Assembly: GCA_905233425.1 (NCBI GenBank)
Contig: CAJOEC010000053.1
Span: 27,681 to 91,680 of the forward strand
Reading direction: 5' to 3'
Origin: an uncultured Prevotella sp.
GTDB lineage: Bacteria > Bacteroidota > Bacteroidia > Bacteroidales > Bacteroidaceae
DNA length: 64,000 bases
Shown here: piece after piece, positions 1 to 64,000 of the stretch
Position numbering within the stretch: position 1 is the stretch's first letter
Layout of the letters: every line of letters starts with the position of its first letter
Notes under the pieces: model-generated
Seen by the model: only the letters and a program-made list of their open reading frames with translations
The model's database searches: none
What the model was told of the DNA's origin: nothing
Position numbers and translations under genes: made by a program

Positions 1-335
1 ACTATCTTTGCCTGTGGGTGTTCGGCCTTCAGCTTCTTCAGCAGTGCCAATAGAGCCTTCTTCTGGGCTTTAGTCCTTGTATCGGCTACTTTCCCATGCT
101 CGTCGTAGCCTCCTTCATAGCACACACCCAAGGAGTGGCTGTTGTAGCCTTTGGCATGGGCACCGACAAGTTGTTCATGCCGCGTCTGGTAGGTCTGGCC
201 GTCGCGGGTGATGTAGTAGTGGTAGCCCGTGAATCCGAAGCGGTCGGCATGGCAGCGGATGAGGGCGGTCACAGGGAATGGACGGTTGCAGCGCGTCGCG
301 CTACAGTGGACGACAATTAGATCAATCAGTCTCAT
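1..335 (-). CDS. N-acetylmuramoyl-L-alanine amidase, partial
   Basis: This gene runs off the left edge and was absent from the ORF track. Reading the minus strand from the ATG at 335 gives MRLIDLIVVHCSATRC..., followed by FTGYHYYITRDGQTYQTR and GAHAKGYNSHSLGVCYEGG. That is the pattern of zinc amidases of the Amidase_2/PGRP family, which cut the bond between MurNAc and L-Ala in peptidoglycan. The likely zinc-binding histidine of VVHCSAT and the GYHYYI segment are present. A strong AAAGGAGG ribosome site lies just before the ATG, which fixes the start. In Bacteroidales such amidases often follow an HU-like gene and a smalltalk peptide in lysis-type modules; the peptide-like remnant upstream fits. 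The C-terminus is not visible. Confidence 0.88.
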   Translation of the reverse strand, partial: MRLIDLIVVHCSATRCNRPFPVTALIRCHADRFGFTGYHYYITRDGQTYQTRHEQLVGAHAKGYNSHSLGVCYEGGYDEHGKVADTRTKAQKKALLALLKKLKAEHPQAKI

Positions 336-397
336 GGTTCCTCCTTTCTACCATGTCTTGCAGCTCTGCACATTTAGAGTCCCTTGATAAGGGACGG

Positions 398-499
398 CTA
401 TAATGCAGGGTTCAGACATGATGTTGTTGTTAAAGTGGTTACGATGGCGGTGAGCACGGTAATGATGAACTGGATGATGGTCTTCCAGCCTGGCAACAA
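398..499 (-). CDS. Smalltalk-like small hydrophobic peptide, possibly degenerate
   Basis: The minus-strand frame ends in WKTIIQFIITVLTAIVTTL followed by TTTSCLNPAL. One hydrophobic helix ending in a TSC motif is typical of the roughly 30-aa Bacteroidales smalltalk proteins, which usually sit directly before a phage-type amidase, as here. No ATG fits; the only nearby start is a TTG, so the gene may be decayed or use a rare start. Longer overlapping frames on both strands in 348-685 look like shadows. The function of the family is unknown to me; a role with the amidase is inferred from position. Confidence 0.45.
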   Translation of the reverse strand: MLPGWKTIIQFIITVLTAIVTTLTTTSCLNPAL

Positions 500-648
500 A
501 AACCAGCAACCATTCGAGCGTATAATGATAATGGAGTACGACGTACCTTTCATTGGACGCGTAAAGATGACGGTAGGCATCCGGCGCCGTACCCACGAGA
601 AGGTGCAGTACTGCATCACAGCCATACAAAGCCTATAACACCAAGAAA

Positions 649-677
649 GGCATCCTCGTCGGATGCCTCTTGTTTTG
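649..677. terminator. Hairpin terminator
   Basis: GGCATCC and GGATGCC form a perfect 7-bp stem around a 5-base loop. On the plus strand it is followed by a T-rich run (TCTTGTTTT). A shorter T run lies on the other side, so it may work in both directions. Confidence 0.5.
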
Positions 678-780
678 CCCCTCATGCGTGGAGGAGGGCT
701 ACACTTTCATGTGACGCTATGCTGGCGGGGACTTCGCACTGCCCATATACATCGTCCTCTCACGACTTACTTTCTGCGTG

Positions 781-812
781 CAAAGATAAGTCTTTTTTCC
801 GAATCCTCCAAA
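781..812 (-). promoter_or_regulatory. Bacteroidetes-type promoter reading left
   Basis: On the minus strand there is TTTG, 20 bases, then TATCTTTG. This matches the Bacteroidetes -33/-7 consensus with ideal spacing. It would drive the smalltalk/amidase module; no other gene lies between. Confidence 0.6.
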
Positions 813-903
813 CTTTTCTGCCCAAATCTCGTAAAAACGGTTAAATCTGCATCTCTTTTTGAAGATTTTTGCAAATTAATAAGGTGAATAGCGAAAAATT
901 GTG

Positions 904-911
904 TAATTTTG
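904..911 (+). promoter_or_regulatory. Candidate -7 box for the sigma-factor operon
   Basis: TAATTTTG matches TAnnTTTG. No TTTG sits at the normal distance upstream, which would fit control by an alternative sigma factor, perhaps the one encoded downstream. Transcription from here would give a leader of about 200 nt. Confidence 0.4.
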
Positions 912-917
912 AAGCGT

Positions 918-1119
918 GATTTTGCAATCACACATACATATTGGCTCTTACATCAGCGAACTTGCACCTCGGAGATAAACGAGCCAAACAAAATCGAACA
1001 TTGGGCGTCGCGCCATAGTGCGCAGACGTTTCTATGGTTCGATTGGGCAGTGCTAGGCCTCGCTGATGCGTAGATTCGTTCTGCGCATTTTCGATATTGA
1101 TGACCTAATGACAATGTAA
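918..1119 (+). ncRNA. Structured leader RNA candidate before the sigma-factor gene
   Basis: No ORF of note lies here, but the sequence folds strongly. CATCAGCGA (951-959) pairs with TCGCTGATG (1060-1068). Enclosed within that stem are a CTCG/CGAG hairpin and a long hairpin. The long hairpin starts with ATCGAAC (993-999) paired to GTTCGAT (1037-1043) and continues as GCGTC/GACG(T) with inner GCGC/GCGC. The result is a closed stem with two arms, more typical of a cis-regulatory or small RNA than of a spacer. I do not recognise a named family. Confidence 0.45.
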
Positions 1120-1686
1120 ATGGACTACGACCTCTACGATGACCAAGCTCTTGTCGATGGCATATTGAACAACGACAGGCGGCTGATAGAGTATTTCTTC
1201 AACAAGAAATGCTCCAAACTATTCGGGTATATCATTATAAACGTCTTTGACAACAACGTTGCCGACATGAAGGAACTGGCAAACGAGCTGTTCCTGTATC
1301 TGGCAAAGGATGACTGGTATAAGGTTCGCCAGTTTCACTTCAGAAGCAGTCTGATGACATGGATCCGTGTCGTTGCCACAAGATTCTTTCAGAAAAAACG
1401 TGAAGAGCTGATGGAAAAATCATCTCCAGTGGCTCTAAGTGATAAAATGTGGCAAGACCAAAGTGCGAGTATCTCCCTTGACAAACGGATTGACATACTT
1501 GCAGCCCTACAAAAGATGCCCAATGCCCGCTACCGTAAGGTCATCGAGGTGTTGGACTTACAGGATGTCCGCCCCGAACTATTAGCAGAAGAAATGAACA
1601 TAACAGTAGATAACTTGTATAACATTCACCGCCGTGCATTGGTGCAGCTTCGCCTCGTAATGGGCAGAAAGGAGGACTGGATATGA
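1120..1686 (+). CDS. ECF-type sigma-70 family RNA polymerase sigma factor
   Basis: This 188-aa protein has the layout of a small two-domain sigma factor. The sigma2-like part is at about residues 10-95, with FRSSLMTWIRVVATRFFQKK resembling region 2.3-2.4. The sigma4 helix-turn-helix is at about 120-180 (LQKMPNARYRKVIEVLDLQD then LAEEMNITVDNLYNIHRRAL). It probably directs RNA polymerase to a private set of promoters, most simply the operon it heads. Its stop overlaps the next ATG by 4 bp (ATGA), so the two are translationally coupled, as sigma/anti-sigma pairs often are. The region 4 match is clear; the target genes are inferred. Confidence 0.82.
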   Translation: MDYDLYDDQALVDGILNNDRRLIEYFFNKKCSKLFGYIIINVFDNNVADMKELANELFLYLAKDDWYKVRQFHFRSSLMTWIRVVATRFFQKKREELMEKSSPVALSDKMWQDQSASISLDKRIDILAALQKMPNARYRKVIEVLDLQDVRPELLAEEMNITVDNLYNIHRRALVQLRLVMGRKEDWI

Positions 1687-2129
1687 AAGACTTCAATGAC
1701 CTTTTGAATAGCGGTATCTCCGACGAGCTGTTGGCTGCCTACATAGACGGAAATACGACGGAAAGTGAGAATCAACTGATAGAAAGTTCCCTTAATGGCG
1801 ACTCTATGTTGTCAGAAGCCTACGAGATAGCCAACGACAGCGTTTCCTTCGGGAGCAATTTTGATTGGGAAATTCACAAAGGCGACTTCGGATTTTGGGA
1901 ATTAGGATTGCCACCAGCAGTGACAGAAGCTGATTTAATGGTACCAGCAGACACAAGCTATGGCAATATAACAAATGAAGGTACAGACTTTAGTCTTAAC
2001 CTTGATACTCTTAACCCTCTGAATGATGGCTTTACGCCATTGGATACTTCTACATCAGATGATTTAATGAATACAGATATTTCAGATGGATTGGATGGTG
2101 TAGATGATTTAGGAGATACATTATTATAA
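1683..2129 (+). CDS. Acidic protein coupled to the sigma factor, possible anti-sigma
   Basis: A 148-aa protein that starts inside the sigma gene's stop. Its first 45 residues (ISDELLAAYIDGNTTESENQ, then LIESSLNGDSMLSEAYEIA) resemble the N-terminal helix region of anti-sigma factors. It has no zinc-binding HxxxCxxC motif and no transmembrane helix, so a classic membrane anti-sigma is unlikely. The rest is very acidic and low in complexity (SDDLMNTDISDGLDGVDDLG). It carries the motif VSFGSNFD, which recurs as ISFGSS in the protein at 7427-8266 of the same operon. The anti-sigma role is inferred from position and the N-terminal similarity. Confidence 0.55.
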   Translation: MKDFNDLLNSGISDELLAAYIDGNTTESENQLIESSLNGDSMLSEAYEIANDSVSFGSNFDWEIHKGDFGFWELGLPPAVTEADLMVPADTSYGNITNEGTDFSLNLDTLNPLNDGFTPLDTSTSDDLMNTDISDGLDGVDDLGDTLL

Positions 2130-2144
2130 AAAAACTCTCTCAAC

Positions 2145-2702
2145 ATGACAAGTAATGCTAACTTAGGAACCTTAGGAACAGGTAGTTACAATATCTATTG
2201 TGAGGATGTCCTGCAGCAGTATGATGATACTTGTGCCATCAAGTCGCAACAATTAATACTGGAATCCAACGGAATAGACATTTCTGAACAGGAATTGCGT
2301 AATGAGGCCATGAGGTACGGATGGTATGCCCCTGGCTATGGCACACCTATGGAGGACGTTGGTAACCTTCTTGAGAATCATGGTATGGAGGTACACCGTT
2401 ACATGGATGCATCTATCTCAGATATTGCCACCGAGTTGTCGAAAGGACACCAAGTCATAGTTGGTGTTGATTCAGGAGAACTTTGGAATGCAGGCATCAA
2501 CGAAACTTTTGAAGATCTCATTTTTGGCGAACAAGCCGACCACGCTTTGATTGTTAGCGGAATTGTCATCGACCCATTCACGGCTGAACAAAACATCATC
2601 TTGACAGATCCAGGCACAGGAGATTTGTGTATTGAGTATCCTATTGAGCAGTTTGAAGATGCTTGGGATGACTCTGGAGATTATGTGATTGTTGCTGTTT
2701 AA
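2145..2702 (+). CDS. C39-like papain-fold cysteine peptidase
   Basis: A 185-aa protein with the residues expected of the C39-like peptidase group. QQYDDTC supplies a candidate oxyanion Gln (24/25) and the nucleophile Cys30. ADHALIV gives His133, and ILTDPGTG gives Asp155. There is no signal peptide and no ABC transporter fusion, so it probably acts in the cytoplasm. Members of this fold can be proteases, transglutaminases or bacteriocin leader peptidases; the sequence does not decide between these. It begins 15 bp after the preceding gene and is part of the sigma-led operon. Cutting an operon protein such as one with the SFGS motif is an untested possibility. Confidence 0.68.
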   Translation: MTSNANLGTLGTGSYNIYCEDVLQQYDDTCAIKSQQLILESNGIDISEQELRNEAMRYGWYAPGYGTPMEDVGNLLENHGMEVHRYMDASISDIATELSKGHQVIVGVDSGELWNAGINETFEDLIFGEQADHALIVSGIVIDPFTAEQNIILTDPGTGDLCIEYPIEQFEDAWDDSGDYVIVAV

Positions 2703-2784
2703 AATAACTATGGTAGAGATTGAATCAGAGTCAAAACTTATTATAAATTTCAAATAAATCATTAATTTTAAAACTTTTACAATT

Positions 2785-3057
2785 ATGGAACCACTTTCAA
2801 TTCTAGCTTTAGCACTTTATGGAGCATATCAGGCTTCCCAAAGAAAGAAAAACTCAGGTAGTAGCCTTGGTTCGTCCACTCCTTACACGCCTCCGAAGAA
2901 GACAAAATCTGCTTCTCAGCCAGAAATAAAGAAAAAAACTGATACTCCTATGTGTCAACCCAAAAATATGCTTAGTGATAAAAAGAAAAAATCTGATACT
3001 CCCATGTGTCAGCCCAAAAATAAACTTAGTGATAACAACAAAAATAAAGCAGAATGA
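2785..3057 (+). CDS. Small basic repeat protein of unknown function
   Basis: A 90-aa protein with a hydrophobic N-terminus (PLSILALALYGAYQ) that could be a membrane or packing helix, then a lysine-rich tail. The tail holds two near-identical copies of KKK(T/S)DTPMCQPKN(M/K)LSD, each with one cysteine. The repetition is also visible in the DNA, so the duplication is recent. It is followed after 3 bp by the next gene, so it belongs to the operon. I do not recognise a family. Paired cysteines could bind metal or form disulfides, but nothing in the sequence proves it. Confidence 0.6.
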   Translation: MEPLSILALALYGAYQASQRKKNSGSSLGSSTPYTPPKKTKSASQPEIKKKTDTPMCQPKNMLSDKKKKSDTPMCQPKNKLSDNNKNKAE

Positions 3058-3060
3058 ATT

Positions 3061-4710
3061 ATGTCTATTATTGTAGCAGGATTATTGGGTGCTGCAAAAA
3101 TTGCAGCAGGAATAATAGGAGCCAGAGCTGTTGGCAAAGGCATTAGTGCTATTGGAGAAAGAATCACTCCATACAACAAAAGTCGTAGTTATAAGCAAAT
3201 TGAACAACAATCCAATTCGGCAAAAGAAATTGAATTGATGAGAGAGGCATCTAATGAAAAGATGCAAAGGGAAAAGATCATTGCTGACAGAGAAAACATC
3301 ATTCTCAATCAAATGCTTAATCGCCAAAATGGAATGATTCAAGCCGAACAGAATGCATATCATTCTCTCCGTCATTCACTCATACAGGATGCAATTAGAA
3401 ACTTTCCTCTCAATATATCGCCTTTGGTGTTGCTGGAAAATAACGGAATTGATGTTCAGTTCCTTCTTCATGGCCCTGAAGTGAATGGCGAGGAACCAGA
3501 AATTACAAAAAGACGAAGGGAGTTTCATGAAGCCCTAAACGGAGGCAAGAAATATCAAGATTCTAAGTCTTTTATAGAGACTTTATCACATCCCAAACCG
3601 CTAAATGTCTTTATAACTCCGATGCATATTGATACACGTGTTGGGGGAAAGGATATCATTGCAGCCCAGGTCTATGACTCCGTTTATTCTTCATTAGAGT
3701 CTATTTTTGTAAATGAATACAGTCGTAATGGTGAGCGTCCCATTACATTTTATGCCACTGCATGGAATAGAAATGCAAAGGGCGGATTACACGCGGCAGA
3801 AGAATTATATTACTTCTTAAAAGAAATGCCTACGATTGTGATTGAACCAAGATTTGACGGGAAAACAATCAAACTAATGTTTTCGTGTTGGAAAATTGGT
3901 TATGACAGCAGTATACATTCAAGGCAGGAATTGGAAATGCCGTTGGACATAAATTCGATGTTAGCCATTGCAGCTTATGAGCGTTCCAAAAAGGCATTGG
4001 AATCTTTCAATAATATTGAATGCGGTAACAAGGTACTAAATGATCAAAAAACTATATATGAACACAACATAAGCATTTTTGAACAGCTCAATCTTGGTAA
4101 TAGAATCAGAAAACGTCTCGATGAGATTTGTGAGTTTGGATATTCATCCGAATTGGAGGAATTGGGAGATTATTCCAAGTTGTTATATACGAATCAGAAC
4201 GATATTTTTGGAATAGCAGATACCATTAGTGCAATTGCAGGCATGATGATATGTGCACTGGCAGATACCCACCACCTGTTAGCCAATGATATCGCTCCAC
4301 AATTTCCTCGTATCTATCAAAAATATTTTGGGGACTATCTTAAAGATTCTGAGTTGCGAAAAACTTTCAGTAAGATGTATGAAAGAACATATTATAGACT
4401 CAGTCGAGAGTTCCCCGATGCAGAACCTCGCAGGATAATGGAAAAGGAGAATGTTAAGAAACTCCTTGGAACTACCACAGTTGGCGAGTCTTTAGCTTCA
4501 CAGGATGTTTTGTTCTCGTTAAGAGAAAAGTGTGTACAGCTTGGAGCAGACAAGAACTTGTGTTACAAATGGGCAACAGAAAGACTAATAGATTTTTACA
4601 TTGAGAATATCGATGATGACGCTAAATTTCGACAAAGCATTATTCCATTTATGACTGAACAACAGAAGAAAAAATTGAGCAAAATATTAATGAATAGAAA
4701 ATTATTATGA
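3061..4710 (+). CDS. Large operon protein of unknown function with glycine-rich amphipathic N-terminus
   Basis: A 549-aa protein I cannot place. The first 35 residues (IIVAGLLGAAKIAAGIIGAR...) are rich in Gly and Ala with spaced hydrophobics, like a membrane-inserting or helix-packing segment. Next come a charged, probably coiled-coil stretch (residues about 45-105) and a mixed alpha/beta body. Its 3' end overlaps the Hsp70-like gene by 4 bp, so the two are probably made together and may interact. Low GC and A/T-ending codons match the rest of the island and differ from the core genome. A client or adaptor of the Hsp70-like ATPase is a reasonable guess only. Confidence 0.6.
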   Translation: MSIIVAGLLGAAKIAAGIIGARAVGKGISAIGERITPYNKSRSYKQIEQQSNSAKEIELMREASNEKMQREKIIADRENIILNQMLNRQNGMIQAEQNAYHSLRHSLIQDAIRNFPLNISPLVLLENNGIDVQFLLHGPEVNGEEPEITKRRREFHEALNGGKKYQDSKSFIETLSHPKPLNVFITPMHIDTRVGGKDIIAAQVYDSVYSSLESIFVNEYSRNGERPITFYATAWNRNAKGGLHAAEELYYFLKEMPTIVIEPRFDGKTIKLMFSCWKIGYDSSIHSRQELEMPLDINSMLAIAAYERSKKALESFNNIECGNKVLNDQKTIYEHNISIFEQLNLGNRIRKRLDEICEFGYSSELEELGDYSKLLYTNQNDIFGIADTISAIAGMMICALADTHHLLANDIAPQFPRIYQKYFGDYLKDSELRKTFSKMYERTYYRLSREFPDAEPRRIMEKENVKKLLGTTTVGESLASQDVLFSLREKCVQLGADKNLCYKWATERLIDFYIENIDDDAKFRQSIIPFMTEQQKKKLSKILMNRKLL

Positions 4711-6629
4711 TGTACGTAACTTTAGATTTTGGTTCGGCAAACTCAGGAGCACTGTTAAATCCTATAGGAAAAGGGTATAATCGCAGTGACTTAGTACACC
4801 TTCATGAACAAAGAGGATTTACTAAACAACCTACTGTCTTTTGGATTAAAAAGGAACTATTAGAAAAAGATTTAGATACTGCTTCTGATATATTAAGAAT
4901 ATATTCTTGTGTTTTTTTTGAATCTGAATATGCAGAAAATCCAAATTTTATCTGGTGTCATACACAAACCCGAGATAAAATAGCGATAATTGCCAAAGAC
5001 AACAACTGGGTCTGTTTTCGCTATCCTAAAATGGTACTATACAAAAAAGATACAGATCTAAGAATTAAAGGTAGTGATGGCAGGTTTTATGACTTGTCTC
5101 ATATATTGACACTTTTCTTCTTTGTAATAAAGAAAGAATGTTTGCAGAGAATGAGAAATGGGGGCTGGATAGAAGATGAAATAAGTTGGGGGGTTACCGT
5201 TCCTGGGATGGCAATATGGCAAGATAAAGCACGAGAGACAATGCGAAAATGTGCACAAAAAGTTTTTGGAACAAACTTAACATTGTATTCTGAGCCAGAG
5301 TGTGCGTTAATTGGCATCAACATAGGAAAGGCTAATTTTGAACATTTTGTAGATGGTCATTACATATTAGTTACTGATCTTGGTGGAGGTACTGCGGATA
5401 TTTCGGTGCTTCAAGTCATTCAAAACAAAGAAACTAAGAGAATTAAGTTCAAAGAAATAAAGGCAACTTCCAAGGATAAAGATGCCACAATAAGTATTCA
5501 TGCTGGCGGTAATGATATTGATGACTACTTTCACATATTTTTTTGCAATACGATAGCGAAAGGGGTGAACCTTCCAGATGATCCAACTCAGCTGCTATGG
5601 ACAGACTTTCAAAACGATTGTCCTGATGGTGCGATGGACTTTGATTGGGAATGGCATAATAGAATACAGTATGAGCCAGGCGAAATTTGGAACGAAGCTT
5701 CTATTCATTTCAATCCTGGTAGAAAATATATAGCATGGTTAGATGAACATTACCCAAAAGTCGCTGACATAGCATTGTCTAAATATGGAGATTTTACTCT
5801 TGACAAAGGCGAATTATTGGATGAGGTGTTTAAACAAGTTCATGATAAGATTCTTAATGAATTAACAGAAATCTTAGCAAATTTGAAACATAACAATATC
5901 GAATTAGATCAAGTTCTATTTGCTGGTGGCCTTAGTTTGGATTTCCGCCTTAGCAAATCTATAAAGGAACTCGTTCAATCAAATTTCAAATATGCCCAGT
6001 TCTCAGAAACCAGCAAAGGAGCTGTTATTGGAGCTGTTCAGACAGGTGGTAACCATGTGGCGGTGACTGATGGATTAGTTGAAAGGTTGGCGCGAAAGAC
6101 ATATTATACAGATTTTGTTTTGGAATATGATGGAAACGACGAAGATTTCAAAAAGAGGTTATTTGGTCAACAACGGAAATATTACAAGAAATTGGATGAC
6201 AATATTTGGCTAACTGATGACATACTTGAAAAAGCATTCCAAGAGCAGGCTTTAATGATGCGAAATTGTATCAATTACGCTTCCCAATGGATCTCATATA
6301 TAGTTCCGTTTTGCTTGAGATATTCTTCGGCATCGCAAAAACAACACATTAAAATTTTTCCTGTAAATAGAGGTAATCAAACAAGGACATCGGTTAGTGT
6401 TTATTCTTCTGACAAGAATCTCATGCTGTTTCCGGGAGATTCTGAAGACCTTTTTGAGGAAGGAACATTTGACTATGATTTTGGTTATAATTGGGAGGAA
6501 GCAGAGTTAGTGTTTGACCCTATTTCTTCTAACCCTGTAGAAGGTTCTGCATACTTTATTTTGAATGATGCAAATGGCAGAGAATTACACAAATTTCTAA
6601 TTAAAAACGTTACTAAAAAAGGATTATAA
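4707..6629 (+). CDS. Hsp70-like actin-fold ATPase
   Basis: A 640-aa protein with the three nucleotide-binding signatures of the Hsp70/actin superfamily. Phosphate-1 is VTLDFGSANSG near residue 5, phosphate-2 is VTDLGGGTADISV near 222, and the adenosine motif is VLFAGGLSLDFRL near 403. The C-terminal 200 residues do not look like the DnaK substrate-binding domain, so this is a diverged member, not the housekeeping chaperone. An alternative ATG lies 3 bp downstream of the chosen start. It overlaps the preceding gene by 4 bp and is followed after 2 bp by a coiled-coil protein, an arrangement reminiscent of DnaK with GrpE. It may be an ATP-driven remodelling factor for the operon's other proteins; the client is unknown. 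Confidence 0.8.
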   Translation: MMYVTLDFGSANSGALLNPIGKGYNRSDLVHLHEQRGFTKQPTVFWIKKELLEKDLDTASDILRIYSCVFFESEYAENPNFIWCHTQTRDKIAIIAKDNNWVCFRYPKMVLYKKDTDLRIKGSDGRFYDLSHILTLFFFVIKKECLQRMRNGGWIEDEISWGVTVPGMAIWQDKARETMRKCAQKVFGTNLTLYSEPECALIGINIGKANFEHFVDGHYILVTDLGGGTADISVLQVIQNKETKRIKFKEIKATSKDKDATISIHAGGNDIDDYFHIFFCNTIAKGVNLPDDPTQLLWTDFQNDCPDGAMDFDWEWHNRIQYEPGEIWNEASIHFNPGRKYIAWLDEHYPKVADIALSKYGDFTLDKGELLDEVFKQVHDKILNELTEILANLKHNNIELDQVLFAGGLSLDFRLSKSIKELVQSNFKYAQFSETSKGAVIGAVQTGGNHVAVTDGLVERLARKTYYTDFVLEYDGNDEDFKKRLFGQQRKYYKKLDDNIWLTDDILEKAFQEQALMMRNCINYASQWISYIVPFCLRYSSASQKQHIKIFPVNRGNQTRTSVSVYSSDKNLMLFPGDSEDLFEEGTFDYDFGYNWEEAELVFDPISSNPVEGSAYFILNDANGRELHKFLIKNVTKKGL

Positions 6630-6631
6630 TT

Positions 6632-7417
6632 ATGAGTGAACTTGATAATTTACTGTTCTTGGTAGAGAAAAGAATTACAGACAGCAATAGTGGTATTATT
6701 ACAGATATTCAACAAAAGATACCTATGGGATATATAGAACAAAAAATTAGAGAGTGGCTTTTGCCAGAAATAAAAAGAATCAATGAAACTATTGAATCTC
6801 AATCAAGAAGGATTCAAGAGTTGGAGCGTAGTAACTCACAATTAAATGATTTACTTAAAGAAGAAAAGGAAAAGAATGAAAAGATAAAAAGTAGGTTGGA
6901 TGAACTCACATCTAACGCTAATAGTGAGAGAGTTCGTTTAGAAAAAAATTATAGTCAAGGGGTTACGGAATTTCAAAAGCTTAATCGAAAGATGACAGAT
7001 TATATACGCAAATTCGATGAAGTGGGCTGCTCATATATATTAGAAATGATTACGGAATATTTTTACATTCATTCTCAAAAATTGAAAGATGAAATATTAG
7101 CAGAATTTGAAAAGGAGAAAGTTGAATTACCTGTTATGAATATATTAGATGATATAGACAAATTCGACAAAACGTATAGACCTAATATTGATAGATTCTT
7201 AGGACTCATCAATTCAAGTTTAGACAAATGTTTAATTTTTCCCAAAGAACGCTATTTCATATCCCGAGATATGGAGTCAGTAACAGGACGTAACATCAAG
7301 GATGGAAGTCCTGTATTTATCATAGGATTGGGCTATGATTTCCCAGTAATCGATATTCCCTCTCAAAAGCCTTCTGTATTTCCAAAAGATGCTGATATTG
7401 TGAAGAATGACAATTAG
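6632..7417 (+). CDS. Coiled-coil protein, possible nucleotide-exchange partner of the Hsp70-like ATPase
   Basis: A 261-aa protein with a long predicted coiled coil (about residues 40-125, heptad-like ERSNSQLNDLLKEEKEKNEK) followed by a globular part ending in GSPVFIIGLGYDFPVIDIPS. A long helix followed by a small beta-rich domain is also the shape of GrpE, which releases ADP from DnaK, and the gene sits directly behind an Hsp70-like gene. I see no clear GrpE family motif, so this is an analogy from layout, not an assignment. It is co-transcribed with its neighbours, with gaps of 2 and 9 bp. Confidence 0.5.
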   Translation: MSELDNLLFLVEKRITDSNSGIITDIQQKIPMGYIEQKIREWLLPEIKRINETIESQSRRIQELERSNSQLNDLLKEEKEKNEKIKSRLDELTSNANSERVRLEKNYSQGVTEFQKLNRKMTDYIRKFDEVGCSYILEMITEYFYIHSQKLKDEILAEFEKEKVELPVMNILDDIDKFDKTYRPNIDRFLGLINSSLDKCLIFPKERYFISRDMESVTGRNIKDGSPVFIIGLGYDFPVIDIPSQKPSVFPKDADIVKNDN

Positions 7418-7426
7418 TATATAATT

Positions 7427-8266
7427 ATGTTAGATAGCATATATGAGTTAGTACAACATGGTGGGGCGGATGTCCTTAGAGAGACTTTTAATAATGTCTT
7501 GGATTCCTCTTTAGCTGTAGAGGATTATGGAATGATGAGCGATGCTTTGACTGACCATACATTCTCTGTAGACAGCTTATCCACCTCAGATTCTATGTGC
7601 TACTCATTTCAGTATGATAACACTTCAATAGAAGTCCCTCTTGATAATAATATTTCAGCTATATCCTTTGGAAGTAGTATAGATGATTTGTATGACCCTC
7701 AAATTCAATCTGCGCATGACGATGTAATGTACCATCGTCATGCCGCAGACGATGCTCGCACTTATGATGATTTAATTCATCATCGGCACGAAGAAATTTC
7801 AGCAATAGAGAGTGAAGAATATTGGATTGACTCAAAATATGACGCAGAAAATGAGCACATGAAAGTTGAGGCAGAGCGTGAGTATCAGGAATTTCTAAAC
7901 AAACAGTATAGCATTTCCCATGTCGAAAACCTCTATAATGATGTCTATGGTAGAAGTAATGAAATTAGTTTTGGAAGTTCTGATGATCATCTATTAGCTG
8001 ATAATGGAAGTTCCTCCATCTCATTTAAAGGCTGGCAAGAAGATGCTCGTAATGTCGCTGCCTCAGAACTTCAAAGCAAATTGAACACCTTCCACATATA
8101 TTACCCAGGTACTTTGTCATCAGATTCTACTTTTGGGGGATGGGATCGATATACAGGAAAGAAAATACATGATGCCATTCAAAATGCCAGGAACTCAGGA
8201 GCTATTTCAGACACCATATACAAAGAGCTGATGAGGGATTTGAAGAAAGCATGTTACTTTCAATGA
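7427..8266 (+). CDS. SFGS-repeat protein of unknown function, last gene of the sigma-led operon
   Basis: A 279-aa, His- and Asp-rich protein with no recognised domain. It contains AISFGSSIDDLYD (about 79-91), EISFGSSDDHLLAD (about 181) and a weaker SISFKGW soon after. The protein at 1683-2129 carries VSFGSNFD, so a short motif is shared by the first and last structural genes of the operon. A middle stretch has paired histidines (MYHRHAADD, LIHHRHEE). The C-terminus (about 195-279) looks globular. The two clear motif copies flank a charged helical stretch, so they could be docking or cleavage sites for another operon member; this is inference. A terminator hairpin follows. Confidence 0.55.
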   Translation: MLDSIYELVQHGGADVLRETFNNVLDSSLAVEDYGMMSDALTDHTFSVDSLSTSDSMCYSFQYDNTSIEVPLDNNISAISFGSSIDDLYDPQIQSAHDDVMYHRHAADDARTYDDLIHHRHEEISAIESEEYWIDSKYDAENEHMKVEAEREYQEFLNKQYSISHVENLYNDVYGRSNEISFGSSDDHLLADNGSSSISFKGWQEDARNVAASELQSKLNTFHIYYPGTLSSDSTFGGWDRYTGKKIHDAIQNARNSGAISDTIYKELMRDLKKACYFQ

Positions 8267-8297
8267 TTTCAAATTGTCTGATAGATTCAATTACTTA

Positions 8298-8345
8298 TGT
8301 GGCTCTATACAGTAAACAACACTCTGTATGGAGCCATCAGTTTTA
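8298..8345 (+). terminator. Intrinsic terminator, copy 1
   Basis: TGGCTCTATACAG pairs with CTGTATGGAGCCA, with one bulge, followed by TTTT. It closes the sigma-led operon. A near-identical hairpin recurs at 9457-9505, in front of the intact copy of the gene that is truncated here. Confidence 0.65.
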
Positions 8346-8380
8346 TCAACATTTGTAATGACATAATCAAAGGAAACAAT

Positions 8381-8509
8381 ATGAGTCACAAAAAGTATTA
8401 CGGCTATAAGAAGCCACAAGAGCGGATAAAAAGCCACACGAGCGGTACTCCATCAAGTTCCGTGACGATGCGGAGAATGGTAACGTTGAAGTCGGTACAC
8501 CATGCATAA
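8381..8509 (+). pseudogene. Truncated duplicate of the gene at 9537
   Basis: It starts MSHKKYYGYKKPQER and matches the first codons of the 9537 gene (MTHKKYYGYKKPQER) and its leader at DNA level. It then carries an 18-bp tandem duplication (AAGCCACA.GAGCG twice). This does not by itself break the frame cleanly, but the homology stops after about 40 codons. It is a leftover of a duplication that also copied the terminator hairpin. Confidence 0.75.
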
Positions 8510-8647
8510 TCATGCTATAAACAGGAACAGACTGAACACATTCGCAAGGAAGGCAGAAATAATGGAGGAAATGTTTGGCGGTTTCAAAATAATATCATAA
8601 TTTTTCGGTCGAAAATCTGTGGTAATCCACAAATAAAAGCCTCTAAA

Positions 8648-9402
8648 ATGATAATACCTCGTGAGAAATATCTTCAGCAACTGATAGCAGCGGAAGGAAA
8701 CGGAATGGTCAAGATTGTCACTGGCATACGGCGTTCCGGCAAGTCGTTCCTGCTGATGACACTGTTCCACCGGCACCTCATAGAGCAAGGGGTGCAAGAG
8801 AACCAGATCATCGAAATCTCTTTGGACAACCGTAAAAACAAGCGGCTTCGTGACCCCGATTCATTATTGGACTACATTGACAGCAGAGCGTAGGCCGACG
8901 GGCTGATTCACTATGTCTGCAAGATGCCTTTTTGATAGAAGAGGCATTGAGATATGATGTGAAAGGAAGAAAATATATTGGCACCGAAACAAAATACTAT
9001 TTTGCTGACATGGGTATACGTGCCGCCATCCTGAACCTAAGACAACAAGAGGAAACACATATCATGGAAAACATCATCTACAATGAACTGCGTATGCGTG
9101 GCTATCGTGTTGATGTGGGTATGGTGGAAACATGGACTACCAATGCCGAGAACAAGACTATGCGATTACCGCTGGAGATTGATTTTGTAGTAAATAAAGG
9201 GGCAGAGCGTATCTATATACAATCGGCATACCGTATGCCGAGCGAGGAGAAAGAAAAACAGGAGAAACGCTCTTTGCTGAGCACTAACGACAATTTCCGC
9301 AAAATTATCATCACCTACGACGACATAAAACAAAAAACGGACGAGCAGGGCATTGTCACCATTAGTTTGTTGGATTTCCTTCTAAACCCTCATAGCATAT
9401 AA
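8648..9402 (+). pseudogene. Broken AAA/DUF4143-type ATPase
   Basis: The 5' piece (8648-8893) encodes MIIPREKYLQQLIAAEGNG then TGIRRSGKSFLL, the P-loop start of the archaeal-type ATPase family with a DUF4143 C-terminus. The 3' piece (8932-9402) gives YIGTETKYYFADMGIRAAIL then NIIYNELRMRGYRVDVG, a typical DUF4143 end. Together they cover only about 240 codons of the usual near 400, so the middle, including Walker B and the sensor region, is deleted and the frame is broken near 8894-8935. It lies between two copies of the same terminator and gene start, so it arrived with, or was enclosed by, a duplication. A second tiny relic of this family is at 11311. Confidence 0.82.
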
Positions 9403-9456
9403 CTTGAAAGCATTCTTTCTGAACAGACGATGGATGCTGATAGATTCTAACGCTTA

Positions 9457-9505
9457 TGTGGCTCTATACAGGAAACAGCACTCTGTATGGGGCCATAAGT
9501 TTTTT
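9457..9505 (+). terminator. Intrinsic terminator, copy 2
   Basis: TGGCTCTATACAG pairs with CTGTATGGGGCCA, followed by six T. It duplicates the hairpin at 8298-8345 and shares the flanking sequence up to the next start codon. Confidence 0.7.
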
Positions 9506-9536
9506 CAACAATCACAAATAATCAAAGGAGAACGGT

Positions 9537-9914
9537 ATGACTCACAAAAAGTATTACGGCTATAAGAAGCCACAAGAACGGTATTCCATCAAGTTCCGCG
9601 ACGATGCAGCAAATAGTAGAGTCGGTACAATGTTTGCCATCGGGTACCAAGATGAGAAGTTTTATATGGTGAAGCTGAACTGGGGCGCAGAAGAGGATTG
9701 GGAGCGTTCCAGAGACGGGGAGGTGGAGATGACGTGGAGCTTCGACGAGGAGAACACGAAGAAAATCATGCTCCGCACGGGAACACACAACGCCAAGGAT
9801 ATGATGCAAGCCATGTATGAGCGTTTCGGTAAGTACAAGGCTTTTGCTCACTTCCATATAGAGAAGTGGTGTAAGGAGAAAGAAATCGAATACAGCTATT
9901 ACGTGCATTATTAA
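9537..9914 (+). CDS. Conserved-looking hypothetical protein
   Basis: A 125-aa protein starting MTHKKYYGYKKPQERYSIKF, after a purine-rich AAAGGAGAA site. The middle (MFAIGYQDEKFYMVKLNWG) looks like a beta-sheet domain and the end is helical and charged. I recognise no family. It lies 45 bp before the PP2C phosphatase gene on the same strand, so they are probably co-transcribed. A truncated copy of its 5' end is at 8381. A role as regulator or substrate of the phosphatase is possible but unsupported. Confidence 0.6.
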   Translation: MTHKKYYGYKKPQERYSIKFRDDAANSRVGTMFAIGYQDEKFYMVKLNWGAEEDWERSRDGEVEMTWSFDEENTKKIMLRTGTHNAKDMMQAMYERFGKYKAFAHFHIEKWCKEKEIEYSYYVHY

Positions 9915-9959
9915 CATTGTCGAAAGAATGAAGATAATGGAAAAAAAGAAGGAGAAAGA

Positions 9960-10634
9960 ATGAGACTGAAATATACGACGTGTTGCATGACTGGCGGAAA
10001 GCAGAGAAACGAGGATGCTATCTTTGCCCGTGTCTATGAAGAAAGCAACAAAGCCCTGTTCGTGGTCTGCGACGGCATGAGTGGCCTTCATATAGGCGAC
10101 GAAGCGAGTAAGGCAATTGTTGAGGTGTTTGAATCCGTATGGAACCAGCACCATGCAGAATGGGACGACAATCGCTTACTGAATGAGGCTGTTGAACAAG
10201 GAAAGACTGCTATTGATGGCCTGTCAAGATACGACGTGGGAACGACCATTGTTTTGGCTGCAGTGGAGGATGAAACGATGCTGATAGGGCATCTTGGTGA
10301 CAGCAGGGCCTATTACATTCGCCCTGGTAGCGGAATTGTCTATCAGACCGAAGACCATATCACCATAGGGCAGGAGGGCTGGCCGTATGTGTCGAAAGGG
10401 TTCTTCAACTTCCGGAAGATTGACGCTCCGACTGTCGGGAGATTCCAACTTCAGAAAGGCGACCGCATCTTGCTTTGCTCTGATGGGGTGTACGGCTGCT
10501 ACCGTGGCAATGCTTTTGTGGATTTGCTGAGTGAGAAAATGGAAATCGACACGATGATGTCCAACATAGTGGGCTATTGCGATGAGTATGCCACAGACAA
10601 CTATTCGGCCATACTCATTGAAGTTGAAAAGTAA
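9960..10634 (+). CDS. PP2C-family Ser/Thr protein phosphatase
   Basis: A 224-aa protein with the full set of PP2C metal-site motifs: RNEDA, VVCDGMSG, GTTIVLA, IGHLGDSRAYY, LLCSDGVYG and DNYSAI. It would remove phosphate from Ser/Thr residues using two Mg/Mn ions. There is no membrane segment, so it should be cytoplasmic. A decayed Ser/Thr kinase lies 2 kb downstream, so the island once had a kinase/phosphatase pair. The putative targets, such as the sigma, anti-sigma or Hsp70-like proteins, are inferred from neighbourhood only. Confidence 0.9.
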   Translation: MRLKYTTCCMTGGKQRNEDAIFARVYEESNKALFVVCDGMSGLHIGDEASKAIVEVFESVWNQHHAEWDDNRLLNEAVEQGKTAIDGLSRYDVGTTIVLAAVEDETMLIGHLGDSRAYYIRPGSGIVYQTEDHITIGQEGWPYVSKGFFNFRKIDAPTVGRFQLQKGDRILLCSDGVYGCYRGNAFVDLLSEKMEIDTMMSNIVGYCDEYATDNYSAILIEVEK

Positions 10635-10707
10635 GGTGATAGGAAAAACCTACTTTGATACTCTATAGAAGAAAGAAACGAATTGACAACATAAAAAAAG
10701 TACTGTT

Positions 10708-11073
10708 ATGGCACAAACGACACTTATCAATTATTCGGTTCTATGGGACAGAATCAGTGAATGGGCAAGAAAAGCCGGAAGGGTGAGCACACGGCCACTC
10801 CTCCTTCTTTTCTATGTGATGAAGAGTAAGGATATACCTTGGTCTGACAAGATGCTGGTACTATCGGCTATCAGCTATCTGGTGTTTCCCATTGACATTC
10901 TCGATGCTAAGCGTCTGCCTATCATAGGATGGTTCGACGAAATAGCATCTATTTCCGTGGCATACCAGAAGGTGAGCAAGCACATCACGCCGGAAATAGA
11001 AGCCAAAGTGGATGCCATCCTTGACAGGTGGTTTCCTGAACATGCTTCATACGTGGAGTTGCCGACGCCTTGA
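10708..11073 (+). CDS. DUF1232 (YkvA-like) protein
   Basis: A 121-aa protein with the DUF1232 core DKMLVLSAISYLVFPIDILD followed by LPIIGWFDEIASI. In this family the core forms a short hydrophobic hairpin, usually membrane-associated. The family's biochemical role is not known to me. It follows the PP2C gene by 73 bp on the same strand. DUF1232 proteins occur near stress and envelope genes in many bacteria; nothing here narrows the function further. Confidence 0.8.
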   Translation: MAQTTLINYSVLWDRISEWARKAGRVSTRPLLLLFYVMKSKDIPWSDKMLVLSAISYLVFPIDILDAKRLPIIGWFDEIASISVAYQKVSKHITPEIEAKVDAILDRWFPEHASYVELPTP

Positions 11074-11515
11074 CGAATTACCTATAAAACCATGAACTAA
11101 AGAAAAGATATAAACAGAAGAACACTTGTGGTTTTGCGTATCTTGTAAACACGGAAACGGAAGAGTGCTTCGAATTGATGGACAGACACGGGAAGCTGTC
11201 ATCATTCACCAAGAATGATGTAGATTATAACAATATCTGCCTGTTTTTTTCTTCAAGATTTGGCCATAAGGATGGCCAGACTGTCATCGACAAGCGGACG
11301 GGAGCCAGCTATGCAGCAACTCATTGATTCGAAAGATAATGGGTTGATAAACATTGTGACGGGTTTGAGCACTAATATGCGCTACGACGACTGGCTGGGC
11401 ACAAACGTGGTTCGGCAGTGGTAACTTTGTCTTATTATGCTAAAAAAAGTGAGAGATTTGCAGTCGCAAACGATAAAAAGTCGGTGCGGCTATATTCTTT
11501 TTGCAAAAATAGTAG
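11074..11515 (+). pseudogene. Gene graveyard: two ORF remnants
   Basis: No intact gene lies here. Frame one (to the TGA at 11327) is open for about 70 codons without an ATG and reads FAYLVNTETEECFELMDRHG then SRFGHKDGQTVID; I do not recognise it. Frame two (11311-11424) is a 37-codon ORF starting MQQLIDSKDNGLINIVTG, which matches the N-terminus of the AAA/DUF4143 ATPase family and of the pseudogene at 8648. It ends before the P-loop is complete. The region looks like residue from repeated insertions and deletions. Confidence 0.5.
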
Positions 11516-11523
11516 TAACTTTG
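11516..11523 (+). promoter_or_regulatory. -7 box for the lipoprotein gene
   Basis: TAACTTTG matches the Bacteroidetes -7 consensus 48 bp before the ATG. A TTTTTG lies 12 bp upstream, closer than the usual 19-20. Confidence 0.5.
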
Positions 11524-11570
11524 CAGATTAAAATGTCATTGATGAAGAATCGAGGAAAAAATAAGCGAGT

Positions 11571-12368
11571 ATGAATAAGAGAAAGTTACTGTGTGTAGCA
11601 GCATTAGCCATGCTGACACTTGCATCTTGCAATAGGGAAAAAGGGATGGATTATGGCGTTGAATGGAACTTTGACCCTGGTACGACTGTGTATGAGTTGA
11701 ACAACGGTTGTACTGCGAGAGACTCCATCGGCGACGGGCCAATGAACGAGGAGATGACCGTTCACGATAAAGATGGGAGGGTGCTTGCCCTTGCTGGGTG
11801 TGCCTCTGAGTGGGGCTGCATGGTGGTGGTACGTTTCTTGTACGATGAGGATGGAAGTGTGAGGGGGCTGATACGCTCAACAGCAGATAGTGAGGATGAT
11901 GACGAACCAGATCAAAATGAGGTATTGCGCCATGTATTTGAAAAAAGTGAAGACGATAAGGAGTTCGAGACATTCCTCTTCCAGAAAGAGAACGGACTTA
12001 TCAGAAAGGTGTATAGCCCTGCTGCAAAGGATTCCATCAAGGCACCTGAGTGGTGTCACATAGAATATGCCGTGAAAGAATCAGGGATATTCTGGGTGAA
12101 TGATATTCAAGGCGGTGAGATTATCCCCCAGTTCTGTGTTGTACCAAATAAGAAAGAAAGAGAATATGCGATAGACGTATATAACGGCTACCAGTTACAG
12201 GTGCGTAAGGGCTATAGCAAAGGGAGTCTTCATAGCATCACCGTATTTGACAGCGATGGCCATGTCTCAGGCTATTTCCCCATGGATACGGGCGAATACA
12301 ACTTGGATGCCGTGAACGGATTCCTGTTTGACACATGGGGAGGTAACTATGCTAACATAGAAAACTAA
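11571..12368 (+). CDS. Putative lipoprotein of unknown function
   Basis: A 265-aa protein with a short positive start (MNKRK), a hydrophobic stretch and the lipobox LASC (Cys near residue 20), so it should be lipid-anchored. The mature part repeats a theme of short beta units (VHDKDGRVLALAG, VFDSDGHVSGYF), similar to the repeat modules of cell-surface proteins that track an internal sequence of strand and turn. No enzyme motif is visible. It has its own promoter and no same-strand partner within 45 bp. It sits between the ATPase remnants and the kinase pseudogene. Confidence 0.65.
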   Translation: MNKRKLLCVAALAMLTLASCNREKGMDYGVEWNFDPGTTVYELNNGCTARDSIGDGPMNEEMTVHDKDGRVLALAGCASEWGCMVVVRFLYDEDGSVRGLIRSTADSEDDDEPDQNEVLRHVFEKSEDDKEFETFLFQKENGLIRKVYSPAAKDSIKAPEWCHIEYAVKESGIFWVNDIQGGEIIPQFCVVPNKKEREYAIDVYNGYQLQVRKGYSKGSLHSITVFDSDGHVSGYFPMDTGEYNLDAVNGFLFDTWGGNYANIEN

Positions 12369-12477
12369 GGTTTTTATAGAAGCACGTCAGGGATTGTTGG
12401 TTTATACGGCTTAAAATAGACAGACCACCCAAATTTGTCATGTCAGGGGCAGGAAAGCCCACCTCTACCCTCTTTTT

Positions 12478-13249
12478 GGCCTCAAAAAGGTCAAAAATTT
12501 GATTGAGGATCATTATGATGGAGTATCATTGTATGACCTAATGCGAGGGAAAGTGTGCGGAGTAGATGATCAACCCATCGGATTTGCGATTAAGATGTAT
12601 GAGATGTTTCAAAATCGTAAGATTGATTTTGCTAAGATGGTCGCCGAAGAAATCCTGAAAGAGATATAAACACTATACAACGTAATGATATGGCTTTGAG
12701 ATTTATTTGAACTTCCAGAAAATATAATATTTACGGTAAATGGAGAAATCAAAATAAAAATTAGAGGTAGCATACTAAGTATGTGTGAGTTGCCTGGTGC
12801 AATAGTTCCAGAGGTGTTTGATAGATTGTTTCCTTTTGAATACGCACCATCAGCAGATATCGGTTTATATAAAAATAGGTAAAGTCGAAAACTTTGAGAT
12901 TTACGTCGTAGGAATTCTTCTCTACTGCATATTGACAGGCCATCTACCCTATAAGGGCAGCACATCTTTGGAAGATTGTCATTTGGCACATGAGCCATAC
13001 ATTGACCCTCGCGATGACAATTATATAGAAAGACCTTTTGTTAGAAGACCTTCACGTGGGTATGACAAATTGTTACTGACTGATATTCAAGACATACATC
13101 TTAGAAAAGTAATAGAAAAAGCGACGAGAGAAAATCCATCTAAGCGTTTCCAATCAGCTATAGAGTTTATTAATGAGTTAGAAACTCCTAAAGAGGAACC
13201 TTTTGATGGCTGCTATGGGTCAGAAATTTCCTCTGTACAAAGATTCTAG
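12478..13249 (+). pseudogene. Decayed Ser/Thr protein kinase
   Basis: Kinase subdomains can be read across three frames. 12478-12669 gives NLIEDHYDGVSLYDLMRGK, the hinge region, then an ILK end. About 12713-12883 gives PENIIFTVNGEIKI and EYAPSADIG, matching the catalytic loop and activation segment. 12885-13249 gives IYVVGILLYCILTGHLPYKG and KATRENPSKRF, the C-lobe with its final Arg. The ATP-binding N-lobe (Gly loop, Lys) and the HRD segment are missing and stops interrupt it, so it is dead. It was probably the partner of the PP2C phosphatase at 9960. Its frame runs straight into the truncated nuoN, which marks a recombination junction. Confidence 0.8.
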
Positions 13250-14467
13250 CTACTTACTCATTCTCTCTACGTTGCTCGGCATGTACGTCATGATGTCCTC
13301 TGGCCACTTCCTCCTGTTCTTCCTCGGACTGGAGATGGCCTCAGTGCCCATGGCCTGCCTTGTCGCCTTCGACAAGTACAAGCAGCAGAGTGCCGAGGCT
13401 GCCGCCAAGTACATCCTCACCGCCACGTTCTCTTCGGGCGTGATGCTCTACGGCATCTCCATGCTCTACGGCGTCTGCGGTACCCTCTACTTTGATGTCA
13501 TGGCTCTCGTTATCGCTGCCAAGGGTAGTGTGTTTTCCGGACAGGGCACGATGCTCATCATGGGCATGGTGTTCTTCTTCAGTGGTCTTGGCTTCAAGAT
13601 TTCGCTCGTTCCCTTCCACTTCTGGACGGCCGACACCTACCAGGGTGCCCCCACTCCCGTCACCGGTTATCTGAGCGTCGTCTCCAAGGGAGCCGCCACG
13701 CTCACCCTGGCCATAATCCTGATGAAGGTCTTCGCCTCGATGGTCGACTACTGGGAGCCGCTACTTTGGATTGTCATCATGCTCACCATCACCGTAGGTA
13801 ACCTCTTCGCCATCCGTCAGAAAGAGTTGAAGCGCTTCATGGCCTTCTCCTCTATCTCCCAGGCCGGTTACATCATGCTCGCCGTCGTTGGCAACAGCAC
13901 CGTGGGCCTCACAGCCCTCACCTTCTACGTCCTCGTCTACGTAGCCGCCAACCTCGCCGTCTTCACGGTCATCACCGCAGTAGAGCATAGACCCACCCCC
14001 CAGCCCCTCCCTGTGAGGGAGGGGAGTGGTTACACTCAAGGTTGTATGGATGGGCAGAAGGTATCTACTCCCCTCCCTCACAGGGAGGGGCAAGGGGGTG
14101 GGTCTACCCAGATGTCCGCCTATAACGGCCTCTACCAGACCAACCCGAAGCTGGCCCTGCTGATGACCCTGGCCCTCTTCTCTCTGGCAGGCATCTCATG
14201 GCCGCTGTCGGAGGTCACGAGGCTGCCCCATTCTGGCCCTACTTCGTGGTCTTCATCGCCCTTATCAACACGGTAGTCTCCCTCTACTACTACCTCTTGA
14301 TTGTCAAGGCCATGTACATCACCAAGGAGGACAATCCTCTGCCCTTCTTCGCCAACGGCCGCGCCATCAACTGGAGCCTTGCCCTCTGCACCGCCGGCAT
14401 CCTCCTCTTCGGTATCTGCTCCTGCATCTACGAGTGGATCGACCGCGCCGCCGTCGCCTCGATGTAA
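13214..14467 (+). pseudogene. nuoN: NADH-quinone oxidoreductase subunit N, broken
   Basis: The protein reads [20 protein letters not shown] then [32 protein letters not shown] and [20 protein letters not shown]. This is the proton-pumping, multi-helix NuoN subunit of complex I. The normal first 100 or so residues are absent, replaced by the kinase remnant. A 117-bp palindrome is inserted in frame at 13989. Near 14193 the expected PPFAGFF-like segment after LAGI is missing, and the frame shifts to the ORF at 14198 ([19 protein letters not shown]). With three lesions it is unlikely to work; an assembly error could explain the shift but not the 5' loss. No other nuo gene is in the window. Confidence 0.85.
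13989..14105. repeat. GC-rich palindromic element A, inside nuoN
   Basis: Two 39-bp arms (13989-14027 and 14067-14105) are inverted copies with about two mismatches. Each arm carries an inner palindrome (CCCTCCCTGTGAGGGAGGG). The loop is 39 bp. The total of 117 bp is exactly 39 codons, so the reading frame is kept, adding [12 protein letters not shown] and [14 protein letters not shown]. Confidence 0.85.
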
Positions 14468-14488
14468 CCCACGTTTCACACGTCATGA

Positions 14489-14522
14489 TAAAAGCCGGAA
14501 GCACACCACTTCCGGCTTTAAT
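14489..14522. terminator. Bidirectional terminator
   Basis: AAAGCCGGAAG and CTTCCGGCTTT form an 11-bp stem with a 7-base loop between the convergent nuoN remnant and hsdR. A and T runs lie on both sides. Confidence 0.8.
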
Positions 14523-14561
14523 CATATTTGGTCACTTTGCCCGATAATCGGTAAATAACAG

Positions 14562-17500
14562 TCAACTGTCTAAATTCTCGTTCCCGTTTCTATATTCAGC
14601 AGCCATTCCATACTGACGCAATGGCAAATCTTGTGCTTTTGGTCTTGCTGCTTCCCTAACCATTGGAGTATAAGCCTCAATGATACGCTTCCACTCCTTA
14701 GGACTCATGTCAGAATACCGTTCGCCGAACTGCTCCATCGCTTCACGTTGAAGTTCATAATCGGTTGTGTCAGGGTATAGTTGCAAGCGGCTGAAGATGA
14801 GATTACGAACTTCCTGGTCATCCTCTACACGTACCAACTTGAAATATAGATAATCCAGGTTTTCTACCATTCTTATCAACAGCCTCTGGAAATTAGATTT
14901 GAATCCCTCGTTCTGCTGATACTCTTTATATAGAGACATGTCGCCTTTGCGTTTCTTCCTGACTATGCCATCGATAATTTTAGCATAGATTTCATCAACA
15001 GCCTGTCGATCTGGGTTTCCTACTATCATCGTCTTATAGTCCTCATCCTCAGCAACGGCCTTGGCCATACTCATCATTTTGGCCTTCTGATCATCTGGGG
15101 TCGCATCCCATCCCTTGAACCAACGCTCGTTGAATTCCTTTAAGATTATCTCCAGTCTGTCTTTAGGTTCATCAACATTTCCTGGCCCTATCATTACAGG
15201 CTTATTGGGGTCAAGTACTGTTTCTCCTGAATCCAGTCCGATGGTCTCATTCAGCGCCGTTCGTCTGAGTCCGTAGGTGTTCAGGTCCACGGAGTCCAAC
15301 AGATCCTTGATATCATCAGCATTCTTTCCTGGTACTATCAGTTGTGGTATGAGGTAGCGCAGATACCAGAACAGCTTTTCCCAGTCTGCCACTTCATAAT
15401 CCATGATAGCTGCCACCCTTGAATACACCTTCACAAACTGCTTACACTTCATCTTGAAGTCAGCCTTTCCGTTCTCAGGCCATTCTATCTCCTGATTGAA
15501 GCGTAATGCCGCTGTATCAACAATGGGTGCCCACTGGTCTGCCTCTGCTCCGTGAATATACATTTCAATAAACTCATTCACCTCATCCATATCGAACACG
15601 CCAAAAGTCAGCAATGTTGTCTTCAACTGGTGCAGGATATTGACATCTGTCGCCTCCGAGAGCGTTGTTGCCGTATAGAACGGGTCGAATGAGTCCTTGA
15701 TATCATCCTTCGTATTATAGAAGTCCAGGATAAAGAGGTCTTCGCTGAGTTTACCTAAGTCTGGGGCGCTTCTGTTCAGACGCGACAAAGCCTGCACAGC
15801 CAGCACCCCTGCCAGTGGCTTATCCACATACATAGCGCAGAGCTTAGGCTGGTCAAAACCTGTCAGATACTTATTGGCGACTACCAATATACGGTAATCG
15901 TCCGAGTCGAAATTCTCTGCCGTCTTGTTCTCTGGGAACCCGTTCAGTTCTGCCTCCGTATATTCCCTGCCGTTCAGTGTCTTCGAACCCGAGAAGGCAA
16001 TCAATATCTTATAGGGCATCTTGTTCTTCACCAACAGTTCCTGCAGGGCTTGATAATACAAGATGGCACATTCAATATCCTTAGTGACTACCATCGCCTT
16101 TGCCTTTCCCTTCAACTTATGATTGCGGAATATCTTGGCATCGAAGTGGTTAAGCATCACCTCTGCCTTAGCCTCAATGGTCTTAGGGTTTCGCTCCACA
16201 TAGCTTCTCAGGATTCTTTGAGCCTTTTTGTTATTATATTCAGGGTCTTCCTCAATACTCTTTGTCAGCTCATAGTAACTACGATAGGTAGTATAGTTGG
16301 TCAGCACGTCCAAAATGAATCCCTCCTCTATGGCCTGTTTCATCGAATACAAGTGGAAAGGATGGAACTTGCCTTCTGCATCCTCTGAGCCGAAACGTTC
16401 TAGAGTCTCTTTCTTCGGAGTGGCAGTAAAGGCGAAATACGAGCTGTTTGAACTCATCTTTCTGTCCTTCATCAGTTTCTCCAGCAATTCGTCTGTGTCA
16501 CCTCCGTTTTGGTCTGCATCCTTCTGTACCGTGGCGTTCAGCTTGTCTGCAGCAATACCGCTTTGACTGCTATGAGCCTCGTCTATGATGATGGCGAAGT
16601 TATGGTCGCTCACGTCGCTGATGGCATCACAGATGAAAGGGAACTTCTGAATCGTAGTGATGATGATACGCTTGTTCTGCTCAATAGCATCCTTCAGGTC
16701 TTTCGACGTATCTGCATGCGCCACAATCTTGTCGCTCTGTCCGAAAGCCTTGATGTTGTCAGTTATCTGTTTATCCAGCAGCCTACGGTCTGTCACCACT
16801 ATCACAGAATTGAACAGAGGTGCATCCAATGACTTTGCTCTTACTGCCGTCATCGACTCCGGGCAGGTCTTTATCAGCTTATAGGCCAGCCACGTCAGCG
16901 AGTTCGACTTTCCCGAACCTGCTGAGTGCTGAATCAGGTAGGTCTTTCCAACACCCACCTTTGCCACGTTCTGTTCCAACTTCGTCACCACGTCCAACTG
17001 GTGGTAACGGGGGAATATCAGTTTCTTGGCGTTCTTCATGATGTGCGGCACCTTCTTCTGCGTCTTGGCCTCGTCGTAGTCGAACAACACATAGTTCATG
17101 ATGATGTCGGCCACGGTGTCCTTCTGCAATACCTGTTCCCACAGATAGCTGGTCTTATAGCCATCCATATTCACAGGGTTGCCGGCTCCCTGACCTTCTG
17201 GCAGTCCTTTGTTGAAGGGCATGAAGAATGTCTTATCCAGATTCAGCTTAGTGGTAAAGAACACCTCATCCTTATCCAATGTGAAGTGAGCTAAGCAGCG
17301 GCCATACTGCAACAGCGTTTCCTTTGGATTTCTTTCCGTACTCTTATATTGCTTCTGTCCATCGTATCGGGCTGTCTGATGAGTCCAGGGATTCTTCAGT
17401 TCAAAGGTGAACAGGGGGATGCCATTCACATACAGCACCATATCTAATTCCAAGCCCGGATTCATCTGCGAGAACGTCTGCTGGCGTGTCAACGAGAATT

Positions 17501-17915
17501 GGTTCTGCTGATATTTCTCGTGCGATGCAGCACTATCAGCAGCACTGGGCTTGGGATAGAATAGCGTCAGTTTGATATTGGCAATCTCAAACTTCTCTCT
17601 CAGGACTTTAATGATACCAAAGGTCTCAATCTCCTTCGACAGAAGTCGAGGCAGTTCCGAGCGCAAATCCCGCCCCTTATACTCTTTCAGCACATCGCCT
17701 TGAGTGGTTTCAAGGAACGACCATAGCCTGCGCATGTCGAAGCCCAACTTCTTGTCAAAGTCTTTAGGCTGGCCCCAATAGAAGTGCTGAACGTCAGGAC
17801 TCTGGGCTTCCACATCGGTCAGTCCTGCCTCTTCACGCTCTTCCTTTGTCGAGCCTACAAGAGCCCGTTCTATCAGCCACTCAAAGGCCTGCTCATTTGT
17901 CTTGCTGAAACTCAT
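14562..17915 (-). CDS. hsdR: Type I restriction enzyme, R subunit
   Basis: An 1117-aa motor and nuclease subunit. The N-terminal PD-(D/E)xK-like nuclease is visible as ELDMVLYVNGIPLFTFELKN (about 155-175). The helicase part has Walker A HSAGSGKSNSLTW, the DEAH-type box IIDEAHSSQ, motif III FTATPK and motif VI-like QALSRLNRSAP. HsdR pulls in DNA after the complex binds unmethylated target sites and cuts it at a distance. The length is normal for EcoR124-type enzymes. It is the last gene of a minus-strand operon, 3 bp after the Bro-N/Fic gene. All motifs look intact, so it is probably active. Confidence 0.93.
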   Translation of the reverse strand: MSFSKTNEQAFEWLIERALVGSTKEEREEAGLTDVEAQSPDVQHFYWGQPKDFDKKLGFDMRRLWSFLETTQGDVLKEYKGRDLRSELPRLLSKEIETFGIIKVLREKFEIANIKLTLFYPKPSAADSAASHEKYQQNQFSLTRQQTFSQMNPGLELDMVLYVNGIPLFTFELKNPWTHQTARYDGQKQYKSTERNPKETLLQYGRCLAHFTLDKDEVFFTTKLNLDKTFFMPFNKGLPEGQGAGNPVNMDGYKTSYLWEQVLQKDTVADIIMNYVLFDYDEAKTQKKVPHIMKNAKKLIFPRYHQLDVVTKLEQNVAKVGVGKTYLIQHSAGSGKSNSLTWLAYKLIKTCPESMTAVRAKSLDAPLFNSVIVVTDRRLLDKQITDNIKAFGQSDKIVAHADTSKDLKDAIEQNKRIIITTIQKFPFICDAISDVSDHNFAIIIDEAHSSQSGIAADKLNATVQKDADQNGGDTDELLEKLMKDRKMSSNSSYFAFTATPKKETLERFGSEDAEGKFHPFHLYSMKQAIEEGFILDVLTNYTTYRSYYELTKSIEEDPEYNNKKAQRILRSYVERNPKTIEAKAEVMLNHFDAKIFRNHKLKGKAKAMVVTKDIECAILYYQALQELLVKNKMPYKILIAFSGSKTLNGREYTEAELNGFPENKTAENFDSDDYRILVVANKYLTGFDQPKLCAMYVDKPLAGVLAVQALSRLNRSAPDLGKLSEDLFILDFYNTKDDIKDSFDPFYTATTLSEATDVNILHQLKTTLLTFGVFDMDEVNEFIEMYIHGAEADQWAPIVDTAALRFNQEIEWPENGKADFKMKCKQFVKVYSRVAAIMDYEVADWEKLFWYLRYLIPQLIVPGKNADDIKDLLDSVDLNTYGLRRTALNETIGLDSGETVLDPNKPVMIGPGNVDEPKDRLEIILKEFNERWFKGWDATPDDQKAKMMSMAKAVAEDEDYKTMIVGNPDRQAVDEIYAKIIDGIVRKKRKGDMSLYKEYQQNEGFKSNFQRLLIRMVENLDYLYFKLVRVEDDQEVRNLIFSRLQLYPDTTDYELQREAMEQFGERYSDMSPKEWKRIIEAYTPMVREAARPKAQDLPLRQYGMAAEYRNGNENLDS

Positions 17916-17918
17916 AGC

Positions 17919-18794
17919 TCAATCCTCCTGCTCATAATAATAAGAATAGTCTATACCTTTCATGAATATCTCGCGGTCGTCAATACGGTCGGTAAGTGCC
18001 TGATGTAGCAGATGTCTTATCGGCTCGGCATCGGTTGTACTCCTGCGCATGGCTTCCAAATAGTCTTTCTTGTTTATCTTACTCCAGTCGACACACATCC
18101 GTAGTTCTTTCTTAAAGATGAGGTCAAGCCAGATACGGGTAGAGCGGCCGTTGCCCTCCATAAAGGGGTGCGCCATATTCATCTCTACATATTTATCTAC
18201 AATCTCATCGAAATTAGTTTGTGGCATCAGCTCAATCAACCTCAGATTCTGCATCAGATATTCTGCACGACAGAAGAGCGTGCCGTCCTTCCAAATCGTT
18301 TTCATGCGTATCTTGCCGGCAAAGTCATATAATCCGCCAAACAGATAGGCATGAATCTGTTGCAGGCATTTCACAGTTCCCGGCCTCATCGTTTCGAGCA
18401 ATCCGCTTTCAATGAGTGTATAAGCTTTCTTTTTGCTCTGCCCGTCAATGCTGTTGTCGCTATAGACGAACCAGTTGAGGAAAGCATTGGCACGGTTGTT
18501 GGGATAGTGCTCGGCTAATGTCCTCACACAATCGCTGTCTAATGCATCGGCTGCACGTTGCTTCCCGTCGGGAGCTTGGAATTTGAAGTCGTGAGTGACA
18601 CTCACGAGTTGAACGCCATCAGCATTGAGTTTCTTTTTCAGCCAACGCCAATAATTGCCCGCCTTGACATAGTCCTCTTCATCATTGATGGCTCGCACGA
18701 TGTCGGTGGCCGAGAACCACCACTTGCTGTTTTCCTCGTCCCATACGGCCCGCACTTCGCGGTCGTTGAAAAAACGTATCGACTTCTTACTCAT
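17919..18794 (-). CDS. Bro-N/Fic fusion protein within the type I R-M operon
   Basis: A 291-aa protein. Its first 110 residues (FFNDREVRAVWDEENSKWW then FSATDIVRAINDEEDYVKAG) resemble the Bro-N/RhuM DNA-binding domain. The second half has the Fic catalytic loop HPFMEGNGRSTR (about residues 200-211). Fic domains usually transfer AMP from ATP to a protein hydroxyl, with the loop His as base and the Arg contacting phosphate. No clear inhibitory (S/T)xxxE(G/N) helix is evident. It sits between hsdS and hsdR with gaps of 1-3 bp, so it is made together with them. It may modify or regulate the R-M complex, or act as a back-up toxin; this is inferred. Confidence 0.82.
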   Translation of the reverse strand: MSKKSIRFFNDREVRAVWDEENSKWWFSATDIVRAINDEEDYVKAGNYWRWLKKKLNADGVQLVSVTHDFKFQAPDGKQRAADALDSDCVRTLAEHYPNNRANAFLNWFVYSDNSIDGQSKKKAYTLIESGLLETMRPGTVKCLQQIHAYLFGGLYDFAGKIRMKTIWKDGTLFCRAEYLMQNLRLIELMPQTNFDEIVDKYVEMNMAHPFMEGNGRSTRIWLDLIFKKELRMCVDWSKINKKDYLEAMRRSTTDAEPIRHLLHQALTDRIDDREIFMKGIDYSYYYEQED

Positions 18795-18795
18795 G

Positions 18796-20001
18796 TTACA
18801 CGACTTTTACTTTTCCCGTCACCACATCGTTGATGATAATCTGCTTGCGCTCCTGAAGGAGGGAGATTTGCTGCTGATAGTTAGTTATAGCCTCATCAAT
18901 AGTTAAGCATTGCTTTTCTATGAATGATACTATTCTTGTTTGTTCTTCTATGGTGGGAAATGGAATAAACACATTCTTCACTTTTGTTCCTGTAATCAAT
19001 GGTTGAGCATTACTTGTGTTTAATACGTTTAAATTAGCAGCCTGCATTGAATACAACAAGAAGATATGATTAACTTGTTGTGTTATATCAAAGATAAGTG
19101 CATTGTCTGTTATAAATGTCGGTGATTTAAGGTAACGTACATTACCACATAGAGCACCGACTCTACCAATTATAATAGCATTCTTTTCTCTATTATATTT
19201 ATCGGTATAACCCATTAATCCATTTCCACCCCAAACGGGATACTCTCCATATTCTTTCAATTCCTCATTTTTTATTCCATCGCCGCTTTTAATCACTCCT
19301 AAATACTTTAGTTTTATCAGAGCCCAATGCTTTGGAATCTCCCCAATCCACTCGACACCACTATCTTTCATGGGGACGTTGGGGTCAAGGCCTTTGGTCA
19401 CGGCATTGTTGATAATAATTTGCTTACGTTCATTCAGCAAGTCTATCATCTTTTGTTGCTGGGCTATCGCTTCGTCTATTTTTGATGTGGCAGCATCGAG
19501 ATAGTTGGCGATTGCTTCTTGTTCTTGAATTGAGGGAACAGCCAACTTTATCATTTTCATTTCATCGTAACGGGTTGTCCATAAATCCGCAACGATACCT
19601 CTTCCATTTCTATAATACTCTTCAATAAATTTATAGCTCTTAAGCAAGTGTAATGTGAATTGAGGAGTAATTGTTTTTCGCGGTTGAAGTACAATGTTTA
19701 TGAGTGAGACAGACCCATCCCTGTCTGCAACACCACTCGAACCTTTTCTATCTGAACGGCTATTAATTACAAAATCTCCTTTCTTTACAAGTTTCCTGTT
19801 ATCACCATCATCTGTTTTTGCAACATTTTCCCATTGAGGGAAAACACCGAGTTTGGTCACAGATAAGGGGGCGTAGTCTTTGTCAGAAACTTTGACTCTT
19901 CGCTCTGTAAAGAAACTTCCGAGTCTTTTCACCTCCCAATGCCCCGGAATCTCCCCAAGCCATTTCACACCACTATCTTTATATTCGCTGTATCGTTCCA
20001 T
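18796..20001 (-). CDS. hsdS: Type I restriction enzyme, S (specificity) subunit
   Basis: A 401-aa protein with two target-recognition domains, each opened by a GEIP.HW motif (GEIPGHWEVKRLG and GEIPKHWALIKLK). Each is followed by a conserved helix (QEQEAIANYLDAATSKIDEA then LLNERKQIIIN; EEQTRIVSFIEKQCLTIDEA then LLQERKQIIIN). The two helices form the spacer coiled coil that sets the distance between half-sites. The recognition sequence cannot be read from the protein. It starts just downstream of a REP-like palindrome, which now separates it from the rest of the upstream operon. Confidence 0.93.
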   Translation of the reverse strand: MERYSEYKDSGVKWLGEIPGHWEVKRLGSFFTERRVKVSDKDYAPLSVTKLGVFPQWENVAKTDDGDNRKLVKKGDFVINSRSDRKGSSGVADRDGSVSLINIVLQPRKTITPQFTLHLLKSYKFIEEYYRNGRGIVADLWTTRYDEMKMIKLAVPSIQEQEAIANYLDAATSKIDEAIAQQQKMIDLLNERKQIIINNAVTKGLDPNVPMKDSGVEWIGEIPKHWALIKLKYLGVIKSGDGIKNEELKEYGEYPVWGGNGLMGYTDKYNREKNAIIIGRVGALCGNVRYLKSPTFITDNALIFDITQQVNHIFLLYSMQAANLNVLNTSNAQPLITGTKVKNVFIPFPTIEEQTRIVSFIEKQCLTIDEAITNYQQQISLLQERKQIIINDVVTGKVKVV

Positions 20002-20030
20002 AAGCTAATAATAAATATGGTATTGGGAAC

Positions 20031-20223
20031 AACGGCCTGAAAGGCCAAGAAGCTCATAGCCCAGGGCAACGCCCTGGGTAAACATGGTGGCGGTGCTACG
20101 CCCTGAAAGGGCAAAAGCACTATAACGCCAACAATGCTTTTGCCCTTTCAGGGCGATGGCACCGCTCTCTCCATACCCAGGGCGATGCCCTGGGCTGTTT
20201 GATTGTTGGCCTTTCAGGCCGTT
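20031..20223. repeat. Large REP-like palindromic element next to a RAYT gene
   Basis: The ends are perfect inverted repeats (AACGGCCTGAAAGGCCAA at 20031-20048 and its complement at 20206-20223). Inside are nested palindromes: GCCCAGGGC...GCCCTGGG twice in opposite orientations, and GCCCTGAAAGGGCAAAAGCA facing its complement. It fills the gap between hsdS and a REP-associated transposase, a known REP/RAYT arrangement. Any ORF across it is spurious. Confidence 0.85.
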
Positions 20224-20262
20224 TCCCGGACTGTTGGGTTGCAGGTCTTTCATAACATTATT

Positions 20263-20718
20263 CTAATCAGAAAAGACATATTCTTCATTATAGTTGATAT
20301 TATAAAGATTCAAGAACTTAACATACTCGTCATGGAAACTTACTTTTGTGTGATGCTCCTTTTGCCTGTTCACATACTCGACAGTCCTGTCAACTATCGA
20401 TTGGCTGATGGAGAAAACGGCATACCCGCCTTGCCAGGCGAAAGAGTTGTATTTTGTGTCAAGTGTCTTAATCCATCTGCTACTATTACGTTTCATTTCT
20501 TCAACCAAGTGTGATATGTTCTCATTGCGCGACAGGATACATACCGCATGAATATGGTCTTCTACTTCTCCAACGCGAATGGTCTGGCAATCCGTAGAAT
20601 TAATCAGTTGACCAATATAGCTATGCATCCGTTCCCAGTGACACTCGTCTATCTTGGGGCTGGTTGTCTTCACATGGAAGATGATGTGCAAGTATATTTT
20701 ACTAAGCGATTGCGCCAT
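20263..20718 (-). CDS. REP-associated IS200-like Y1 transposase (RAYT)
   Basis: I take the start at 20718, giving 151 aa beginning MAQSLSKIYLHIIFHVKTTS; the longer ORF start lies inside the neighbouring fic gene. The pattern (H.IFHVKT near the start, VEDHIHAVCILS with the HUH pair His-x-His, then YVNRQKEHHTK) is that of Y1 transposases of the IS200/REP group. These use one tyrosine to cut and rejoin single-stranded hairpin DNA. The candidate catalytic Tyr lies in VEYVNRQKEHH. The palindrome beside it is its probable substrate. Its placement between fic and hsdS suggests it came in by insertion without breaking either gene. Confidence 0.85.
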   Translation of the reverse strand: MAQSLSKIYLHIIFHVKTTSPKIDECHWERMHSYIGQLINSTDCQTIRVGEVEDHIHAVCILSRNENISHLVEEMKRNSSRWIKTLDTKYNSFAWQGGYAVFSISQSIVDRTVEYVNRQKEHHTKVSFHDEYVKFLNLYNINYNEEYVFSD

Positions 20719-20731
20719 GTTGATTGTTATA

Positions 20732-21793
20732 TTACTTGTTAACGACCCACAAACCGTTCTTGTCACTACCCTTTCGGATGATGATTTCAAGGTCGCGGAA
20801 TTTTTTGATTTGTTTCTCTATGCCACGCTTGCTAAGCCCCGTCTTTTCGGCTATTTCCGTTGCAGATATTGCCGGATTAGAATCAAGCAGCAACAAGACC
20901 CTCTTTTCGTTTACACCGAACTTTACACCGAATTTTACACCGAACTCTTTGCCGAACTTTGCACCGAACTCTTCATCAATATTAGGAACCTTATCCTGCA
21001 CTTTATTAGGAAGCGGTTCTCCTTGATGGGCTTTCAATGTCTGGTAGATTTCGCCCAACATAAAGTCGATGAAAGGTCCCGACTGCCCAGCGGTGGTGCT
21101 GGCGACGATGGCATCGTAGTAAGCCTGTTGGTTGGCATACACCATATTCTCTACAGGCAGATGCTCAAACAGCGGGTGCAACTTGCCGAGGATGAGCGAC
21201 TGCCACAGTCGCCCTGTGCGGCCATTACCGTCGATGAAAGGGTGGATGAATTCAAACTCATAATGGAACACACAGGAACGGATGAGCAAGTGGTCCTTGG
21301 CATTCTTCAGCCAGTTGAAGAGGTCGCCCATCAGTATAGGCACCCTGTCGGCAGGAGGTGCCAGATGCACCAAGCCCTTTTCGCCAAACACGCCTACGCC
21401 GCCACGGCGGTAACGGCCTGCATCGTCTATCAATGCCTGCATCATCACGCCATGTGCTTTCAGCAGGTCTTTCTCCTTGAAGGCATCAAGCGTGGGATAG
21501 AGTTCGTAGGTCTGGATGGCATTCTTCACCTCCTGAATCTGGCGGATTGGTGCTACGACGGTCTTGCCATCGAGAATATCGCGCACCTCGTCCTCACTCA
21601 GCGTGTTGCCCTCAATGGCCAGCGATGAGTGGATAGTCTTGATGCGGTTGGCCTTGCGTAGGCGCAGACCGTCTTCCTGTTCCAGACGGATGGCGTAGCG
21701 CTCCATCTGTGCGGAGATCTCTGCCACGAGGTTAATGGCTTCGGCACTCACCGTAAACGGCGGGATGTATGTGGGTTCTGTTTTCTTTGCCAT
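20732..21793 (-). CDS. Fic family protein with winged-helix C-terminus
   Basis: A 353-aa protein. The N-terminal inhibitory helix SSLAIEGNTLS carries the (S/T)xxxE(G/N) signature that blocks ATP binding in many Fic enzymes. The Fic loop HPFIDGNGRTGR is near residue 190-200. The C-terminus is a winged helix (SATEIAEKTGLSKRGIEKQI). Between them lies a repeat tract (AKFGKEFGVKFGVKFGVN) made by repeated KFGV units, also clear in the DNA. The probable reaction is AMPylation of a protein target. The gene is 5 bp after hsdM and belongs to the R-M operon, as many Fic genes do. The wing may make it a self-regulated DNA binder. Confidence 0.85.
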   Translation of the reverse strand: MAKKTEPTYIPPFTVSAEAINLVAEISAQMERYAIRLEQEDGLRLRKANRIKTIHSSLAIEGNTLSEDEVRDILDGKTVVAPIRQIQEVKNAIQTYELYPTLDAFKEKDLLKAHGVMMQALIDDAGRYRRGGVGVFGEKGLVHLAPPADRVPILMGDLFNWLKNAKDHLLIRSCVFHYEFEFIHPFIDGNGRTGRLWQSLILGKLHPLFEHLPVENMVYANQQAYYDAIVASTTAGQSGPFIDFMLGEIYQTLKAHQGEPLPNKVQDKVPNIDEEFGAKFGKEFGVKFGVKFGVNEKRVLLLLDSNPAISATEIAEKTGLSKRGIEKQIKKFRDLEIIIRKGSDKNGLWVVNK

Positions 21794-21798
21794 AGTGC

Positions 21799-24129
21799 TT
21801 AAAGGTTTTCAAAGAGTGACTGGATAAACCCCTGGCTCTGGCGGTCGAGTTCGAGGATGTCGCGCTCATTCTCTTCGAGGGAGCGAAGCGGCGCCGGCTT
21901 GTAAAAATACTTGTTGAAGGATATTTCGCAACCTATCATCGTGTTAGGCTTCTTCGCTGTCAGATTGATCCAGGCATCATCCACGTAGGGACGTACCTCA
22001 CGCTGGAAGTATTCATAGATGTCTTCCTTGACGGGAATCTTCTCCGTATCGCGAAGGTCGCTGTCTGACTCGTATTCCACAAACAACTTGCCGGCGGGGA
22101 AATAGCCATAGTCTTTCAATCTGTCCTCTTCAACGCCGTAGGTTGCCTGCAACGATTCAATATCTTTGCTATTTGCCTTGTGCTGCTTCTTGATGACAGG
22201 CTCTGCCGCTGGGTCTGTTTCACTCATTGCACGGGTAATCGTTTTGAGTTGGGCAGCGCTGACGGAGATTTTCAATTTCCTGACTGCCTCGTTAACCTTT
22301 TCAGCGAAGATGTTGTAATCCATAAAGACCTCCGTGCCAACTTCGTGCATCAACTTCTGCGCTGCGCTCCTCAGGTCACGACGGGCCTGCCACTCTTTCG
22401 TACTGATAAGTTTCATGAATTTCTTGTCCGTCAGTTTTATCTCGTTGTCATTCAGATAATCCTTGATGGCAGGCACCTCGCTGTCGAGTCCTGTGAAAAC
22501 TCTTTCGCCGTATGTCTGATAGAGCCATTTCGACAGTTCAAGTTCTCCTTTGTCGTAGAGCAACTCGTCAATCTTCAAGGCATTGAACTGGCTGCGCAGA
22601 CGCAAGGGGCGGTCTATCGTGATGCTATAATAGCGGAAGTCGTCGTTATCGAATATCTTGGAACTGACTTTCTCGCCCTCCTGCTCCACAAAGTCCATAT
22701 AGACCTTTAGTATCTGGTCCTGGAAGTCGGGGGTGATGGTGCAGTTGCGTGAGCCTTGGTTCTTGCGCAGTTTCTCGAAAGCCTGCGAGGCATCGATGAG
22801 CTGCACCCTGCCCTTCCGGTTCTGGGGCTTCTTGTTGGTGAGAATCCAGATGTAGGTGGTGATACCTGTATTATAAAAGATGTTGTTGGGCAATTGGATG
22901 ATGGCATCCACCAGGTCGTTCTCTATCAGGTAGCGACGGATGTTGCTCTCGCCACTTCCTGCATCGCCGGTAAAGAGGCTGCTGCCATTGTGAATGGAAG
23001 CGATGCGAGAGCCTTGGGGCTGTTGCTCCAAGGGTTTCATCTTGTCTATCATCTCCAATATGAACAGCAGCTGTCCGTCGCTGGTCCGGGGGGTACAATC
23101 CTGTACTTCCTGTTCTCCTGCAAAGTTGGTAAGGGGCAGCTCGAAACGACTGTCAAGCAACTGGCCGTCGTGATAGAGTTTCTCCTTATCCGTTTTCCAT
23201 GATTTGCCGTAAGGGGGATTGGTGAGCTGGTAGCCAAAGGTCTGCCCTTGAAAAGCATCATCCGTTATGGTGTTTCCATTGCGCAGACCACTGGGGTCTA
23301 CTCCCTTGATGATGAGGTCAGACTTGGATATGGCGTAGGTCTCAGGGTTGATTTCCATGCCCGATAACAGAATGGCATTTGGCCGCACTCCCTTGTCAAT
23401 GAGAAAATCTCGTCCTTCTGTCAGCATACCACCAGAGCCTTCGGCGGGGTCGCGCAAGGAGATGACTTTTGGAAGGTCGCCAAGAACCGGTTCAAAGACC
23501 AAACGGGCTAACAGCCTGATAGCATCACGCGGCGTGAAGTGTTCACCAGCCTCCTCGTTGTTCTCTTCGTTAAACTTACGAAGCAGTTCCTCAAAGACAG
23601 TACCCATGCCATGATTGGAAAGGGCTGGCAATACCAGCCCGTCAGGGTCACGCTGGTCTTTGTCCGTGAGATTAATGCGAGGGTCTGTAATGCGCTCTAT
23701 CATGGAGAGCAAACGGTCGTTATCTGCCAACTTACGGGCTTTAGCGTAGTACTCAAAGTTTTTCAGCACGTCGCGCACGTTTTCGCTATATCCCTGCAGA
23801 TACTCTGCAAAGTTGTCGTAAAGAAGGTCGTTGTTGTCAGAAGCTTGAGACTTCAGACGGTTAAGCGTCCAACGACTGGTATTGAAGTAGCTCAGCCCTG
23901 TAATATCCTTCAAAGCATCTTCATCGATGTCTTCAAGCCCCATCTCTTTCTGCTCTTTCAGCTCCTGTTCAACCGCATCTTTCGTGGGTTCCAGCAAAGC
24001 ATCCAGACGACGCAGTACTACCATTGGCAGAATGACATCGCGGTATTGGCCACGAAGGAAAACGTCTCTCAGAACATCGTCTGCGATATTCCAAATGAGC
24101 GATACTATCTGATTATGATTCGATTCCAT
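21799..24129 (-). CDS. hsdM: Type I restriction enzyme, M (methylase) subunit
   Basis: A 776-aa adenine-N6 methyltransferase subunit. The N-terminal four-helix part starts QIVSLIWNIADDVLRDVFLR. The SAM-binding motif is SLRDPAEGSGGMLTEG (about 225-240), a mild variant of DPxxGTGG, and the catalytic motif is LTNPPYGKSW. With HsdS it methylates the recognition site; with HsdR added it restricts. The C-terminal extension (about 520-776) is longer than in many HsdM proteins. This is the first gene of the operon, with a promoter 70-100 bp upstream. Confidence 0.93.
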   Translation of the reverse strand: MESNHNQIVSLIWNIADDVLRDVFLRGQYRDVILPMVVLRRLDALLEPTKDAVEQELKEQKEMGLEDIDEDALKDITGLSYFNTSRWTLNRLKSQASDNNDLLYDNFAEYLQGYSENVRDVLKNFEYYAKARKLADNDRLLSMIERITDPRINLTDKDQRDPDGLVLPALSNHGMGTVFEELLRKFNEENNEEAGEHFTPRDAIRLLARLVFEPVLGDLPKVISLRDPAEGSGGMLTEGRDFLIDKGVRPNAILLSGMEINPETYAISKSDLIIKGVDPSGLRNGNTITDDAFQGQTFGYQLTNPPYGKSWKTDKEKLYHDGQLLDSRFELPLTNFAGEQEVQDCTPRTSDGQLLFILEMIDKMKPLEQQPQGSRIASIHNGSSLFTGDAGSGESNIRRYLIENDLVDAIIQLPNNIFYNTGITTYIWILTNKKPQNRKGRVQLIDASQAFEKLRKNQGSRNCTITPDFQDQILKVYMDFVEQEGEKVSSKIFDNDDFRYYSITIDRPLRLRSQFNALKIDELLYDKGELELSKWLYQTYGERVFTGLDSEVPAIKDYLNDNEIKLTDKKFMKLISTKEWQARRDLRSAAQKLMHEVGTEVFMDYNIFAEKVNEAVRKLKISVSAAQLKTITRAMSETDPAAEPVIKKQHKANSKDIESLQATYGVEEDRLKDYGYFPAGKLFVEYESDSDLRDTEKIPVKEDIYEYFQREVRPYVDDAWINLTAKKPNTMIGCEISFNKYFYKPAPLRSLEENERDILELDRQSQGFIQSLFENL

Positions 24130-24197
24130 AGTTATATCTTTTTTGCCATAATCTATTACATAAAGTGCATCCGTCGGCCGACACTTCTATTTGTGTG

Positions 24198-24229
24198 CAA
24201 AAATACTAAATTTTTTCCAATCATGCAAC
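24198..24229 (-). promoter_or_regulatory. Promoter of the hsd operon
   Basis: On the minus strand TATTTTTG (24198-24205) matches the -7 box, with a TTG about 20 bp further upstream. It lies 69 bp before the hsdM start. Confidence 0.6.
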
Positions 24230-24403
24230 ATGCGGGCGAGGGAAATCGTGCTTTTTCACATTCTTTCGTATGAAACATGACTTCCATTTACCAAACGCCA
24301 TACTTAAAACCTGAGTTCGGGATAACTTTAGGTAAAGCAAGCACATGCACCCCTATCTGTCTATAGGCATACATACTTTTGTGGAGAAAAGTTTTTAAAA
24401 ACA

Positions 24404-24802
24404 CTATACATTCTTACATTTTTAATGTAATTGACTAAATATAAATGGTTTAGGTAATGTATAGAGCATACACAATTGATGAGCTCTATACACAAATTGA
24501 GAGAAGACGTAGGATAATAGCCACAATAGCGTATCTAAGCATCAGATAGTCAGGCAGTAACCCAACAATTGCTCCGTGGAAGCAAACTGTTTCAAAAACT
24601 GACACAAAGGCCGGTTGTTTTCACCTTTCAGGCCAGTCGTTTTCCATATTCTCCTCCGTTATGTTTGTTGAGTTCCCCCGTTTGTTTGATGATAAAGCCC
24701 GTTCTATTGTCCATGTATAGACGAGACATAAAATGTATAGTCTATACATCATATAACACTCTGTGTATATGTGAGTTATGATAAAAATGTAGGAATGTAT
24801 AG
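24404..24802. promoter_or_regulatory. Cluster of ATGTATAG boxes (candidate operator array)
   Basis: The octamer ATGTATAG or its complement occurs exactly six times: 24404, 24457, 24713, 24733, 24742 and 24795. A near match lies at 24486. The 24733 and 24742 copies form a perfect 17-bp palindrome (ATGTATAGTCTATACAT). Chance would give almost none in 400 bp. The cluster lies between the hsdM promoter and the HigBA genes, so it probably binds a dimeric regulator controlling one of them. The rest of the 24130-25089 gap is AT-rich and holds no clear gene beyond one tiny ORF. Confidence 0.5.
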
Positions 24803-24880
24803 AGAAATCGAAAAAAATCTGTGAGAAAATTTGCACTATATATAGAAATCTCGTGGCAACTTTGTATATAACGGGGAACT

Positions 24881-25003
24881 ATGAACAGGGTGCAACTGCG
24901 CGACTATATCATCGAGCACAAACTGACCGACGATTTCTGGAGCGGAAAGATTGCGGCAGAGTGCCGGCCTGTTTGCCGCATTATTGTTAGTGGCGTAAAA
25001 TGA
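24881..25003 (+). CDS. Small ORF of 40 codons, doubtful
   Basis: It reads MNRVQLRDYIIEHKLTDDFW then SGKIAAECRPVCRIIVSGVK. The amino-acid mix is protein-like and the ORF starts shortly after a weak TTTG-type box, but I recognise no family. It could be a remnant of a longer gene lost from this spacer. Confidence 0.3.
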   Translation: MNRVQLRDYIIEHKLTDDFWSGKIAAECRPVCRIIVSGVK

Positions 25004-25103
25004 AACGAAACGTTATAGTATTAGAGGGACACGATGTATGATGTTATAAGTTAAAAAGTGATAATTATCCTGCAAGATATTCCCGCTTTTGGGAATTTTA
25101 CTT

Positions 25104-25111
25104 TATATTTG
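25104..25111 (+). promoter_or_regulatory. -7 box for higBA
   Basis: TATATTTG lies 22 bp before the HigB ATG. A small inverted repeat (TTCCCGCTTTTGGGAA) just upstream could be the antitoxin operator. Confidence 0.55.
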
Positions 25112-25133
25112 CAAGCAAAATCACGACATTAAG

Positions 25134-25454
25134 ATGAAAATAGTCTTTGAGGACACGGACTTAGAAGAGCTGATCACGACGGGGCGTAACAGTAAATACA
25201 AGAAGTACACCCGTAATGCGAAGTTCATGAAGGCACTCGCAACCGCATACAACTACATGCGACTGGTTGATGTGGCAAACGAACTGCGAGCAATCTCTTT
25301 CCTTCACTACGAACAACTGGCAGGGACTAATGGAATGAGTTCCATCCGGGTGGTCAATGGAATGGTGGAGCGAATCCTTTTTAGAGAATTTGACGGTGGA
25401 ATAAGTATAACAGTTTTAAGTTTAGACGATACGCATTATGGCAACAAAAAATGA
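25134..25454 (+). CDS. higB: HigB-type toxin (RelE-like mRNA interferase)
   Basis: A 106-aa protein; I chose the ATG at 25134 because the promoter -7 box overlaps the longer ORF's start region. MKIVFEDTDLEELITTGRNS is followed by KKYTRNAKFMKAL and a C-terminal strand ERILFREFDGGISITVLSLD, the fold of small RelE/HigB toxins. Such toxins cut mRNA on the ribosome. The order toxin first, antitoxin second, with 17-bp overlap, is typical of HigBA. The pair lies next to the R-M locus, a common place for addiction modules. Confidence 0.78.
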   Translation: MKIVFEDTDLEELITTGRNSKYKKYTRNAKFMKALATAYNYMRLVDVANELRAISFLHYEQLAGTNGMSSIRVVNGMVERILFREFDGGISITVLSLDDTHYGNKK

Positions 25455-25809
25455 GAATCCTGCACCCTTCATGGCAGTGCACCCTGGTATGATGATTAAA
25501 CCAGAACTGGAGGAACGCGGAATCAGTCAGAAGGATTACGCCAAGATGGTTGGCATTCAGGCATCACATCTGAGCGAGGTGCTGAACGGCAAGCGTGCAC
25601 TTACTACTGACTTGGCCGTAAAGATTGAGTCGACCATTGGCTTGCCAGCTAAAATTCTGTTGTCTGCACAAACGCAGTATGAACTTGAGTCTGCTAGTGC
25701 AACAAGTGAGAGCAAAGAGAAAGAGACTGTTGCAATCACCATTCCTATTGGCGATCGCAATCTGCTTCGTGAGATAGTACGAAGATTCGGATGGATAGGT
25801 ATGTTCTAA
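25438..25809 (+). CDS. higA: HigA-type antitoxin, XRE family
   Basis: A 123-aa protein with the HigA opening HPGMMIKPELEERGISQKDY and a helix-turn-helix (AKMVGIQASHLSEVLNGKRA, about residues 36-55). It should neutralise HigB and repress its own promoter. The C-terminal third (IPIGDRNLLREIVRRFGWIG) is longer than the minimal antitoxin and may be the toxin-binding part. It overlaps the toxin gene by 17 bp in another frame. Confidence 0.85.
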   Translation: MATKNENPAPFMAVHPGMMIKPELEERGISQKDYAKMVGIQASHLSEVLNGKRALTTDLAVKIESTIGLPAKILLSAQTQYELESASATSESKEKETVAITIPIGDRNLLREIVRRFGWIGMF

Positions 25810-25955
25810 GTCCCCGCGTTTTACGTGGGTCATTACAGATAGTCATTATCCCTTTGAAGAATTTGTCCCCGCTAACCAATAACGAGGGACTATGAATAGA
25901 TTTATGGTGAGACCATCGTGGCCCGATAACAAAGATTTAATATATTTGTTCTGAT

Positions 25956-26795
25956 ATGGGAAAAATAATTGGAATTGACGTGGGCATATCGACCACGAAG
26001 ATTGTGGGGCTGCGCGACGGCAAGCCGTCGATGCCCCTTCGTATCACCGCCACCGACCCCATCACGTCGCTGTATGGGGCCTTTGGCAAGTATCTGCACG
26101 ACGGGAACATCCCGTTGAACGAGATTGAGCACGTGATGCTCACGGGCGTGGGGGCGGCTTACGTGAAGAACGATGTCTACGGCGTGCCCACAAGCCGCTG
26201 CGACGAGTTCATTGCCGACGCACTGGGCGCCCGCTACGAGTCGCACCTCGACCACGCGCTGGTGGTGTCGATGGGTACGGGCACCTCTTTCGTGCTGTGC
26301 CACGGCGAGGACATACGCCACATAGGCGGCATAGGCATAGGCGGAGGAACACTGCAAGGACTGTCACGCATCATGCTCAACACCAGTGACATAAAGCAGG
26401 TGTCGGCAATGGCCATGCAGGGCGACATCAGCCACATCAACCTGCTCATAGGCGACATCTCGGCACAGCCGTTGCCCGGTCTGCCCATGGAGGCCACAGC
26501 AAGCATTTTCGCCCGCGCACACAACGATGCGTCGAAGGAGGACATCGCCTGCGGAATCATCTCTATGGTGCTGCAGAGCATCGGCTCGGCGGCGGTGCTT
26601 GCCGCGCAGGGAACAGACTGCCGCGACATGGTGCTCATAGGTAACCTCTCCTTGCTTCCTCAGTGCAAGGACATCTTCCCCGCATTGGAGAAGCTATACA
26701 AGGTGCGCTTCCACATTCCAAAATATTCGGAATACTGCACGGCCATAGGGGCTGCACTGGCACATTCTGCCAAGGATACAGCCAGCGTCAGCTAA
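25956..26795 (+). CDS. coaW: Type II pantothenate kinase
   Basis: A 279-aa ASKHA-fold kinase. It shows IGIDVGISTTKIVGL (phosphate-binding loop), the acidic catalytic region IEHVMLTGVGAAYV, VVSMGTGTSFVL and the glycine-rich GGIGIGGGTLQGLSRIML characteristic of PanK-II. It phosphorylates pantothenate, the first step of CoA synthesis. It stands alone on the plus strand with a TATATTTG box about 15 bp before the start. Type II enzymes are usually less sensitive to CoA feedback than type I. The family resemblance is strong over the full length. Confidence 0.85.
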   Translation: MGKIIGIDVGISTTKIVGLRDGKPSMPLRITATDPITSLYGAFGKYLHDGNIPLNEIEHVMLTGVGAAYVKNDVYGVPTSRCDEFIADALGARYESHLDHALVVSMGTGTSFVLCHGEDIRHIGGIGIGGGTLQGLSRIMLNTSDIKQVSAMAMQGDISHINLLIGDISAQPLPGLPMEATASIFARAHNDASKEDIACGIISMVLQSIGSAAVLAAQGTDCRDMVLIGNLSLLPQCKDIFPALEKLYKVRFHIPKYSEYCTAIGAALAHSAKDTASVS

Positions 26796-26814
26796 TGCCA
26801 GCCATCGGTGACCT

Positions 26815-27777
26815 TCACAACAGCAGCGTGGCTATCAGCGGGATGGTCAGCATGGAGAGCAGGGTGGTGATGAACGTCACCTCGGTAATCATCGTGGTGT
26901 CACGCCCGTATCGCAGGCAGAGGATAGTGCCGTATGTGGCCACGGGCATGGCAATGACCAGAGTGTTGATATTTACCACATATTCGGAGAATCCCATGGC
27001 CATGGTGAGGGCATAGACGGCTATGGGCAGCAGCACGAGACGGAAGAGCGTAGTGACGTAGACCGTAGTGTTGCCGAGCATGGTGCGCAGCGAGAGGTGC
27101 GACATCGACGAGCCGATGATGAGTAGTGCCGCCGGGACGGTGATGTTGCCGAGCATCGTCAGCGGCTGGCTGACGTAGGCGGGTATGCCGTCAATCTCAA
27201 GTGCCACTATAGCCATGGTAAGGTAGGCGGCAATCATCGGCGTGCTGTAGAGTACTTTTTTCTGGAACCGTCCGCTGTCGTTGTGCAGTGCGGTTGTTTC
27301 TATCGTGGCGGCGGGTATTTGCAGGCCACGCCCGATTATGAGGATGGTACCTACGGTGAACACCGCAAACGTGTTCACGACATTGAGGACGGCGGCATAG
27401 AACACTGCCTCATGGCCGAAGATAGAGTCGACCACGGGATAGCCCATGAACCCCACATTGCCGAACATCAGGGCAAAGCCTATGGCTCCCTCGTCATCGC
27501 GCCGACGTGTCAGCCATCGCGGAACGATAAAAGCCACTGCCGTAAGCACGGCGTAGGTAATGACGCTTATTGCCAGCAAAGGCAGGATGAAACGCCGGTC
27601 GGGCAAGGTGCCCGTCATGGCCGACGAGAGGATGAGCGCCGGGCAGGTGATGTTGATGACGAGACGTGACAGCTGACGGTCGAAGTCGCCACCAAGATAG
27701 CCCAGCTTGCCCGCTACGTAGCCCACAATGACAAGGGCGAACAATGTCAGCATTACTGTTATCATAATGATTCTCAA
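26815..27777 (-). CDS. AEC family transporter
   Basis: A 320-aa membrane protein with about ten hydrophobic segments in two halves. It opens with IMITVMLTLFALVIVGYVAG. The conserved region NITCPALILSSAM and the second-half counterpart GNITVPAALLIIGSSMSHL fit auxin-efflux-carrier type transporters, which often move small organic acids or amino acids. The substrate cannot be deduced. It converges with the pantothenate kinase gene (19-bp gap) without an obvious terminator. Confidence 0.85.
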   Translation of the reverse strand: MRIIMITVMLTLFALVIVGYVAGKLGYLGGDFDRQLSRLVINITCPALILSSAMTGTLPDRRFILPLLAISVITYAVLTAVAFIVPRWLTRRRDDEGAIGFALMFGNVGFMGYPVVDSIFGHEAVFYAAVLNVVNTFAVFTVGTILIIGRGLQIPAATIETTALHNDSGRFQKKVLYSTPMIAAYLTMAIVALEIDGIPAYVSQPLTMLGNITVPAALLIIGSSMSHLSLRTMLGNTTVYVTTLFRLVLLPIAVYALTMAMGFSEYVVNINTLVIAMPVATYGTILCLRYGRDTTMITEVTFITTLLSMLTIPLIATLLL

Positions 27778-27874
27778 TATTAACGAACTTTATATACGTA
27801 TATGACACATTTGTTACCTGTATTTGCCTGGCATTAGGCCGTAGCTATCCGGAAAAATATTCCATGACTAACAC

Positions 27875-27903
27875 AAAAACCCGCTGAAAAATCAACGGGT
27901 TCT
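27875..27903 (-). terminator. Terminator of tmRNA
   Basis: On the minus strand AACCCG and CGGGTT pair around a 12-base loop, followed by TTTTTG. It lies 12 bp past the tmRNA 3' end. Confidence 0.75.
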
Positions 27904-27914
27904 ATTGTTGGGTG

Positions 27915-28310
27915 TGGAGCTGGAGGGAGTCGAACCCTCGTCCGCACGAGGAAACCATACGCTTTCTACACGCTTATTCCAGACTATGTTTTCGTGCCGT
28001 GGCAAGACCTGGACCACCAACCGCGACCTTATCTCCTAAAACTTCATCACGGCATCGGAGCCTGACGTGACTATTTCCGATTTACCTGCGCCGCCTTGTC
28101 CTCAGATTCGGAACCACACCCTTGGGGCGACGTCTCGTTCCTCTACCTTGTAGTGGAATTAAGCCAGTAGTCTACTGTACTTCGACTAGGCAGCGAGAGC
28201 ATACTCGTTGTTGCCAATTAATTTTTCGACCGAAGAGATTATGGAGCCTACAGTCGCCGCTCCGCGTGCTTACGTACCATCTCATCTCGCCGTCAAATCC
28301 AGTCAACCCC
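27915..28310 (-). ncRNA. ssrA: Transfer-messenger RNA
   Basis: The minus strand starts GGGGTTGACTGGATTTGACG and ends GGTTCGACTCCCTCCAGCTC plus CA. These 5' and 3' ends form the tRNA-like acceptor and T arm of tmRNA. The tag frame (28186-28215) reads GGC AAC AAC GAG TAT GCT CTC GCT GCC TAG, i.e. GNNEYALAA with the usual proteolysis signal ALAA. It frees stalled ribosomes and marks the unfinished protein for degradation. The final CCA appears not to be fully encoded. Confidence 0.96.
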
Positions 28311-28368
28311 ATCTTATTCTACGTGTAGTTGCCGGACACCGTGCGTGGTGTCGATGTCTTAGCGTTTG

Positions 28369-28399
28369 CAAAAGTACTTCTTATTCCTGAAAGCACAAA
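28369..28399 (-). promoter_or_regulatory. Promoter of tmRNA
   Basis: On the minus strand there is TTTG, 19 bases, then TACTTTTG. Transcription would begin about 50 nt before the mature 5' end, so a short precursor must be trimmed. Confidence 0.75.
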
Positions 28400-28491
28400 A
28401 GATTTTAACACAGTTTAATATTCAACCATTAAAAAACATTAAAGTTTTGCTTCTTGAACGTGTTTTCGAAGTGTTTTTCGCAGAAAATGGC

Positions 28492-28499
28492 TACCTTTG
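28492..28499 (+). promoter_or_regulatory. -7 box of rplU-rpmA
   Basis: TACCTTTG, 127 bp before the rplU start. The leader between them contains GGGGTTTTTCC-like and purine-rich stretches but no clear riboswitch. Confidence 0.6.
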
Positions 28500-28626
28500 C
28501 AGTCCGAAAACGCAAAACCACAAGAAAAAGAGAAAGAATGAGAGTCCGTGGGGGCTGGGTTAAGTGTGTACGGACGTGCACCGCCTCGCGGAAAAACCCC
28601 TAAAAAACAATACAATAAAAAGAACA

Positions 28627-28944
28627 ATGTACGCAATTGTTGAGATTCAGGGTCAGCAGTTCAAGGCCGAGGAAGGCAAGAAGCTCTTCGTTCACCACAT
28701 CAAGGACGTGGAGGTCGGCAAGACTGTTGAATTTGACAAAGTGCTGCTCGTAGATGCCGACGGCACGGTCACGGTAGGCTCACCCACCGTAGAGGGAGCA
28801 AAAGTAGTAGTAGAAGTGTTGAACCCGCTGGTGAAGGGCGACAAGGTCATCGTTTTCAAGATGAAGCGCCGCAAGGACTCCCGCAAGCGCAACGGCCATC
28901 GCGAGCAGTTCACACAGGTTGAAGTTAAACAAGTAATCGCTTAA
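28627..28944 (+). CDS. rplU: 50S ribosomal protein L21
   Basis: A 105-aa protein from the ATG at 28627: [20 protein letters not shown] and the C-terminal [17 protein letters not shown], the RNA-binding L21 signature. The longer ORF start at 28564 lies in the leader and is rejected. L21 binds 23S rRNA near L20. It is followed after 14 bp by rpmA, the near-universal order. Confidence 0.97.
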
Positions 28945-28958
28945 AGGAGGACAGAATT

Positions 28959-29219
28959 ATGGCACATAAAAAAGGTGTAGGTAGTTCGAAGAACGGGCGC
29001 GAGAGCGCAGCCCAGCGACTTGGAGTGAAAATTTGGGGCGGCCAGAAATGCCTTGCCGGCAACATCATCGTTCGCCAGCGCGGCACCAAGCACAACCCGG
29101 GATCGGGCGTGGCCATCGGAAAGGATGACACCCTCTATGCTCTTATCGACGGCACAGTGAATTTCCACAAGGGGAAACGCGACAAGAGCGTCGTTTCAGT
29201 AATTCCAGCTGAGGCTTAA
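28959..29219 (+). CDS. rpmA: 50S ribosomal protein L27
   Basis: An 86-aa protein starting [20 protein letters not shown], then [20 protein letters not shown], the standard L27 sequence. Its N-terminal tail reaches the peptidyl-transferase centre. There is no Firmicutes-type cleaved N-terminal extension. A strong AAAGGAGG site precedes the ATG. Confidence 0.98.
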
Positions 29220-29266
29220 ACACAAACACACTTACAAACAAAAAACTTACTTCCAAACAAACACAG

Positions 29267-29300
29267 AACCCTGCTTCCCCACGGAGGCAGGGTTTCTGCT
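29267..29300 (+). terminator. Terminator of rplU-rpmA
   Basis: AACCCTGC pairs with GCAGGGTT, extended by TCC/GGA, and is followed by a short T run. Confidence 0.75.
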
Positions 29301-29302
29301 TA

Positions 29303-29364
29303 TAACGTCACTCAACTCTGAACACTCAACGTTTTAGAAGTAACGTCACTCAACTCTGAACACT
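29303..29364. repeat. Direct repeat, 24 bp twice
   Basis: TAACGTCACTCAACTCTGAA plus CACT occurs at 29303-29326 and 29341-29364, followed by degenerate partial copies. It lies between the terminator and the rmlA promoter. Confidence 0.75.
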
Positions 29365-29399
29365 AAACTCTCAACATTGTGCAAAAAAAATCAAAAAAC

Positions 29400-29431
29400 T
29401 TTGGAGTTTTCAACACTTATTAGTACCTTTG
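29400..29431 (+). promoter_or_regulatory. Promoter of rmlA
   Basis: There is TTTG, 20 bases, then TACCTTTG, a textbook Bacteroidetes promoter 30 bp before the ATG. Confidence 0.8.
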
Positions 29432-29460
29432 CACACCAAATATAACGTTATATCATTTTT

Positions 29461-30336
29461 ATGAAAGGAATTGTACTGGCTGGTGGGAGCGGGACACGCC
29501 TCTACCCGATTACCAAAGGAGTGAGCAAACAGCTCATCCCCATTTTCGACAAGCCAATGATTTACTACCCAATCTCAGCCCTTATGCTGGCTGGAATACG
29601 CGAGATACTCATCATCTCGACCCCCTATGACCTGCCCGCATTCAAGCGTCTCCTTGGCGACGGCGCCGAACTGGGCGTGAGGTTCGAATATGCAGAGCAG
29701 CCATCACCCGACGGACTGGCCCAAGCATTTATCATAGGTGAGAAATTCATTGGCGACGACTGCGCCTGCCTCGTGCTGGGCGACAACATCTTCTACGGCT
29801 CAGGATTCACCGGCCTGCTCAAGCAGAGCGTTGAGAATGCCGAGAAACACGGCCTGGCAACAGTGTTCGGTTACTACGTAAACGACCCGGAACGCTACGG
29901 AGTGGCTGAGTTCGACAGCGAGGGCAACTGCCTCAGCATTGAGGAGAAACCCGAAAAGCCCAAGTCGAACTACGCCGTCGTGGGACTCTATTTCTACCCC
30001 AACAGCGTGGTGGAGATAGCGAAGAACATAAAGCCCAGCGCACGCGGTGAACTGGAGATAACCACCGTGAACCAAGAGTATCTGGCCCAGCACAAGCTGA
30101 AAGTGCAGACACTGCAGCGAGGGTTCGCCTGGCTCGACACCGGCACACACGACTCTTTGGCCGAGGCATCGACGTTCATCGAGGTGATAGAGAAAAGGCA
30201 GGGTCTGAAAGTCGCCTGCCTCGAGGAAATTGCGTTCAAGAGAGGGTGGATAAACAAAGAACAGCTCAGACAGCTGGCTCTGCCCATGCAGAAGAACGAC
30301 TATGGGAAATACCTCATTCAGCTGGCAGACAGCTGA
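29461..30336 (+). CDS. rmlA: Glucose-1-phosphate thymidylyltransferase
   Basis: A 291-aa nucleotidyltransferase. [20 protein letters not shown] binds dTTP, followed by [17 protein letters not shown], then [13 protein letters not shown] with the catalytic Asp, [20 protein letters not shown], and [13 protein letters not shown] near the end. It makes dTDP-glucose, the first step to dTDP-rhamnose and other deoxysugars for surface polysaccharides. The rest of the rml set is not in the window. A capsule-type tyrosine kinase follows 67 bp later, so this is probably part of an exopolysaccharide programme. Confidence 0.95.
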
Positions 30337-30403
30337 ACAATCACCACATTATTATATTATATAGAGTATTAACAGAAAAACAAATAAGGCCATTTTAATC
30401 AGT

Positions 30404-32944
30404 ATGGAAGAAAACAAGAGAAATGAGGCTATAGCCGAAGAATTAGAGAGCAGAAACTTGAAAGAGGAGGAGTCCTCATTCGACATCAAAACCATTTTCA
30501 CGCTCGTTGTGCTCAACTGGCAGTGGTTCCTGCTGTCGATGTTCATCTTCGTTTGCGGCTCACTCATCTATCTGCGCTACGCATCGCCCGTCTACCAGGT
30601 GTCGGCGAAGATGCTTATCAAGGACGAGGTGCAGAACCGAGGACGAAGCGGACAGATGCTTGCTAACATGCAAGACCTGGGATTCGTGACCAACTCCACC
30701 GGTATAGACAACGAAATAGAAATCCTCAAGTCGAGGGTGCTGGCTTTAGAGGCAGTGAAAGACTTGAAACTATACGTTGAGTACCACAGTGAGGGAAAAA
30801 TCAAGAAAATGCTCATGTACAAGTACCAGCCTATTAGCGCCGACCTCGACGCGGAGCATCTTGCAGCCCTCGACAAAGCCTACGGCAGCTTCACATTCAA
30901 GCTGAAGAAGTCCGGCGGCAGCTACGAGGTGGACGGGGCTGACTTCAAAGGTTCGTTCAAGACCCTGCCCGCAGCATTGAAGACACCTTACGGCACCATC
31001 ACATTCACGAAGAACATGGCTTACGAACAGGCCATGGCTGAGATAAGGCTGGGAATGTCGAAAGAAAAGGCAGACGAGAAGAAAGACGACCTCAACCAAA
31101 CGCTGATCATCACAATAAAGTCGCCAACATTAGTGGCTACAAAGTATGCCGGGGCTTTGAGCGTCGAGCCGACAACGAAGCTCACATCGATAGCACTGCT
31201 GACGATAAAAGACCAGAGTCCGGAACGTGCGTATGACTACCTGAAGCAGCTGGCTCTGTGCTATAACCGTCAGGCCAACGCCGACAAGAACGAGATAGCC
31301 TACAAGACAGAGGAGTTCATCAACTCACGATTAGAGAAGATTACTGCCGAACTGGGTGCCACCGAGAGCGAGCTGGAGTCGTACAAGCGCAACAACAACC
31401 TGGTGCAGATACGTATTGACGCCACACAGACCATGACCCAGGCCAACCAGTACTACGGACAGCTCATGCAGGCAAACACGCAGTTGCAGATTCTCGACGA
31501 GCTGCGCCGCCACATCGACAACCCGGCAAACAAATACCAGATTATCCCATCCAACGTAGGACTTAGCGATGCCGCATCGTCGTCGCTCATATCCCAGTAC
31601 AACAAGACCGTGCTCGACCGCAACCGCCTACTCGCCTCGGCATCGGAGAACTCACCGTTAGTCATGGCACAGACCAGCATTCTCGACCAGTTGGAGGGAA
31701 GTATCCAGGAAGCCCTGCGACAGGCACGCCGCACTGCCGACATCCAGCAGCAGAGCATACAACGCCAGTACGATGAGTTCCAGGCACGTATTGCCAACAC
31801 ACCGGAACAGGAGCGCATCCTCACCCAGATTGGACGTCAGCAGGAGATTAAGTCGGGACTCTACCTCATGCTGCTCCAGAAACGTGAGGAGAACAGCATA
31901 TCGCTTGCCGCCACTGCCGACAAGGGTAAGCTGATTGACGACCCTGTCATGGGTGGCAAGGTAAGTCCGAAGAGCTCCATCATCATGCTTGCAGCCATAG
32001 TGCTCGGATTCGCATTTCCTCTGCTCATCGCCTATGTCATCCAGTTGCTCAGATATAAGATCGAGGGACACGAAGACGTGGCTAAGCTCACCAACCTGCC
32101 CATCATCGCCGACGTGGCTGTGGCAAGCGAGGCCGTCAAGGATAAAGCGGGCATCGTGGTGCGCGAGAACCAGAACAACCAGATTGACGAGATATTCCGA
32201 TCAATGCGTACAAACATACAGTTCATGATGTCGGAAGGACAGAAAGTCATACTCTTCACATCGGCAACGTCGGGAGAGGGAAAGACGTTCAACGCAGCAA
32301 ACCTCGCCGTCAGCTTCGCACTGTTAGGCAAGAAGGTCATACTGCTGGGTCTCGACATTCGTAAGCCGGCTCTGGGACGCCTGTTCGACATCACCGACCG
32401 ACAGGCCGGTATCACCACACTGCTCGTCAAGGAGCACGTGACCGAAACCGACCTGAACTCACAGATACGCCCGTCGGGAGTGAACGATAACCTCGACCTG
32501 CTCCTCGCCGGTCCGGTTCCGCCAAACCCAACCGAGCTGCTCGCAAAGAAAAACGTCGGCGAAATCATCGACATGCTCACCAAGGAATACGACTATGTCA
32601 TTCTCGACACCGCTCCTATCGGACTTGTCACCGATACGCTGCAGATTGGCAAGTATGCCGACGTGACATGCTTCGTATGCCGCTCAGACTACACCCCGAA
32701 GGCCAGCTTCGGCATCATCAACTCGCTGCACGACGACAAGAAGCTGCCCAACATCTGTGTCGTCATCAACGGTATCGACATGTCGAAGAAGAAATACGGC
32801 TACTACTACGGCTACGGCAAGTATGGCAAGTACGGACGCTACGGCTACGGACGTTATGCCAGCAACTATGGTAACTACGGCTCGTATGGCAACTATGCCA
32901 ACAGCCACTATGGAAAGAAAGAGGATAACTCCATCAAACACTAA
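30404..32944 (+). CDS. Wzc-type polysaccharide chain-length regulator and tyrosine autokinase
   Basis: An 846-aa inner-membrane protein. TM1 is at about 35-60 (FLLSMFIFVCGSLIYL) with a Wzz domain after it. A long periplasmic coiled coil reaches about 480, a GNVR-like stretch (QERILTQIGRQQEIKSGLYL) leads to TM2 (IIMLAAIVLGFAFPLLIAYV), and the cytoplasmic BY-kinase follows. The kinase shows Walker A TSATSGEGKTFNAAN, Walker A' VILLGLDIRKPALG and Walker B DYVILDTAPIG. The tail is extremely tyrosine-rich (KYGYYYGYGKYGKYGRYGYG), the cluster that is phosphorylated in turn. It controls polymer length and export of capsule or exopolysaccharide. Confidence 0.93.
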   Translation: MEENKRNEAIAEELESRNLKEEESSFDIKTIFTLVVLNWQWFLLSMFIFVCGSLIYLRYASPVYQVSAKMLIKDEVQNRGRSGQMLANMQDLGFVTNSTGIDNEIEILKSRVLALEAVKDLKLYVEYHSEGKIKKMLMYKYQPISADLDAEHLAALDKAYGSFTFKLKKSGGSYEVDGADFKGSFKTLPAALKTPYGTITFTKNMAYEQAMAEIRLGMSKEKADEKKDDLNQTLIITIKSPTLVATKYAGALSVEPTTKLTSIALLTIKDQSPERAYDYLKQLALCYNRQANADKNEIAYKTEEFINSRLEKITAELGATESELESYKRNNNLVQIRIDATQTMTQANQYYGQLMQANTQLQILDELRRHIDNPANKYQIIPSNVGLSDAASSSLISQYNKTVLDRNRLLASASENSPLVMAQTSILDQLEGSIQEALRQARRTADIQQQSIQRQYDEFQARIANTPEQERILTQIGRQQEIKSGLYLMLLQKREENSISLAATADKGKLIDDPVMGGKVSPKSSIIMLAAIVLGFAFPLLIAYVIQLLRYKIEGHEDVAKLTNLPIIADVAVASEAVKDKAGIVVRENQNNQIDEIFRSMRTNIQFMMSEGQKVILFTSATSGEGKTFNAANLAVSFALLGKKVILLGLDIRKPALGRLFDITDRQAGITTLLVKEHVTETDLNSQIRPSGVNDNLDLLLAGPVPPNPTELLAKKNVGEIIDMLTKEYDYVILDTAPIGLVTDTLQIGKYADVTCFVCRSDYTPKASFGIINSLHDDKKLPNICVVINGIDMSKKKYGYYYGYGKYGKYGRYGYGRYASNYGNYGSYGNYANSHYGKKEDNSIKH

Positions 32945-32955
32945 GCCAGCCGAAG

Positions 32956-33402
32956 ATGACTATAGCAGTAGATTTCGACGGAACCATCGTAGAGCATCGC
33001 TATCCGGAAATAGGCGAAGAAAAGCCATTCGCCATTGAGACTCTGAAAATGCTTATCAAAGACCGCCACAAACTCATTCTGTGGACGGTTCGCACGGGAA
33101 AGCTGCTTGACGAGGCCGTGGAATGGTGCAGAGAGAGAGGGGTGGAGTTCTATGCCACCAACAAGGACTACCCGGAAGAGAAGCAGGAGAACAACCCAAC
33201 CTACACCCGGAAGCTCAACTCCATTGACTATTTCATCGACGACCGCAACATTGGAGGACTACCCGACTGGGGGACTATCTACCGCATGGTGTCACGCAAA
33301 AAGACATGGTATGACCTCATGGAGGAAGAGTTGCGCAGCGCATCCTTGACACCATACAAGGACGAACGCAACAAGAAGAACAAGCCCTGGTGGAAATTCT
33401 AA
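32956..33402 (+). CDS. HAD-superfamily hydrolase, small cytosolic type
   Basis: A 148-aa protein with the HAD nucleophile motif VDFDGTIVEH at the start, a motif II-like Thr/Ser in ILWTVRTGK, and the acidic motif DYFIDDRNIGG near residue 95. The cap domain is minimal. It follows the Wzc gene by 11 bp and is probably co-transcribed, so a phosphatase acting on a sugar phosphate or nucleotide of the polysaccharide pathway is plausible. The family fits; the substrate is inferred. Confidence 0.8.
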   Translation: MTIAVDFDGTIVEHRYPEIGEEKPFAIETLKMLIKDRHKLILWTVRTGKLLDEAVEWCRERGVEFYATNKDYPEEKQENNPTYTRKLNSIDYFIDDRNIGGLPDWGTIYRMVSRKKTWYDLMEEELRSASLTPYKDERNKKNKPWWKF

Positions 33403-33430
33403 ACCATTGATTTGGCAACAAGACCAAAAA

Positions 33431-33451
33431 GGCATCTTCGGATGCCTTTTT
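33431..33451 (+). terminator. Intrinsic terminator
   Basis: GGCATC, TTCG, GATGCC, then TTTTT: a tight UUCG tetraloop hairpin closing the rmlA-wzc-HAD unit. Confidence 0.9.
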
Positions 33452-33488
33452 CTGTTAAGGCAAAAACGACATTAAGTCTAATAACGAT

Positions 33489-34310
33489 ATGCGCTTTTTC
33501 ATTACTCTCAGCTACGACGGCACACGCTTCCACGGATGGCAGGTGCAGCCCAACGGAATATCTGTGCAGGGCGAGCTACAGCGGGCACTGTCGCTCATAC
33601 TGCGCAAGGACATCCAGGTGACGGGGGCCGGACGTACTGACACTGGTGTCCACGCTCGCATGATGGTGGCACATTTCGACCTGCCCGATGCAACTGCATC
33701 CTCAGGCGGGGCGACACTTGCGATTGCCAAAGCCTGCGCGCAAATGCCAAGCCTTACCGACCTTGCCTACAAGTTGAACCGCTTGCTGCCCTGCGACATC
33801 GCAATACAGAAGATTGAGCATGTTTCCGACAACATGCATGCCCGCTTCTCAGCCACGTCGCGCACATACCGTTATTTCGTGCACACCGGCAAGTCGCCAT
33901 TCTTGCGCCACTATTCATGGCAGACACACTACGCTCTCGACTTCCAGCTGATGAACGAGGCAGCGGCAATGCTGTTGGAATATGAAGATTTCGGGGCTTT
34001 CTGCAAGAGCCATGCCGACGTGAAGACAACGCTCTGCCATGTCACCCATGCCCAGTGGCACCGTGTCGGGGACAGCAAATCCCAGACGACGGATAGCCCC
34101 CCACCGGCAAGCGATGAATGGTATTTCGAGATTACCGCCAACCGTTTCCTCCGCAACATGGTGCGCGCAGTCGTGGGCACCCTTGTCGACGTTGGCCGCC
34201 ACCGCCTCACCACCGACGATTTCCGCCGGGTGATAGAAGGCAGAAAAAGAACAGACGCTGGCGAGTCGATGCCCGCCAACGCCCTGTTCTTGGAAAATAT
34301 CACATATTAA
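33489..34310 (+). CDS. truA: tRNA pseudouridine synthase A
   Basis: A 273-aa enzyme. It opens RFFITLSYDGTRFHGWQVQP. The catalytic Asp is in GAGRTDTGVHARMMVAHFD, followed later by YRYFVHTGKSPFLRHYSW and the C-terminal ITANRFLRNMVRAVVGTLVD. It converts uridines 38-40 of the anticodon arm to pseudouridine. A short extra loop (GDSKSQTTDSPPPASDE) is not typical of the family. Its last 4 bp overlap the 3' end of tex on the other strand. Confidence 0.95.
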   Translation: MRFFITLSYDGTRFHGWQVQPNGISVQGELQRALSLILRKDIQVTGAGRTDTGVHARMMVAHFDLPDATASSGGATLAIAKACAQMPSLTDLAYKLNRLLPCDIAIQKIEHVSDNMHARFSATSRTYRYFVHTGKSPFLRHYSWQTHYALDFQLMNEAAAMLLEYEDFGAFCKSHADVKTTLCHVTHAQWHRVGDSKSQTTDSPPPASDEWYFEITANRFLRNMVRAVVGTLVDVGRHRLTTDDFRRVIEGRKRTDAGESMPANALFLENITY

Positions 34311-36526
34311 GCCTGCACGTCTTTCATAGACAACGATATGCGGTGACGCCGCATGTCCACCTCTATCACTTTCACCACGACATGCTGGTGCAGTTTCACC
34401 ACGTCTGTCGGGTGGGCGATGCGCCTGTTGGCCATCTGTGAAATGTGCACCAGTCCGTCCTGATGGACACCAATGTCTACGAATGCTCCGAAATTGGTGA
34501 TGTTTGTCACTATTCCAGGCAGCACCATCCCCTCGTTCAAATCCTCCACGGCATGCACGCGGCTGTCGAAGCTGAACTCCTCGAGCGGCTCACGGGGGTC
34601 ACGGCCAGGTTTCTCCAGTTCTTTCATTATGTCCTGAAGAGTGGGCAGCCCCACGGTGTCAGTGGTGTACCTCTTGAGGTCGATGCCTGTGCGACGCTTG
34701 GAAGCATCGCCTCCCACGCCTATCAGGTCGGCCACTGTGCATTTCTGGTCACGGGCCATCTGTTCCACTATTGCGTAAGACTCAGGGTGCACAGCACTGT
34801 TATCCAACGGATTACGTGCACCTGGTATGCGCAGGAATCCCGCGCACTGCTCGTAAGCCGACGGCCCCAGGCGCGGGACTTTCTTCAGTTGTGCGCGACT
34901 GCTGAAGGGGCCGTTGGCACGGCGGTAGTCCACGATGTTCTTTGCAAGTGCCGGTCCCAGTCCGCTGACATACTGCAGCAGATGGGTGGAGGCAGTGTTG
35001 AGGTTCACGCCGACCAGGTTCACGCAGCTCTCCACGGTCTGGTCCAACTGGTGCTTCAGCTTCGTCTGGTCCACGTCGTGCTGGTACTGTCCCACGCCGA
35101 TGCTCTTGGGGTCGATTTTCACCAGTTCGGCAAGTGGATCCATCAGTCGGCGCCCTATTGAGACGGCACCACGTACGGTGACATCCTCGTCGGGGAACTC
35201 GTCACGCGCCACCTTCGAGGCTGAATATACCGAGGCACCGTCCTCGCTGACGACGAAGAGCTGTGGGCTGGCACTGGGGGCTGTTCCTACCGCAGCTGGC
35301 TTCTGCTTATTGCCGCTGAAATCCGCCCCTACCGTGGTACGTAGGCAGTCCTCGACAAACTGGCGCGTCTCGCGGCTTGCCGTACCGTTGCCAATGGCAA
35401 TGGCCTCAATGTTGTAGTCGGCAATCATCTGCTGAAGGTGTATGTTGGCCTGCATACGCTTGTTCACAGGCGGGTGTGGGAAGATAGCCTCGTGGTGGAG
35501 CAGGTTTCCCTGCTGGTCCAGACACACCACCTTACAGCCAGTGCGGAAACCGGGGTCTATGCCCATGACGCGCTTCTGCCCCAGAGGAGCACCGAGCAGC
35601 AGCTGCCGCAGGTTCTCGGCAAACACGTTGATAGCCTCCTCGTCGGCATCCTGCTTGCTAAGACTGGCAAACTCCGTCTCTATCGACGGTTTGAGCAACC
35701 GCTTGTATCCGTCTTCCACGGCTTCAGCCACAAGTTTTCCGCACGGTGTGTTACCATAGACATTATGGCTTTTCAACCGCTCAATGCACTCCTCATCGTC
35801 GACGGGATCGATGCTCAGTCGCAGTATGCCCTCGCTCTCGCCACGGCGCATTGCCAACAGACGATGACTGGAGCAGCGGCGCAGCGGCTCGCTCCAGTCA
35901 AAGTAGTCACTGTATTTTGCAGCCTCGTCGCTGTCGGCCTTGGCCTTCACCACCTTCGAGCTGATGATGGCCGTGCGGCGGTAGATGCCGCGCAGCAGCT
36001 GTCGTGAGCGCTCGTCTTCGCTGACATTCTCGGCAATGATGTCCTGCGCCCCTTTCAGTGCAGCGGCCGTGTCGGCAACATCACCCTTGACGAAAGGCTC
36101 CGCAGCACGTTCAGGGTCGCGCTCGCGCTGCATCAACAATATTGTGGCCAGCGGTTCCAGTCCCTGCTCGCGGGCTATCTGTGCCCGTGTGCGGCGACGT
36201 GGCTTGAATGGGAGATAGATGTCCTCCAGCACGTTGCTGTCCCAGCATTCGTCGATGCGGCGTTGCAGTTCCGGTGTCATCTTGTCCTGCTCAGTGATGG
36301 CCTTCACTATCGTCTCTTTGCGCTTCGCTATGTCATGCAGGCGCTGGCTCTCCTCGCTTATGGCAGCTATCTGCACCTCGTCGAGGCCGCCGGTGCGCTC
36401 TTTGCGGTAGCGTGAAATGAACGGGATGGTACAGCCCTCGTCGAGCAGTGTCAGCGTGTTGGCCACTGCCTCAAGCTGAAGGCCGAGGCTCTTGGCAATA
36501 AGTGTTGCAAAAATATTATTCTCCAT
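34307..36526 (-). CDS. tex: Tex-family transcription/RNA-binding protein
   Basis: A 739-aa protein with the full Tex layout. The helical N-domain includes FISRYRKERTGGLDEVQIAA. The YqgF-like fold follows (MGIDPGFRTGCKVVCLDQQG), then helix-hairpin-helix motifs (LLQYVSGLGPALAKNIVDYR, LKKVPRLGPSAYEQCAGFLR), and finally an S1 RNA-binding domain (VTNITNFGAFVDIGVHQDGL). Tex binds nucleic acids and affects transcription and stress tolerance; the exact activity is debated. It is a single-gene unit converging on truA. Confidence 0.95.
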   Translation of the reverse strand: MENNIFATLIAKSLGLQLEAVANTLTLLDEGCTIPFISRYRKERTGGLDEVQIAAISEESQRLHDIAKRKETIVKAITEQDKMTPELQRRIDECWDSNVLEDIYLPFKPRRRTRAQIAREQGLEPLATILLMQRERDPERAAEPFVKGDVADTAAALKGAQDIIAENVSEDERSRQLLRGIYRRTAIISSKVVKAKADSDEAAKYSDYFDWSEPLRRCSSHRLLAMRRGESEGILRLSIDPVDDEECIERLKSHNVYGNTPCGKLVAEAVEDGYKRLLKPSIETEFASLSKQDADEEAINVFAENLRQLLLGAPLGQKRVMGIDPGFRTGCKVVCLDQQGNLLHHEAIFPHPPVNKRMQANIHLQQMIADYNIEAIAIGNGTASRETRQFVEDCLRTTVGADFSGNKQKPAAVGTAPSASPQLFVVSEDGASVYSASKVARDEFPDEDVTVRGAVSIGRRLMDPLAELVKIDPKSIGVGQYQHDVDQTKLKHQLDQTVESCVNLVGVNLNTASTHLLQYVSGLGPALAKNIVDYRRANGPFSSRAQLKKVPRLGPSAYEQCAGFLRIPGARNPLDNSAVHPESYAIVEQMARDQKCTVADLIGVGGDASKRRTGIDLKRYTTDTVGLPTLQDIMKELEKPGRDPREPLEEFSFDSRVHAVEDLNEGMVLPGIVTNITNFGAFVDIGVHQDGLVHISQMANRRIAHPTDVVKLHQHVVVKVIEVDMRRHRISLSMKDVQA

Positions 36527-36539
36527 TTCTTACTATTAA

Positions 36540-36765
36540 TTACTATTTTCAAGTTCCGCAAGTTCTATTTTACCACAGATTACGCAGATTGCACAGATTT
36601 TTGCAGTTCATAGTTGTTGCTATTTCACAGATTTCGTCTTAATTTCGCAGATTAGCTGCGCCGCATGGAATCTGTGTAATCCAAATAGAACCGCGGCTTG
36701 GCCGCTGAAATCTGTGTAATCTGTGCAATCTGTGGTCGTTTTCATACTTGCGGAAGTTGAATTAC
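36540..36765. repeat. Long inverted repeat of CACAGATT units
   Basis: ACCACAGATTACGCAGATTG at 36572 faces its near complement ending at 36736. Flanking copies of CAAGTTCCGCAAGT/ACTTGCGGAAGTTG extend the arms to about 80 bp. Inside are further CAGATT/AATCTG units and CCGCGGC...GCCGC. No ORF of note is present. It lies between tex and clpB, so both are read away from or across it. Confidence 0.75.
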
Positions 36766-36832
36766 TATTTTGTATTTGCAGCCCTTCTATCTAACCGTCA
36801 GGTTCCGACTTGCCGAAGGGTCGGCTCGGCCT

Positions 36833-39394
36833 CTACTCTTTCTGGTTGCGGAATACGAGACCGTCGCCGAAAGAGTCCACGACGATGGGCTGTCCATTCT
36901 GCACCTCCCCAGCCAGCAACCGGCGTGACAGTTCGTTGAGCAGATGCTGCTGTATGGCCCGCTTCACGGGACGTGCTCCGAAGTCGGGGTCGTAGCCAGC
37001 CTCAGCCAGCCATGCTATGGCGTGTGGCGTCACCTCAAGGCTGAAGCCCTGCGGCTGCAGCATCTTCTGCACACGGTCGAGCTGCAGGCGCACCACCTGG
37101 GCAATCTCTTCTTTCGAGAGCTGCTGGAAAGTGATGATCTCGTCGATACGGTTGAGGAACTCAGGCCTCATAGTCCTTCGCAGCTGCTCCATGGTGGCGT
37201 TTGAGGTCATAATGATTATTGTGTTCTTGAAGTCAGCCGTGCGTCCCTTGTTGTCGGTGAGCCGTCCGTCGTCGAGCACCTGCAGCAGAATGTTGAACAC
37301 GTCGGGGTGGGCTTTCTCAATCTCGTCGAAGAGCACCACACTGTACGGCTTGCGCCTTACCGCCTCCGTGAGCTGTCCGCCCTCGTCGTAGCCCACGTAT
37401 CCCGGAGGTGCTCCGATGAGTCGGCTGACGGTGTGTTTCTCCTGGTATTCCGACATGTCTATTCGTGTCATCATCGTCTCGTCGTTGAAGAGATACTCGG
37501 CCAGAGCCTTTGCCAGCTCTGTCTTGCCTACGCCCGTTGTTCCCATGAAGATGAACGAGGCGATGGGTTTCTTAGGATCCTGCAGTCCGGCTCTACTGCG
37601 GCGCACGGCATCGCTGACGGCGCGGATGGCCTCGTCCTGGCCGATGACGCGCTTGTGCAGCTCCTCTTCGAGGTGCAGCAGTTTCTCGCGCTCGCTCTGC
37701 ATCATGCGGCTCACGGGAATCCCCGTCCATCGTGAGACTACCTCGGCGATGTCGTCGGCAGTCACCTCTTCGCGGACGAGGCGGCTGGCTCCGGCAGGAG
37801 AACCGCCAGACGCGGGCGTTCCCTCCAACTGCTGGTGTATGCGGGCGATGTCGTCCTCCAGTGCTTTCAGCTTCGAGTAGCGTATCTCGGCAACACGGGC
37901 ATAGTCACCCTCACGCTCGGCCCGCTCGGCCTCCAAGCGCAGTTTCTCCATCTCCTGCTTGTCCTGCTGTATCTTGTTTATGAGCTGCCGCTCGCCCTCC
38001 CACTTGGCGCGGAAGTCGCGCTCTTGGTCGCGCAGTTCGGCAATCTCCTTGTCGAGGGCGGCGAGCTTTGTGGGGCCACCGGGGCCGCTGGGGCTACTGG
38101 GCGTTTCGCGGCGGATGCTCTCACGCTCAATTTCCAGCTGGGTGAGGCGGCGCACTATCTCATCGAGCTCCTCAGGCACGCTGTCGCGCTCCATACGTAG
38201 CTTTGCTGCGGCTTCGTCCATGAGGTCGATGGCCTTGTCGGGAAGGAAGCGCTCGGTGATATATCGCTCGGAGAGTTGCACGGCGGCAATACAGGCGTCG
38301 TCCTGAATACGCACCTTATGGTGGTTCTCGTAGCGTTCCTTCAGTCCACGCAGAATGCTGATGGCTGAAAGCTCGTCGGGTTCGTCGACCATGACGGTCT
38401 GGAAACGGCGTTCCAAAGCCTTGTCCTTCTCGAAATACTTCTGGTATTCGTTAAGTGTGGTGGCACCGATGCTGCGCAGTTCGCCACGTGCCAGTGCGGG
38501 CTTGAGGATGTTGGCGGCATCCATGGCACCCTCACTCTTTCCGGCTCCCACAAGTGTGTGTATCTCGTCGATGAAGAGGATGATGCGTCCGTCAGAGCTT
38601 GTTACCTCGTTGACGACGCTCTTCAGTCGCTCCTCAAACTCGCCCTTGTATTTTGCGCCGGCAATGAGTGCGCCCATGTCCAATGAGAAGAGCTGCTTGT
38701 CCTTGAGGTTTTCGGGCACGTCGCCACGCATGATGCGCTGTGCCAGTCCTTCCACGATGGCCGTCTTTCCCGTACCCGGCTCACCGATGAGCACAGGGTT
38801 GTTCTTCGTGCGTCGTGAGAGTATCTGTAGCACACGGCGTATCTCGTCGTCGCGACCGATGACGGGGTCGAGTTTGCCCTGACGGGCCAGGTCTACGAGG
38901 TTCTTGGCGTATTTCTCAAGGCTCTGGTAGTTGTCGTCGGCGCTCTGGCTCTGCACACGCTGTCCGCGCCGCAGTTCAAGTATGGCCTGGCGCATGTCCT
39001 TCTCTGTTGCCCCGGCATCCTTTAGCATACGGCTGACAGTGGTATTGACCACGAGGAGTGCCAGCAGCATAGGCTCTACCGAGACATATTCGTCGCCCAT
39101 CTCCTTCGACAGATCCTCGGCCTTGCGCAAAATCTTCTGGCTGTCGTTGCTGAAATACGGTTCTCCGCCCTGCACACGTGCCAGATGCTGTATCTCCTGC
39201 TGGCAGATAGTGTCAATCTGACGGGGATTTATTCCCAATTTCTGGAAGATGAACATCGTGACGTCCTGTGCCTTCGAAAGCATGGCTTTCATCAGGTGGA
39301 CTGGTTCTATGGACTGCTGTCCGTTCTGTTGCGCCAGTTCGACGGCATTCTGAACCGTCTCCTGCGCTTTGATGGTGAATTTTTCAAGTGTCAT
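36833..39394 (-). CDS. clpB: ClpB disaggregase
   Basis: An 853-aa AAA+ chaperone. The N-domain starts [23 protein letters not shown]1 has Walker [14 protein letters not shown] and Walker [16 protein letters not shown]. The coiled-coil middle domain runs about 410-530. NBD2 has Walker [15 protein letters not shown] and ends with [12 protein letters not shown]. With DnaK it pulls proteins out of aggregates. The start of the middle domain holds an unusual Pro/Gly/Ser insert ([15 protein letters not shown]) and its end another ([13 protein letters not shown]), which may loosen hinges. No CIRCE-like operator is obvious upstream. Confidence 0.96.
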
Positions 39395-39593
39395 GGTAAT
39401 AGTCTCCTTTCTTTAAGTGATGAATGATGAATGATGAGTGATGAGTGTTATTATCACCAACTCTCACTCAAAAGGTATGCCGTAAACTCTGCGGGCGACA
39501 GGATGGCGGGCACACGTGCCAAAATGACAGCTCACTATTGCCAGACAGCACGAGTCCGGGCATACGTTTCACGATGTGAAAGTTATTGAAAAA

Positions 39594-39625
39594 TTTGTCA
39601 GTGTCGATTATTATGTGTACTTTTG
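39594..39625 (+). promoter_or_regulatory. Promoter of nrnA
   Basis: There is TTTG, 20 bases, then TACTTTTG. The ORF-track start at 39623 overlaps this box, so translation must begin downstream, at 39659. Confidence 0.8.
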
Positions 39626-39658
39626 CAGTCTGAAAAGTATAACCTTCAAACCGAACCA

Positions 39659-40699
39659 ATGCTGAAAAACATCATCACCGACAAGCAGCGGCAGCTGCTC
39701 GAAGAGACCATAAAAACCAGCGACACCATTGTATGCCTCTGCCACCAGAACCCCGACGGCGACGCCCTGGGGTCATGCCTTGCATGGGCTGACGTGCTCC
39801 GCACAGTCTATAACAAGGAAGCGCAGATAATGGTGCCCGACCAGTACCCCGACTACCTGCAGTGGCTGCCCAACAGCGAAAAGATAATACGCTACGACAA
39901 GCACCGCGAGGGCTGCGACTGGACTCTGGCGCATGCCGACCTCATCTTCTGCCTCGACTTCAACACAGCCAAGCGCACCGCCGACATGGAGACGGCCCTT
40001 TGCGCCTCACCTGCGAAGAAAGTCCTCATTGACCACCACCTCGACCCCGACGTTGAGACGCTTGTCACCATCTCGCGCCCACAGGCCAGCAGCACGTGCG
40101 AGCTGGTGTTCCGGATAGTGTGGCAGCTTGGGTGCCTCGACCAGCTGCGGCGCACATTCGCCGTGCCCGTCTACTGCGGCATGATGACCGACACCGGCGG
40201 TTTCACCTATAACTCCAGCGACCCTGAGATATTCTTCATCATTTCGCAACTGCTGACAAAGCACATCAACAAAGACAAGATCTACCGCAACGTCTACCAT
40301 AACTTCTCGGAGAACCGCCTACGGCTGATGGGCTTCGTGATGTACCAGCGCCTTGTCATCGACAGCCGCCGTCACGCCAGCTATTTCACCCTCTCACGCG
40401 ACGACCTCCGCCGTTTCCATTTCGTCAAGGGCGACGCCGAGGGCCTGGTGAACATGCCGTTGCAGATAAAAGGCCACCGGCTGAGCATATCACTGCGCGA
40501 GGACACTGAGAAGGACAACCTTATATGGGTGAGCCTTCGCAGCGTCGACCAGTTCCCATGCAACGAGGTCGCATCGCAGTTCTTCGGCGGCGGAGGCCAC
40601 CTTAACGCCGCCGGCGGAAAAGTGCTCGGCACCCTGGCCGAGGCAGTGGAGGTGACAAAAAAAGCCATCGAGGCGTTCAAGGACAAACTTGTCGGATAG
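39659..40699 (+). CDS. nrnA: DHH-family bifunctional oligoribonuclease/PAP phosphatase
   Basis: A 346-aa protein from the ATG at 39659. The DHH domain shows CHQNPDGDALGSCLAW, LIFCLDFNTAKR, VLIDHHLDPD and GMMTDTGGFTY; these Asp/His residues bind two metal ions. The DHHA1 domain ends with FFGGGGHLNAAGG. NrnA-type enzymes degrade nanoRNA and can dephosphorylate pAp. The match to the family is good end to end. The assignment to nrnA over other DHH/DHHA1 phosphoesterases rests on the two-domain layout and length. Confidence 0.88.
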   Translation: MLKNIITDKQRQLLEETIKTSDTIVCLCHQNPDGDALGSCLAWADVLRTVYNKEAQIMVPDQYPDYLQWLPNSEKIIRYDKHREGCDWTLAHADLIFCLDFNTAKRTADMETALCASPAKKVLIDHHLDPDVETLVTISRPQASSTCELVFRIVWQLGCLDQLRRTFAVPVYCGMMTDTGGFTYNSSDPEIFFIISQLLTKHINKDKIYRNVYHNFSENRLRLMGFVMYQRLVIDSRRHASYFTLSRDDLRRFHFVKGDAEGLVNMPLQIKGHRLSISLREDTEKDNLIWVSLRSVDQFPCNEVASQFFGGGGHLNAAGGKVLGTLAEAVEVTKKAIEAFKDKLVG

Positions 40700-40730
40700 A
40701 CAGCCACAACGAATCATACAATAATAATGA

Positions 40731-40770
40731 AACCGCAAAACACCTTTGGATGTCTTGCGGTTCCTTTTTC
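40731..40770 (+). terminator. Terminator of nrnA
   Basis: AACCGCAA pairs with TTGCGGTT around a 16-base loop, followed by CCTTTTTC. It sits between nrnA and the opposing tRNA gene. Confidence 0.8.
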
Positions 40771-40774
40771 TTTG

Positions 40775-40848
40775 AGCCTCTTGTCGGATTCGAACCAACG
40801 ACCCCGAGATTACAAATCACGTGCTCTGGCCAACTGAGCTAAAGAGGC
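40775..40848 (-). tRNA. tRNA-Thr (anticodon TGT)
   Basis: The minus strand folds as a tRNA. The acceptor is GCCTCTT/AAGAGGC, the D arm GCTC...GAGC, the anticodon loop TTTGTAA with TGT, and the T arm GTTGG TTCGAAT CCGAC. The anticodon stem has one T-T mismatch. The discriminator is U and CCA is not fully encoded. Confidence 0.92.
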
Positions 40849-40931
40849 GGGTGGGCAAGCGGTCTGCATCGCGATTCCCCGGGAGCTGGCCGTACAGGAC
40901 TTGCCCGTATGCCTTTTTTCAAAAGCGGGTG

Positions 40932-40960
40932 CAAAGGTACAACATTATTCCGAAACAAAC
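40932..40960 (-). promoter_or_regulatory. Promoter of tRNA-Thr
   Basis: On the minus strand TACCTTTG (40932-40939) is preceded by TTTG at a 16-bp distance, slightly shorter than usual. Confidence 0.55.
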
Positions 40961-41110
40961 GCCCTCATTCTATATAAAAAATGTTAAAGTGGCGCATGAA
41001 AAATCCTTACGCCAGTTTCTCCTGTACCACGAAGAACGTCTCTTAGTACCCTTTTTGAATGAATAAGCATAAAAAAGGTTAGCATTTTTGGCTGGTTGGC
41101 CAAAAATGCG

Positions 41111-41118
41111 TAATTTTG
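41111..41118 (+). promoter_or_regulatory. -7 box for the DUF4199/glycosyltransferase pair
   Basis: TAATTTTG lies 17 bp before the ATG at 41136. The longer ORF start at 41088 is upstream of the box and cannot be used. Confidence 0.65.
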
Positions 41119-41135
41119 CATCGCAAAAAGCAAAT

Positions 41136-41663
41136 ATGACAGCACCAGAATACATCCAGCTGAAAGCCTTCGCCCGTATTGACGGAGCACGGCTGTTCTT
41201 ATTGTGGACAGCCGCTTTCGCCCTCTACATAATTGGCCTCACCTCGCCATTATATGGTATTGCGGCATTATTCCTTATAGTGACCACACCATTTTTCGTG
41301 GGCAGCCGACTGCGCCATTTCCGCGATGACAGCCTTGAGGGCAGCATATCGTTCCTTCGCGGGTGGGCATACACCATATATGTCTTCTTCTACGGAAGTC
41401 TGCTTTTCGCCCTGGCCCAATGGGCCTATTTCACATTCATGGACCAGGGCTATCTGCTGTCCACCATAACGAAAGCCATCAACTCCCCTGAGACAACCGA
41501 GACGCTGCGGCAGATGGGGATGACAGAGGCGCTAAGCGAGAGCCTTGCCACGCTGGGGGAGATGAGACCCATAGACCTGTCGCTGAACATGCTCACGACA
41601 AACATCCTTATAGGAATATTCTTAGGACTGCCCATAGCGGCGGTGCTGCAAAAGCAACGATAA
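41136..41663 (+). CDS. DUF4199 membrane protein
   Basis: A 175-aa protein with four hydrophobic segments (LFLLWTAAFALYIIGL; IAALFLIVTTPFFV; GWAYTIYVFFYGSLLFALA; NILIGIFLGLPIAAVL) and a conserved-looking loop FRDDSLEGSISFLRGW. This fits DUF4199, a Bacteroidetes family that often lies directly before a dolichol-phosphate-mannose-type glycosyltransferase, exactly as here (stop and start share one base). A helper or scaffold for that enzyme is likely but unproven. Confidence 0.82.
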   Translation: MTAPEYIQLKAFARIDGARLFLLWTAAFALYIIGLTSPLYGIAALFLIVTTPFFVGSRLRHFRDDSLEGSISFLRGWAYTIYVFFYGSLLFALAQWAYFTFMDQGYLLSTITKAINSPETTETLRQMGMTEALSESLATLGEMRPIDLSLNMLTTNILIGIFLGLPIAAVLQKQR

Positions 41664-42598
41664 TGGATATATCAGTAGTAATACCTCTTTATAATGAGGA
41701 AGAGTCTATCACTGAACTTTTCAGTTGGATAGAACGTGTTATGGACGAGAACCATTTCACATACGAGGTGATCTTCATCAGCGACGGCTCTACCGACCGC
41801 TCGTGGGACATCATCGAAGAACTGCACCAGAAGTCTGACCACGTGAGGGGCATCAAGTTCCGTCGCAACTACGGCAAGAGTCCCGCCCTCTACTGCGGTT
41901 TCGCCGAGGCACAGGGCGACGTGGTCATCACCATGGATGCCGACCTGCAGGACTCGCCCGACGAGATTCCCGAACTGTACCGCATGATAAAGGAGGAGAA
42001 GTACGACCTTGTGTCGGGCTACAAGCAGAAGCGCTACGACCCACTGTCGAAGACGCTGCCCACGAAGCTCTTCAACGCCACGGCACGCAAGGTGAGCGGC
42101 ATCGACAACCTCCACGACTTCAACTGCGGACTGAAGGCCTACCGACGCGACGTGGTGAAGAACATCGAGGTCTACGGCGAGATGCACCGCTACATTCCCT
42201 ATCTGGCCAAGCAGGCCGGCTTCAACAAGATTGGCGAGAAGGTGGTGCAGCACCAGGCACGCAAATACGGCGAGTCGAAGTTCATGGGCTGGAACCGTTT
42301 CGTCAACGGCTACCTCGACCTGCTCACGCTGTGGTTCCTCTCCACCTTCGGCAAGAAGCCCATGCACGTGTTCGGCTTCCTCGGCTCGCTGATGTTCTTC
42401 ATCGGATTCCTTGCCACACTTATCCTGGCCATTGGCAAACTGTTCGGTCTGCTGTGGATAACCGACTCCCCCTATTTCTACCTCGCCCTTACGACGATGG
42501 TTATAGGCACACAGTTCTTCCTCACCGGATTCTTAGGCGACCTCATAAGCCGCTCGTCACAAAACCGTAACGACTACCAAGTAGAACAAACATTGTAA
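41663..42598 (+). CDS. Family 2 glycosyltransferase, membrane-anchored
   Basis: A 311-aa GT-A enzyme. It opens DISVVIPLYNEEESITELFS, the metal-binding motif is TMDADLQDSPDEIPELY, and the acceptor region has NCGLKAYRRDV. The C-terminus has two membrane helices (HVFGFLGSLMFFIGFLATLI; FYLALTTMVIGTQFFLTGF). It resembles DPM1/ArnC/GtrB proteins, which move a sugar from a nucleotide donor to a polyprenyl phosphate. The donor sugar cannot be told. It is translationally coupled to the DUF4199 gene. Confidence 0.92.
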   Translation: MDISVVIPLYNEEESITELFSWIERVMDENHFTYEVIFISDGSTDRSWDIIEELHQKSDHVRGIKFRRNYGKSPALYCGFAEAQGDVVITMDADLQDSPDEIPELYRMIKEEKYDLVSGYKQKRYDPLSKTLPTKLFNATARKVSGIDNLHDFNCGLKAYRRDVVKNIEVYGEMHRYIPYLAKQAGFNKIGEKVVQHQARKYGESKFMGWNRFVNGYLDLLTLWFLSTFGKKPMHVFGFLGSLMFFIGFLATLILAIGKLFGLLWITDSPYFYLALTTMVIGTQFFLTGFLGDLISRSSQNRNDYQVEQTL

Positions 42599-42656
42599 CA
42601 ACGAATTTGACGAATTAAACGAATTGTTTTCTACAACGAATTTGACGGATTACACG
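42597..42656. repeat. Direct repeat CAACGAATTTGACG
   Basis: ACAACGAATTTGACG(A/G)ATTA occurs twice in 60 bp, with further GAATT units between. It is related to the CGAATT-rich inverted repeat at 44985. Confidence 0.7.
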
Positions 42657-42658
42657 AG

Positions 42659-43195
42659 ATGAGAGGTTTACTACTATCAAGCATATTATTCTTGTTCGCC
42701 TGTTCAAGCATCGACTGTCCGGTGCAGAACACCGTGGCCGTTTACTATGGCGTGAAGAACTATGACGCTGGGGGCGAGCTGAAGACTGACACTCTGAAGG
42801 ACACGCTGTGGGTGTGGACACGCCGCATCGACGGCAAGGACACGCTGCTGAACAGTCTGGTTGGAAAAACAGCCTTCGCCCTGCCCGTAAGCTACCAGAA
42901 CCCCGAAGACACACTGATCTTCTTCATCGCCGACACATTCTCCGTATGGACGCTCGACACGGTGTGGCTGAAGAAGGACGACATACCGCATTTCGAGTCG
43001 GTGGACTGTCCGGCTAATTATTTCCACAATCTGACAGCCGTGCGCAGCACACATAACGGCATAGACACCATAATACTTCACACCCCATCGGTGACCTACG
43101 ACGAAAGTGTCACCAACCTCAACATCATATTCAAGCCACGCCAACAAGTGGAAAGTGAAGAGGACCAACAAGTGGAAAGTGAAGAGAACCAATAA
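42659..43195 (+). CDS. DUF6452-type lipoprotein
   Basis: A 178-aa protein with a lipid signal (LLLSSILFLFACSSIDCP, Cys near 15) and a beta-rich body (NTVAVYYGVKNYDAGGELK), typical of small Bacteroidales envelope proteins of the DUF6452 group. The next gene is a DUF6048-type protein, the usual partner of this family. The last 14 residues are QQVESEED-QQVESEEN, encoded by a tandem repeat that also runs past the stop, so the natural C-terminus was probably shorter. Function unknown. Confidence 0.72.
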   Translation: MRGLLLSSILFLFACSSIDCPVQNTVAVYYGVKNYDAGGELKTDTLKDTLWVWTRRIDGKDTLLNSLVGKTAFALPVSYQNPEDTLIFFIADTFSVWTLDTVWLKKDDIPHFESVDCPANYFHNLTAVRSTHNGIDTIILHTPSVTYDESVTNLNIIFKPRQQVESEEDQQVESEENQ

Positions 43196-43249
43196 GTGGA
43201 AAGTGAAGAGTGAAAAGTGAAAAATCTGCTACCGCAGTAAGGGTTAAGT

Positions 43250-43972
43250 ATGCTTAGACAATATAAAAGAAAAATGAGACTGCCTGAATGGCATGGTATT
43301 GGACGAAAGGTAGCTATAGTGATAGCCACACTCATCACTTATCACTTATCGCTTGTCACATCCCCGGCCCAGGACATCCTGAACCTGGAGCGCGACACTC
43401 TGCCCTTCTTCCGTGGCTTCGCCGTCTCTGCCGATGTGGTGGGAGCTTTGCAGATGCATCTTGGCGACTACGGACAGTATGAGGCAGCACTGCGCATCAA
43501 CCTCCGCAACCGCTATTTCCCCATCGTGGAGTTGGGCTACGGCAAGGCCGACCACGTAGACGACGCTGTGACGGAGATCACCTACCACACCAAGGCCCCA
43601 TATTTCCGTGTGGGCTGCGACTTCAACATAGCGAAGAACAAACGCTGGCAGAACCGCGTGTTCGTCGGTGTGCGCTATGGCTACACCAACTACAAGGCGG
43701 ACATATCGCGCAAGCCATTCAAGGATCCCGTGTGGAGATGGCCCACGACATACGATGTCAGAGGCAGCAAGTGCTACCAACACTGGGCCGAGGTTCTCTT
43801 CGGCATCGACGCCAAGGTCTACGGGCCGCTGCACTTGGGATGGAGCGCCCGCTACCGCCGCCGCCTGTTCCACGACGACGGCATAACGGGCAAGACATGG
43901 TACGTGCCGGGATATGGCACCCAGGACGACACGAACCTCGGCGTGACCTTCAACGTGATGGTGGACATCTAA
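43250..43972 (+). CDS. DUF6048-type outer-membrane protein
   Basis: A 240-aa protein with a signal peptide and an alternating beta pattern (VFVGVRYGYTNYKADI, LHLGWSARYRRRLFH, NLGVTFNVMVDI) expected of a small outer-membrane barrel. The likely start may be the second ATG at 43274. Codons for the signal peptide core overlap a short tandem repeat (ATCACTTATCACTTATC). It lies 54 bp after the DUF6452 lipoprotein, so the two probably form an envelope pair. The function is not known. Confidence 0.7.
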   Translation: MLRQYKRKMRLPEWHGIGRKVAIVIATLITYHLSLVTSPAQDILNLERDTLPFFRGFAVSADVVGALQMHLGDYGQYEAALRINLRNRYFPIVELGYGKADHVDDAVTEITYHTKAPYFRVGCDFNIAKNKRWQNRVFVGVRYGYTNYKADISRKPFKDPVWRWPTTYDVRGSKCYQHWAEVLFGIDAKVYGPLHLGWSARYRRRLFHDDGITGKTWYVPGYGTQDDTNLGVTFNVMVDI

Positions 43973-43999
43973 GGGATTTACGATTTAATTGTCTGGAAA

Positions 44000-44980
44000 A
44001 TGATTCTACCAAAGAAAATAATGCTCTGGCTGCTGCCGCTCCTTGCCATCGCTGTGCTTATCATTGTCATGGCCTTGGGACGGGGAGGGGAAAACGCGAT
44101 GACGTGGCAGCACGACGAAGGGTTTGTGTTCGGCACTGTCTACAGCATCACCTACCAGCATAACGAAGACCTTCAGGAGGACATCGAGGCCGAACTGCAG
44201 AAGGTGGACGACGAGTTCTCGATGTTCAACGAACAGTCCACCGTTGCCCGCATCAACTGTGGCGACAGTAGCGTGGAGCGCAGTCCCATGTTCCGGGAAG
44301 TCTACGACAAGGCCATGGCAGTGAATGCCGACACCTACGGTGCCTTCGACATCACCGTCGCCCCGCTCGTCAATGCATGGGGCTTCGGCTTCAAGCACGA
44401 GCAGATGCCCACAGCGGCGCAGGTGGACAGTCTGCTGAAGATTCGCTCGCAGATGGACTTCGCCGCCATCGCCAAGGGCTACGGCTGCGATGTCGTGGCC
44501 CGTCTGTTGGAGAGCAAGGGCATAGAGAACTACATGGTGGAGATTGGCGGCGAGGTGTGCCTCCGCGGCATGAACAAGAAGCAGGCGCCCTGGCGCATAG
44601 GGGTGAACAAGCCCACCGACGACTCGCTCGACGTGCAGGGCGAACTGCAGACTATTCTCAGCATCACCAACACCGCCATGGCCACCAGCGGCAACTACCG
44701 CAACTTCTACTACCAGGGCGGACGGAAATACGCGCACACCATCGACCCGCGCACCGGCTATCCCGTGCAGCACGAACTGCTCTCGGCGACGGTGCTCGCC
44801 GCCGACTGTGCCACCGCCGACGCCTACGCCACGGCATTCATGGTGCTCGGTCTCGACAGTGCAAAGACAGTTCTCGCCCGCCATCCCGAGATGCAGGGCT
44901 ACCTTATCTACACCACCCAGGACGACGAATACTCCGTGTGGCACTCGCCGGCACTGGACGACAGGATAATAAAGGACTAA
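44000..44980 (+). CDS. apbE: FAD:protein FMN transferase (ApbE)
   Basis: A 326-aa exported protein with an N-terminal hydrophobic anchor (MLWLLPLLAIAVLIIVMAL) and no lipobox Cys. Family motifs are FDITVAPLVNAWGFGF, DFAAIAKGYGCDVVARLLES, YMVEIGGEVCLRG, NTAMATSGNYRNFYY and YAHTIDPRTGYPV, including the Mg-binding Asp/Thr residues. ApbE attaches FMN to threonines of Na+-NQR and RNF subunits and related flavoproteins in the cell envelope. The likely client genes are outside the window. Confidence 0.93.
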   Translation: MILPKKIMLWLLPLLAIAVLIIVMALGRGGENAMTWQHDEGFVFGTVYSITYQHNEDLQEDIEAELQKVDDEFSMFNEQSTVARINCGDSSVERSPMFREVYDKAMAVNADTYGAFDITVAPLVNAWGFGFKHEQMPTAAQVDSLLKIRSQMDFAAIAKGYGCDVVARLLESKGIENYMVEIGGEVCLRGMNKKQAPWRIGVNKPTDDSLDVQGELQTILSITNTAMATSGNYRNFYYQGGRKYAHTIDPRTGYPVQHELLSATVLAADCATADAYATAFMVLGLDSAKTVLARHPEMQGYLIYTTQDDEYSVWHSPALDDRIIKD

Positions 44981-44984
44981 TTGT

Positions 44985-45075
44985 TTTTTCACCACGAATT
45001 TCACGAATTACACGAATGCTACGCAACAGTGAACCATATTAATTCGTTAAATTCGTTGTAGAGGAGAAAAAAGGT
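44985..45075. repeat. Inverted repeat of CGAATT units
   Basis: TTTTTTCACCACGAATTTCA... is mirrored by ...AACGAATT..TTAATTCG to GAGGAGAAAAAAGG, with arms of about 35 bp that match imperfectly. It sits just after apbE and could double as its terminator. Confidence 0.65.
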
Positions 45076-45100
45076 GATTTCTATTAATCTAATAATTGGT

Positions 45101-45222
45101 GCGCAGCCTTTCCCCTCCCTTGTAGGGGAGGGGTTAGGGGTGGGGTCAGTATATTTTTCACTGCCAATTAGTTACAGACCCCACCCCTGCCCCTCCCCTT
45201 GAAGGGAGGGGAAAGGCTGCGC
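45101..45222. repeat. GC-rich palindromic element B (intergenic)
   Basis: The arms at 45101-45147 and 45177-45222 are about 46 bp. They start GCGCAGCCTTTCCCCTCCCT and are complementary with a few mismatches; each contains an inner CCCTCCC/GGGAGGG palindrome. It shares the CCCTCCC core with elements A, C and F. It lies between apbE and the Crp/Fnr gene. Confidence 0.85.
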
Positions 45223-45266
45223 GTAGTTTTTGCAATTTATAGAACATACAAAAAGTAATAACATCG

Positions 45267-45944
45267 ATGTACAATCTTCAGCTATACGACCATCTTCTCC
45301 AGTTCCCCCTGTTCCAGGGGCTTAGTCGTGCTGAGCTGTTGCAGATGGCGGGAAACACGAAGTTCGGGTTCCTGAAGATTGACGCCGGGAAATACGTTGT
45401 GCGCGACGGCGACCTGTGCACCCAACTGTACTTCCTCATCGGCGGCACTATAACCCTCACCACCGAGAGCGACGACCACGGCTACAGCATCGTCGAGACG
45501 CTGTCGGCACCGTGGCTGCTCCAACCCGAGGCCCTCTTCGGTCTCTCGCCGCGCTACAGCTGCACCGCCCGTGCCACCACCGCCACACATTTCATCACGC
45601 TGTCGAAGGACGAGGTACTGCGGCTGCTCGACGACTTTCTCATCATCCGCCTCAATCTCCTCAACATCATGGCCACGCTCACCCAACGGCGTACCCGCCA
45701 GGCATGGCACCGTCCGCCAACCACCCTGCGCCACCGCATAGCACGTTTCCTCACCGAGCACTGCGCCTACCCCGCAGGGCAGAAACAGGTGAACATCCTC
45801 ATGAAGCGGCTGGCCCTTGAGATGAACGCCAGCCGTCTCGACGTTTCTGAGGCCCTCAACGACATGCAGGCCGACGGACTCATAGGCCTTCACCGTGGAC
45901 GTATAGAAGTGCCGTCGTTAGAAAGGGTTGCAACCTCCATATAG
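45267..45944 (+). CDS. Crp/Fnr-family transcription regulator
   Basis: A 225-aa protein. The cyclic-nucleotide-binding fold spans about 10-125 (FPLFQGLSRAELLQMAG, VVRDGDLCTQLYFLIGGTIT) and the winged helix about 150-225 (MKRLALEMNASRLDVSEALN then DMQADGLIGLHRGRIEV). There is no cysteine cluster of the FNR type, so an iron-sulfur sensor is unlikely; the effector is unknown. It is 17 bp before the AGCS symporter gene, which may be its target. Confidence 0.9.
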   Translation: MYNLQLYDHLLQFPLFQGLSRAELLQMAGNTKFGFLKIDAGKYVVRDGDLCTQLYFLIGGTITLTTESDDHGYSIVETLSAPWLLQPEALFGLSPRYSCTARATTATHFITLSKDEVLRLLDDFLIIRLNLLNIMATLTQRRTRQAWHRPPTTLRHRIARFLTEHCAYPAGQKQVNILMKRLALEMNASRLDVSEALNDMQADGLIGLHRGRIEVPSLERVATSI

Positions 45945-45960
45945 TAATAACACATAAACA

Positions 45961-47322
45961 ATGACGACCATCAACGACTTCTTTACCGTTATCAGCTCCT
46001 GGCTGTGGGGCTGGCCGATGGTGGTGCTCCTCTTAGGCACCCACCTGTTCCTTACCTTCCGCCTTGGCGTGCCGCAGCGGAAGCTGTTCACGGGCATACG
46101 CCTGTCGATGAAACGCGATGCCGGGGCCACCGGTGACGTGAGCCAGTTTGGCGCCCTCGCCACCGCCTTGGCAGCCACCATAGGCACGGGCAACATCGTG
46201 GGCGTGGCGACGGCGGTGACCCTCGGAGGCCCGGGGGCAGTACTGTGGTGCTGGCTGACGGGCATCTTCGGCATGGCCACGAAATATGCCGAGGGGCTGT
46301 TGGCGGTGAGATACCGTGTTAAGGGTCCCGACGGACGGATGTACGGCGGACCGATGTACGCCCTGGAGCGCGGCTTGGGGATGAAATGGCTGGCCGTGGT
46401 CTTCGCCGTGTGCACAGCCTTGGCGTCGTTTGGCATCGGCTGCACCGTCCAGGCCAACAGCATCGCCCTGCTCGCCAACGAGACCTTCGGCATCCCCACA
46501 TGGGTGATGGGCATCTTCGTGTGTCTGCTCACGGCGGTGGTCATCCTCGGCGGCGTGAAGTCCATAGCCCGCGTGTGCATGGTTCTCGTACCTTTCATGG
46601 CCGTGTTCTACGTTGTGGGCTGCATCATCATCCTGTGCATGAATGCCGCCTACGTATGGCCTGCGCTGAAGCTCATCGTCACGGCGGCCTTCAACCCCTC
46701 GGCGGCCGGCGGCGGTTTCGTTGGTGCCACGGTGATGATGGCGGCACGCTATGGCATCGCCCGCGGACTGTTCAGCAACGAGAGCGGCATGGGGTCGGCA
46801 CCCATCGTGGCGGCAGCGGCACAGACACGCAACCCCGTGCGCCAGGCACTGGTATCGTCGACAGGCACTTTCTGGGACACCGTGGTCATCTGCGCCCTGA
46901 CGGGCTTGGTGCTCGTGAGCAGCATCATCGCCTATCCCGACATCAGCTACAGCGACGGCGCGGCACTGACAAAGGTGGCCTTCAGCAAGATTCCCTACGT
47001 GGGTGCTCCGCTGCTCACCTTCGGCATCCTCACCTTCGCCTTCAGCACCATCCTCGGATGGAGCTACTACGGCGAGTGTGCCGTGAACTACGTTGAGCAC
47101 AAGCGTGCCAACCGCTTCTACCGCATCATCTTCATTGTGGCCCTCTTCTTCGGGTGCATCATCAACCTCGACATCATCTGGAACATCGCCGACTGCATGA
47201 ACGCACTCATGGCCATACCCAACCTCTTGGCACTACTGCTGCTCAGTGGTGTCGCTGCCCGCGAGACAAAGAAATACCTGTGGGCAGACCGGCTGGACGA
47301 GGAGATGGCTGAGGATGACTGA
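45961..47322 (+). CDS. Sodium:alanine symporter (AGCS family)
   Basis: A 453-aa membrane protein with about eleven helices. It has the AGCS signature GTGNIVGVATAVTLGGPGAV, followed by GIFGMATKYAEGLLAVRYR, and later GLFSNESGMGSAPIVAAAAQ and TFAFSTILGWSYYGE. It takes up alanine, glycine or similar amino acids with Na+. The coupling to the preceding regulator suggests amino-acid-responsive control. The protein looks complete. Confidence 0.93.
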   Translation: MTTINDFFTVISSWLWGWPMVVLLLGTHLFLTFRLGVPQRKLFTGIRLSMKRDAGATGDVSQFGALATALAATIGTGNIVGVATAVTLGGPGAVLWCWLTGIFGMATKYAEGLLAVRYRVKGPDGRMYGGPMYALERGLGMKWLAVVFAVCTALASFGIGCTVQANSIALLANETFGIPTWVMGIFVCLLTAVVILGGVKSIARVCMVLVPFMAVFYVVGCIIILCMNAAYVWPALKLIVTAAFNPSAAGGGFVGATVMMAARYGIARGLFSNESGMGSAPIVAAAAQTRNPVRQALVSSTGTFWDTVVICALTGLVLVSSIIAYPDISYSDGAALTKVAFSKIPYVGAPLLTFGILTFAFSTILGWSYYGECAVNYVEHKRANRFYRIIFIVALFFGCIINLDIIWNIADCMNALMAIPNLLALLLLSGVAARETKKYLWADRLDEEMAEDD

Positions 47323-47406
47323 CGTCCCGTCTTTTTGCAGCGGACTTAGTCTGACGTAGTCCACCGCTAACAAACATTAAATCTTGGTTAAACTAAGTAA
47401 AAGTCT

Positions 47407-47436
47407 TGGCTGTGTGCCAAGGCTTTTCTACTTTTG
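47407..47436 (+). promoter_or_regulatory. Promoter with an internal palindrome
   Basis: TACTTTTG (47429-47436) is the -7 box for the ABC operon. Directly upstream CTTGGC TGTGT GCCAAG forms a palindrome where a repressor, perhaps the GntR protein at 49322, could bind. Confidence 0.5.
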
Positions 47437-47465
47437 CAGTGTACTATTGTACTAACACACTAAAG

Positions 47466-48290
47466 ATGACGTTTATGATTGACATCAGAGACATTAGTTT
47501 CAGCTATCCGGGCCAGAAGGAACGGGTGTTCGACGGCTTCAGCCTTCGGTTGGAGGAGAACAAGATTTACGGATTGTTAGGGAAGAACGGTACGGGCAAG
47601 TCGACGCTGCTCTACTTGGTGGCGGGACTGCTGCGGCCCACTGCCGGGACTGTTTGTTGCGACTCAGTCGCAACATACAAGCGACAGGCGGAGACACTGG
47701 AGGAGATTTTCCTCGTGCCCGAGGAGTTCGACCTGCCATCGATGACGCTACGGCGCTATGTGGAACTGCACGCGCCGTTCTATCCGCGCTTCAGTAAGGA
47801 GCGTTTAGACACCTGTCTGCGCGACTTCGAACTGACGCCCGACCTCGACCTCGGAGCACTGTCGATGGGACAGAAGAAGAAGGTATTCATGTCGTTCGCC
47901 TTGGCAACCAACACGAGGCTTCTGCTGATGGACGAACCGACAAACGGTCTCGACATCCCCTCGAAGAGCCAGTTCCGCCGCACGGTGGCGCAGAACATGA
48001 GCGACGACCAGACCATCATCATCTCCACCCACCAGGTGCACGACGTGGAGGCGCTTCTCGACCATATACTCATGCTGAACCAGCGCGAGCTGCTGCTCAA
48101 CGCCTCGGTGCAGGAGATTATGGAGAAATACGTTTTCGAGTACCGCCCCGTGGACGACGGTTCCCCCGTCGTCTATGCCGAACCGACGCTACAGGGCAAC
48201 GCCGTGATGGCCCTGCGCCAGGAGGGACAGCCCGAGACGCAGGTAAACCTCGAACTGCTCTTCAACGCTGTGGCGAACAAACGGCTGTAA
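47466..48290 (+). CDS. ABC transporter ATP-binding protein (GntR-linked)
   Basis: A 274-aa ATPase from the ATG at 47466 (47475 is also possible); the ORF start at 47406 lies upstream of the -7 box. Walker A is GLLGKNGTGKSTLLYL, the signature is GALSMGQKKKVFM, Walker B is LLLMDEPTNGLD and the switch is STHQVHD. It resembles the YtrB/YtrE-type ATPases that pair with a short permease and a YtrA-like GntR regulator, both encoded downstream. The substrate is unknown; related systems respond to cell-wall antibiotics. Confidence 0.88.
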   Translation: MTFMIDIRDISFSYPGQKERVFDGFSLRLEENKIYGLLGKNGTGKSTLLYLVAGLLRPTAGTVCCDSVATYKRQAETLEEIFLVPEEFDLPSMTLRRYVELHAPFYPRFSKERLDTCLRDFELTPDLDLGALSMGQKKKVFMSFALATNTRLLLMDEPTNGLDIPSKSQFRRTVAQNMSDDQTIIISTHQVHDVEALLDHILMLNQRELLLNASVQEIMEKYVFEYRPVDDGSPVVYAEPTLQGNAVMALRQEGQPETQVNLELLFNAVANKRL

Positions 48291-48365
48291 GCTATGGAAA
48301 AGGCGGTTCTTTCTCCCACTTTGCCCGTACCAGTCTACCCAAATGAACAGAGCAAGAGTTTATTC

Positions 48366-48446
48366 AACATCGGTGAACGTTAATTCGCCGTCGGCGAACG
48401 TTAAATCAACGTCGGTGAACGTTAATTCAACGTCGGCGAATAAACT
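48366..48446. repeat. Tandem repeat of about 21 bp, four copies
   Basis: Units of the type CGTCGG(T/C)GAACGTTAATTC(A) follow each other four times between the ATPase and permease genes. Each unit holds a small palindrome AACGTT. It could be an mRNA spacer, or it could bind a protein; nothing decides this. Confidence 0.8.
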
Positions 48447-48494
48447 TTTCAGTTAAACTCATAACATCATATACTTTCACATAAACTAACGATA

Positions 48495-49325
48495 ATGAAA
48501 CAGTTTGATATGAAACGCTTCGGCCAAGTGCTGAAGCTCGACTTTGCCGAAGGCCGTAAGGCCATATTATGGGGCGCACTCGCCATGCTGCTGCTCTACC
48601 TGTTCTTCTTCTGGTTCGCCCATAACATCGTGTTCCTTGATAGTAGAGTTGATTGTATTCAGGACCCTGAGCAACGGATGATTATGAGAGTTAATGGCAT
48701 CTGCGAAGCCGTAGGTGCCTTTGGTGCGATGGCCCTGTTCATCTTCCTGCTCATCGCAGCCAGCACGCTCTATCGCGGTGAGCAGAAGAAGCAGAAGCGT
48801 ATCGCGTGGCTGATGCTGCCTGCCACAAATCTGGAGAAGTTCCTGTCGCGGTGGATATACTTAATGGTGTTCTCGTTGGTGGGCGGACTGCTGCCGTTCT
48901 TCGTGGCCGACGGCATCCACGCAGCCTATCTGTGGATGACGGACTACCCCGTGATGACGGCCATCGACGATTTCTTCCACGTCATACCACATGTGCCGGA
49001 AGGTGGGACGACGGAAACCTGGCTGAGTGTCATAATGATGTACAGCTTCCTTATCGCCATCCATGCCTTCTACCTCTTAGGCGGCGTGTTCTTCAAGAAG
49101 TTCCATTTCATCGCCGTATCCGCCCTCGTGGTCATAGCGTTTACGGGCTTCGTCGGACTGTTTAACATGCTGGTCACGCCCGGACAGCCGATGCCTGTCA
49201 GCAACACGGCCTATTACATCAGCGTGACCGTCTTCTGGATTGTCGCCATCACCCTCTTCACCTGGCTCGCCTACCGTTTGTTCTGCCGCTGGCAGGTTGT
49301 CACACATAAATACGCCAACGTATGA
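48495..49325 (+). CDS. ABC transporter membrane component
   Basis: A 276-aa protein with about six membrane helices: ILWGALAMLLLYLFFFW, AFGAMALFIFLLIAAS, WIYLMVFSLVGGLLPFFVAD, LSVIMMYSFLIAIHAFYLL, FIAVSALVVIAFTGFVG and ISVTVFWIVAITLFTWLAY. After the second helix, ASTLYRGEQKKQKRIAWLML is the cytoplasmic loop seen in ABC-2-like permeases. It overlaps the GntR gene by 4 bp, so ATPase, permease and regulator form one unit. Confidence 0.8.
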   Translation: MKQFDMKRFGQVLKLDFAEGRKAILWGALAMLLLYLFFFWFAHNIVFLDSRVDCIQDPEQRMIMRVNGICEAVGAFGAMALFIFLLIAASTLYRGEQKKQKRIAWLMLPATNLEKFLSRWIYLMVFSLVGGLLPFFVADGIHAAYLWMTDYPVMTAIDDFFHVIPHVPEGGTTETWLSVIMMYSFLIAIHAFYLLGGVFFKKFHFIAVSALVVIAFTGFVGLFNMLVTPGQPMPVSNTAYYISVTVFWIVAITLFTWLAYRLFCRWQVVTHKYANV

Positions 49326-49681
49326 ACTTCACTAACGACAAACCCATATTCCTACAGATGGCCGACCGCCTATGTGACGAGATCCTGGCCGGCACATACA
49401 AGGACGACGACCGCATACCGTCGGTGCGCGAATATGCCGTGCTGCTCGAGGTGAACACCAACACCGCCGTCAAGGCATACGACGAGCTGGCACGCGCGAA
49501 CATTATATATAATAAAAGGGGGCTGGGCTACTTCGTCACGCCCGGTGCACGCGACGAGATCCTCGCCACGCGACGGAAGGAGTTCTTAGGTGTCCGCCTG
49601 CCCGAAATGTTCCGCCAGATGCAGCTCCTCGGCCTCGGCATCGAGGACGTGGTGGGCACATGGCAGCACCAAAACAGATAA
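49322..49681 (+). CDS. GntR-family (YtrA-like) transcription regulator
   Basis: A 119-aa protein consisting of a GntR winged helix (PIFLQMADRLCDEILAGTYK, then RIPSVREYAVLLEVNTNTAV and ARANIIYNKRGLGYFV) plus a short helical tail. It lacks the large ligand-binding domain of other GntR proteins, as in YtrA. It probably represses its own ABC operon; the CTTGGC/GCCAAG palindrome at 47407 is a candidate site. Confidence 0.9.
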   Translation: MNFTNDKPIFLQMADRLCDEILAGTYKDDDRIPSVREYAVLLEVNTNTAVKAYDELARANIIYNKRGLGYFVTPGARDEILATRRKEFLGVRLPEMFRQMQLLGLGIEDVVGTWQHQNR

Positions 49682-49753
49682 TAGATACTATTTAGCAAAA
49701 CATGGAAAAACAAGAAAAACAGGAAAAAACACATTGTCTTGCAACTTTCTGTG

Positions 49754-49761
49754 TATCTTTG
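49754..49761 (+). promoter_or_regulatory. -7 box of the MacB/TolC-type efflux operon
   Basis: TATCTTTG lies 23 bp before the ATPase ATG at 49785. An ATTG lies 17 bp upstream. The longer ORF start at 49590 falls before the promoter. Confidence 0.65.
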
Positions 49762-49784
49762 CCGTCAAACTGAAAAAAGAAACG

Positions 49785-50486
49785 ATGATTAAACTACGCG
49801 ACGTCAACAAAACCTATTTCGGGGCACAGCCGCTACACGTGCTGAAAGGCATCAACCTCGACATCGACGAGGGGGAGTTCGTCTCCATTATGGGCGCCTC
49901 AGGTTCGGGGAAGAGCACTCTGCTCAACATCCTCGGCATCCTCGACAACTACGACTCGGGACTCTACGAGCTGGCGGGGGTGAAAATATGGAACCTCTCT
50001 GAGCGCAAGGCTGCCGAGTACCGCAACCGTATGATCGGCTTCATCTTCCAGTCGTTCAACCTCATAAGCTTCAAGAACGCCGTGGAGAACGTCGAACTGC
50101 CACTGTTCTACCAAGGCGTCGGCCGCCGCAAGCGACACCAGTTGGCCCTGGAATACTTAGAGCGTCTCGGACTCTTGGACTGGGCCACCCACTACCCCAA
50201 CGAGCTTTCCGGCGGACAGCGCCAGCGCGTGGCCATCGCCCGCGCCCTCATCACCCGTCCGCAGATCATCCTCGCCGACGAGCCGACGGGCGCCCTCGAC
50301 TCGAAGACCAGCGTAGAGGTGATGCAGCTGCTGAAAACCCTCAACGCCGAGGAGAAGATCACCCAGATTATCGTCACCCACGACCCAGTGGTGGCCGAAC
50401 AGACCAATAGAATTATCAGAATAAAGGACGGCGTGATAGAAGCCCCACCCCCGACCCCTCCCTCGGGGGGGGAGGGGAGTAGATAG
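49785..50486 (+). CDS. MacB-type ABC ATPase with palindrome-encoded C-terminus
   Basis: A 233-aa ATPase from the ATG at 49785. It has Walker A MGASGSGKSTLLNIL, Q-loop FQSFNLISF, signature LSGGQRQRVAIARAL, Walker B ILADEPTGALD and switch VTHDPVV, typical of LolD/MacB-like exporters. The normal end is near IIRIKDGVIE. The last residues APPPTPPSGGEGSR and the stop come from the left arm of palindromic element C. With the two permeases, adaptor and TolC-like protein downstream it should form a tripartite efflux system. Confidence 0.92.
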   Translation: MIKLRDVNKTYFGAQPLHVLKGINLDIDEGEFVSIMGASGSGKSTLLNILGILDNYDSGLYELAGVKIWNLSERKAAEYRNRMIGFIFQSFNLISFKNAVENVELPLFYQGVGRRKRHQLALEYLERLGLLDWATHYPNELSGGQRQRVAIARALITRPQIILADEPTGALDSKTSVEVMQLLKTLNAEEKITQIIVTHDPVVAEQTNRIIRIKDGVIEAPPPTPPSGGEGSR

Positions 50487-50585
50487 TCCTGTAGGCTGAA
50501 AATCCGCTATGATAATTATGGAAAATATGAATAAGTTTAACTATATACTCCCCTCTCCTTTGCGAGAGGGGTTGGAGGTGAGGCT
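50441..50585. repeat. GC-rich palindromic element C, gene end to gene start
   Basis: The arms at 50441-50486 and 50541-50585 are complementary but diverged. They run from AGCCCCACCCCCGACCCCTC on the left to ...GAGGTGAGGCT on the right. The left arm encodes the end and stop of the ATPase gene; the right arm ends at the base before the next ATG. Confidence 0.8.
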
Positions 50586-51911
50586 ATGGAGTTATTGAAT
50601 GAGATATGGCAGACGGCGCGGCGTAACAAGCTGAGGACGACGCTTACGGGCTTCGCGGTGGCATGGGGCATCTTCATGCTCATCGTACTGCTCGGCGCGG
50701 GCAACGGCCTCATCAACGCGAACCTGAAGCAGAGCGACCGGTTCCTCTCGTCGTCGATGGTGGTGTACGGCGGTTGGACGTCGAAGCCCTACCAGGGTCT
50801 GAAGGAAGGGCGTGACATCCGACTGCACGACCGCGACATGGAGATCACGGCCACAGAGTTCCGGAAGAACGTCGACGAGGTGGGGGCGCAGTACAACACC
50901 AGCGCGACCATCAGCCTCGGTCAGCAGTACATCAGCGGTAGCATCAGCGGTGTCTATCCCAACCACATAAAGATCAACAAGGTGGAGATGCTCTACGGCC
51001 GCTTCATCAACGACATCGACATCCGCGAGAGCCGCAAAGTGCTCGTGCTCAGCAACAAACAGGCACAGGAACTGTTAGGCAAAGCCCCCCCTTCTGCCCC
51101 CGAGGGGGCTACAATAGCATCTGCCCGCAAAACTAATGAAGCCCCCTCGGGGGCCGTAGGGGGGGCTTTGATAGGCCGCTTCGTAAATGTCGGCTCACTG
51201 GCCTTCAAGGTGGTAGGCATCTATAAGGAGACAGAGAACGGGCGTGGCGACGTGTTCAGCGGCTACACGGCCATCAAGCGCATCTTCGGCGCGAACACCG
51301 ACGATGCCGGGCGCATAGAGTTCACCTTCCACGGACTGACCACAGAGAAGGCCAACGAGGACTTCGAGAAGGACTACCGCCACCGTCTGAACGCCGAGCA
51401 CCAGGCTCACCCCGACGACGAGGATGCCGTGTGGCTGTGGAACCGCTTCACGCAGAACATGCAGATGGAGCAGGGCATAGGCATCATCCGCACAGCCCTA
51501 TGGATAGTGGGTCTCTTCACCCTGCTAAGCGGCATCGTCGGCGTGTCGAACATCATGCTCATAACCGTCAAGGAACGCACCCATGAGTTCGGAATACGCA
51601 AGGCCATCGGCGCGAAGCCCTGGAGCATCCTGCGGCTGATTATCGTCGAGAGTATCATCATCACCACCATCTTCGGCTACATCGGAATGCTCCTCGGCAT
51701 CCTTGCCAACGAATACATGGACGCAACCATCGGCCACGAGACCATCGACACCGGACTGTTCAAGGCCACCATGTTCCTCGACCCCACCGTAGGCCTCGAC
51801 GTATGTATCGAGGCGACCATGGTGATGATCATCGCCGGCACCATCGCCGGACTCATCCCAGCCTACAAGGCCTCGCGCATCAGGCCCATAGAGGCGCTGA
51901 GGGCAGAGTGA
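50586..51911 (+). CDS. MacB-like ABC permease 1, with in-frame palindrome
   Basis: A 441-aa protein. TM1 is near 20-40 (TLTGFAVAWGIFMLIVLLGA), followed by a large periplasmic MacB_PCD domain and three C-terminal FtsX helices (LWIVGLFTLLSGIVGVSNIM; IVESIIITTIFGYIGMLLGI; MVMIIAGTIAGLIPAYKASR). Around residues 165-196 the sequence KAPPSAPEGATIASARK to [11 protein letters not shown] is foreign and comes from palindromic element D; the normal domain resumes at RFVNVGSLAFKVVGIYK. The gene frame is kept, so the protein may still work with this extra periplasmic loop. Confidence 0.9.
   Translation: MELLNEIWQTARRNKLRTTLTGFAVAWGIFMLIVLLGAGNGLINANLKQSDRFLSSSMVVYGGWTSKPYQGLKEGRDIRLHDRDMEITATEFRKNVDEVGAQYNTSATISLGQQYISGSISGVYPNHIKINKVEMLYGRFINDIDIRESRKVLVLSNKQAQELLGKAPPSAPEGATIASARKTNEAPSGAVGGALIGRFVNVGSLAFKVVGIYKETENGRGDVFSGYTAIKRIFGANTDDAGRIEFTFHGLTTEKANEDFEKDYRHRLNAEHQAHPDDEDAVWLWNRFTQNMQMEQGIGIIRTALWIVGLFTLLSGIVGVSNIMLITVKERTHEFGIRKAIGAKPWSILRLIIVESIIITTIFGYIGMLLGILANEYMDATIGHETIDTGLFKATMFLDPTVGLDVCIEATMVMIIAGTIAGLIPAYKASRIRPIEALRAE
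51081..51171. repeat. GC-rich palindromic element D, in frame inside a permease gene
   Basis: The 31-bp arms (51081-51111 and 51141-51171) begin CAAAGCCCCCCCT and contain GCCCCCGAGGGGGC; they differ at about three positions. The spacer is 29 bp. Translation gives APPSAPEGATIA from one arm and [10 protein letters not shown] from the other, the same peptides as in element E within hisF. Confidence 0.9.
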
Positions 51912-51914
51912 CAA

Positions 51915-52029
51915 AGCCCACCCAAGCCCTCCCAAAGGGAGGGATGTTCAATATGATATAGTTTATGAAGAAAAAGAATGACAACCAGGTAACTAAACAT
52001 CCCTCCCTTTGGGAGGGCTTGGGTGGGCT
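51915..52029. repeat. GC-rich palindromic element F, providing a gene start
   Basis: Perfect 34-bp arms (51915-51948 and 51996-52029) begin AGCCCACCCAAGCCCTCCCA. The 47-bp spacer contains the ATG of the second permease, and the right arm encodes its residues 12-22 (HPSLWEGLGGL). The left arm starts just past the stop of permease 1. Confidence 0.9.
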
Positions 52030-53278
52030 CCGGTTTATCGACTTAGATTCATACCGCGAGGTGCTCGACACCCTCACCCGCAACAAGAGCCGATCGTTCC
52101 TCACCGGTTTCGGCGTCTTCTGGGGCGTGTTCATGCTCGTGGCCCTCATGGGCGGCGGCAACGGACTGAAAGAGCTGCTCGAACAGAACTTCGCTGGCTT
52201 CGCCACCAACTCGGCAATGGTATGGGCACAGCCCACGAGCAAGCCCTACAAAGGCTTCCGCAAGGGCCGCTACTGGTACATGGACCACAAGGACGTGGAG
52301 CGCATCCGCCGGGCCGTCCCTGAACTCGACGTTGTCACGCCCATGCTCTTCAGCAACGGCGGCACAGCCTATTACGGCGACCGCAAGGCCACCGTCGGCG
52401 TCTCGGGTGCCATGCCTGAGTTCGCACGCATCAACCAGCCGAAGATGTACTACGGCCGCTATATCGACGATGCCGACATACGCGACCACCGCAAGGTGTG
52501 CGTCATCCAGAAGAAGACCTACAAGGAACTGTTCCCCGGCGGCGGAGACCCCTGCGGCAAGCGAATACGCATCGACAACATATACTACCAGATTGTCGGT
52601 GTCGACTACCAGATGGGCGAGGGCATCAACTTCAGCGGCGAGACCGGCACGGGTGTCGTCCTGCCCCTGACGTTCATGCAGCAGGCCTACAACCGTGGCA
52701 ATGCCGTCGACATGATTGCCGTCACGGGCAAGAAGGGAGTGGTGATGTCGACCCTCACCGACCGCATCCGCGAGACCGTAGCCCGCGCACACACCATCGA
52801 CCCGACAGACGAGCAGGGCGCAATGGTGTTCAACACCGAGGTGCTCTTCCAGTTGCTCGACAACCTGTTCAAGGGTGTCAACTTCCTGATATGGCTTGTC
52901 GGACTCGGCACGCTCTTCGCCGGAGCCATCGGCGTGTCGAACATCATGATGGTGACGGTGCGTGAACGTACCACAGAGATTGGCATACGCCGCGCCATAG
53001 GTGCCACGCCCCGCATGATCCTATCGCAGATCATCAGCGAGAGCATCGTCCTGACACTCGTCGCCGGCATGAGCGGCATACTCTTCGCCGTCCTCATCCT
53101 ACAGATGCTGGAGCTGGCAAACACCGAGGACGGCATCCTCGCCGCCCACTTCCAGGTGGGCTTCTGGACTGCCATCTTCTGCGCCCTCGTCATCGCCCTC
53201 ATGGGTGTCCTCGCCGGACTGGCCCCCGCCGCCCGCGCCATGAGCATAAAGCCCGTCGACGCGATGAGGGATGAATAA
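51965..53278 (+). CDS. MacB-like ABC permease 2, with element-derived N-terminus
   Basis: A 437-aa paralogue of permease 1 (TM1 SFLTGFGVFWGVFMLVALMG; C-terminal FtsX helices including GTLFAGAIGVSNIMMVTVRE). Its first 22 residues (MKKKNDNQVTKHPSLWEGLG...) come from palindromic element F. Family-like sequence starts at FIDLDSYREVLDTLTRNKSR, where relatives usually have their Met. The element therefore seems to have replaced the original start and supplied a new ATG. The gene overlaps the next ORF by 8 bp. Confidence 0.9.
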   Translation: MKKKNDNQVTKHPSLWEGLGGLRFIDLDSYREVLDTLTRNKSRSFLTGFGVFWGVFMLVALMGGGNGLKELLEQNFAGFATNSAMVWAQPTSKPYKGFRKGRYWYMDHKDVERIRRAVPELDVVTPMLFSNGGTAYYGDRKATVGVSGAMPEFARINQPKMYYGRYIDDADIRDHRKVCVIQKKTYKELFPGGGDPCGKRIRIDNIYYQIVGVDYQMGEGINFSGETGTGVVLPLTFMQQAYNRGNAVDMIAVTGKKGVVMSTLTDRIRETVARAHTIDPTDEQGAMVFNTEVLFQLLDNLFKGVNFLIWLVGLGTLFAGAIGVSNIMMVTVRERTTEIGIRRAIGATPRMILSQIISESIVLTLVAGMSGILFAVLILQMLELANTEDGILAAHFQVGFWTAIFCALVIALMGVLAGLAPAARAMSIKPVDAMRDE

Positions 53279-53350
53279 GACCCATAAGACCTATAAGACC
53301 CATAAGTCCCATAAGACTCATAAGACCTATAAGTCCCATAAGACCCATAA
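53276..53350. repeat. Short tandem repeats CCCATAAGACCTATAAG, 5' of the adaptor gene
   Basis: About eight units of (C/T)ATAAG(A/T)C(C/T) in a row. The inverse complement of the same unit is found at 54515-54575, on the other side of the adaptor gene. Confidence 0.85.
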
Positions 53351-53354
53351 TAAA

Positions 53355-54503
53355 ATGAAAAAGTACAGCAAACTTATCGTCGCCGCCATTATCGCCGCGA
53401 TTTTCATCGGAACATTCGTGTTCCTCTGGCAGAAGAGCCAGAAGAAGCCCGTCGTCTACTCGGAGCTTACCACCCAGGTGCAGGACATCCGCAAGACCAC
53501 CATCATCACCGGCAAGATTGAACCCCGCAACGAGGTGAACGTCAAGCCGCAGATCTCAGGCATCATCAGCGAACTGCTGAAGGAGCCAGGCCAGCACGTG
53601 CAGCAGGGCGAGGTCATCGCCAAGGTGAAGGTCATCCCCGACATGGGACAGCTGTCGGGCGCCGAGAGCCGCGTGCGCCTCGCCGACATCAACCTGCAGC
53701 AGGTGCAGACCGACTACAACCGTCAGAAGACGCTCCACGACCAGAAGGTGGTGAGCGACGAGGACTTCGAGAAGATTCGCCAGCAGCTGCAGCAGGCGCA
53801 GGAGGAGAAGGCTGCCGCCGTCGATGCCCTCCAGGTGGTGCGCGACGGTGTGTCGAAAGCCAACGCCTCGGCATCGTCCACCCTCATCCGCTCTACCATC
53901 AGCGGTATCATCCTCGACATCCCCGTCAAGGTCGGAAACTCCGTCATCAACGTCAATACGATGAACGACGGTACGACCATCGCCACCGTCGCCAACATGA
54001 ACGACCTCATCTTCCGCGGCAACATCGACGAGACGGAGGTAGGGCAGCTCGCCATCGGCGTCCCGTTGAAGATCTCCATCGGCGCCCTGCAGGACCTGCA
54101 GTTCGATGCCAGCTTGGAATATATCTCACCCAAGGCCACCGAGAGCAACGGCGCCAACCAGTTTGAGATCAAGGCCGCCGTGGTCCTCCCCAAGGTCGCG
54201 TCAGGCGGTTCTACCGCAGGAGCCACCCTCCGCTCAGGCTACAGCGCCAACGCCGAGATTGTCCTCAGCGAGGCCCAGCAGGTGCTCACCGTCCCCGAGA
54301 GTGCCATCGAGTTCAGCGGCGACAGCACCTTCGTCTACGTGCTGAAGGGCAAGGCCGACAAGCCCGAAGAGCAGCAGTACGACCGCGTCGCCGTGGAGAC
54401 AGGCCTCAGCGACGGCGTGAACATCGAGATAAAGAAGGGCCTCACCGCCAACCAGAAGGTGCGCGGCCCGCAAATCATCACCGACGAGAACGAAAACGAG
54501 TAA
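53355..54503 (+). CDS. Periplasmic adaptor (HlyD/MacA-type) of the efflux system
   Basis: A 382-aa protein if it starts at 53355 (MKKYSKLIVAAIIAAIFIGT, a clean membrane anchor). The ORF start at 53271 would add 28 residues made only of THKTYKTHKS repeats encoded by the tandem repeat. The first half-lipoyl reads KPQISGIISELLKEPGQHVQ, followed by a coiled-coil hairpin (LADINLQQVQTDYNRQKTLH ... LQQAQEEKAAAVDAL), the second lipoyl half (STISGIILDIPVKVGNSV) and the beta-barrel. It links the MacB-like permeases to the TolC-like channel. Which start is used is open; both fit. Confidence 0.92.
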   Translation: MKKYSKLIVAAIIAAIFIGTFVFLWQKSQKKPVVYSELTTQVQDIRKTTIITGKIEPRNEVNVKPQISGIISELLKEPGQHVQQGEVIAKVKVIPDMGQLSGAESRVRLADINLQQVQTDYNRQKTLHDQKVVSDEDFEKIRQQLQQAQEEKAAAVDALQVVRDGVSKANASASSTLIRSTISGIILDIPVKVGNSVINVNTMNDGTTIATVANMNDLIFRGNIDETEVGQLAIGVPLKISIGALQDLQFDASLEYISPKATESNGANQFEIKAAVVLPKVASGGSTAGATLRSGYSANAEIVLSEAQQVLTVPESAIEFSGDSTFVYVLKGKADKPEEQQYDRVAVETGLSDGVNIEIKKGLTANQKVRGPQIITDENENE

Positions 54504-54506
54504 GCC

Positions 54507-55853
54507 ATGAAGAAAAACATCATAAGTCTTATAGGTCTTATAAGTCTTATAGGTCTTATAAGTCATATAATTAGTCCCATGACGGCAAGTGCCCAGCAAC
54601 CATGGAGCCTCCAGCGGTGCTGCGACTACGCCGTGAAGCACAACATCTCCATCCGCCAGCAGCAGAACCGCTGCGAACAGCAGGCCATCCAGCTCTCCAC
54701 CGCGAAGAACCAACGGCTCCCCGACCTCAGCGGCTCAGCCAGCCAGAATTTTTCCTTTGGCCGCGGTCTGACTGCCGAAAACACTTATACCAACACGAAC
54801 ACGAGCAGCACCAGCTTCTCCTTAGGCACCAGCGTCCCCCTGTTCACCGGCTTCCAGATTCCGAACAACATAAAGCTGAACCAGCTGAACCTCGAGGCCG
54901 CCACACAGGACCTTGAGAAGGCGAAGAACGACATACGCGTGCAGGTGGCCCAGCAGTATGTCCAGATTCTCTACGACATGGAACTGCTCGACGTCGCCCG
55001 CCGCCAGATCTCCATCGACTCCGCCCAGGTGGCCCGTCTACAGGCCCTCCTCAGCGTCGGCAAGACCAGCGAGGCCGAGGTAGCCCAACAGAAGGCCACC
55101 CTCGCCCAGAGCCAGCTCACCGTCACTCAGGCCGACAACAACCTCCACCTCGCCCTCCTCGCCCTCTCACAGCTCTTAGAGCTTGAGACACCGGAAGGCT
55201 TCACCATCAAGCGACCCGCCGTTCTCCCCTCCCTTGTTGGGGAAGAGTCGGCCCCCGACGCCATCTTCGCCGAAGCCATCACCTCACGTCCCGAGATTGC
55301 CGCCGAGAACATCCGTCTCCGCGCCACGGAGAACAGCCTCGCCATCGCCCGCGCCGGCTACTACCCCACCCTATCGTTCTCAGCAGGCCTCGGCACCAAC
55401 TACTACACCACCAGCGGTTTCACCTCCGACCCCTTCGGCAAACAGCTGAAGAACAACTTCAGCCAGTACCTCGGCTTCAACCTCAACATACCCATCTTCA
55501 ACCGTTTCCAGACGCGCAACAGCATCCGCTCGGCGAAGATTGACAGGCTGAACCAGCAGCTAACCCTCGACAACACGAAGAAAGCCCTCTACAAGGAGAT
55601 TCAGCAGGCGTGGTACAACACCGTCGCCGCCCAGCAGAAGGTGAAGAGCAGCGCCGAGGCCTGCCGCTCCAGCGAGACCGCCTTCCGCATGGTGCAGACG
55701 AAGTACGAGAATGGCAAGGCCACCATCACCGAGTTCAACGAGGCTAAGAACACCTACCTGAAGACAGAGAGCGACCTGACACAGGCTCGCTACGAGCATC
55801 TGTATCAGGTCGCACTCATCAAGTTCTATCGCGGCGAACCGTTGGTTTTCTAA
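54507..55853 (+). CDS. TolC-family outer-membrane efflux protein
   Basis: A 448-aa protein. The signal peptide ([20 protein letters not shown]) is itself encoded by a tandem repeat of ATAAGTCTTATAGGTCTT. Two OEP repeats follow, with a typical start [20 protein letters not shown] and the helical [14 protein letters not shown] and [16 protein letters not shown] strands. It would be the outer-membrane duct of the operon. [14 protein letters not shown] in the middle may be the trace of a short palindrome (55223-55246). The 3' end overlaps hisF on the other strand by 4 bp. Confidence 0.93.
54515..54575. repeat. Short tandem repeats inside the TolC signal peptide
   Basis: Alternating CTTATAAGT and CTTATAGGT units repeat about six times, in inverse orientation to the repeat at 53276-53350. 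Translated, they give the hydrophobic [14 protein letters not shown] core, so the repeat doubles as a signal peptide. Confidence 0.85.
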
Positions 55854-56680
55854 GTCATCCTTACGTTTATCCCCTCCTGTCGCAGGTACTGTTTCAGTAC
55901 GGGGATGGGAATCTCACCGAAATGGAACACGCTGGCGGCCAGTGCCGCGTCGGCGTGTCCTATGGTGAAGGCATCGCGGAAATGCTCTTTCGCCCCGGCC
56001 CCTCCGCTGGCAATGATGGGGATGGTAAGGTCTTCGGCCAACCGCGCCAATGCCTCGTTGGCATAGCCCTGCTTCACACCGTCGTGGTCCATCGACGTGA
56101 AGAGTATCTCTCCGGCACCCCGCTCCTGTGCCTCGTGCGCCCACTCGAACAGACCGCGCTCCACACGCTCGCGTCCGCCCTTCAAATAGCAGTACCAAGC
56201 CCCCCCTACGGCCCCCGAGGGGGCTTCTATAGTCTTTGGAGCTATTGTGCCCCCCTCGGGGGGCGAAGGGGGGGCCTCCATACGGGCGTCGATGGCCACC
56301 ACGCACACCTGCGATCCAAAACGCTTGGCAATCTCTTCTATCAGTTCCGGCCGGCGCAGAGCGGCACTATTGATGCTCACCTTGTCGGCCCCGGCATAGA
56401 GCATACGCTCCACGTCGGCAAGTTCGTTGATGCCTCCGCCCACGGTGAACGGAATGTTTATCTCTGTGGCCACGCGAGTCACCATGTCGGTGAACGTCTT
56501 GCGCTCCTCAAACGAGGCGGTGATGTCGAGGAACACCAGTTCGTCGGCCCCCTGCTCGCTGTACGCCTTGCCCAGTTCCACTGGGTCGCCGGCACTACGC
56601 AGACTCACGAAATTGACACCCTTGACAGTCTCGCCGTTCTTCACGTCGAGGCAAGGGATGATACGCTTTGCTAAGTTCAT
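55850..56680 (-). CDS. hisF: Imidazole glycerol phosphate synthase, cyclase subunit, with palindrome-encoded insert
   Basis: A 276-aa (beta/alpha)8 enzyme; relatives are about 250-257. Catalytic Asp11 is in [16 protein letters not shown] and the second catalytic Asp (131) in [30 protein letters not shown] and [15 protein letters not shown] bind phosphate. About residues 134-161 ([20 protein letters not shown] plus SGAVGGA) are encoded by element E and fall where other HisF proteins have a beta-hairpin turn, so folding may survive. It makes IGP and AICAR from PRFAR with ammonia from HisH. It is separated from hisA-hisH by the large DUF6055 gene. Confidence 0.95.
56196..56279. repeat. GC-rich palindromic element E, in frame inside hisF
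   Basis: The arms at about 56196-56227 and 56247-56279 share GCCCCCCCT and CCCCCGAGGGGG with element D. The spacer is about 19 bp and keeps the ACAATAGC also seen in D. The copy is read in the same frame and orientation relative to coding as D. Confidence 0.9.
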
Positions 56681-56696
56681 AGTCCTGTAATTGCTG

Positions 56697-59600
56697 TTAT
56701 CTCACTACGATTTTCTTTCCACCAACGATGTAGATGCCTTCGGGCAGTCCGTCGAGCGAATACTGCATACCGCCTTCACCTGTTCCGGCGCGTTTCACCA
56801 AGCGTCCGTCGACAGAATAGATGTTCCCGTCGGTAGCTGAATGCGAATGGCTTGTTTCGTATGCCACGATACCGTCGACGATGGCTGGCAGCTCGTTGTT
56901 GTTGGTCTGTCCGTAGACATTGGTCTGGTAGAATTTCACCTTGTAGGGCCATTGCTCGGCAGTACTCTCACCGTCCCAGCTGAGCCAGTTGCGGGTCCAG
57001 TAGGACTGGGGGGCGCCGCTCACCACAAACCACAAGTATGAGCAGTTTGCGGGGCAGTCGAAGGCCACTATCTGCTCAGGCTCTGAGTATGTCGCCGTGG
57101 CGATGTCGCCATAGACGCGTGTGCCGTCCTTCTGCATTGCCACGAAGCCCAGCTTCCATCCTGCCCGTGTCTTGTTATAGGTGGTGTAGCCGCTCTTTCC
57201 TGCCTCGCCAACCAGTTCGGCATAGACGGTCTTGCCGCCCGATGGCACATTAAGACGGATGGCATTGTTGCCGAAGTTCTCGATGCAGTTGGCTGCCGTC
57301 GGCGAGAAGAACCCCTCGCTGTCCTTGGTGAGGACAGTCTGTGTGCGCTTGCCTATGCTGCCCTTGCCTCGGTCGCGTATGGGGTCGAGGTCGAAGGTGG
57401 TCATCCTTGCGCCATACTCCCACATCTCATCGTTCAGCTGGTCGAGCTTCTCCGAGGTTGTGCCGGTCATGGTGAGCCTCATGTAGGTCTGCAGAGGGTC
57501 TTCAGGACTCTTGCACTCGTTCCACATCCGTCCGATGAAGTCCATGCCGTGTTGGTGGCAGAAGTAGTCCTGTATGAAATAGTTGTTATAGCGCAGGTCT
57601 ACGCAGAGCGGATGGCGGTGAAGACCGTTGATGGTGTTCGTGAACCACTCGTTGTTGAACTGCATCTGCGGGTAGTACTTGTATGCCTGCCACTGTGCGC
57701 ACATCTCCCAGAACACGTTCAGCGTCGACGTTCCCCAGTTGTACATCCATCCGTTCTGGTCGTTGTTGTCGCAGTGGGTCTGGTACTGGAAGCAGTGGCC
57801 GATCTCGTGTGCCACGGTCTGCCCGTCGCGTGAGGTGTAGGCCCATCGTGAGAGTGTCAGCAGACCAATCTTGTCGTCGATGCCGCTGCCGCTTGCCTCC
57901 CACTCGTCGGTGTAGCGCAGACGGATGATCATCTTGTATGTGTCGGTCTTCGACTTGCCCTGGTTGGTAGTGATGAATCTCAGGCTGTCGGCATAGAACT
58001 CGAAGATCTTGTCGGCGTTGTCGAGGATGTTCTCCACGGCGGGCGGTGTCTGTGTGCCGTAGCCGGCCTCCCAGAACAGAATCCAGTGTTTCGACTGTAG
58101 CGACCGCTCGTAGCACCACTGGCTCGTGCTGTTCTTCAGCTGTTCGTCGGTGCCGCAGGCGTTGGTGCTACAGTATATTTTCTTGTCCACGGCTGAGATA
58201 CGTATGTTCAGCGAGTTTACGGCCGCCGTGAGCTTCGCCTTCGTCAGCGTGTAATCCACCATCTGATTGCGTGCCGTCTCGATGGCTGTCAGCAGGTTTG
58301 CCAGTGCTGCGGCCTTGCTTTCCACGCCTTCCCACCATCCAACAACCTTCACAGCATAGTCGATACGTGCCTTTAGAGCGGTGTAGAGAGCCAGTGAGGC
58401 CTCTCCCTGACTGATAGCGTCGAGCAGCGCAGCCTGTGCCGCCTTCAAGGCATCCATGTCGTAAGTCTTGTTGCCCTCGCCGTCGGTGCCCGTCCCTTGC
58501 AGAGCCGCCGTGGCGTTGTCGATGGCTGCGGAGAGCGTGGCGGCCACGTCCTGCTGTATGCCCTTGGCCAGAATGTCGTTGGCCTTGTCAACGAGCTTTT
58601 GCAGTTCGCTGGCATAGTCGGCCTGTGTCACACGCCCCACATATTGCAGGATGAAGTTGTCGACACAGAGGTAGTTACCCGTAGCGTTCACGGCATCCAG
58701 GCCTATCTCCACGTCGCTCTTCTCGTCGACCACAGCGAAGTCCAGCGTGTATTCTTTCATCGCCATCACCTCGGTCTTGGTAGTTGTTCCGGCGAAGAGG
58801 AAAGCCCCTGTCTGCTCCAATCCTTTGTTCGTGGTGCTGTTTGTGCCGGTCTGCTGTATGTGCAGCGCCGATGCGGTCAGGCGATAGCGACCTTGTGGCA
58901 GACGTTTCAGCGTCTGCGTCACCGATGCGTCGCCGATATGCTGGCCTATGCTCACCCACGACTCCACATAGTAGGTTCCCTTCTTCTTGCTGAACACCGA
59001 GTTGTTCTGCGTGTTCATGTTGTGCACCGTCCAGCCCGTTGTGCCATTGGTCTCAAACGACGGGTTCTGTATCAGACTGGTGCGGTCGAGGGGGTTCTCG
59101 TCGGAAGCATTGTCCAAGCGGTAGTTCTCCATGGCCTCGTTAAGCGAGTAGACAGCCTCCAGCACCTCCGGCATCGTGGCGTCGGCGTTGTCGCATACGG
59201 CCTGGGCAGCGTCGATGACAGCTTTCAGCGCTTCCGCCCCCTTCCCTTCGCCATCGCCATAGAGGCTGTTGGCCGAGCGCAGGGTGCTGAGGAGCTTGAT
59301 CTTGCTAACAGTCATGTCCTGGCCCATAATCTGCACATAGTCTATGAGCAGACAGGCGGAGTTCGCGCTCCCCCCTGCGGCAGCTTTGTAGCCTATCTGC
59401 AGTTTTCCCGTTGTCTGCCTGGCAAGTGTGAACGTTATCTGGTCTATCTGCCAGTCCTTCGCCTTATAGGTGGCCAGCGAGGAGCTTACGGTGGTGCCGC
59501 TGTTGGGAATCCACGCCAACTGCGAGACGCCGCCCGTGGCATTCTTGCCATTGTAGGTTGGCACGTTGATGGTATAGGTGCCGGCGGGCAGGGTGACAGT

Positions 59601-59951
59601 CTGGTAATAGCAGAAGGTCTGCTCCCATCCTGTTGAGAGAGCCAATGCGCCGCCGCCCTCGCCGTCGTAGCCCGTGGCGGGCACTGTGGCGCTGTTGAAC
59701 GTGCCCTTGAAGCCAAACTCGTAGACACCCGTCACGGTGTAGTCGGCACTCAGGTTGGCAGTCCAGCCGTCAATCTCCTTTATCTCCTGCGCCACCTTTG
59801 CGGTGCTGGAAGCAGGATAGTCGAAATCGCTGTCGAAGCCATAGTTATTCAGGAAATACTTCGTAACGTCGGACTGTGCTGCCGAAGGAACGGTGAAGGC
59901 GACGGCCATGAGAGCCGTTGCAAAGACTTTAAGCGTATTCATATATCTCAT
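56697..59951 (-). CDS. Large secreted DUF6055-type protein with a metallopeptidase-like site
   Basis: A 1084-aa protein. The signal peptide ([18 protein letters not shown]) is followed by beta-sandwich segments that look like carbohydrate-binding modules (about 70-215 and 290-435) and a helical stretch (about 440-590). The catalytic-looking region (about 600-900) has [17 protein letters not shown], an HEXXH zinc motif, with [16 protein letters not shown] downstream giving a possible third ligand Glu. The end (DGRLVKR...[17 protein letters not shown]) resembles a type IX secretion sorting tail. It probably acts on glycoproteins or polymers at the surface. It sits inside the his gene group, which is unusual. 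Confidence 0.75.
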
Positions 59952-59972
59952 TTAAGATTAACAGTTTACGAA

Positions 59973-60692
59973 TCAACAGCGATGGCTTTGTATCAGTCGG
60001 GCGAGGTCTATGCGCCCCTCGTAGATGGCCTTGCCGAACACCACGGCGGGTATGCCGGCGTCGCTAAGAGCCTGGATGTCGGCCTCCGACGACACGCCGC
60101 CGCTGGCAATGAGATGAAGGTCGGGGTAGGCGGCCATCACCTCTTTATATAAATGTATGGCAGGGCCGGAGAGCGTACCGTCCTTCGAGATCTCGGTGCA
60201 GAGCACGTTTGTCACTCCCATGTCGATATATTTCCTGAGGAAGGGCAGCAGTTCCTCGGCGGAGTCCTCCTTCCACCCGTTTATGCTTATCCGTCCTTGG
60301 CGCACGTCGGCACCGAGGATAATCCTTTCGGGGCCGTACTTGCGCAGCCACTGTCCGAACAGTTCGGGCTGGGTTACGGCCACGCTGCCCACCGTTACCA
60401 TGCTTGCGCCGGCCTCGAAGGCACGGCCGATGTCGTCGTCGGTCTTCAGTCCGCCGCCGAAGTCCACCACCAGACTGGTCTCTGATGTTATGGCGCGGAG
60501 CGTATCAACGTTTACTATATGGCGCGACTTTGCCCCGTCGAGATCCACAACGTGGAGACGGCGATAGCCCAGTCGCTCAAACTCGCGGGCCATCTGCAGC
60601 GGTTCGCCGTAAACGGTCTTCTGGTCGTAGTCACCCTTGGTCAGGCGCACGCACTGGCCGTCGATGATGTCAATGGCAGGAATCAGTTGCAT
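59973..60692 (-). CDS. hisA: ProFAR isomerase
   Basis: A 239-aa (beta/alpha)8 isomerase: QLIPAIDIIDGQCVRLTKGD with catalytic Asp8, VDFGGGLKTDDDIGRAFEAG, ILGADVRQGRISINGW with the second Asp near 130, and ASGGVSSEADIQALSDAGIP. It opens the ring of ProFAR to PRFAR in histidine synthesis. It directly abuts hisH (stop and start are adjacent), so the two are co-translated. hisF, the next enzyme, is displaced by 3.3 kb. Confidence 0.96.
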   Translation of the reverse strand: MQLIPAIDIIDGQCVRLTKGDYDQKTVYGEPLQMAREFERLGYRRLHVVDLDGAKSRHIVNVDTLRAITSETSLVVDFGGGLKTDDDIGRAFEAGASMVTVGSVAVTQPELFGQWLRKYGPERIILGADVRQGRISINGWKEDSAEELLPFLRKYIDMGVTNVLCTEISKDGTLSGPAIHLYKEVMAAYPDLHLIASGGVSSEADIQALSDAGIPAVVFGKAIYEGRIDLARLIQSHRC

Positions 60693-61295
60693 TTACAATT
60701 TACTATTTGTCAGTTTCAAGAAATTCCGAAGTATTCTCTCCCCCACGCTGCCGCTCTTCTCCGGGTGGAACTGCGTGGCGTAGAAATTGTCTTTGCGAAG
60801 GGCAGCGCTGTAAGGCTGGATATAGTCGGCGGTGGCTATGGTCTCCTCGCAGAGGGGCACATAGTAGCTGTGCACGAAATACACATAAGGCTCGTCCAGC
60901 CCCTCGAAGAGTGGCGACCGCAGGTCGTGCAGGGCGTTCCACCCCATACACGGCACCTTGTCCTCATGGCGCGACGGTCTGAAGCGTATCACATCGGCAT
61001 CGAACACGCCGAGACAGTCGGTGTCGCCTTCCTCGGAGTGGCGGCAAAGCAACTGCTGTCCTATACAGATGCCCAGAACGGGCTGGGTCAGCGAGCGTAT
61101 CACCTCGTCGAGGCCCCTTGCGCGCAGGTACTCCATGGCCCCTCGGGCCTCACCCTGTCCGGGGAATATCACGCGGTCGGCACCGCGCAGCTCCCGAGGG
61201 TCGTCGGTGAGCAGCGGCTCCACGCCGAGGCGGCGCAGCGCGCTGAGCACCGAGAACACGTTTCCTGCATTATATTTTACTACTGCTACTTTCAT
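60693..61295 (-). CDS. hisH: Imidazole glycerol phosphate synthase, glutaminase subunit
   Basis: A 200-aa class I glutamine amidotransferase. The oxyanion strand is RVIFPGQGEARGAMEYL, the nucleophile Cys lies in PVLGICIGQQLL, and the His/Glu pair is in FYATQFHPEKSGSVGE. It delivers ammonia to HisF through the barrel. It is the first gene of the visible his unit and begins 66 bp downstream of purU's end. Confidence 0.95.
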   Translation of the reverse strand: MKVAVVKYNAGNVFSVLSALRRLGVEPLLTDDPRELRGADRVIFPGQGEARGAMEYLRARGLDEVIRSLTQPVLGICIGQQLLCRHSEEGDTDCLGVFDADVIRFRPSRHEDKVPCMGWNALHDLRSPLFEGLDEPYVYFVHSYYVPLCEETIATADYIQPYSAALRKDNFYATQFHPEKSGSVGERILRNFLKLTNSKL

Positions 61296-61318
61296 AGATA
61301 AGCGGCGGTTATCTCATG

Positions 61319-61357
61319 GTTACCCGGCGGCTGACTCCCAGGAAAGCGCCGGGTAAC
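61319..61357. repeat. Inverted repeat between purU and hisH
   Basis: GTTACCCGGCG pairs with CGCCGGGTAAC over 11 bp with a 17-base loop. There is no T tract, so it is either a weak terminator of purU or an RNA-processing hairpin. Confidence 0.6.
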
Positions 61358-61360
61358 TGT

Positions 61361-62224
61361 TTAACTGAATATTATTGTCTTGTTCTTGTAAGTAAGTATC
61401 TTCCGCTGGATGTGCTTTGCAACGGCACGTGAGAGCACAATCTTCTCCAGGTCCTTGCCTTTGAGCACGAGGCTCTCGGGCGTGTCCTTGTGGGTGATGC
61501 GCGTCACGTCCTGCTCGATGATGGGGCCGGCGTCGAGTTCGGCGGTTACATAGTGGCTTGTGGCCCCGATGATCTTCACTCCGCGCTCCCATGCCTGGTG
61601 GTAGGGCTTGGCGCCCACGAATGCCGGCAGGAACGAGTGGTGGATATTAATAATGTGGTGGGGATAGGCGGCAATCATCTCGTCGCTGATAATCTGCATG
61701 TAGCGGGCCAGGACGATGAACGTCACGCCCTTCTCGCGCAGGAGCTGCATCTCAGCCTCCTCCACCTCGGCCTTGTTCGAGTGGTCCTTGTTAATGCTCC
61801 ACACGTAGTAGGGGATGCCGAACTGCTCGGCCACATAGCGCAAGTCCTCGTGGTTCGAGACGATGCACGGGATGTCCACGTCGTACTCGCCGGCCTTCCA
61901 CCGTGCCAGCAGGTCGTAGAGGCAGTGGCTCATCTTCGACACGAAGATGGCCATTCGCGGGCGCTTGTCGCTGAAGTAGAGGCTGAACTCCATCTCGTAG
62001 CGGCGTGAATAGAGCGTATCGACATACTCGCTGATCTTTTCGCGGGGGATGAGGAAACCGTCGAGTTCCCACTGTATGCGCATAAAGAACATACCGTCCT
62101 GACGGTCTACATACTGGTCAAGGTCTACAATGTTACCTTTGTTGTCGGTGATAAATTTGGTCACCTCCGAAATGATGCCCTGCTGGTCGGGGCAATGGAG
62201 GAGAAGAATAGCTGTTGGCTTCAT
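61361..62224 (-). CDS. purU: Formyltetrahydrofolate deformylase
   Basis: A 287-aa enzyme with an N-terminal ACT domain (ILLLHCPDQQGIISEVTKFI) and a formyltransferase-like catalytic domain. The latter shows MAIFVSKMSHCLYDLLARW, NIHHSFLPAFVGAKPY with the catalytic His, and GATSHYVTAELDAGPIIEQD with the catalytic Asp. It releases formate from 10-formyl-THF and balances one-carbon pools with purine synthesis. A methionine/glycine-type regulation by the ACT domain is known in the family. Confidence 0.95.
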   Translation of the reverse strand: MKPTAILLLHCPDQQGIISEVTKFITDNKGNIVDLDQYVDRQDGMFFMRIQWELDGFLIPREKISEYVDTLYSRRYEMEFSLYFSDKRPRMAIFVSKMSHCLYDLLARWKAGEYDVDIPCIVSNHEDLRYVAEQFGIPYYVWSINKDHSNKAEVEEAEMQLLREKGVTFIVLARYMQIISDEMIAAYPHHIINIHHSFLPAFVGAKPYHQAWERGVKIIGATSHYVTAELDAGPIIEQDVTRITHKDTPESLVLKGKDLEKIVLSRAVAKHIQRKILTYKNKTIIFS

Positions 62225-62254
62225 CTTTCTTTACAAATTATTAATAATTGGCCG

Positions 62255-62262
62255 CAAAGTTA
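62255..62262 (-). promoter_or_regulatory. -7 box of purU
   Basis: On the minus strand TAACTTTG lies 31 bp before the ATG. No good TTTG is seen at the usual distance. Confidence 0.55.
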
Positions 62263-62554
62263 CTAAAAAAGCTTGTAAAAGCGAAGCGATTTTGGAAGAT
62301 TAACGCAATTCGGCCTGAAATAAAGGCAAAACGGGGAAAAACGAGGAAGTTCAATTTGGGTCAAAAAGCAAATTGGGGAGGATTGGTGAAGGAGTTAGGT
62401 TGCCAAATCGTAACCCAGAAAACGGGTTTCTGAGGAGGGTAAAACTTCCTAAAACGACAACGCAAATTGGGGCAAAATGGCGCACCTTTCACCGCCCGTT
62501 TCTTATTCCGCAAACTGCTATATTTTGCATAGCGATGAATGCCAAAAGAAATAG

Positions 62555-62562
62555 TAGTTTTG
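62555..62562 (+). promoter_or_regulatory. -7 box of the integrase gene
   Basis: TAGTTTTG lies 30 bp before the ATG at 62592. The rest of the 62263-62554 gap is AT-rich, with two AAATTGGGG direct repeats (62368 and 62465) and no convincing gene. Confidence 0.55.
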
Positions 62563-62591
62563 CAGCCAAAATTAAAAAAGGAGTAAGAAAC

Positions 62592-63812
62592 ATGAGAAGT
62601 ACTTTTAACATTCTGTTCTATGTGAACAAGAGTAAAGAGAAGAATGGTGTGGTGCCTGTGATGGGCAGGGTAACGATTAACGGAACGCAATCGCAGTTCA
62701 GTTGTAAGAAGACAATCCCGCTTGACATGTGGGACGTGAAGGGCAATTGTGCCAAAGGCCGCAGCAAGGAGGCATTGCAGATTAACCGCGAACTGGATAA
62801 TATCAAGGCGCAGATCATCAAGCATTATCAGCACCTTTCGGATCGCGAAGCTTTTGTGACGGCTGAGATGGTGCGCAACTCCTATCAGGGTTTCGGCAGC
62901 GAGTACGAAACGTTGTTGAGTGCTTTTGACAAGGATATTGCCAACCAGAAGAAGCGTGTGGGCAAAGACAGGTCGGCAAGCACGCTTTGGGCTATGGAAC
63001 GTTCGCGGAAGGATGTGGCAGACTTCATCCAGTCGCACTATCGTCGCACTGACATGTCAATGCTGGAACTGACGCCAGAGTTTATCAAGGACTTCGCCGC
63101 CTACCTCAGCACAGACCGAGGACTGGCTAATGGAACAATCTGGCAGCGGTGTATGTGGCTGAAAGGTGTTGTGCTGAGGGCGCACTACAACGGTAAGATT
63201 CCCCGTAACCCGTTCGCCCAGTTCCACATTAGCCCCAACTGCAAGGAAAGAGAGTTTCTGACCGAGGATGAACTGAAGGCTGTCGTAACCCATGAGTTCG
63301 AGGATGACGATCTGGCCTTCGTGCGTGACATTTTTGTGTTCGTGTGCTTCACCGCTCTCTCGTTCATTGACGTGAAAAACCTGACAACAGACAACATCGT
63401 GGATATCAACGGCGACAAGTGGATTATCAGTAAGCGACACAAGACAAACATTCCCTTCCAAGTGAAGCTGATGGAAGTTCCCTTACAGATTATTGACCAC
63501 TACAAATACCTACAGGAAGAAAAACTGGTATTCGGCAAGATGAATTACTGGTCGATGTGCAAGAAGCTGAAAACGGTGATGACTGCCTGCGGCATAGAGA
63601 AAGCCATCTCATACCATTGTGGCCGGCACTCGTTCGCCACGTTGGCGCTTTCAAAGGGAATGCCCATCGAGAGTGTGAGCCGGGTATTGGGACACACGAA
63701 CATTGTGACCACCCAAATCTATGCAAAAATTACGAGCCAAAAACTTGACAACGACCTTACGATGCTTGGCAATAAGCTCAATGCATCATTCAAAGACATT
63801 AAGATGGCATAG
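62592..63812 (+). CDS. Tyrosine recombinase/integrase
   Basis: A 406-aa protein from the ATG at 62592 (MRSTFNILFYVNKSKEKNG) after an AAAAAGGAG site; the longer ORF start precedes the promoter. It has an arm-binding N-domain, a SAM-like core-binding domain (about 110-210) and a catalytic domain. The second-box residues HCGRHSFATLALSKGMP, VLGHTNIVTTQIYA with the Tyr nucleophile, are present. In the first box the usual Arg is replaced (FVCFTALSFIDVKNLT), as in the CTnDOT integrase group. It marks the edge of an integrated element; its partner genes are to the right. Confidence 0.92.
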   Translation: MRSTFNILFYVNKSKEKNGVVPVMGRVTINGTQSQFSCKKTIPLDMWDVKGNCAKGRSKEALQINRELDNIKAQIIKHYQHLSDREAFVTAEMVRNSYQGFGSEYETLLSAFDKDIANQKKRVGKDRSASTLWAMERSRKDVADFIQSHYRRTDMSMLELTPEFIKDFAAYLSTDRGLANGTIWQRCMWLKGVVLRAHYNGKIPRNPFAQFHISPNCKEREFLTEDELKAVVTHEFEDDDLAFVRDIFVFVCFTALSFIDVKNLTTDNIVDINGDKWIISKRHKTNIPFQVKLMEVPLQIIDHYKYLQEEKLVFGKMNYWSMCKKLKTVMTACGIEKAISYHCGRHSFATLALSKGMPIESVSRVLGHTNIVTTQIYAKITSQKLDNDLTMLGNKLNASFKDIKMA

Positions 63813-63813
63813 A

Positions 63814-63996
63814 TCACAGCGACCCAAAGCCTTCAAAGCAGAAAGACGAATGATTAGCGAAGTCTGTCAAATAGCGTTCACCATCAAGCAATGGGCGATA
63901 ATTGCCTATCACCTTCTTGTATAGAGCAAGCACCTCCTTCATATTCTCCAGTACGTTCTTCACTCCAACGTTATGAGGCATTATCAGTTCGTTCAT
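63814..63996 (-). pseudogene. Remnant of a helix-turn-helix excisionase-like gene
   Basis: The frame reads VLENMKEVLALYKKVIGNYR then PLLDGERYLTD, which matches the lead-in of small Bacteroidales HTH proteins that commonly continue LTDxEVSxxLxxSRRTLQxYR. Here the sequence leaves that pattern after LTD (FANHSSFCFEGF) and stops, so the HTH is gone. The upstream end is close to the window edge. Confidence 0.5.
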
Positions 63997-64000
63997 AGAC

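What the first reader, a model, noticed from the sequence alone, without database searches (positions are those of the whole stretch)
1120..8266. Undescribed sigma / C39 peptidase / Hsp70-like operon
Eight tightly spaced, AT-rich genes combine an ECF sigma factor, an anti-sigma-like protein, a C39-like peptidase, an actin-fold ATPase, a GrpE-shaped coiled-coil protein and several unknowns. This mix does not match a defence, secretion or stress system known to me. It is best viewed as a self-transcribing, ATP-driven assembly or proteolysis system.
Basis: partly seen in the sequence, partly recalled or inferred. Interest (0 to 1): 0.85.

Follow-up and report, generated by a model that had tools for sequence, protein, structure and literature searches.

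The report
Sigma/C39-protease/Hsp70-like conflict operon
An AT-rich gene cluster in a gut-type Bacteroidota genome links a transcription switch (sigma factor, anti-sigma and a papain-like protease) to an Hsp70-like ATPase; the same switch recurs across this phylum in front of swappable immune-type genes, so this is probably a new, protease-controlled variant of bacterial self-defence machinery.

Summary
The eight genes are real, tightly packed, co-directional and foreign in composition. ECF sigma, anti-sigma-like protein, C39 protease and Hsp70-family ATPase are confirmed; the GrpE identity is not. The operon is neither isolated nor a random mix. A profile of its C39 domain finds 52 C39 genes in relatives. 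In 37 an ECF sigma gene lies upstream, usually overlapping an anti-sigma/C39 fusion gene that the window carries as two ORFs. The Cys/His/Asp triad is kept in nearly all. Cargo behind the module is exchangeable and immune-like: dynamin GTPases, Hsp70, DO-GTPases, TIR, STAND, AAA, RyR, FGE-sulfatase; genes elsewhere in the same genomes show no such enrichment. The window's C39 falls in a well-supported clade tied to dynamin/Hsp70 NTPases. C39+Hsp70+dynamin sets recur on cyanobacterial and actinobacterial plasmids, there also with a sigma factor. The unknown 549-aa protein recurs in three other genomes, always behind sigma/anti-sigma; Hsp70-like, coiled-coil and 279-aa genes are singletons. Best reading: a protease-gated sigma switch driving an NTPase effector assembly, a new variant of NTP-dependent conflict systems. 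Defence itself is untested.

The parts
904..911 (+). candidate housekeeping promoter -7 box TAATTTTG (TAnnTTTG), about 209 nt before the sigma gene
   Evidence: read; motif enriched before relatives' sigma genes, 18/39 vs 3.7 expected within 150 nt; in the window it lies outside that 150-nt range, so weak
951..1085 (+). strongly folding leader of unknown role upstream of the sigma gene
   Evidence: MFE -55.8 kcal/mol, z -4.4; single copy in the genome; no Rfam match
1120..1686 (+). g1: ECF sigma factor (188 aa)
   Evidence: TIGR02937 4.3e-8; 63% identical to the sigma of the G652 operon
1683..2129 (+). g2: soluble anti-sigma-like protein (148 aa), zinc ligands absent, acidic tail
   Evidence: overlaps g1 by 4 nt; homologous to the N-terminus of anti-sigma/C39 fusion proteins; no hydrophobic segment
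2145..2702 (+). g3: C39/papain-like cysteine protease (185 aa), Q25 C30 H133 D155 intact; same frame as g2, parted by TAA 2127-2129
   Evidence: PF13529 1.4e-6; C/H/D in 50/51/49 of 52 relatives
2785..3057 (+). g4: 90-aa polar protein with a near-perfect 18-aa tandem repeat holding PMCQPKN
   Evidence: 54-nt tandem repeat 2923-3030, 87%; no relatives found
3061..4710 (+). g5: 549-aa protein, hydrophobic N-terminal helix, coiled coil, conserved central PTxxIxPxF...WxxG region; candidate membrane-anchored adaptor
   Evidence: relatives in three other genomes, all directly downstream of sigma/anti-sigma(-C39); max KD 2.08 at residues 3-21; AF2 pLDDT only 48
4707..6629 (+). g6: Hsp70-family ATPase (640 aa): NBD with all four nucleotide motifs, C-terminal domain without recognisable family
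   Evidence: PF00012 3.4e-6; Foldseek to DnaK 3e-12; motifs
6632..7417 (+). g7: coiled-coil protein (261 aa)
   Evidence: only generic coiled-coil hits; no GrpE match
7427..8266 (+). g8: 279-aa acidic protein with three ISFGS/ISFKG motifs; no homologue found
   Evidence: no family hits; motif list; no relatives
8297..8345 (+). terminator-like hairpin closing the operon
   Evidence: 14-bp stem followed by TCAGTTTT, -22.2 kcal/mol, z -5.2
9537..9914 (+). KKYYGYKKP gene (125 aa), conserved 3' bookend
   Evidence: 82.7% identical to the gene behind the variable cargo in G652 (L062 7021-7404)

Best explanation
This is an exchangeable, probably laterally acquired conflict (defence-type) operon. SHOWN by sequence: an ECF sigma, an anti-sigma-like protein and a papain-like C39 protease form a conserved regulatory module; behind it lies swappable cargo, here g5 plus an Hsp70-family ATPase, a coiled-coil protein and an acidic protein, in the slot that relatives fill with dynamin GTPases. 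INFERRED: the anti-sigma part holds the sigma inactive in the cytosol; a cue of infection or membrane damage activates the C39 protease, which cleaves the anti-sigma link (or another operon protein); the freed sigma boosts the operon; g5 (membrane-anchored coiled coil) and the Hsp70-like ATPase with g7 then assemble in an ATP-dependent way at the membrane and limit the invader or the infected cell.
For: C39 profile: 39/398 genus genomes, plus 6 of 167 other genomes of the order and 8 of 132 others drawn from the phylum; ECF sigma upstream of C39 in 37 of the 52 C39 genes collected, mostly overlapping; triad conserved. Cargo enrichment: of 113 proteins Dynamin_N 20, HSP70 7, TIR 7, RyR 5, AAA 5, DO-GTPase 3, nSTAND1 2, FGE-sulfatase 2; no such family has 2 or more members among 91 control proteins from the same genomes. 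PADLOC LeoBC 17, LeoA 16, IetA, ThsB. Tree: window C39 in an NTPase-cargo clade (97/94), RyR-fused C39s in another. Cross-phylum: Anabaena plasmid Hsp70-DO-GTPase-C39-dynamin x2; Rhodococcus plasmids GTPase-Hsp70-C39-sigma and C39-sigma...dynamin-GTPase-Hsp70 x2. Cassette swap: only the sigma/anti-sigma start (70% DNA identity), 72 nt of C39 and the KKYYGYKKP gene (83%) align with G652, cargo does not. AT-rich cargo.
Against: No functional data; g6-g7-g8 as a set were found nowhere else; the window has no dynamin, GTPase, TIR or other recognised effector; zinc ligands of the anti-sigma are missing and it is split from C39; AF2 models of g5 and g6 are weak (pLDDT 48, 52); no ECF promoter motif was shown inside the operon; some C39/NTPase operons lack a sigma gene; several cargo loci are near-copies and not independent.
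Confidence: 0.5

Rival explanations
1. Envelope or membrane-stress repair: the sigma/anti-sigma/C39 switch senses membrane damage and induces membrane-remodelling NTPases (dynamins elsewhere, Hsp70 plus g5 here), like mycobacterial iniBAC, with no specific role against invaders.
For: Dynamin-like IniA mediates membrane fission and is induced by drug treatment (PMC6715688, abstract seen); g5 has a membrane-type N-terminal helix; ECF sigmas commonly serve envelope stress (general knowledge).
Against: The sister C39 branch carries TIR, STAND and RyR, which are immune rather than repair parts; patchy distribution and cargo swapping fit conflict better.
Confidence: 0.22
2. Cytosolic proteostasis machine: an Hsp70-type chaperone with a nucleotide-exchange partner and a protease, induced by its own sigma factor.
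For: Hsp70-family NBD next to a protease and a coiled-coil gene.
Against: No GrpE match, no J-domain protein in the Pfam results, no recognisable substrate-binding domain; relatives pair the C39 with dynamins and GTPases.
Confidence: 0.1
3. Peptide-processing cassette: C39 cuts GG-type leaders of small operon proteins (g4, g8), giving a modified toxin or signal peptide.
For: G683 has C39 followed by a Cys-rich 105-aa protein with a GG motif and a radical SAM/SPASM maturase (L103); g8 begins MLDSIYELVQHGG; peptide systems accompany other conflict systems (PMC7159879).
Against: No ABC exporter or maturase in the window; C39 here is soluble and tied to anti-sigma; the g8 leader resemblance is by eye.
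Confidence: 0.1
4. A chance run: the sigma/anti-sigma/C39 genes regulate other targets and the AT-rich cargo is an unrelated insertion behind them.
For: g6-g8 are singletons; the GC step lies between g1 and the rest.
Against: g5 follows sigma/anti-sigma in all four genomes that have it; Hsp70 with C39 recurs in three phyla.
Confidence: 0.08

Closest known systems
GTPase-centric conflict systems, GAP1-N2 type with HSP70+GrpE theme (Kaur et al. 2020, PMC7159879)
   Same: HSP70 linked to NTPases and swappable effectors; relatives here carry DO-GTPases and FGE-sulfatase/TIR parts as in those systems
   Different: The paper's main text names no sigma factor, no C39 and no dynamin; the window has no GTPase, GAP1 or GrpE
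EACC2-caspase systems with an ECF sigma and DUF1822 (Kaur et al. 2021, PMC8195603)
   Same: A protease and an ECF sigma coupled to variable domains; autoproteolytic activation proposed
   Different: Caspase rather than C39; there the protease is not described as fused to an anti-sigma domain
Eleos (LeoA/LeoBC dynamin-like defence)
   Same: Cargo of the NTPase-type relatives matches LeoA/LeoBC models
   Different: No dynamin in the window; Eleos has no sigma/C39 module (own knowledge)
ECF sigma with soluble anti-sigma factor (reviewed in PMC8999054)
   Same: Soluble anti-sigma encoded right behind the sigma
   Different: The review lists conformational change, partner switch and a mechanosensing complex for soluble anti-sigmas; a papain-like protease fused to the anti-sigma did not turn up in the passages searched
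Peptidase C39 of bacteriocin exporters
   Same: Same protease superfamily and catalytic residues
   Different: No ABC transporter; soluble; fused to anti-sigma and often RyR in relatives

Membership tests
C39-coupled NTPase clade (defined here) | C39 domain groups with dynamin/Hsp70-linked C39s | tested here: met
   window in a 16-row clade, support 97/94; 12 of the 16 rows carry dynamin/Hsp70 cargo (the window among them) and none is RyR-fused
C39-coupled NTPase clade (defined here) | dynamin-like GTPase in the operon | tested here: not met
   no dynamin or GTPase match in the window genes; an Hsp70-family ATPase instead
ECF sigma / class I anti-sigma pair | ECF sigma with regions 2 and 4 | tested here: met
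   TIGR02937 4.3e-8 over 30-178, sub-cut-off; 63% identity to another operon sigma
ECF sigma / class I anti-sigma pair | HxxxCxxC zinc anti-sigma domain | tested here: not met
   ligands absent in g2; zf-HC2 E 0.16. Kept in relative L163 (HLDSCSLC, zf-HC2 0.008) and seen in L167 (HIAVCQEC). Zinc is not universal in the class
Peptidase C39 superfamily | Cys-His-Asp triad with preceding Gln | tested here: met
   Q25, C30, H133, D155
Hsp70 family | NBD with phosphate 1, connect 1, phosphate 2, adenosine motifs | tested here: met
   motifs found; DnaK/Hsp70 best structural hits
Hsp70 family | substrate-binding domain | tested here: inconclusive
   no HSP70 coverage beyond residue 286 in Pfam; C-terminal model pLDDT mostly below 50
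GrpE | match to PF01025 | tested here: not met
   no match in gene 7 at E<=10
GAP1-N2 GTPase-centric conflict system | TRAFAC/DO-GTPase plus GAP1 component | tested here: not met
   none in the window; DO-GTPases in relatives L097 and L187
Known anti-phage system | match to a PADLOC model | tested here: not met
   only weak hits in the window's operon genes, mostly coiled-coil; relatives' cargo matches
Known anti-phage system | protection against phage | not testable with these tools
   needs experiment

The most novel reading that the evidence does not exclude
A phylum-wide class of bacterial immune switches in which a cytosolic papain-like protease, fused or coupled to an anti-sigma domain (and in a sister branch to a RyR domain, a candidate sensor), converts an intracellular cue into release of an ECF sigma that turns on interchangeable effector operons; the window is a version whose effector is a new Hsp70-type ATPase assembly in place of dynamins.
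Probability: 0.35. Interest if true: 0.85.

Novelty: new variant of a known kind. Interest (0 to 1): 0.66.

Why it matters
Known prokaryotic immune systems mostly act after translation; a protease-gated sigma module would give them an inducible transcription arm, comparable in logic to proteolytic activation of NF-kB. The same module sits in front of many unknown genes in Bacteroidota, so it is a handle for finding new defence genes by 'guilt by regulation', and the window shows that an Hsp70-family ATPase can take the dynamin's place in such a set.

Tried and rejected
Direct search for relatives of g6 found mainly ordinary DnaK; g5 had no relatives in 392 other genomes of the order, plasmids or viral contigs and was only found in the genus. 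A g5 profile was too divergent for a viral scan. C39 profile in viral contigs: none; phages: none for g3 or g6. AF2 of g5: pLDDT 48, no Foldseek hit below 0.001, not interpreted. g7 as GrpE: rejected. g6 C-terminus against the Streptomyces Hsp70-like protein: no similarity, so an HSPA12-like C-terminus could not be shown. Literature searches for C39 with anti-sigma and ECF: none. g8 GG-leader idea kept only as a rival. Upstream structured RNA: no Rfam match.
Full report
OBSERVATION. The window is G000:C53:27681-91680 of a 4.9-Mb assembly. Eight ORFs lie head to tail on the + strand between 1120 and 8266 with gaps of -4, 15, 82, 3, -4, 2 and 9 nt; GC is 0.31-0.45, against 0.46-0.49 for the next four genes, and only the sigma gene has host-like third-position GC. 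A 14-bp hairpin with a T-rich tail at 8297-8345 closes the unit. The upstream side is ordinary chromosome, including a complex-I gene set.

GENE IDENTITIES. g1 is an ECF sigma (TIGR02937 4.3e-8, below cut-off). g2 has only a trace of zf-HC2 but is homologous to the N-terminus of relatives' anti-sigma/C39 fusion proteins; better zf-HC2 matches appear in L122 and L163, and zinc ligands are kept in L163 and L167. g3 is a C39-like cysteine protease with Gln, Cys, His and Asp in place. g2 and g3 share a frame and are separated by one TAA and 15 nt, where relatives have one fused gene. g6 has the four Hsp70 nucleotide motifs, and its model resembles DnaK above all. g7 is a coiled coil without GrpE match. 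g4 and g8 have no relatives found; g8 carries three ISFGS/ISFKG motifs, one of which is echoed as SAISFTG in the 115-aa gene of G652.

CONSERVATION. Searching the genus with g5 alone gave three distant relatives, G652, G729 and G853. All three lie directly behind sigma and anti-sigma genes, two of them behind a sigma plus an anti-sigma/C39 fusion and directly before dynamin-like GTPases; a g5 profile then found only these four genomes among 299. A C39 profile from three operons found relatives in 39/398 genus genomes, 6 of 167 other genomes of the order and 8 of 132 others drawn from the phylum, several of the last weak and in very long ORFs. Of 52 C39 genes collected, 37 have an ECF sigma gene upstream, usually overlapping by 4-38 nt. 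The catalytic Cys/His/Asp are present in 50/51/49 of the 52, and some of the exceptions are truncated sequences. All but one of the sigma-linked proteins lack a clear transmembrane segment; L162 has one.

CARGO. Genes directly behind the C39 gene differ from genome to genome. Pfam over 113 of them gives Dynamin_N 20, HSP70 7, TIR_2 7, RyR 5, AAA 5, DO-GTPase 3, nSTAND1 2, FGE-sulfatase 2; PADLOC gives LeoBC 17, LeoA 16, IetA 5, ThsB 3. Among 91 control proteins from random stretches of the same genomes no such family reaches two members (only the first 25 families are listed, so single weak hits could be hidden, and some cargo loci are near-copies). A C39 tree separates two branches: one in which 27 proteins end in a RyR domain, with TIR, STAND and AAA cargo, and one with dynamin/Hsp70 cargo; the window belongs to the second (97/94), and its nearest rows come from other families of the phylum rather than from its own genus, which suggests transfer.

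BEYOND THE PHYLUM. An Anabaena plasmid holds Hsp70, four further genes including a DO-GTPase, C39 and two dynamins in a row. Rhodococcus plasmids hold GTPase-Hsp70-hypothetical-C39-hypothetical-sigma-PDDEXK nuclease, and C39-hypothetical-sigma some 4 kb from dynamin-GTPase-Hsp70-Hsp70.

CASSETTE STRUCTURE. Against G652 only the start (1107-1929, 70% DNA identity), 72 nt of the C39 gene and the downstream KKYYGYKKP gene (83%) align; everything between is replaced or diverged beyond DNA alignment. In the window the 5' end of that last gene and the hairpin before it are duplicated around a broken DUF4143 ATPase, a scar of recombination.

MECHANISM (inferred). The overlap of sigma and anti-sigma genes, the absence of a membrane anchor and the fusion to a protease with a conserved triad suggest that proteolysis, not membrane signalling, frees the sigma. 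The upstream regions often carry the housekeeping TAnnTTTG box (18/39 against 3.7), so a basal level from the main sigma plus feedback by the ECF sigma is likelier than pure self-transcription. g5 stands between the C39 and the NTPase in G652, G729 and here, has a hydrophobic N-terminal helix and coiled coil, and is the best candidate for the link between membrane and NTPase. g6 occupies the dynamin's slot. What the NTPase assembly does is not shown; defence is the best guess from the company the module keeps.

KNOWN OR NEW. The closest published ideas are the NTP-dependent conflict systems of Kaur et al. 2020 (PMC7159879) and the ECF-linked caspase systems of 2021 (PMC8195603). Neither describes a C39/anti-sigma module in the text searched, and full-text searches found no paper holding ECF sigma, anti-sigma and C39 peptidase together; subscription papers and most preprints were not searchable, so novelty is provisional.

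Noticed in passing
L103 (G683:C22) 12172-15828, - strand: C39 gene of the same clade followed by a Cys-rich 105-aa protein with a GG motif, a radical SAM/SPASM maturase related to Cys-rich-peptide maturase CcpM, and a second radical SAM: a possible peptide-making version of the system.
   Followed up: partly
window 951-1085: Strongly folding leader (z -4.4) upstream of the sigma gene, single copy, no Rfam family.
   Followed up: partly
window 8278-9618: Hairpin and 5' end of the KKYYGYKKP gene duplicated (84-92%) around a broken ATPase with a DUF4143 C-terminal part.
   Followed up: partly
L122, L125, L127, L132 and about 20 other loci: Anti-sigma/C39 proteins ending in a RyR domain, with stand-alone RyR genes nearby and TIR/STAND/AAA/DUF4062 cargo: a second branch that merits its own study.
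   Followed up: partly
genome G000: No GrpE over the family cut-off in the assembly (93.7% complete), while 12 of 14 control genomes pass; probably a gap in the assembly.
   Followed up: no
window 9960-10634 and 10708-11073: PP2C phosphatase and a DUF1232-like gene downstream; homologues of both occur near other C39 loci (L096, L101, L110, L119; L114).
   Followed up: no
L190 (Streptomyces goshikiensis plasmid) 6488-9125: Hsp70-like 631-aa protein closest to g6 in the nucleotide-binding domain among the plasmid hits, followed by a 243-aa gene of no known family.
   Followed up: partly
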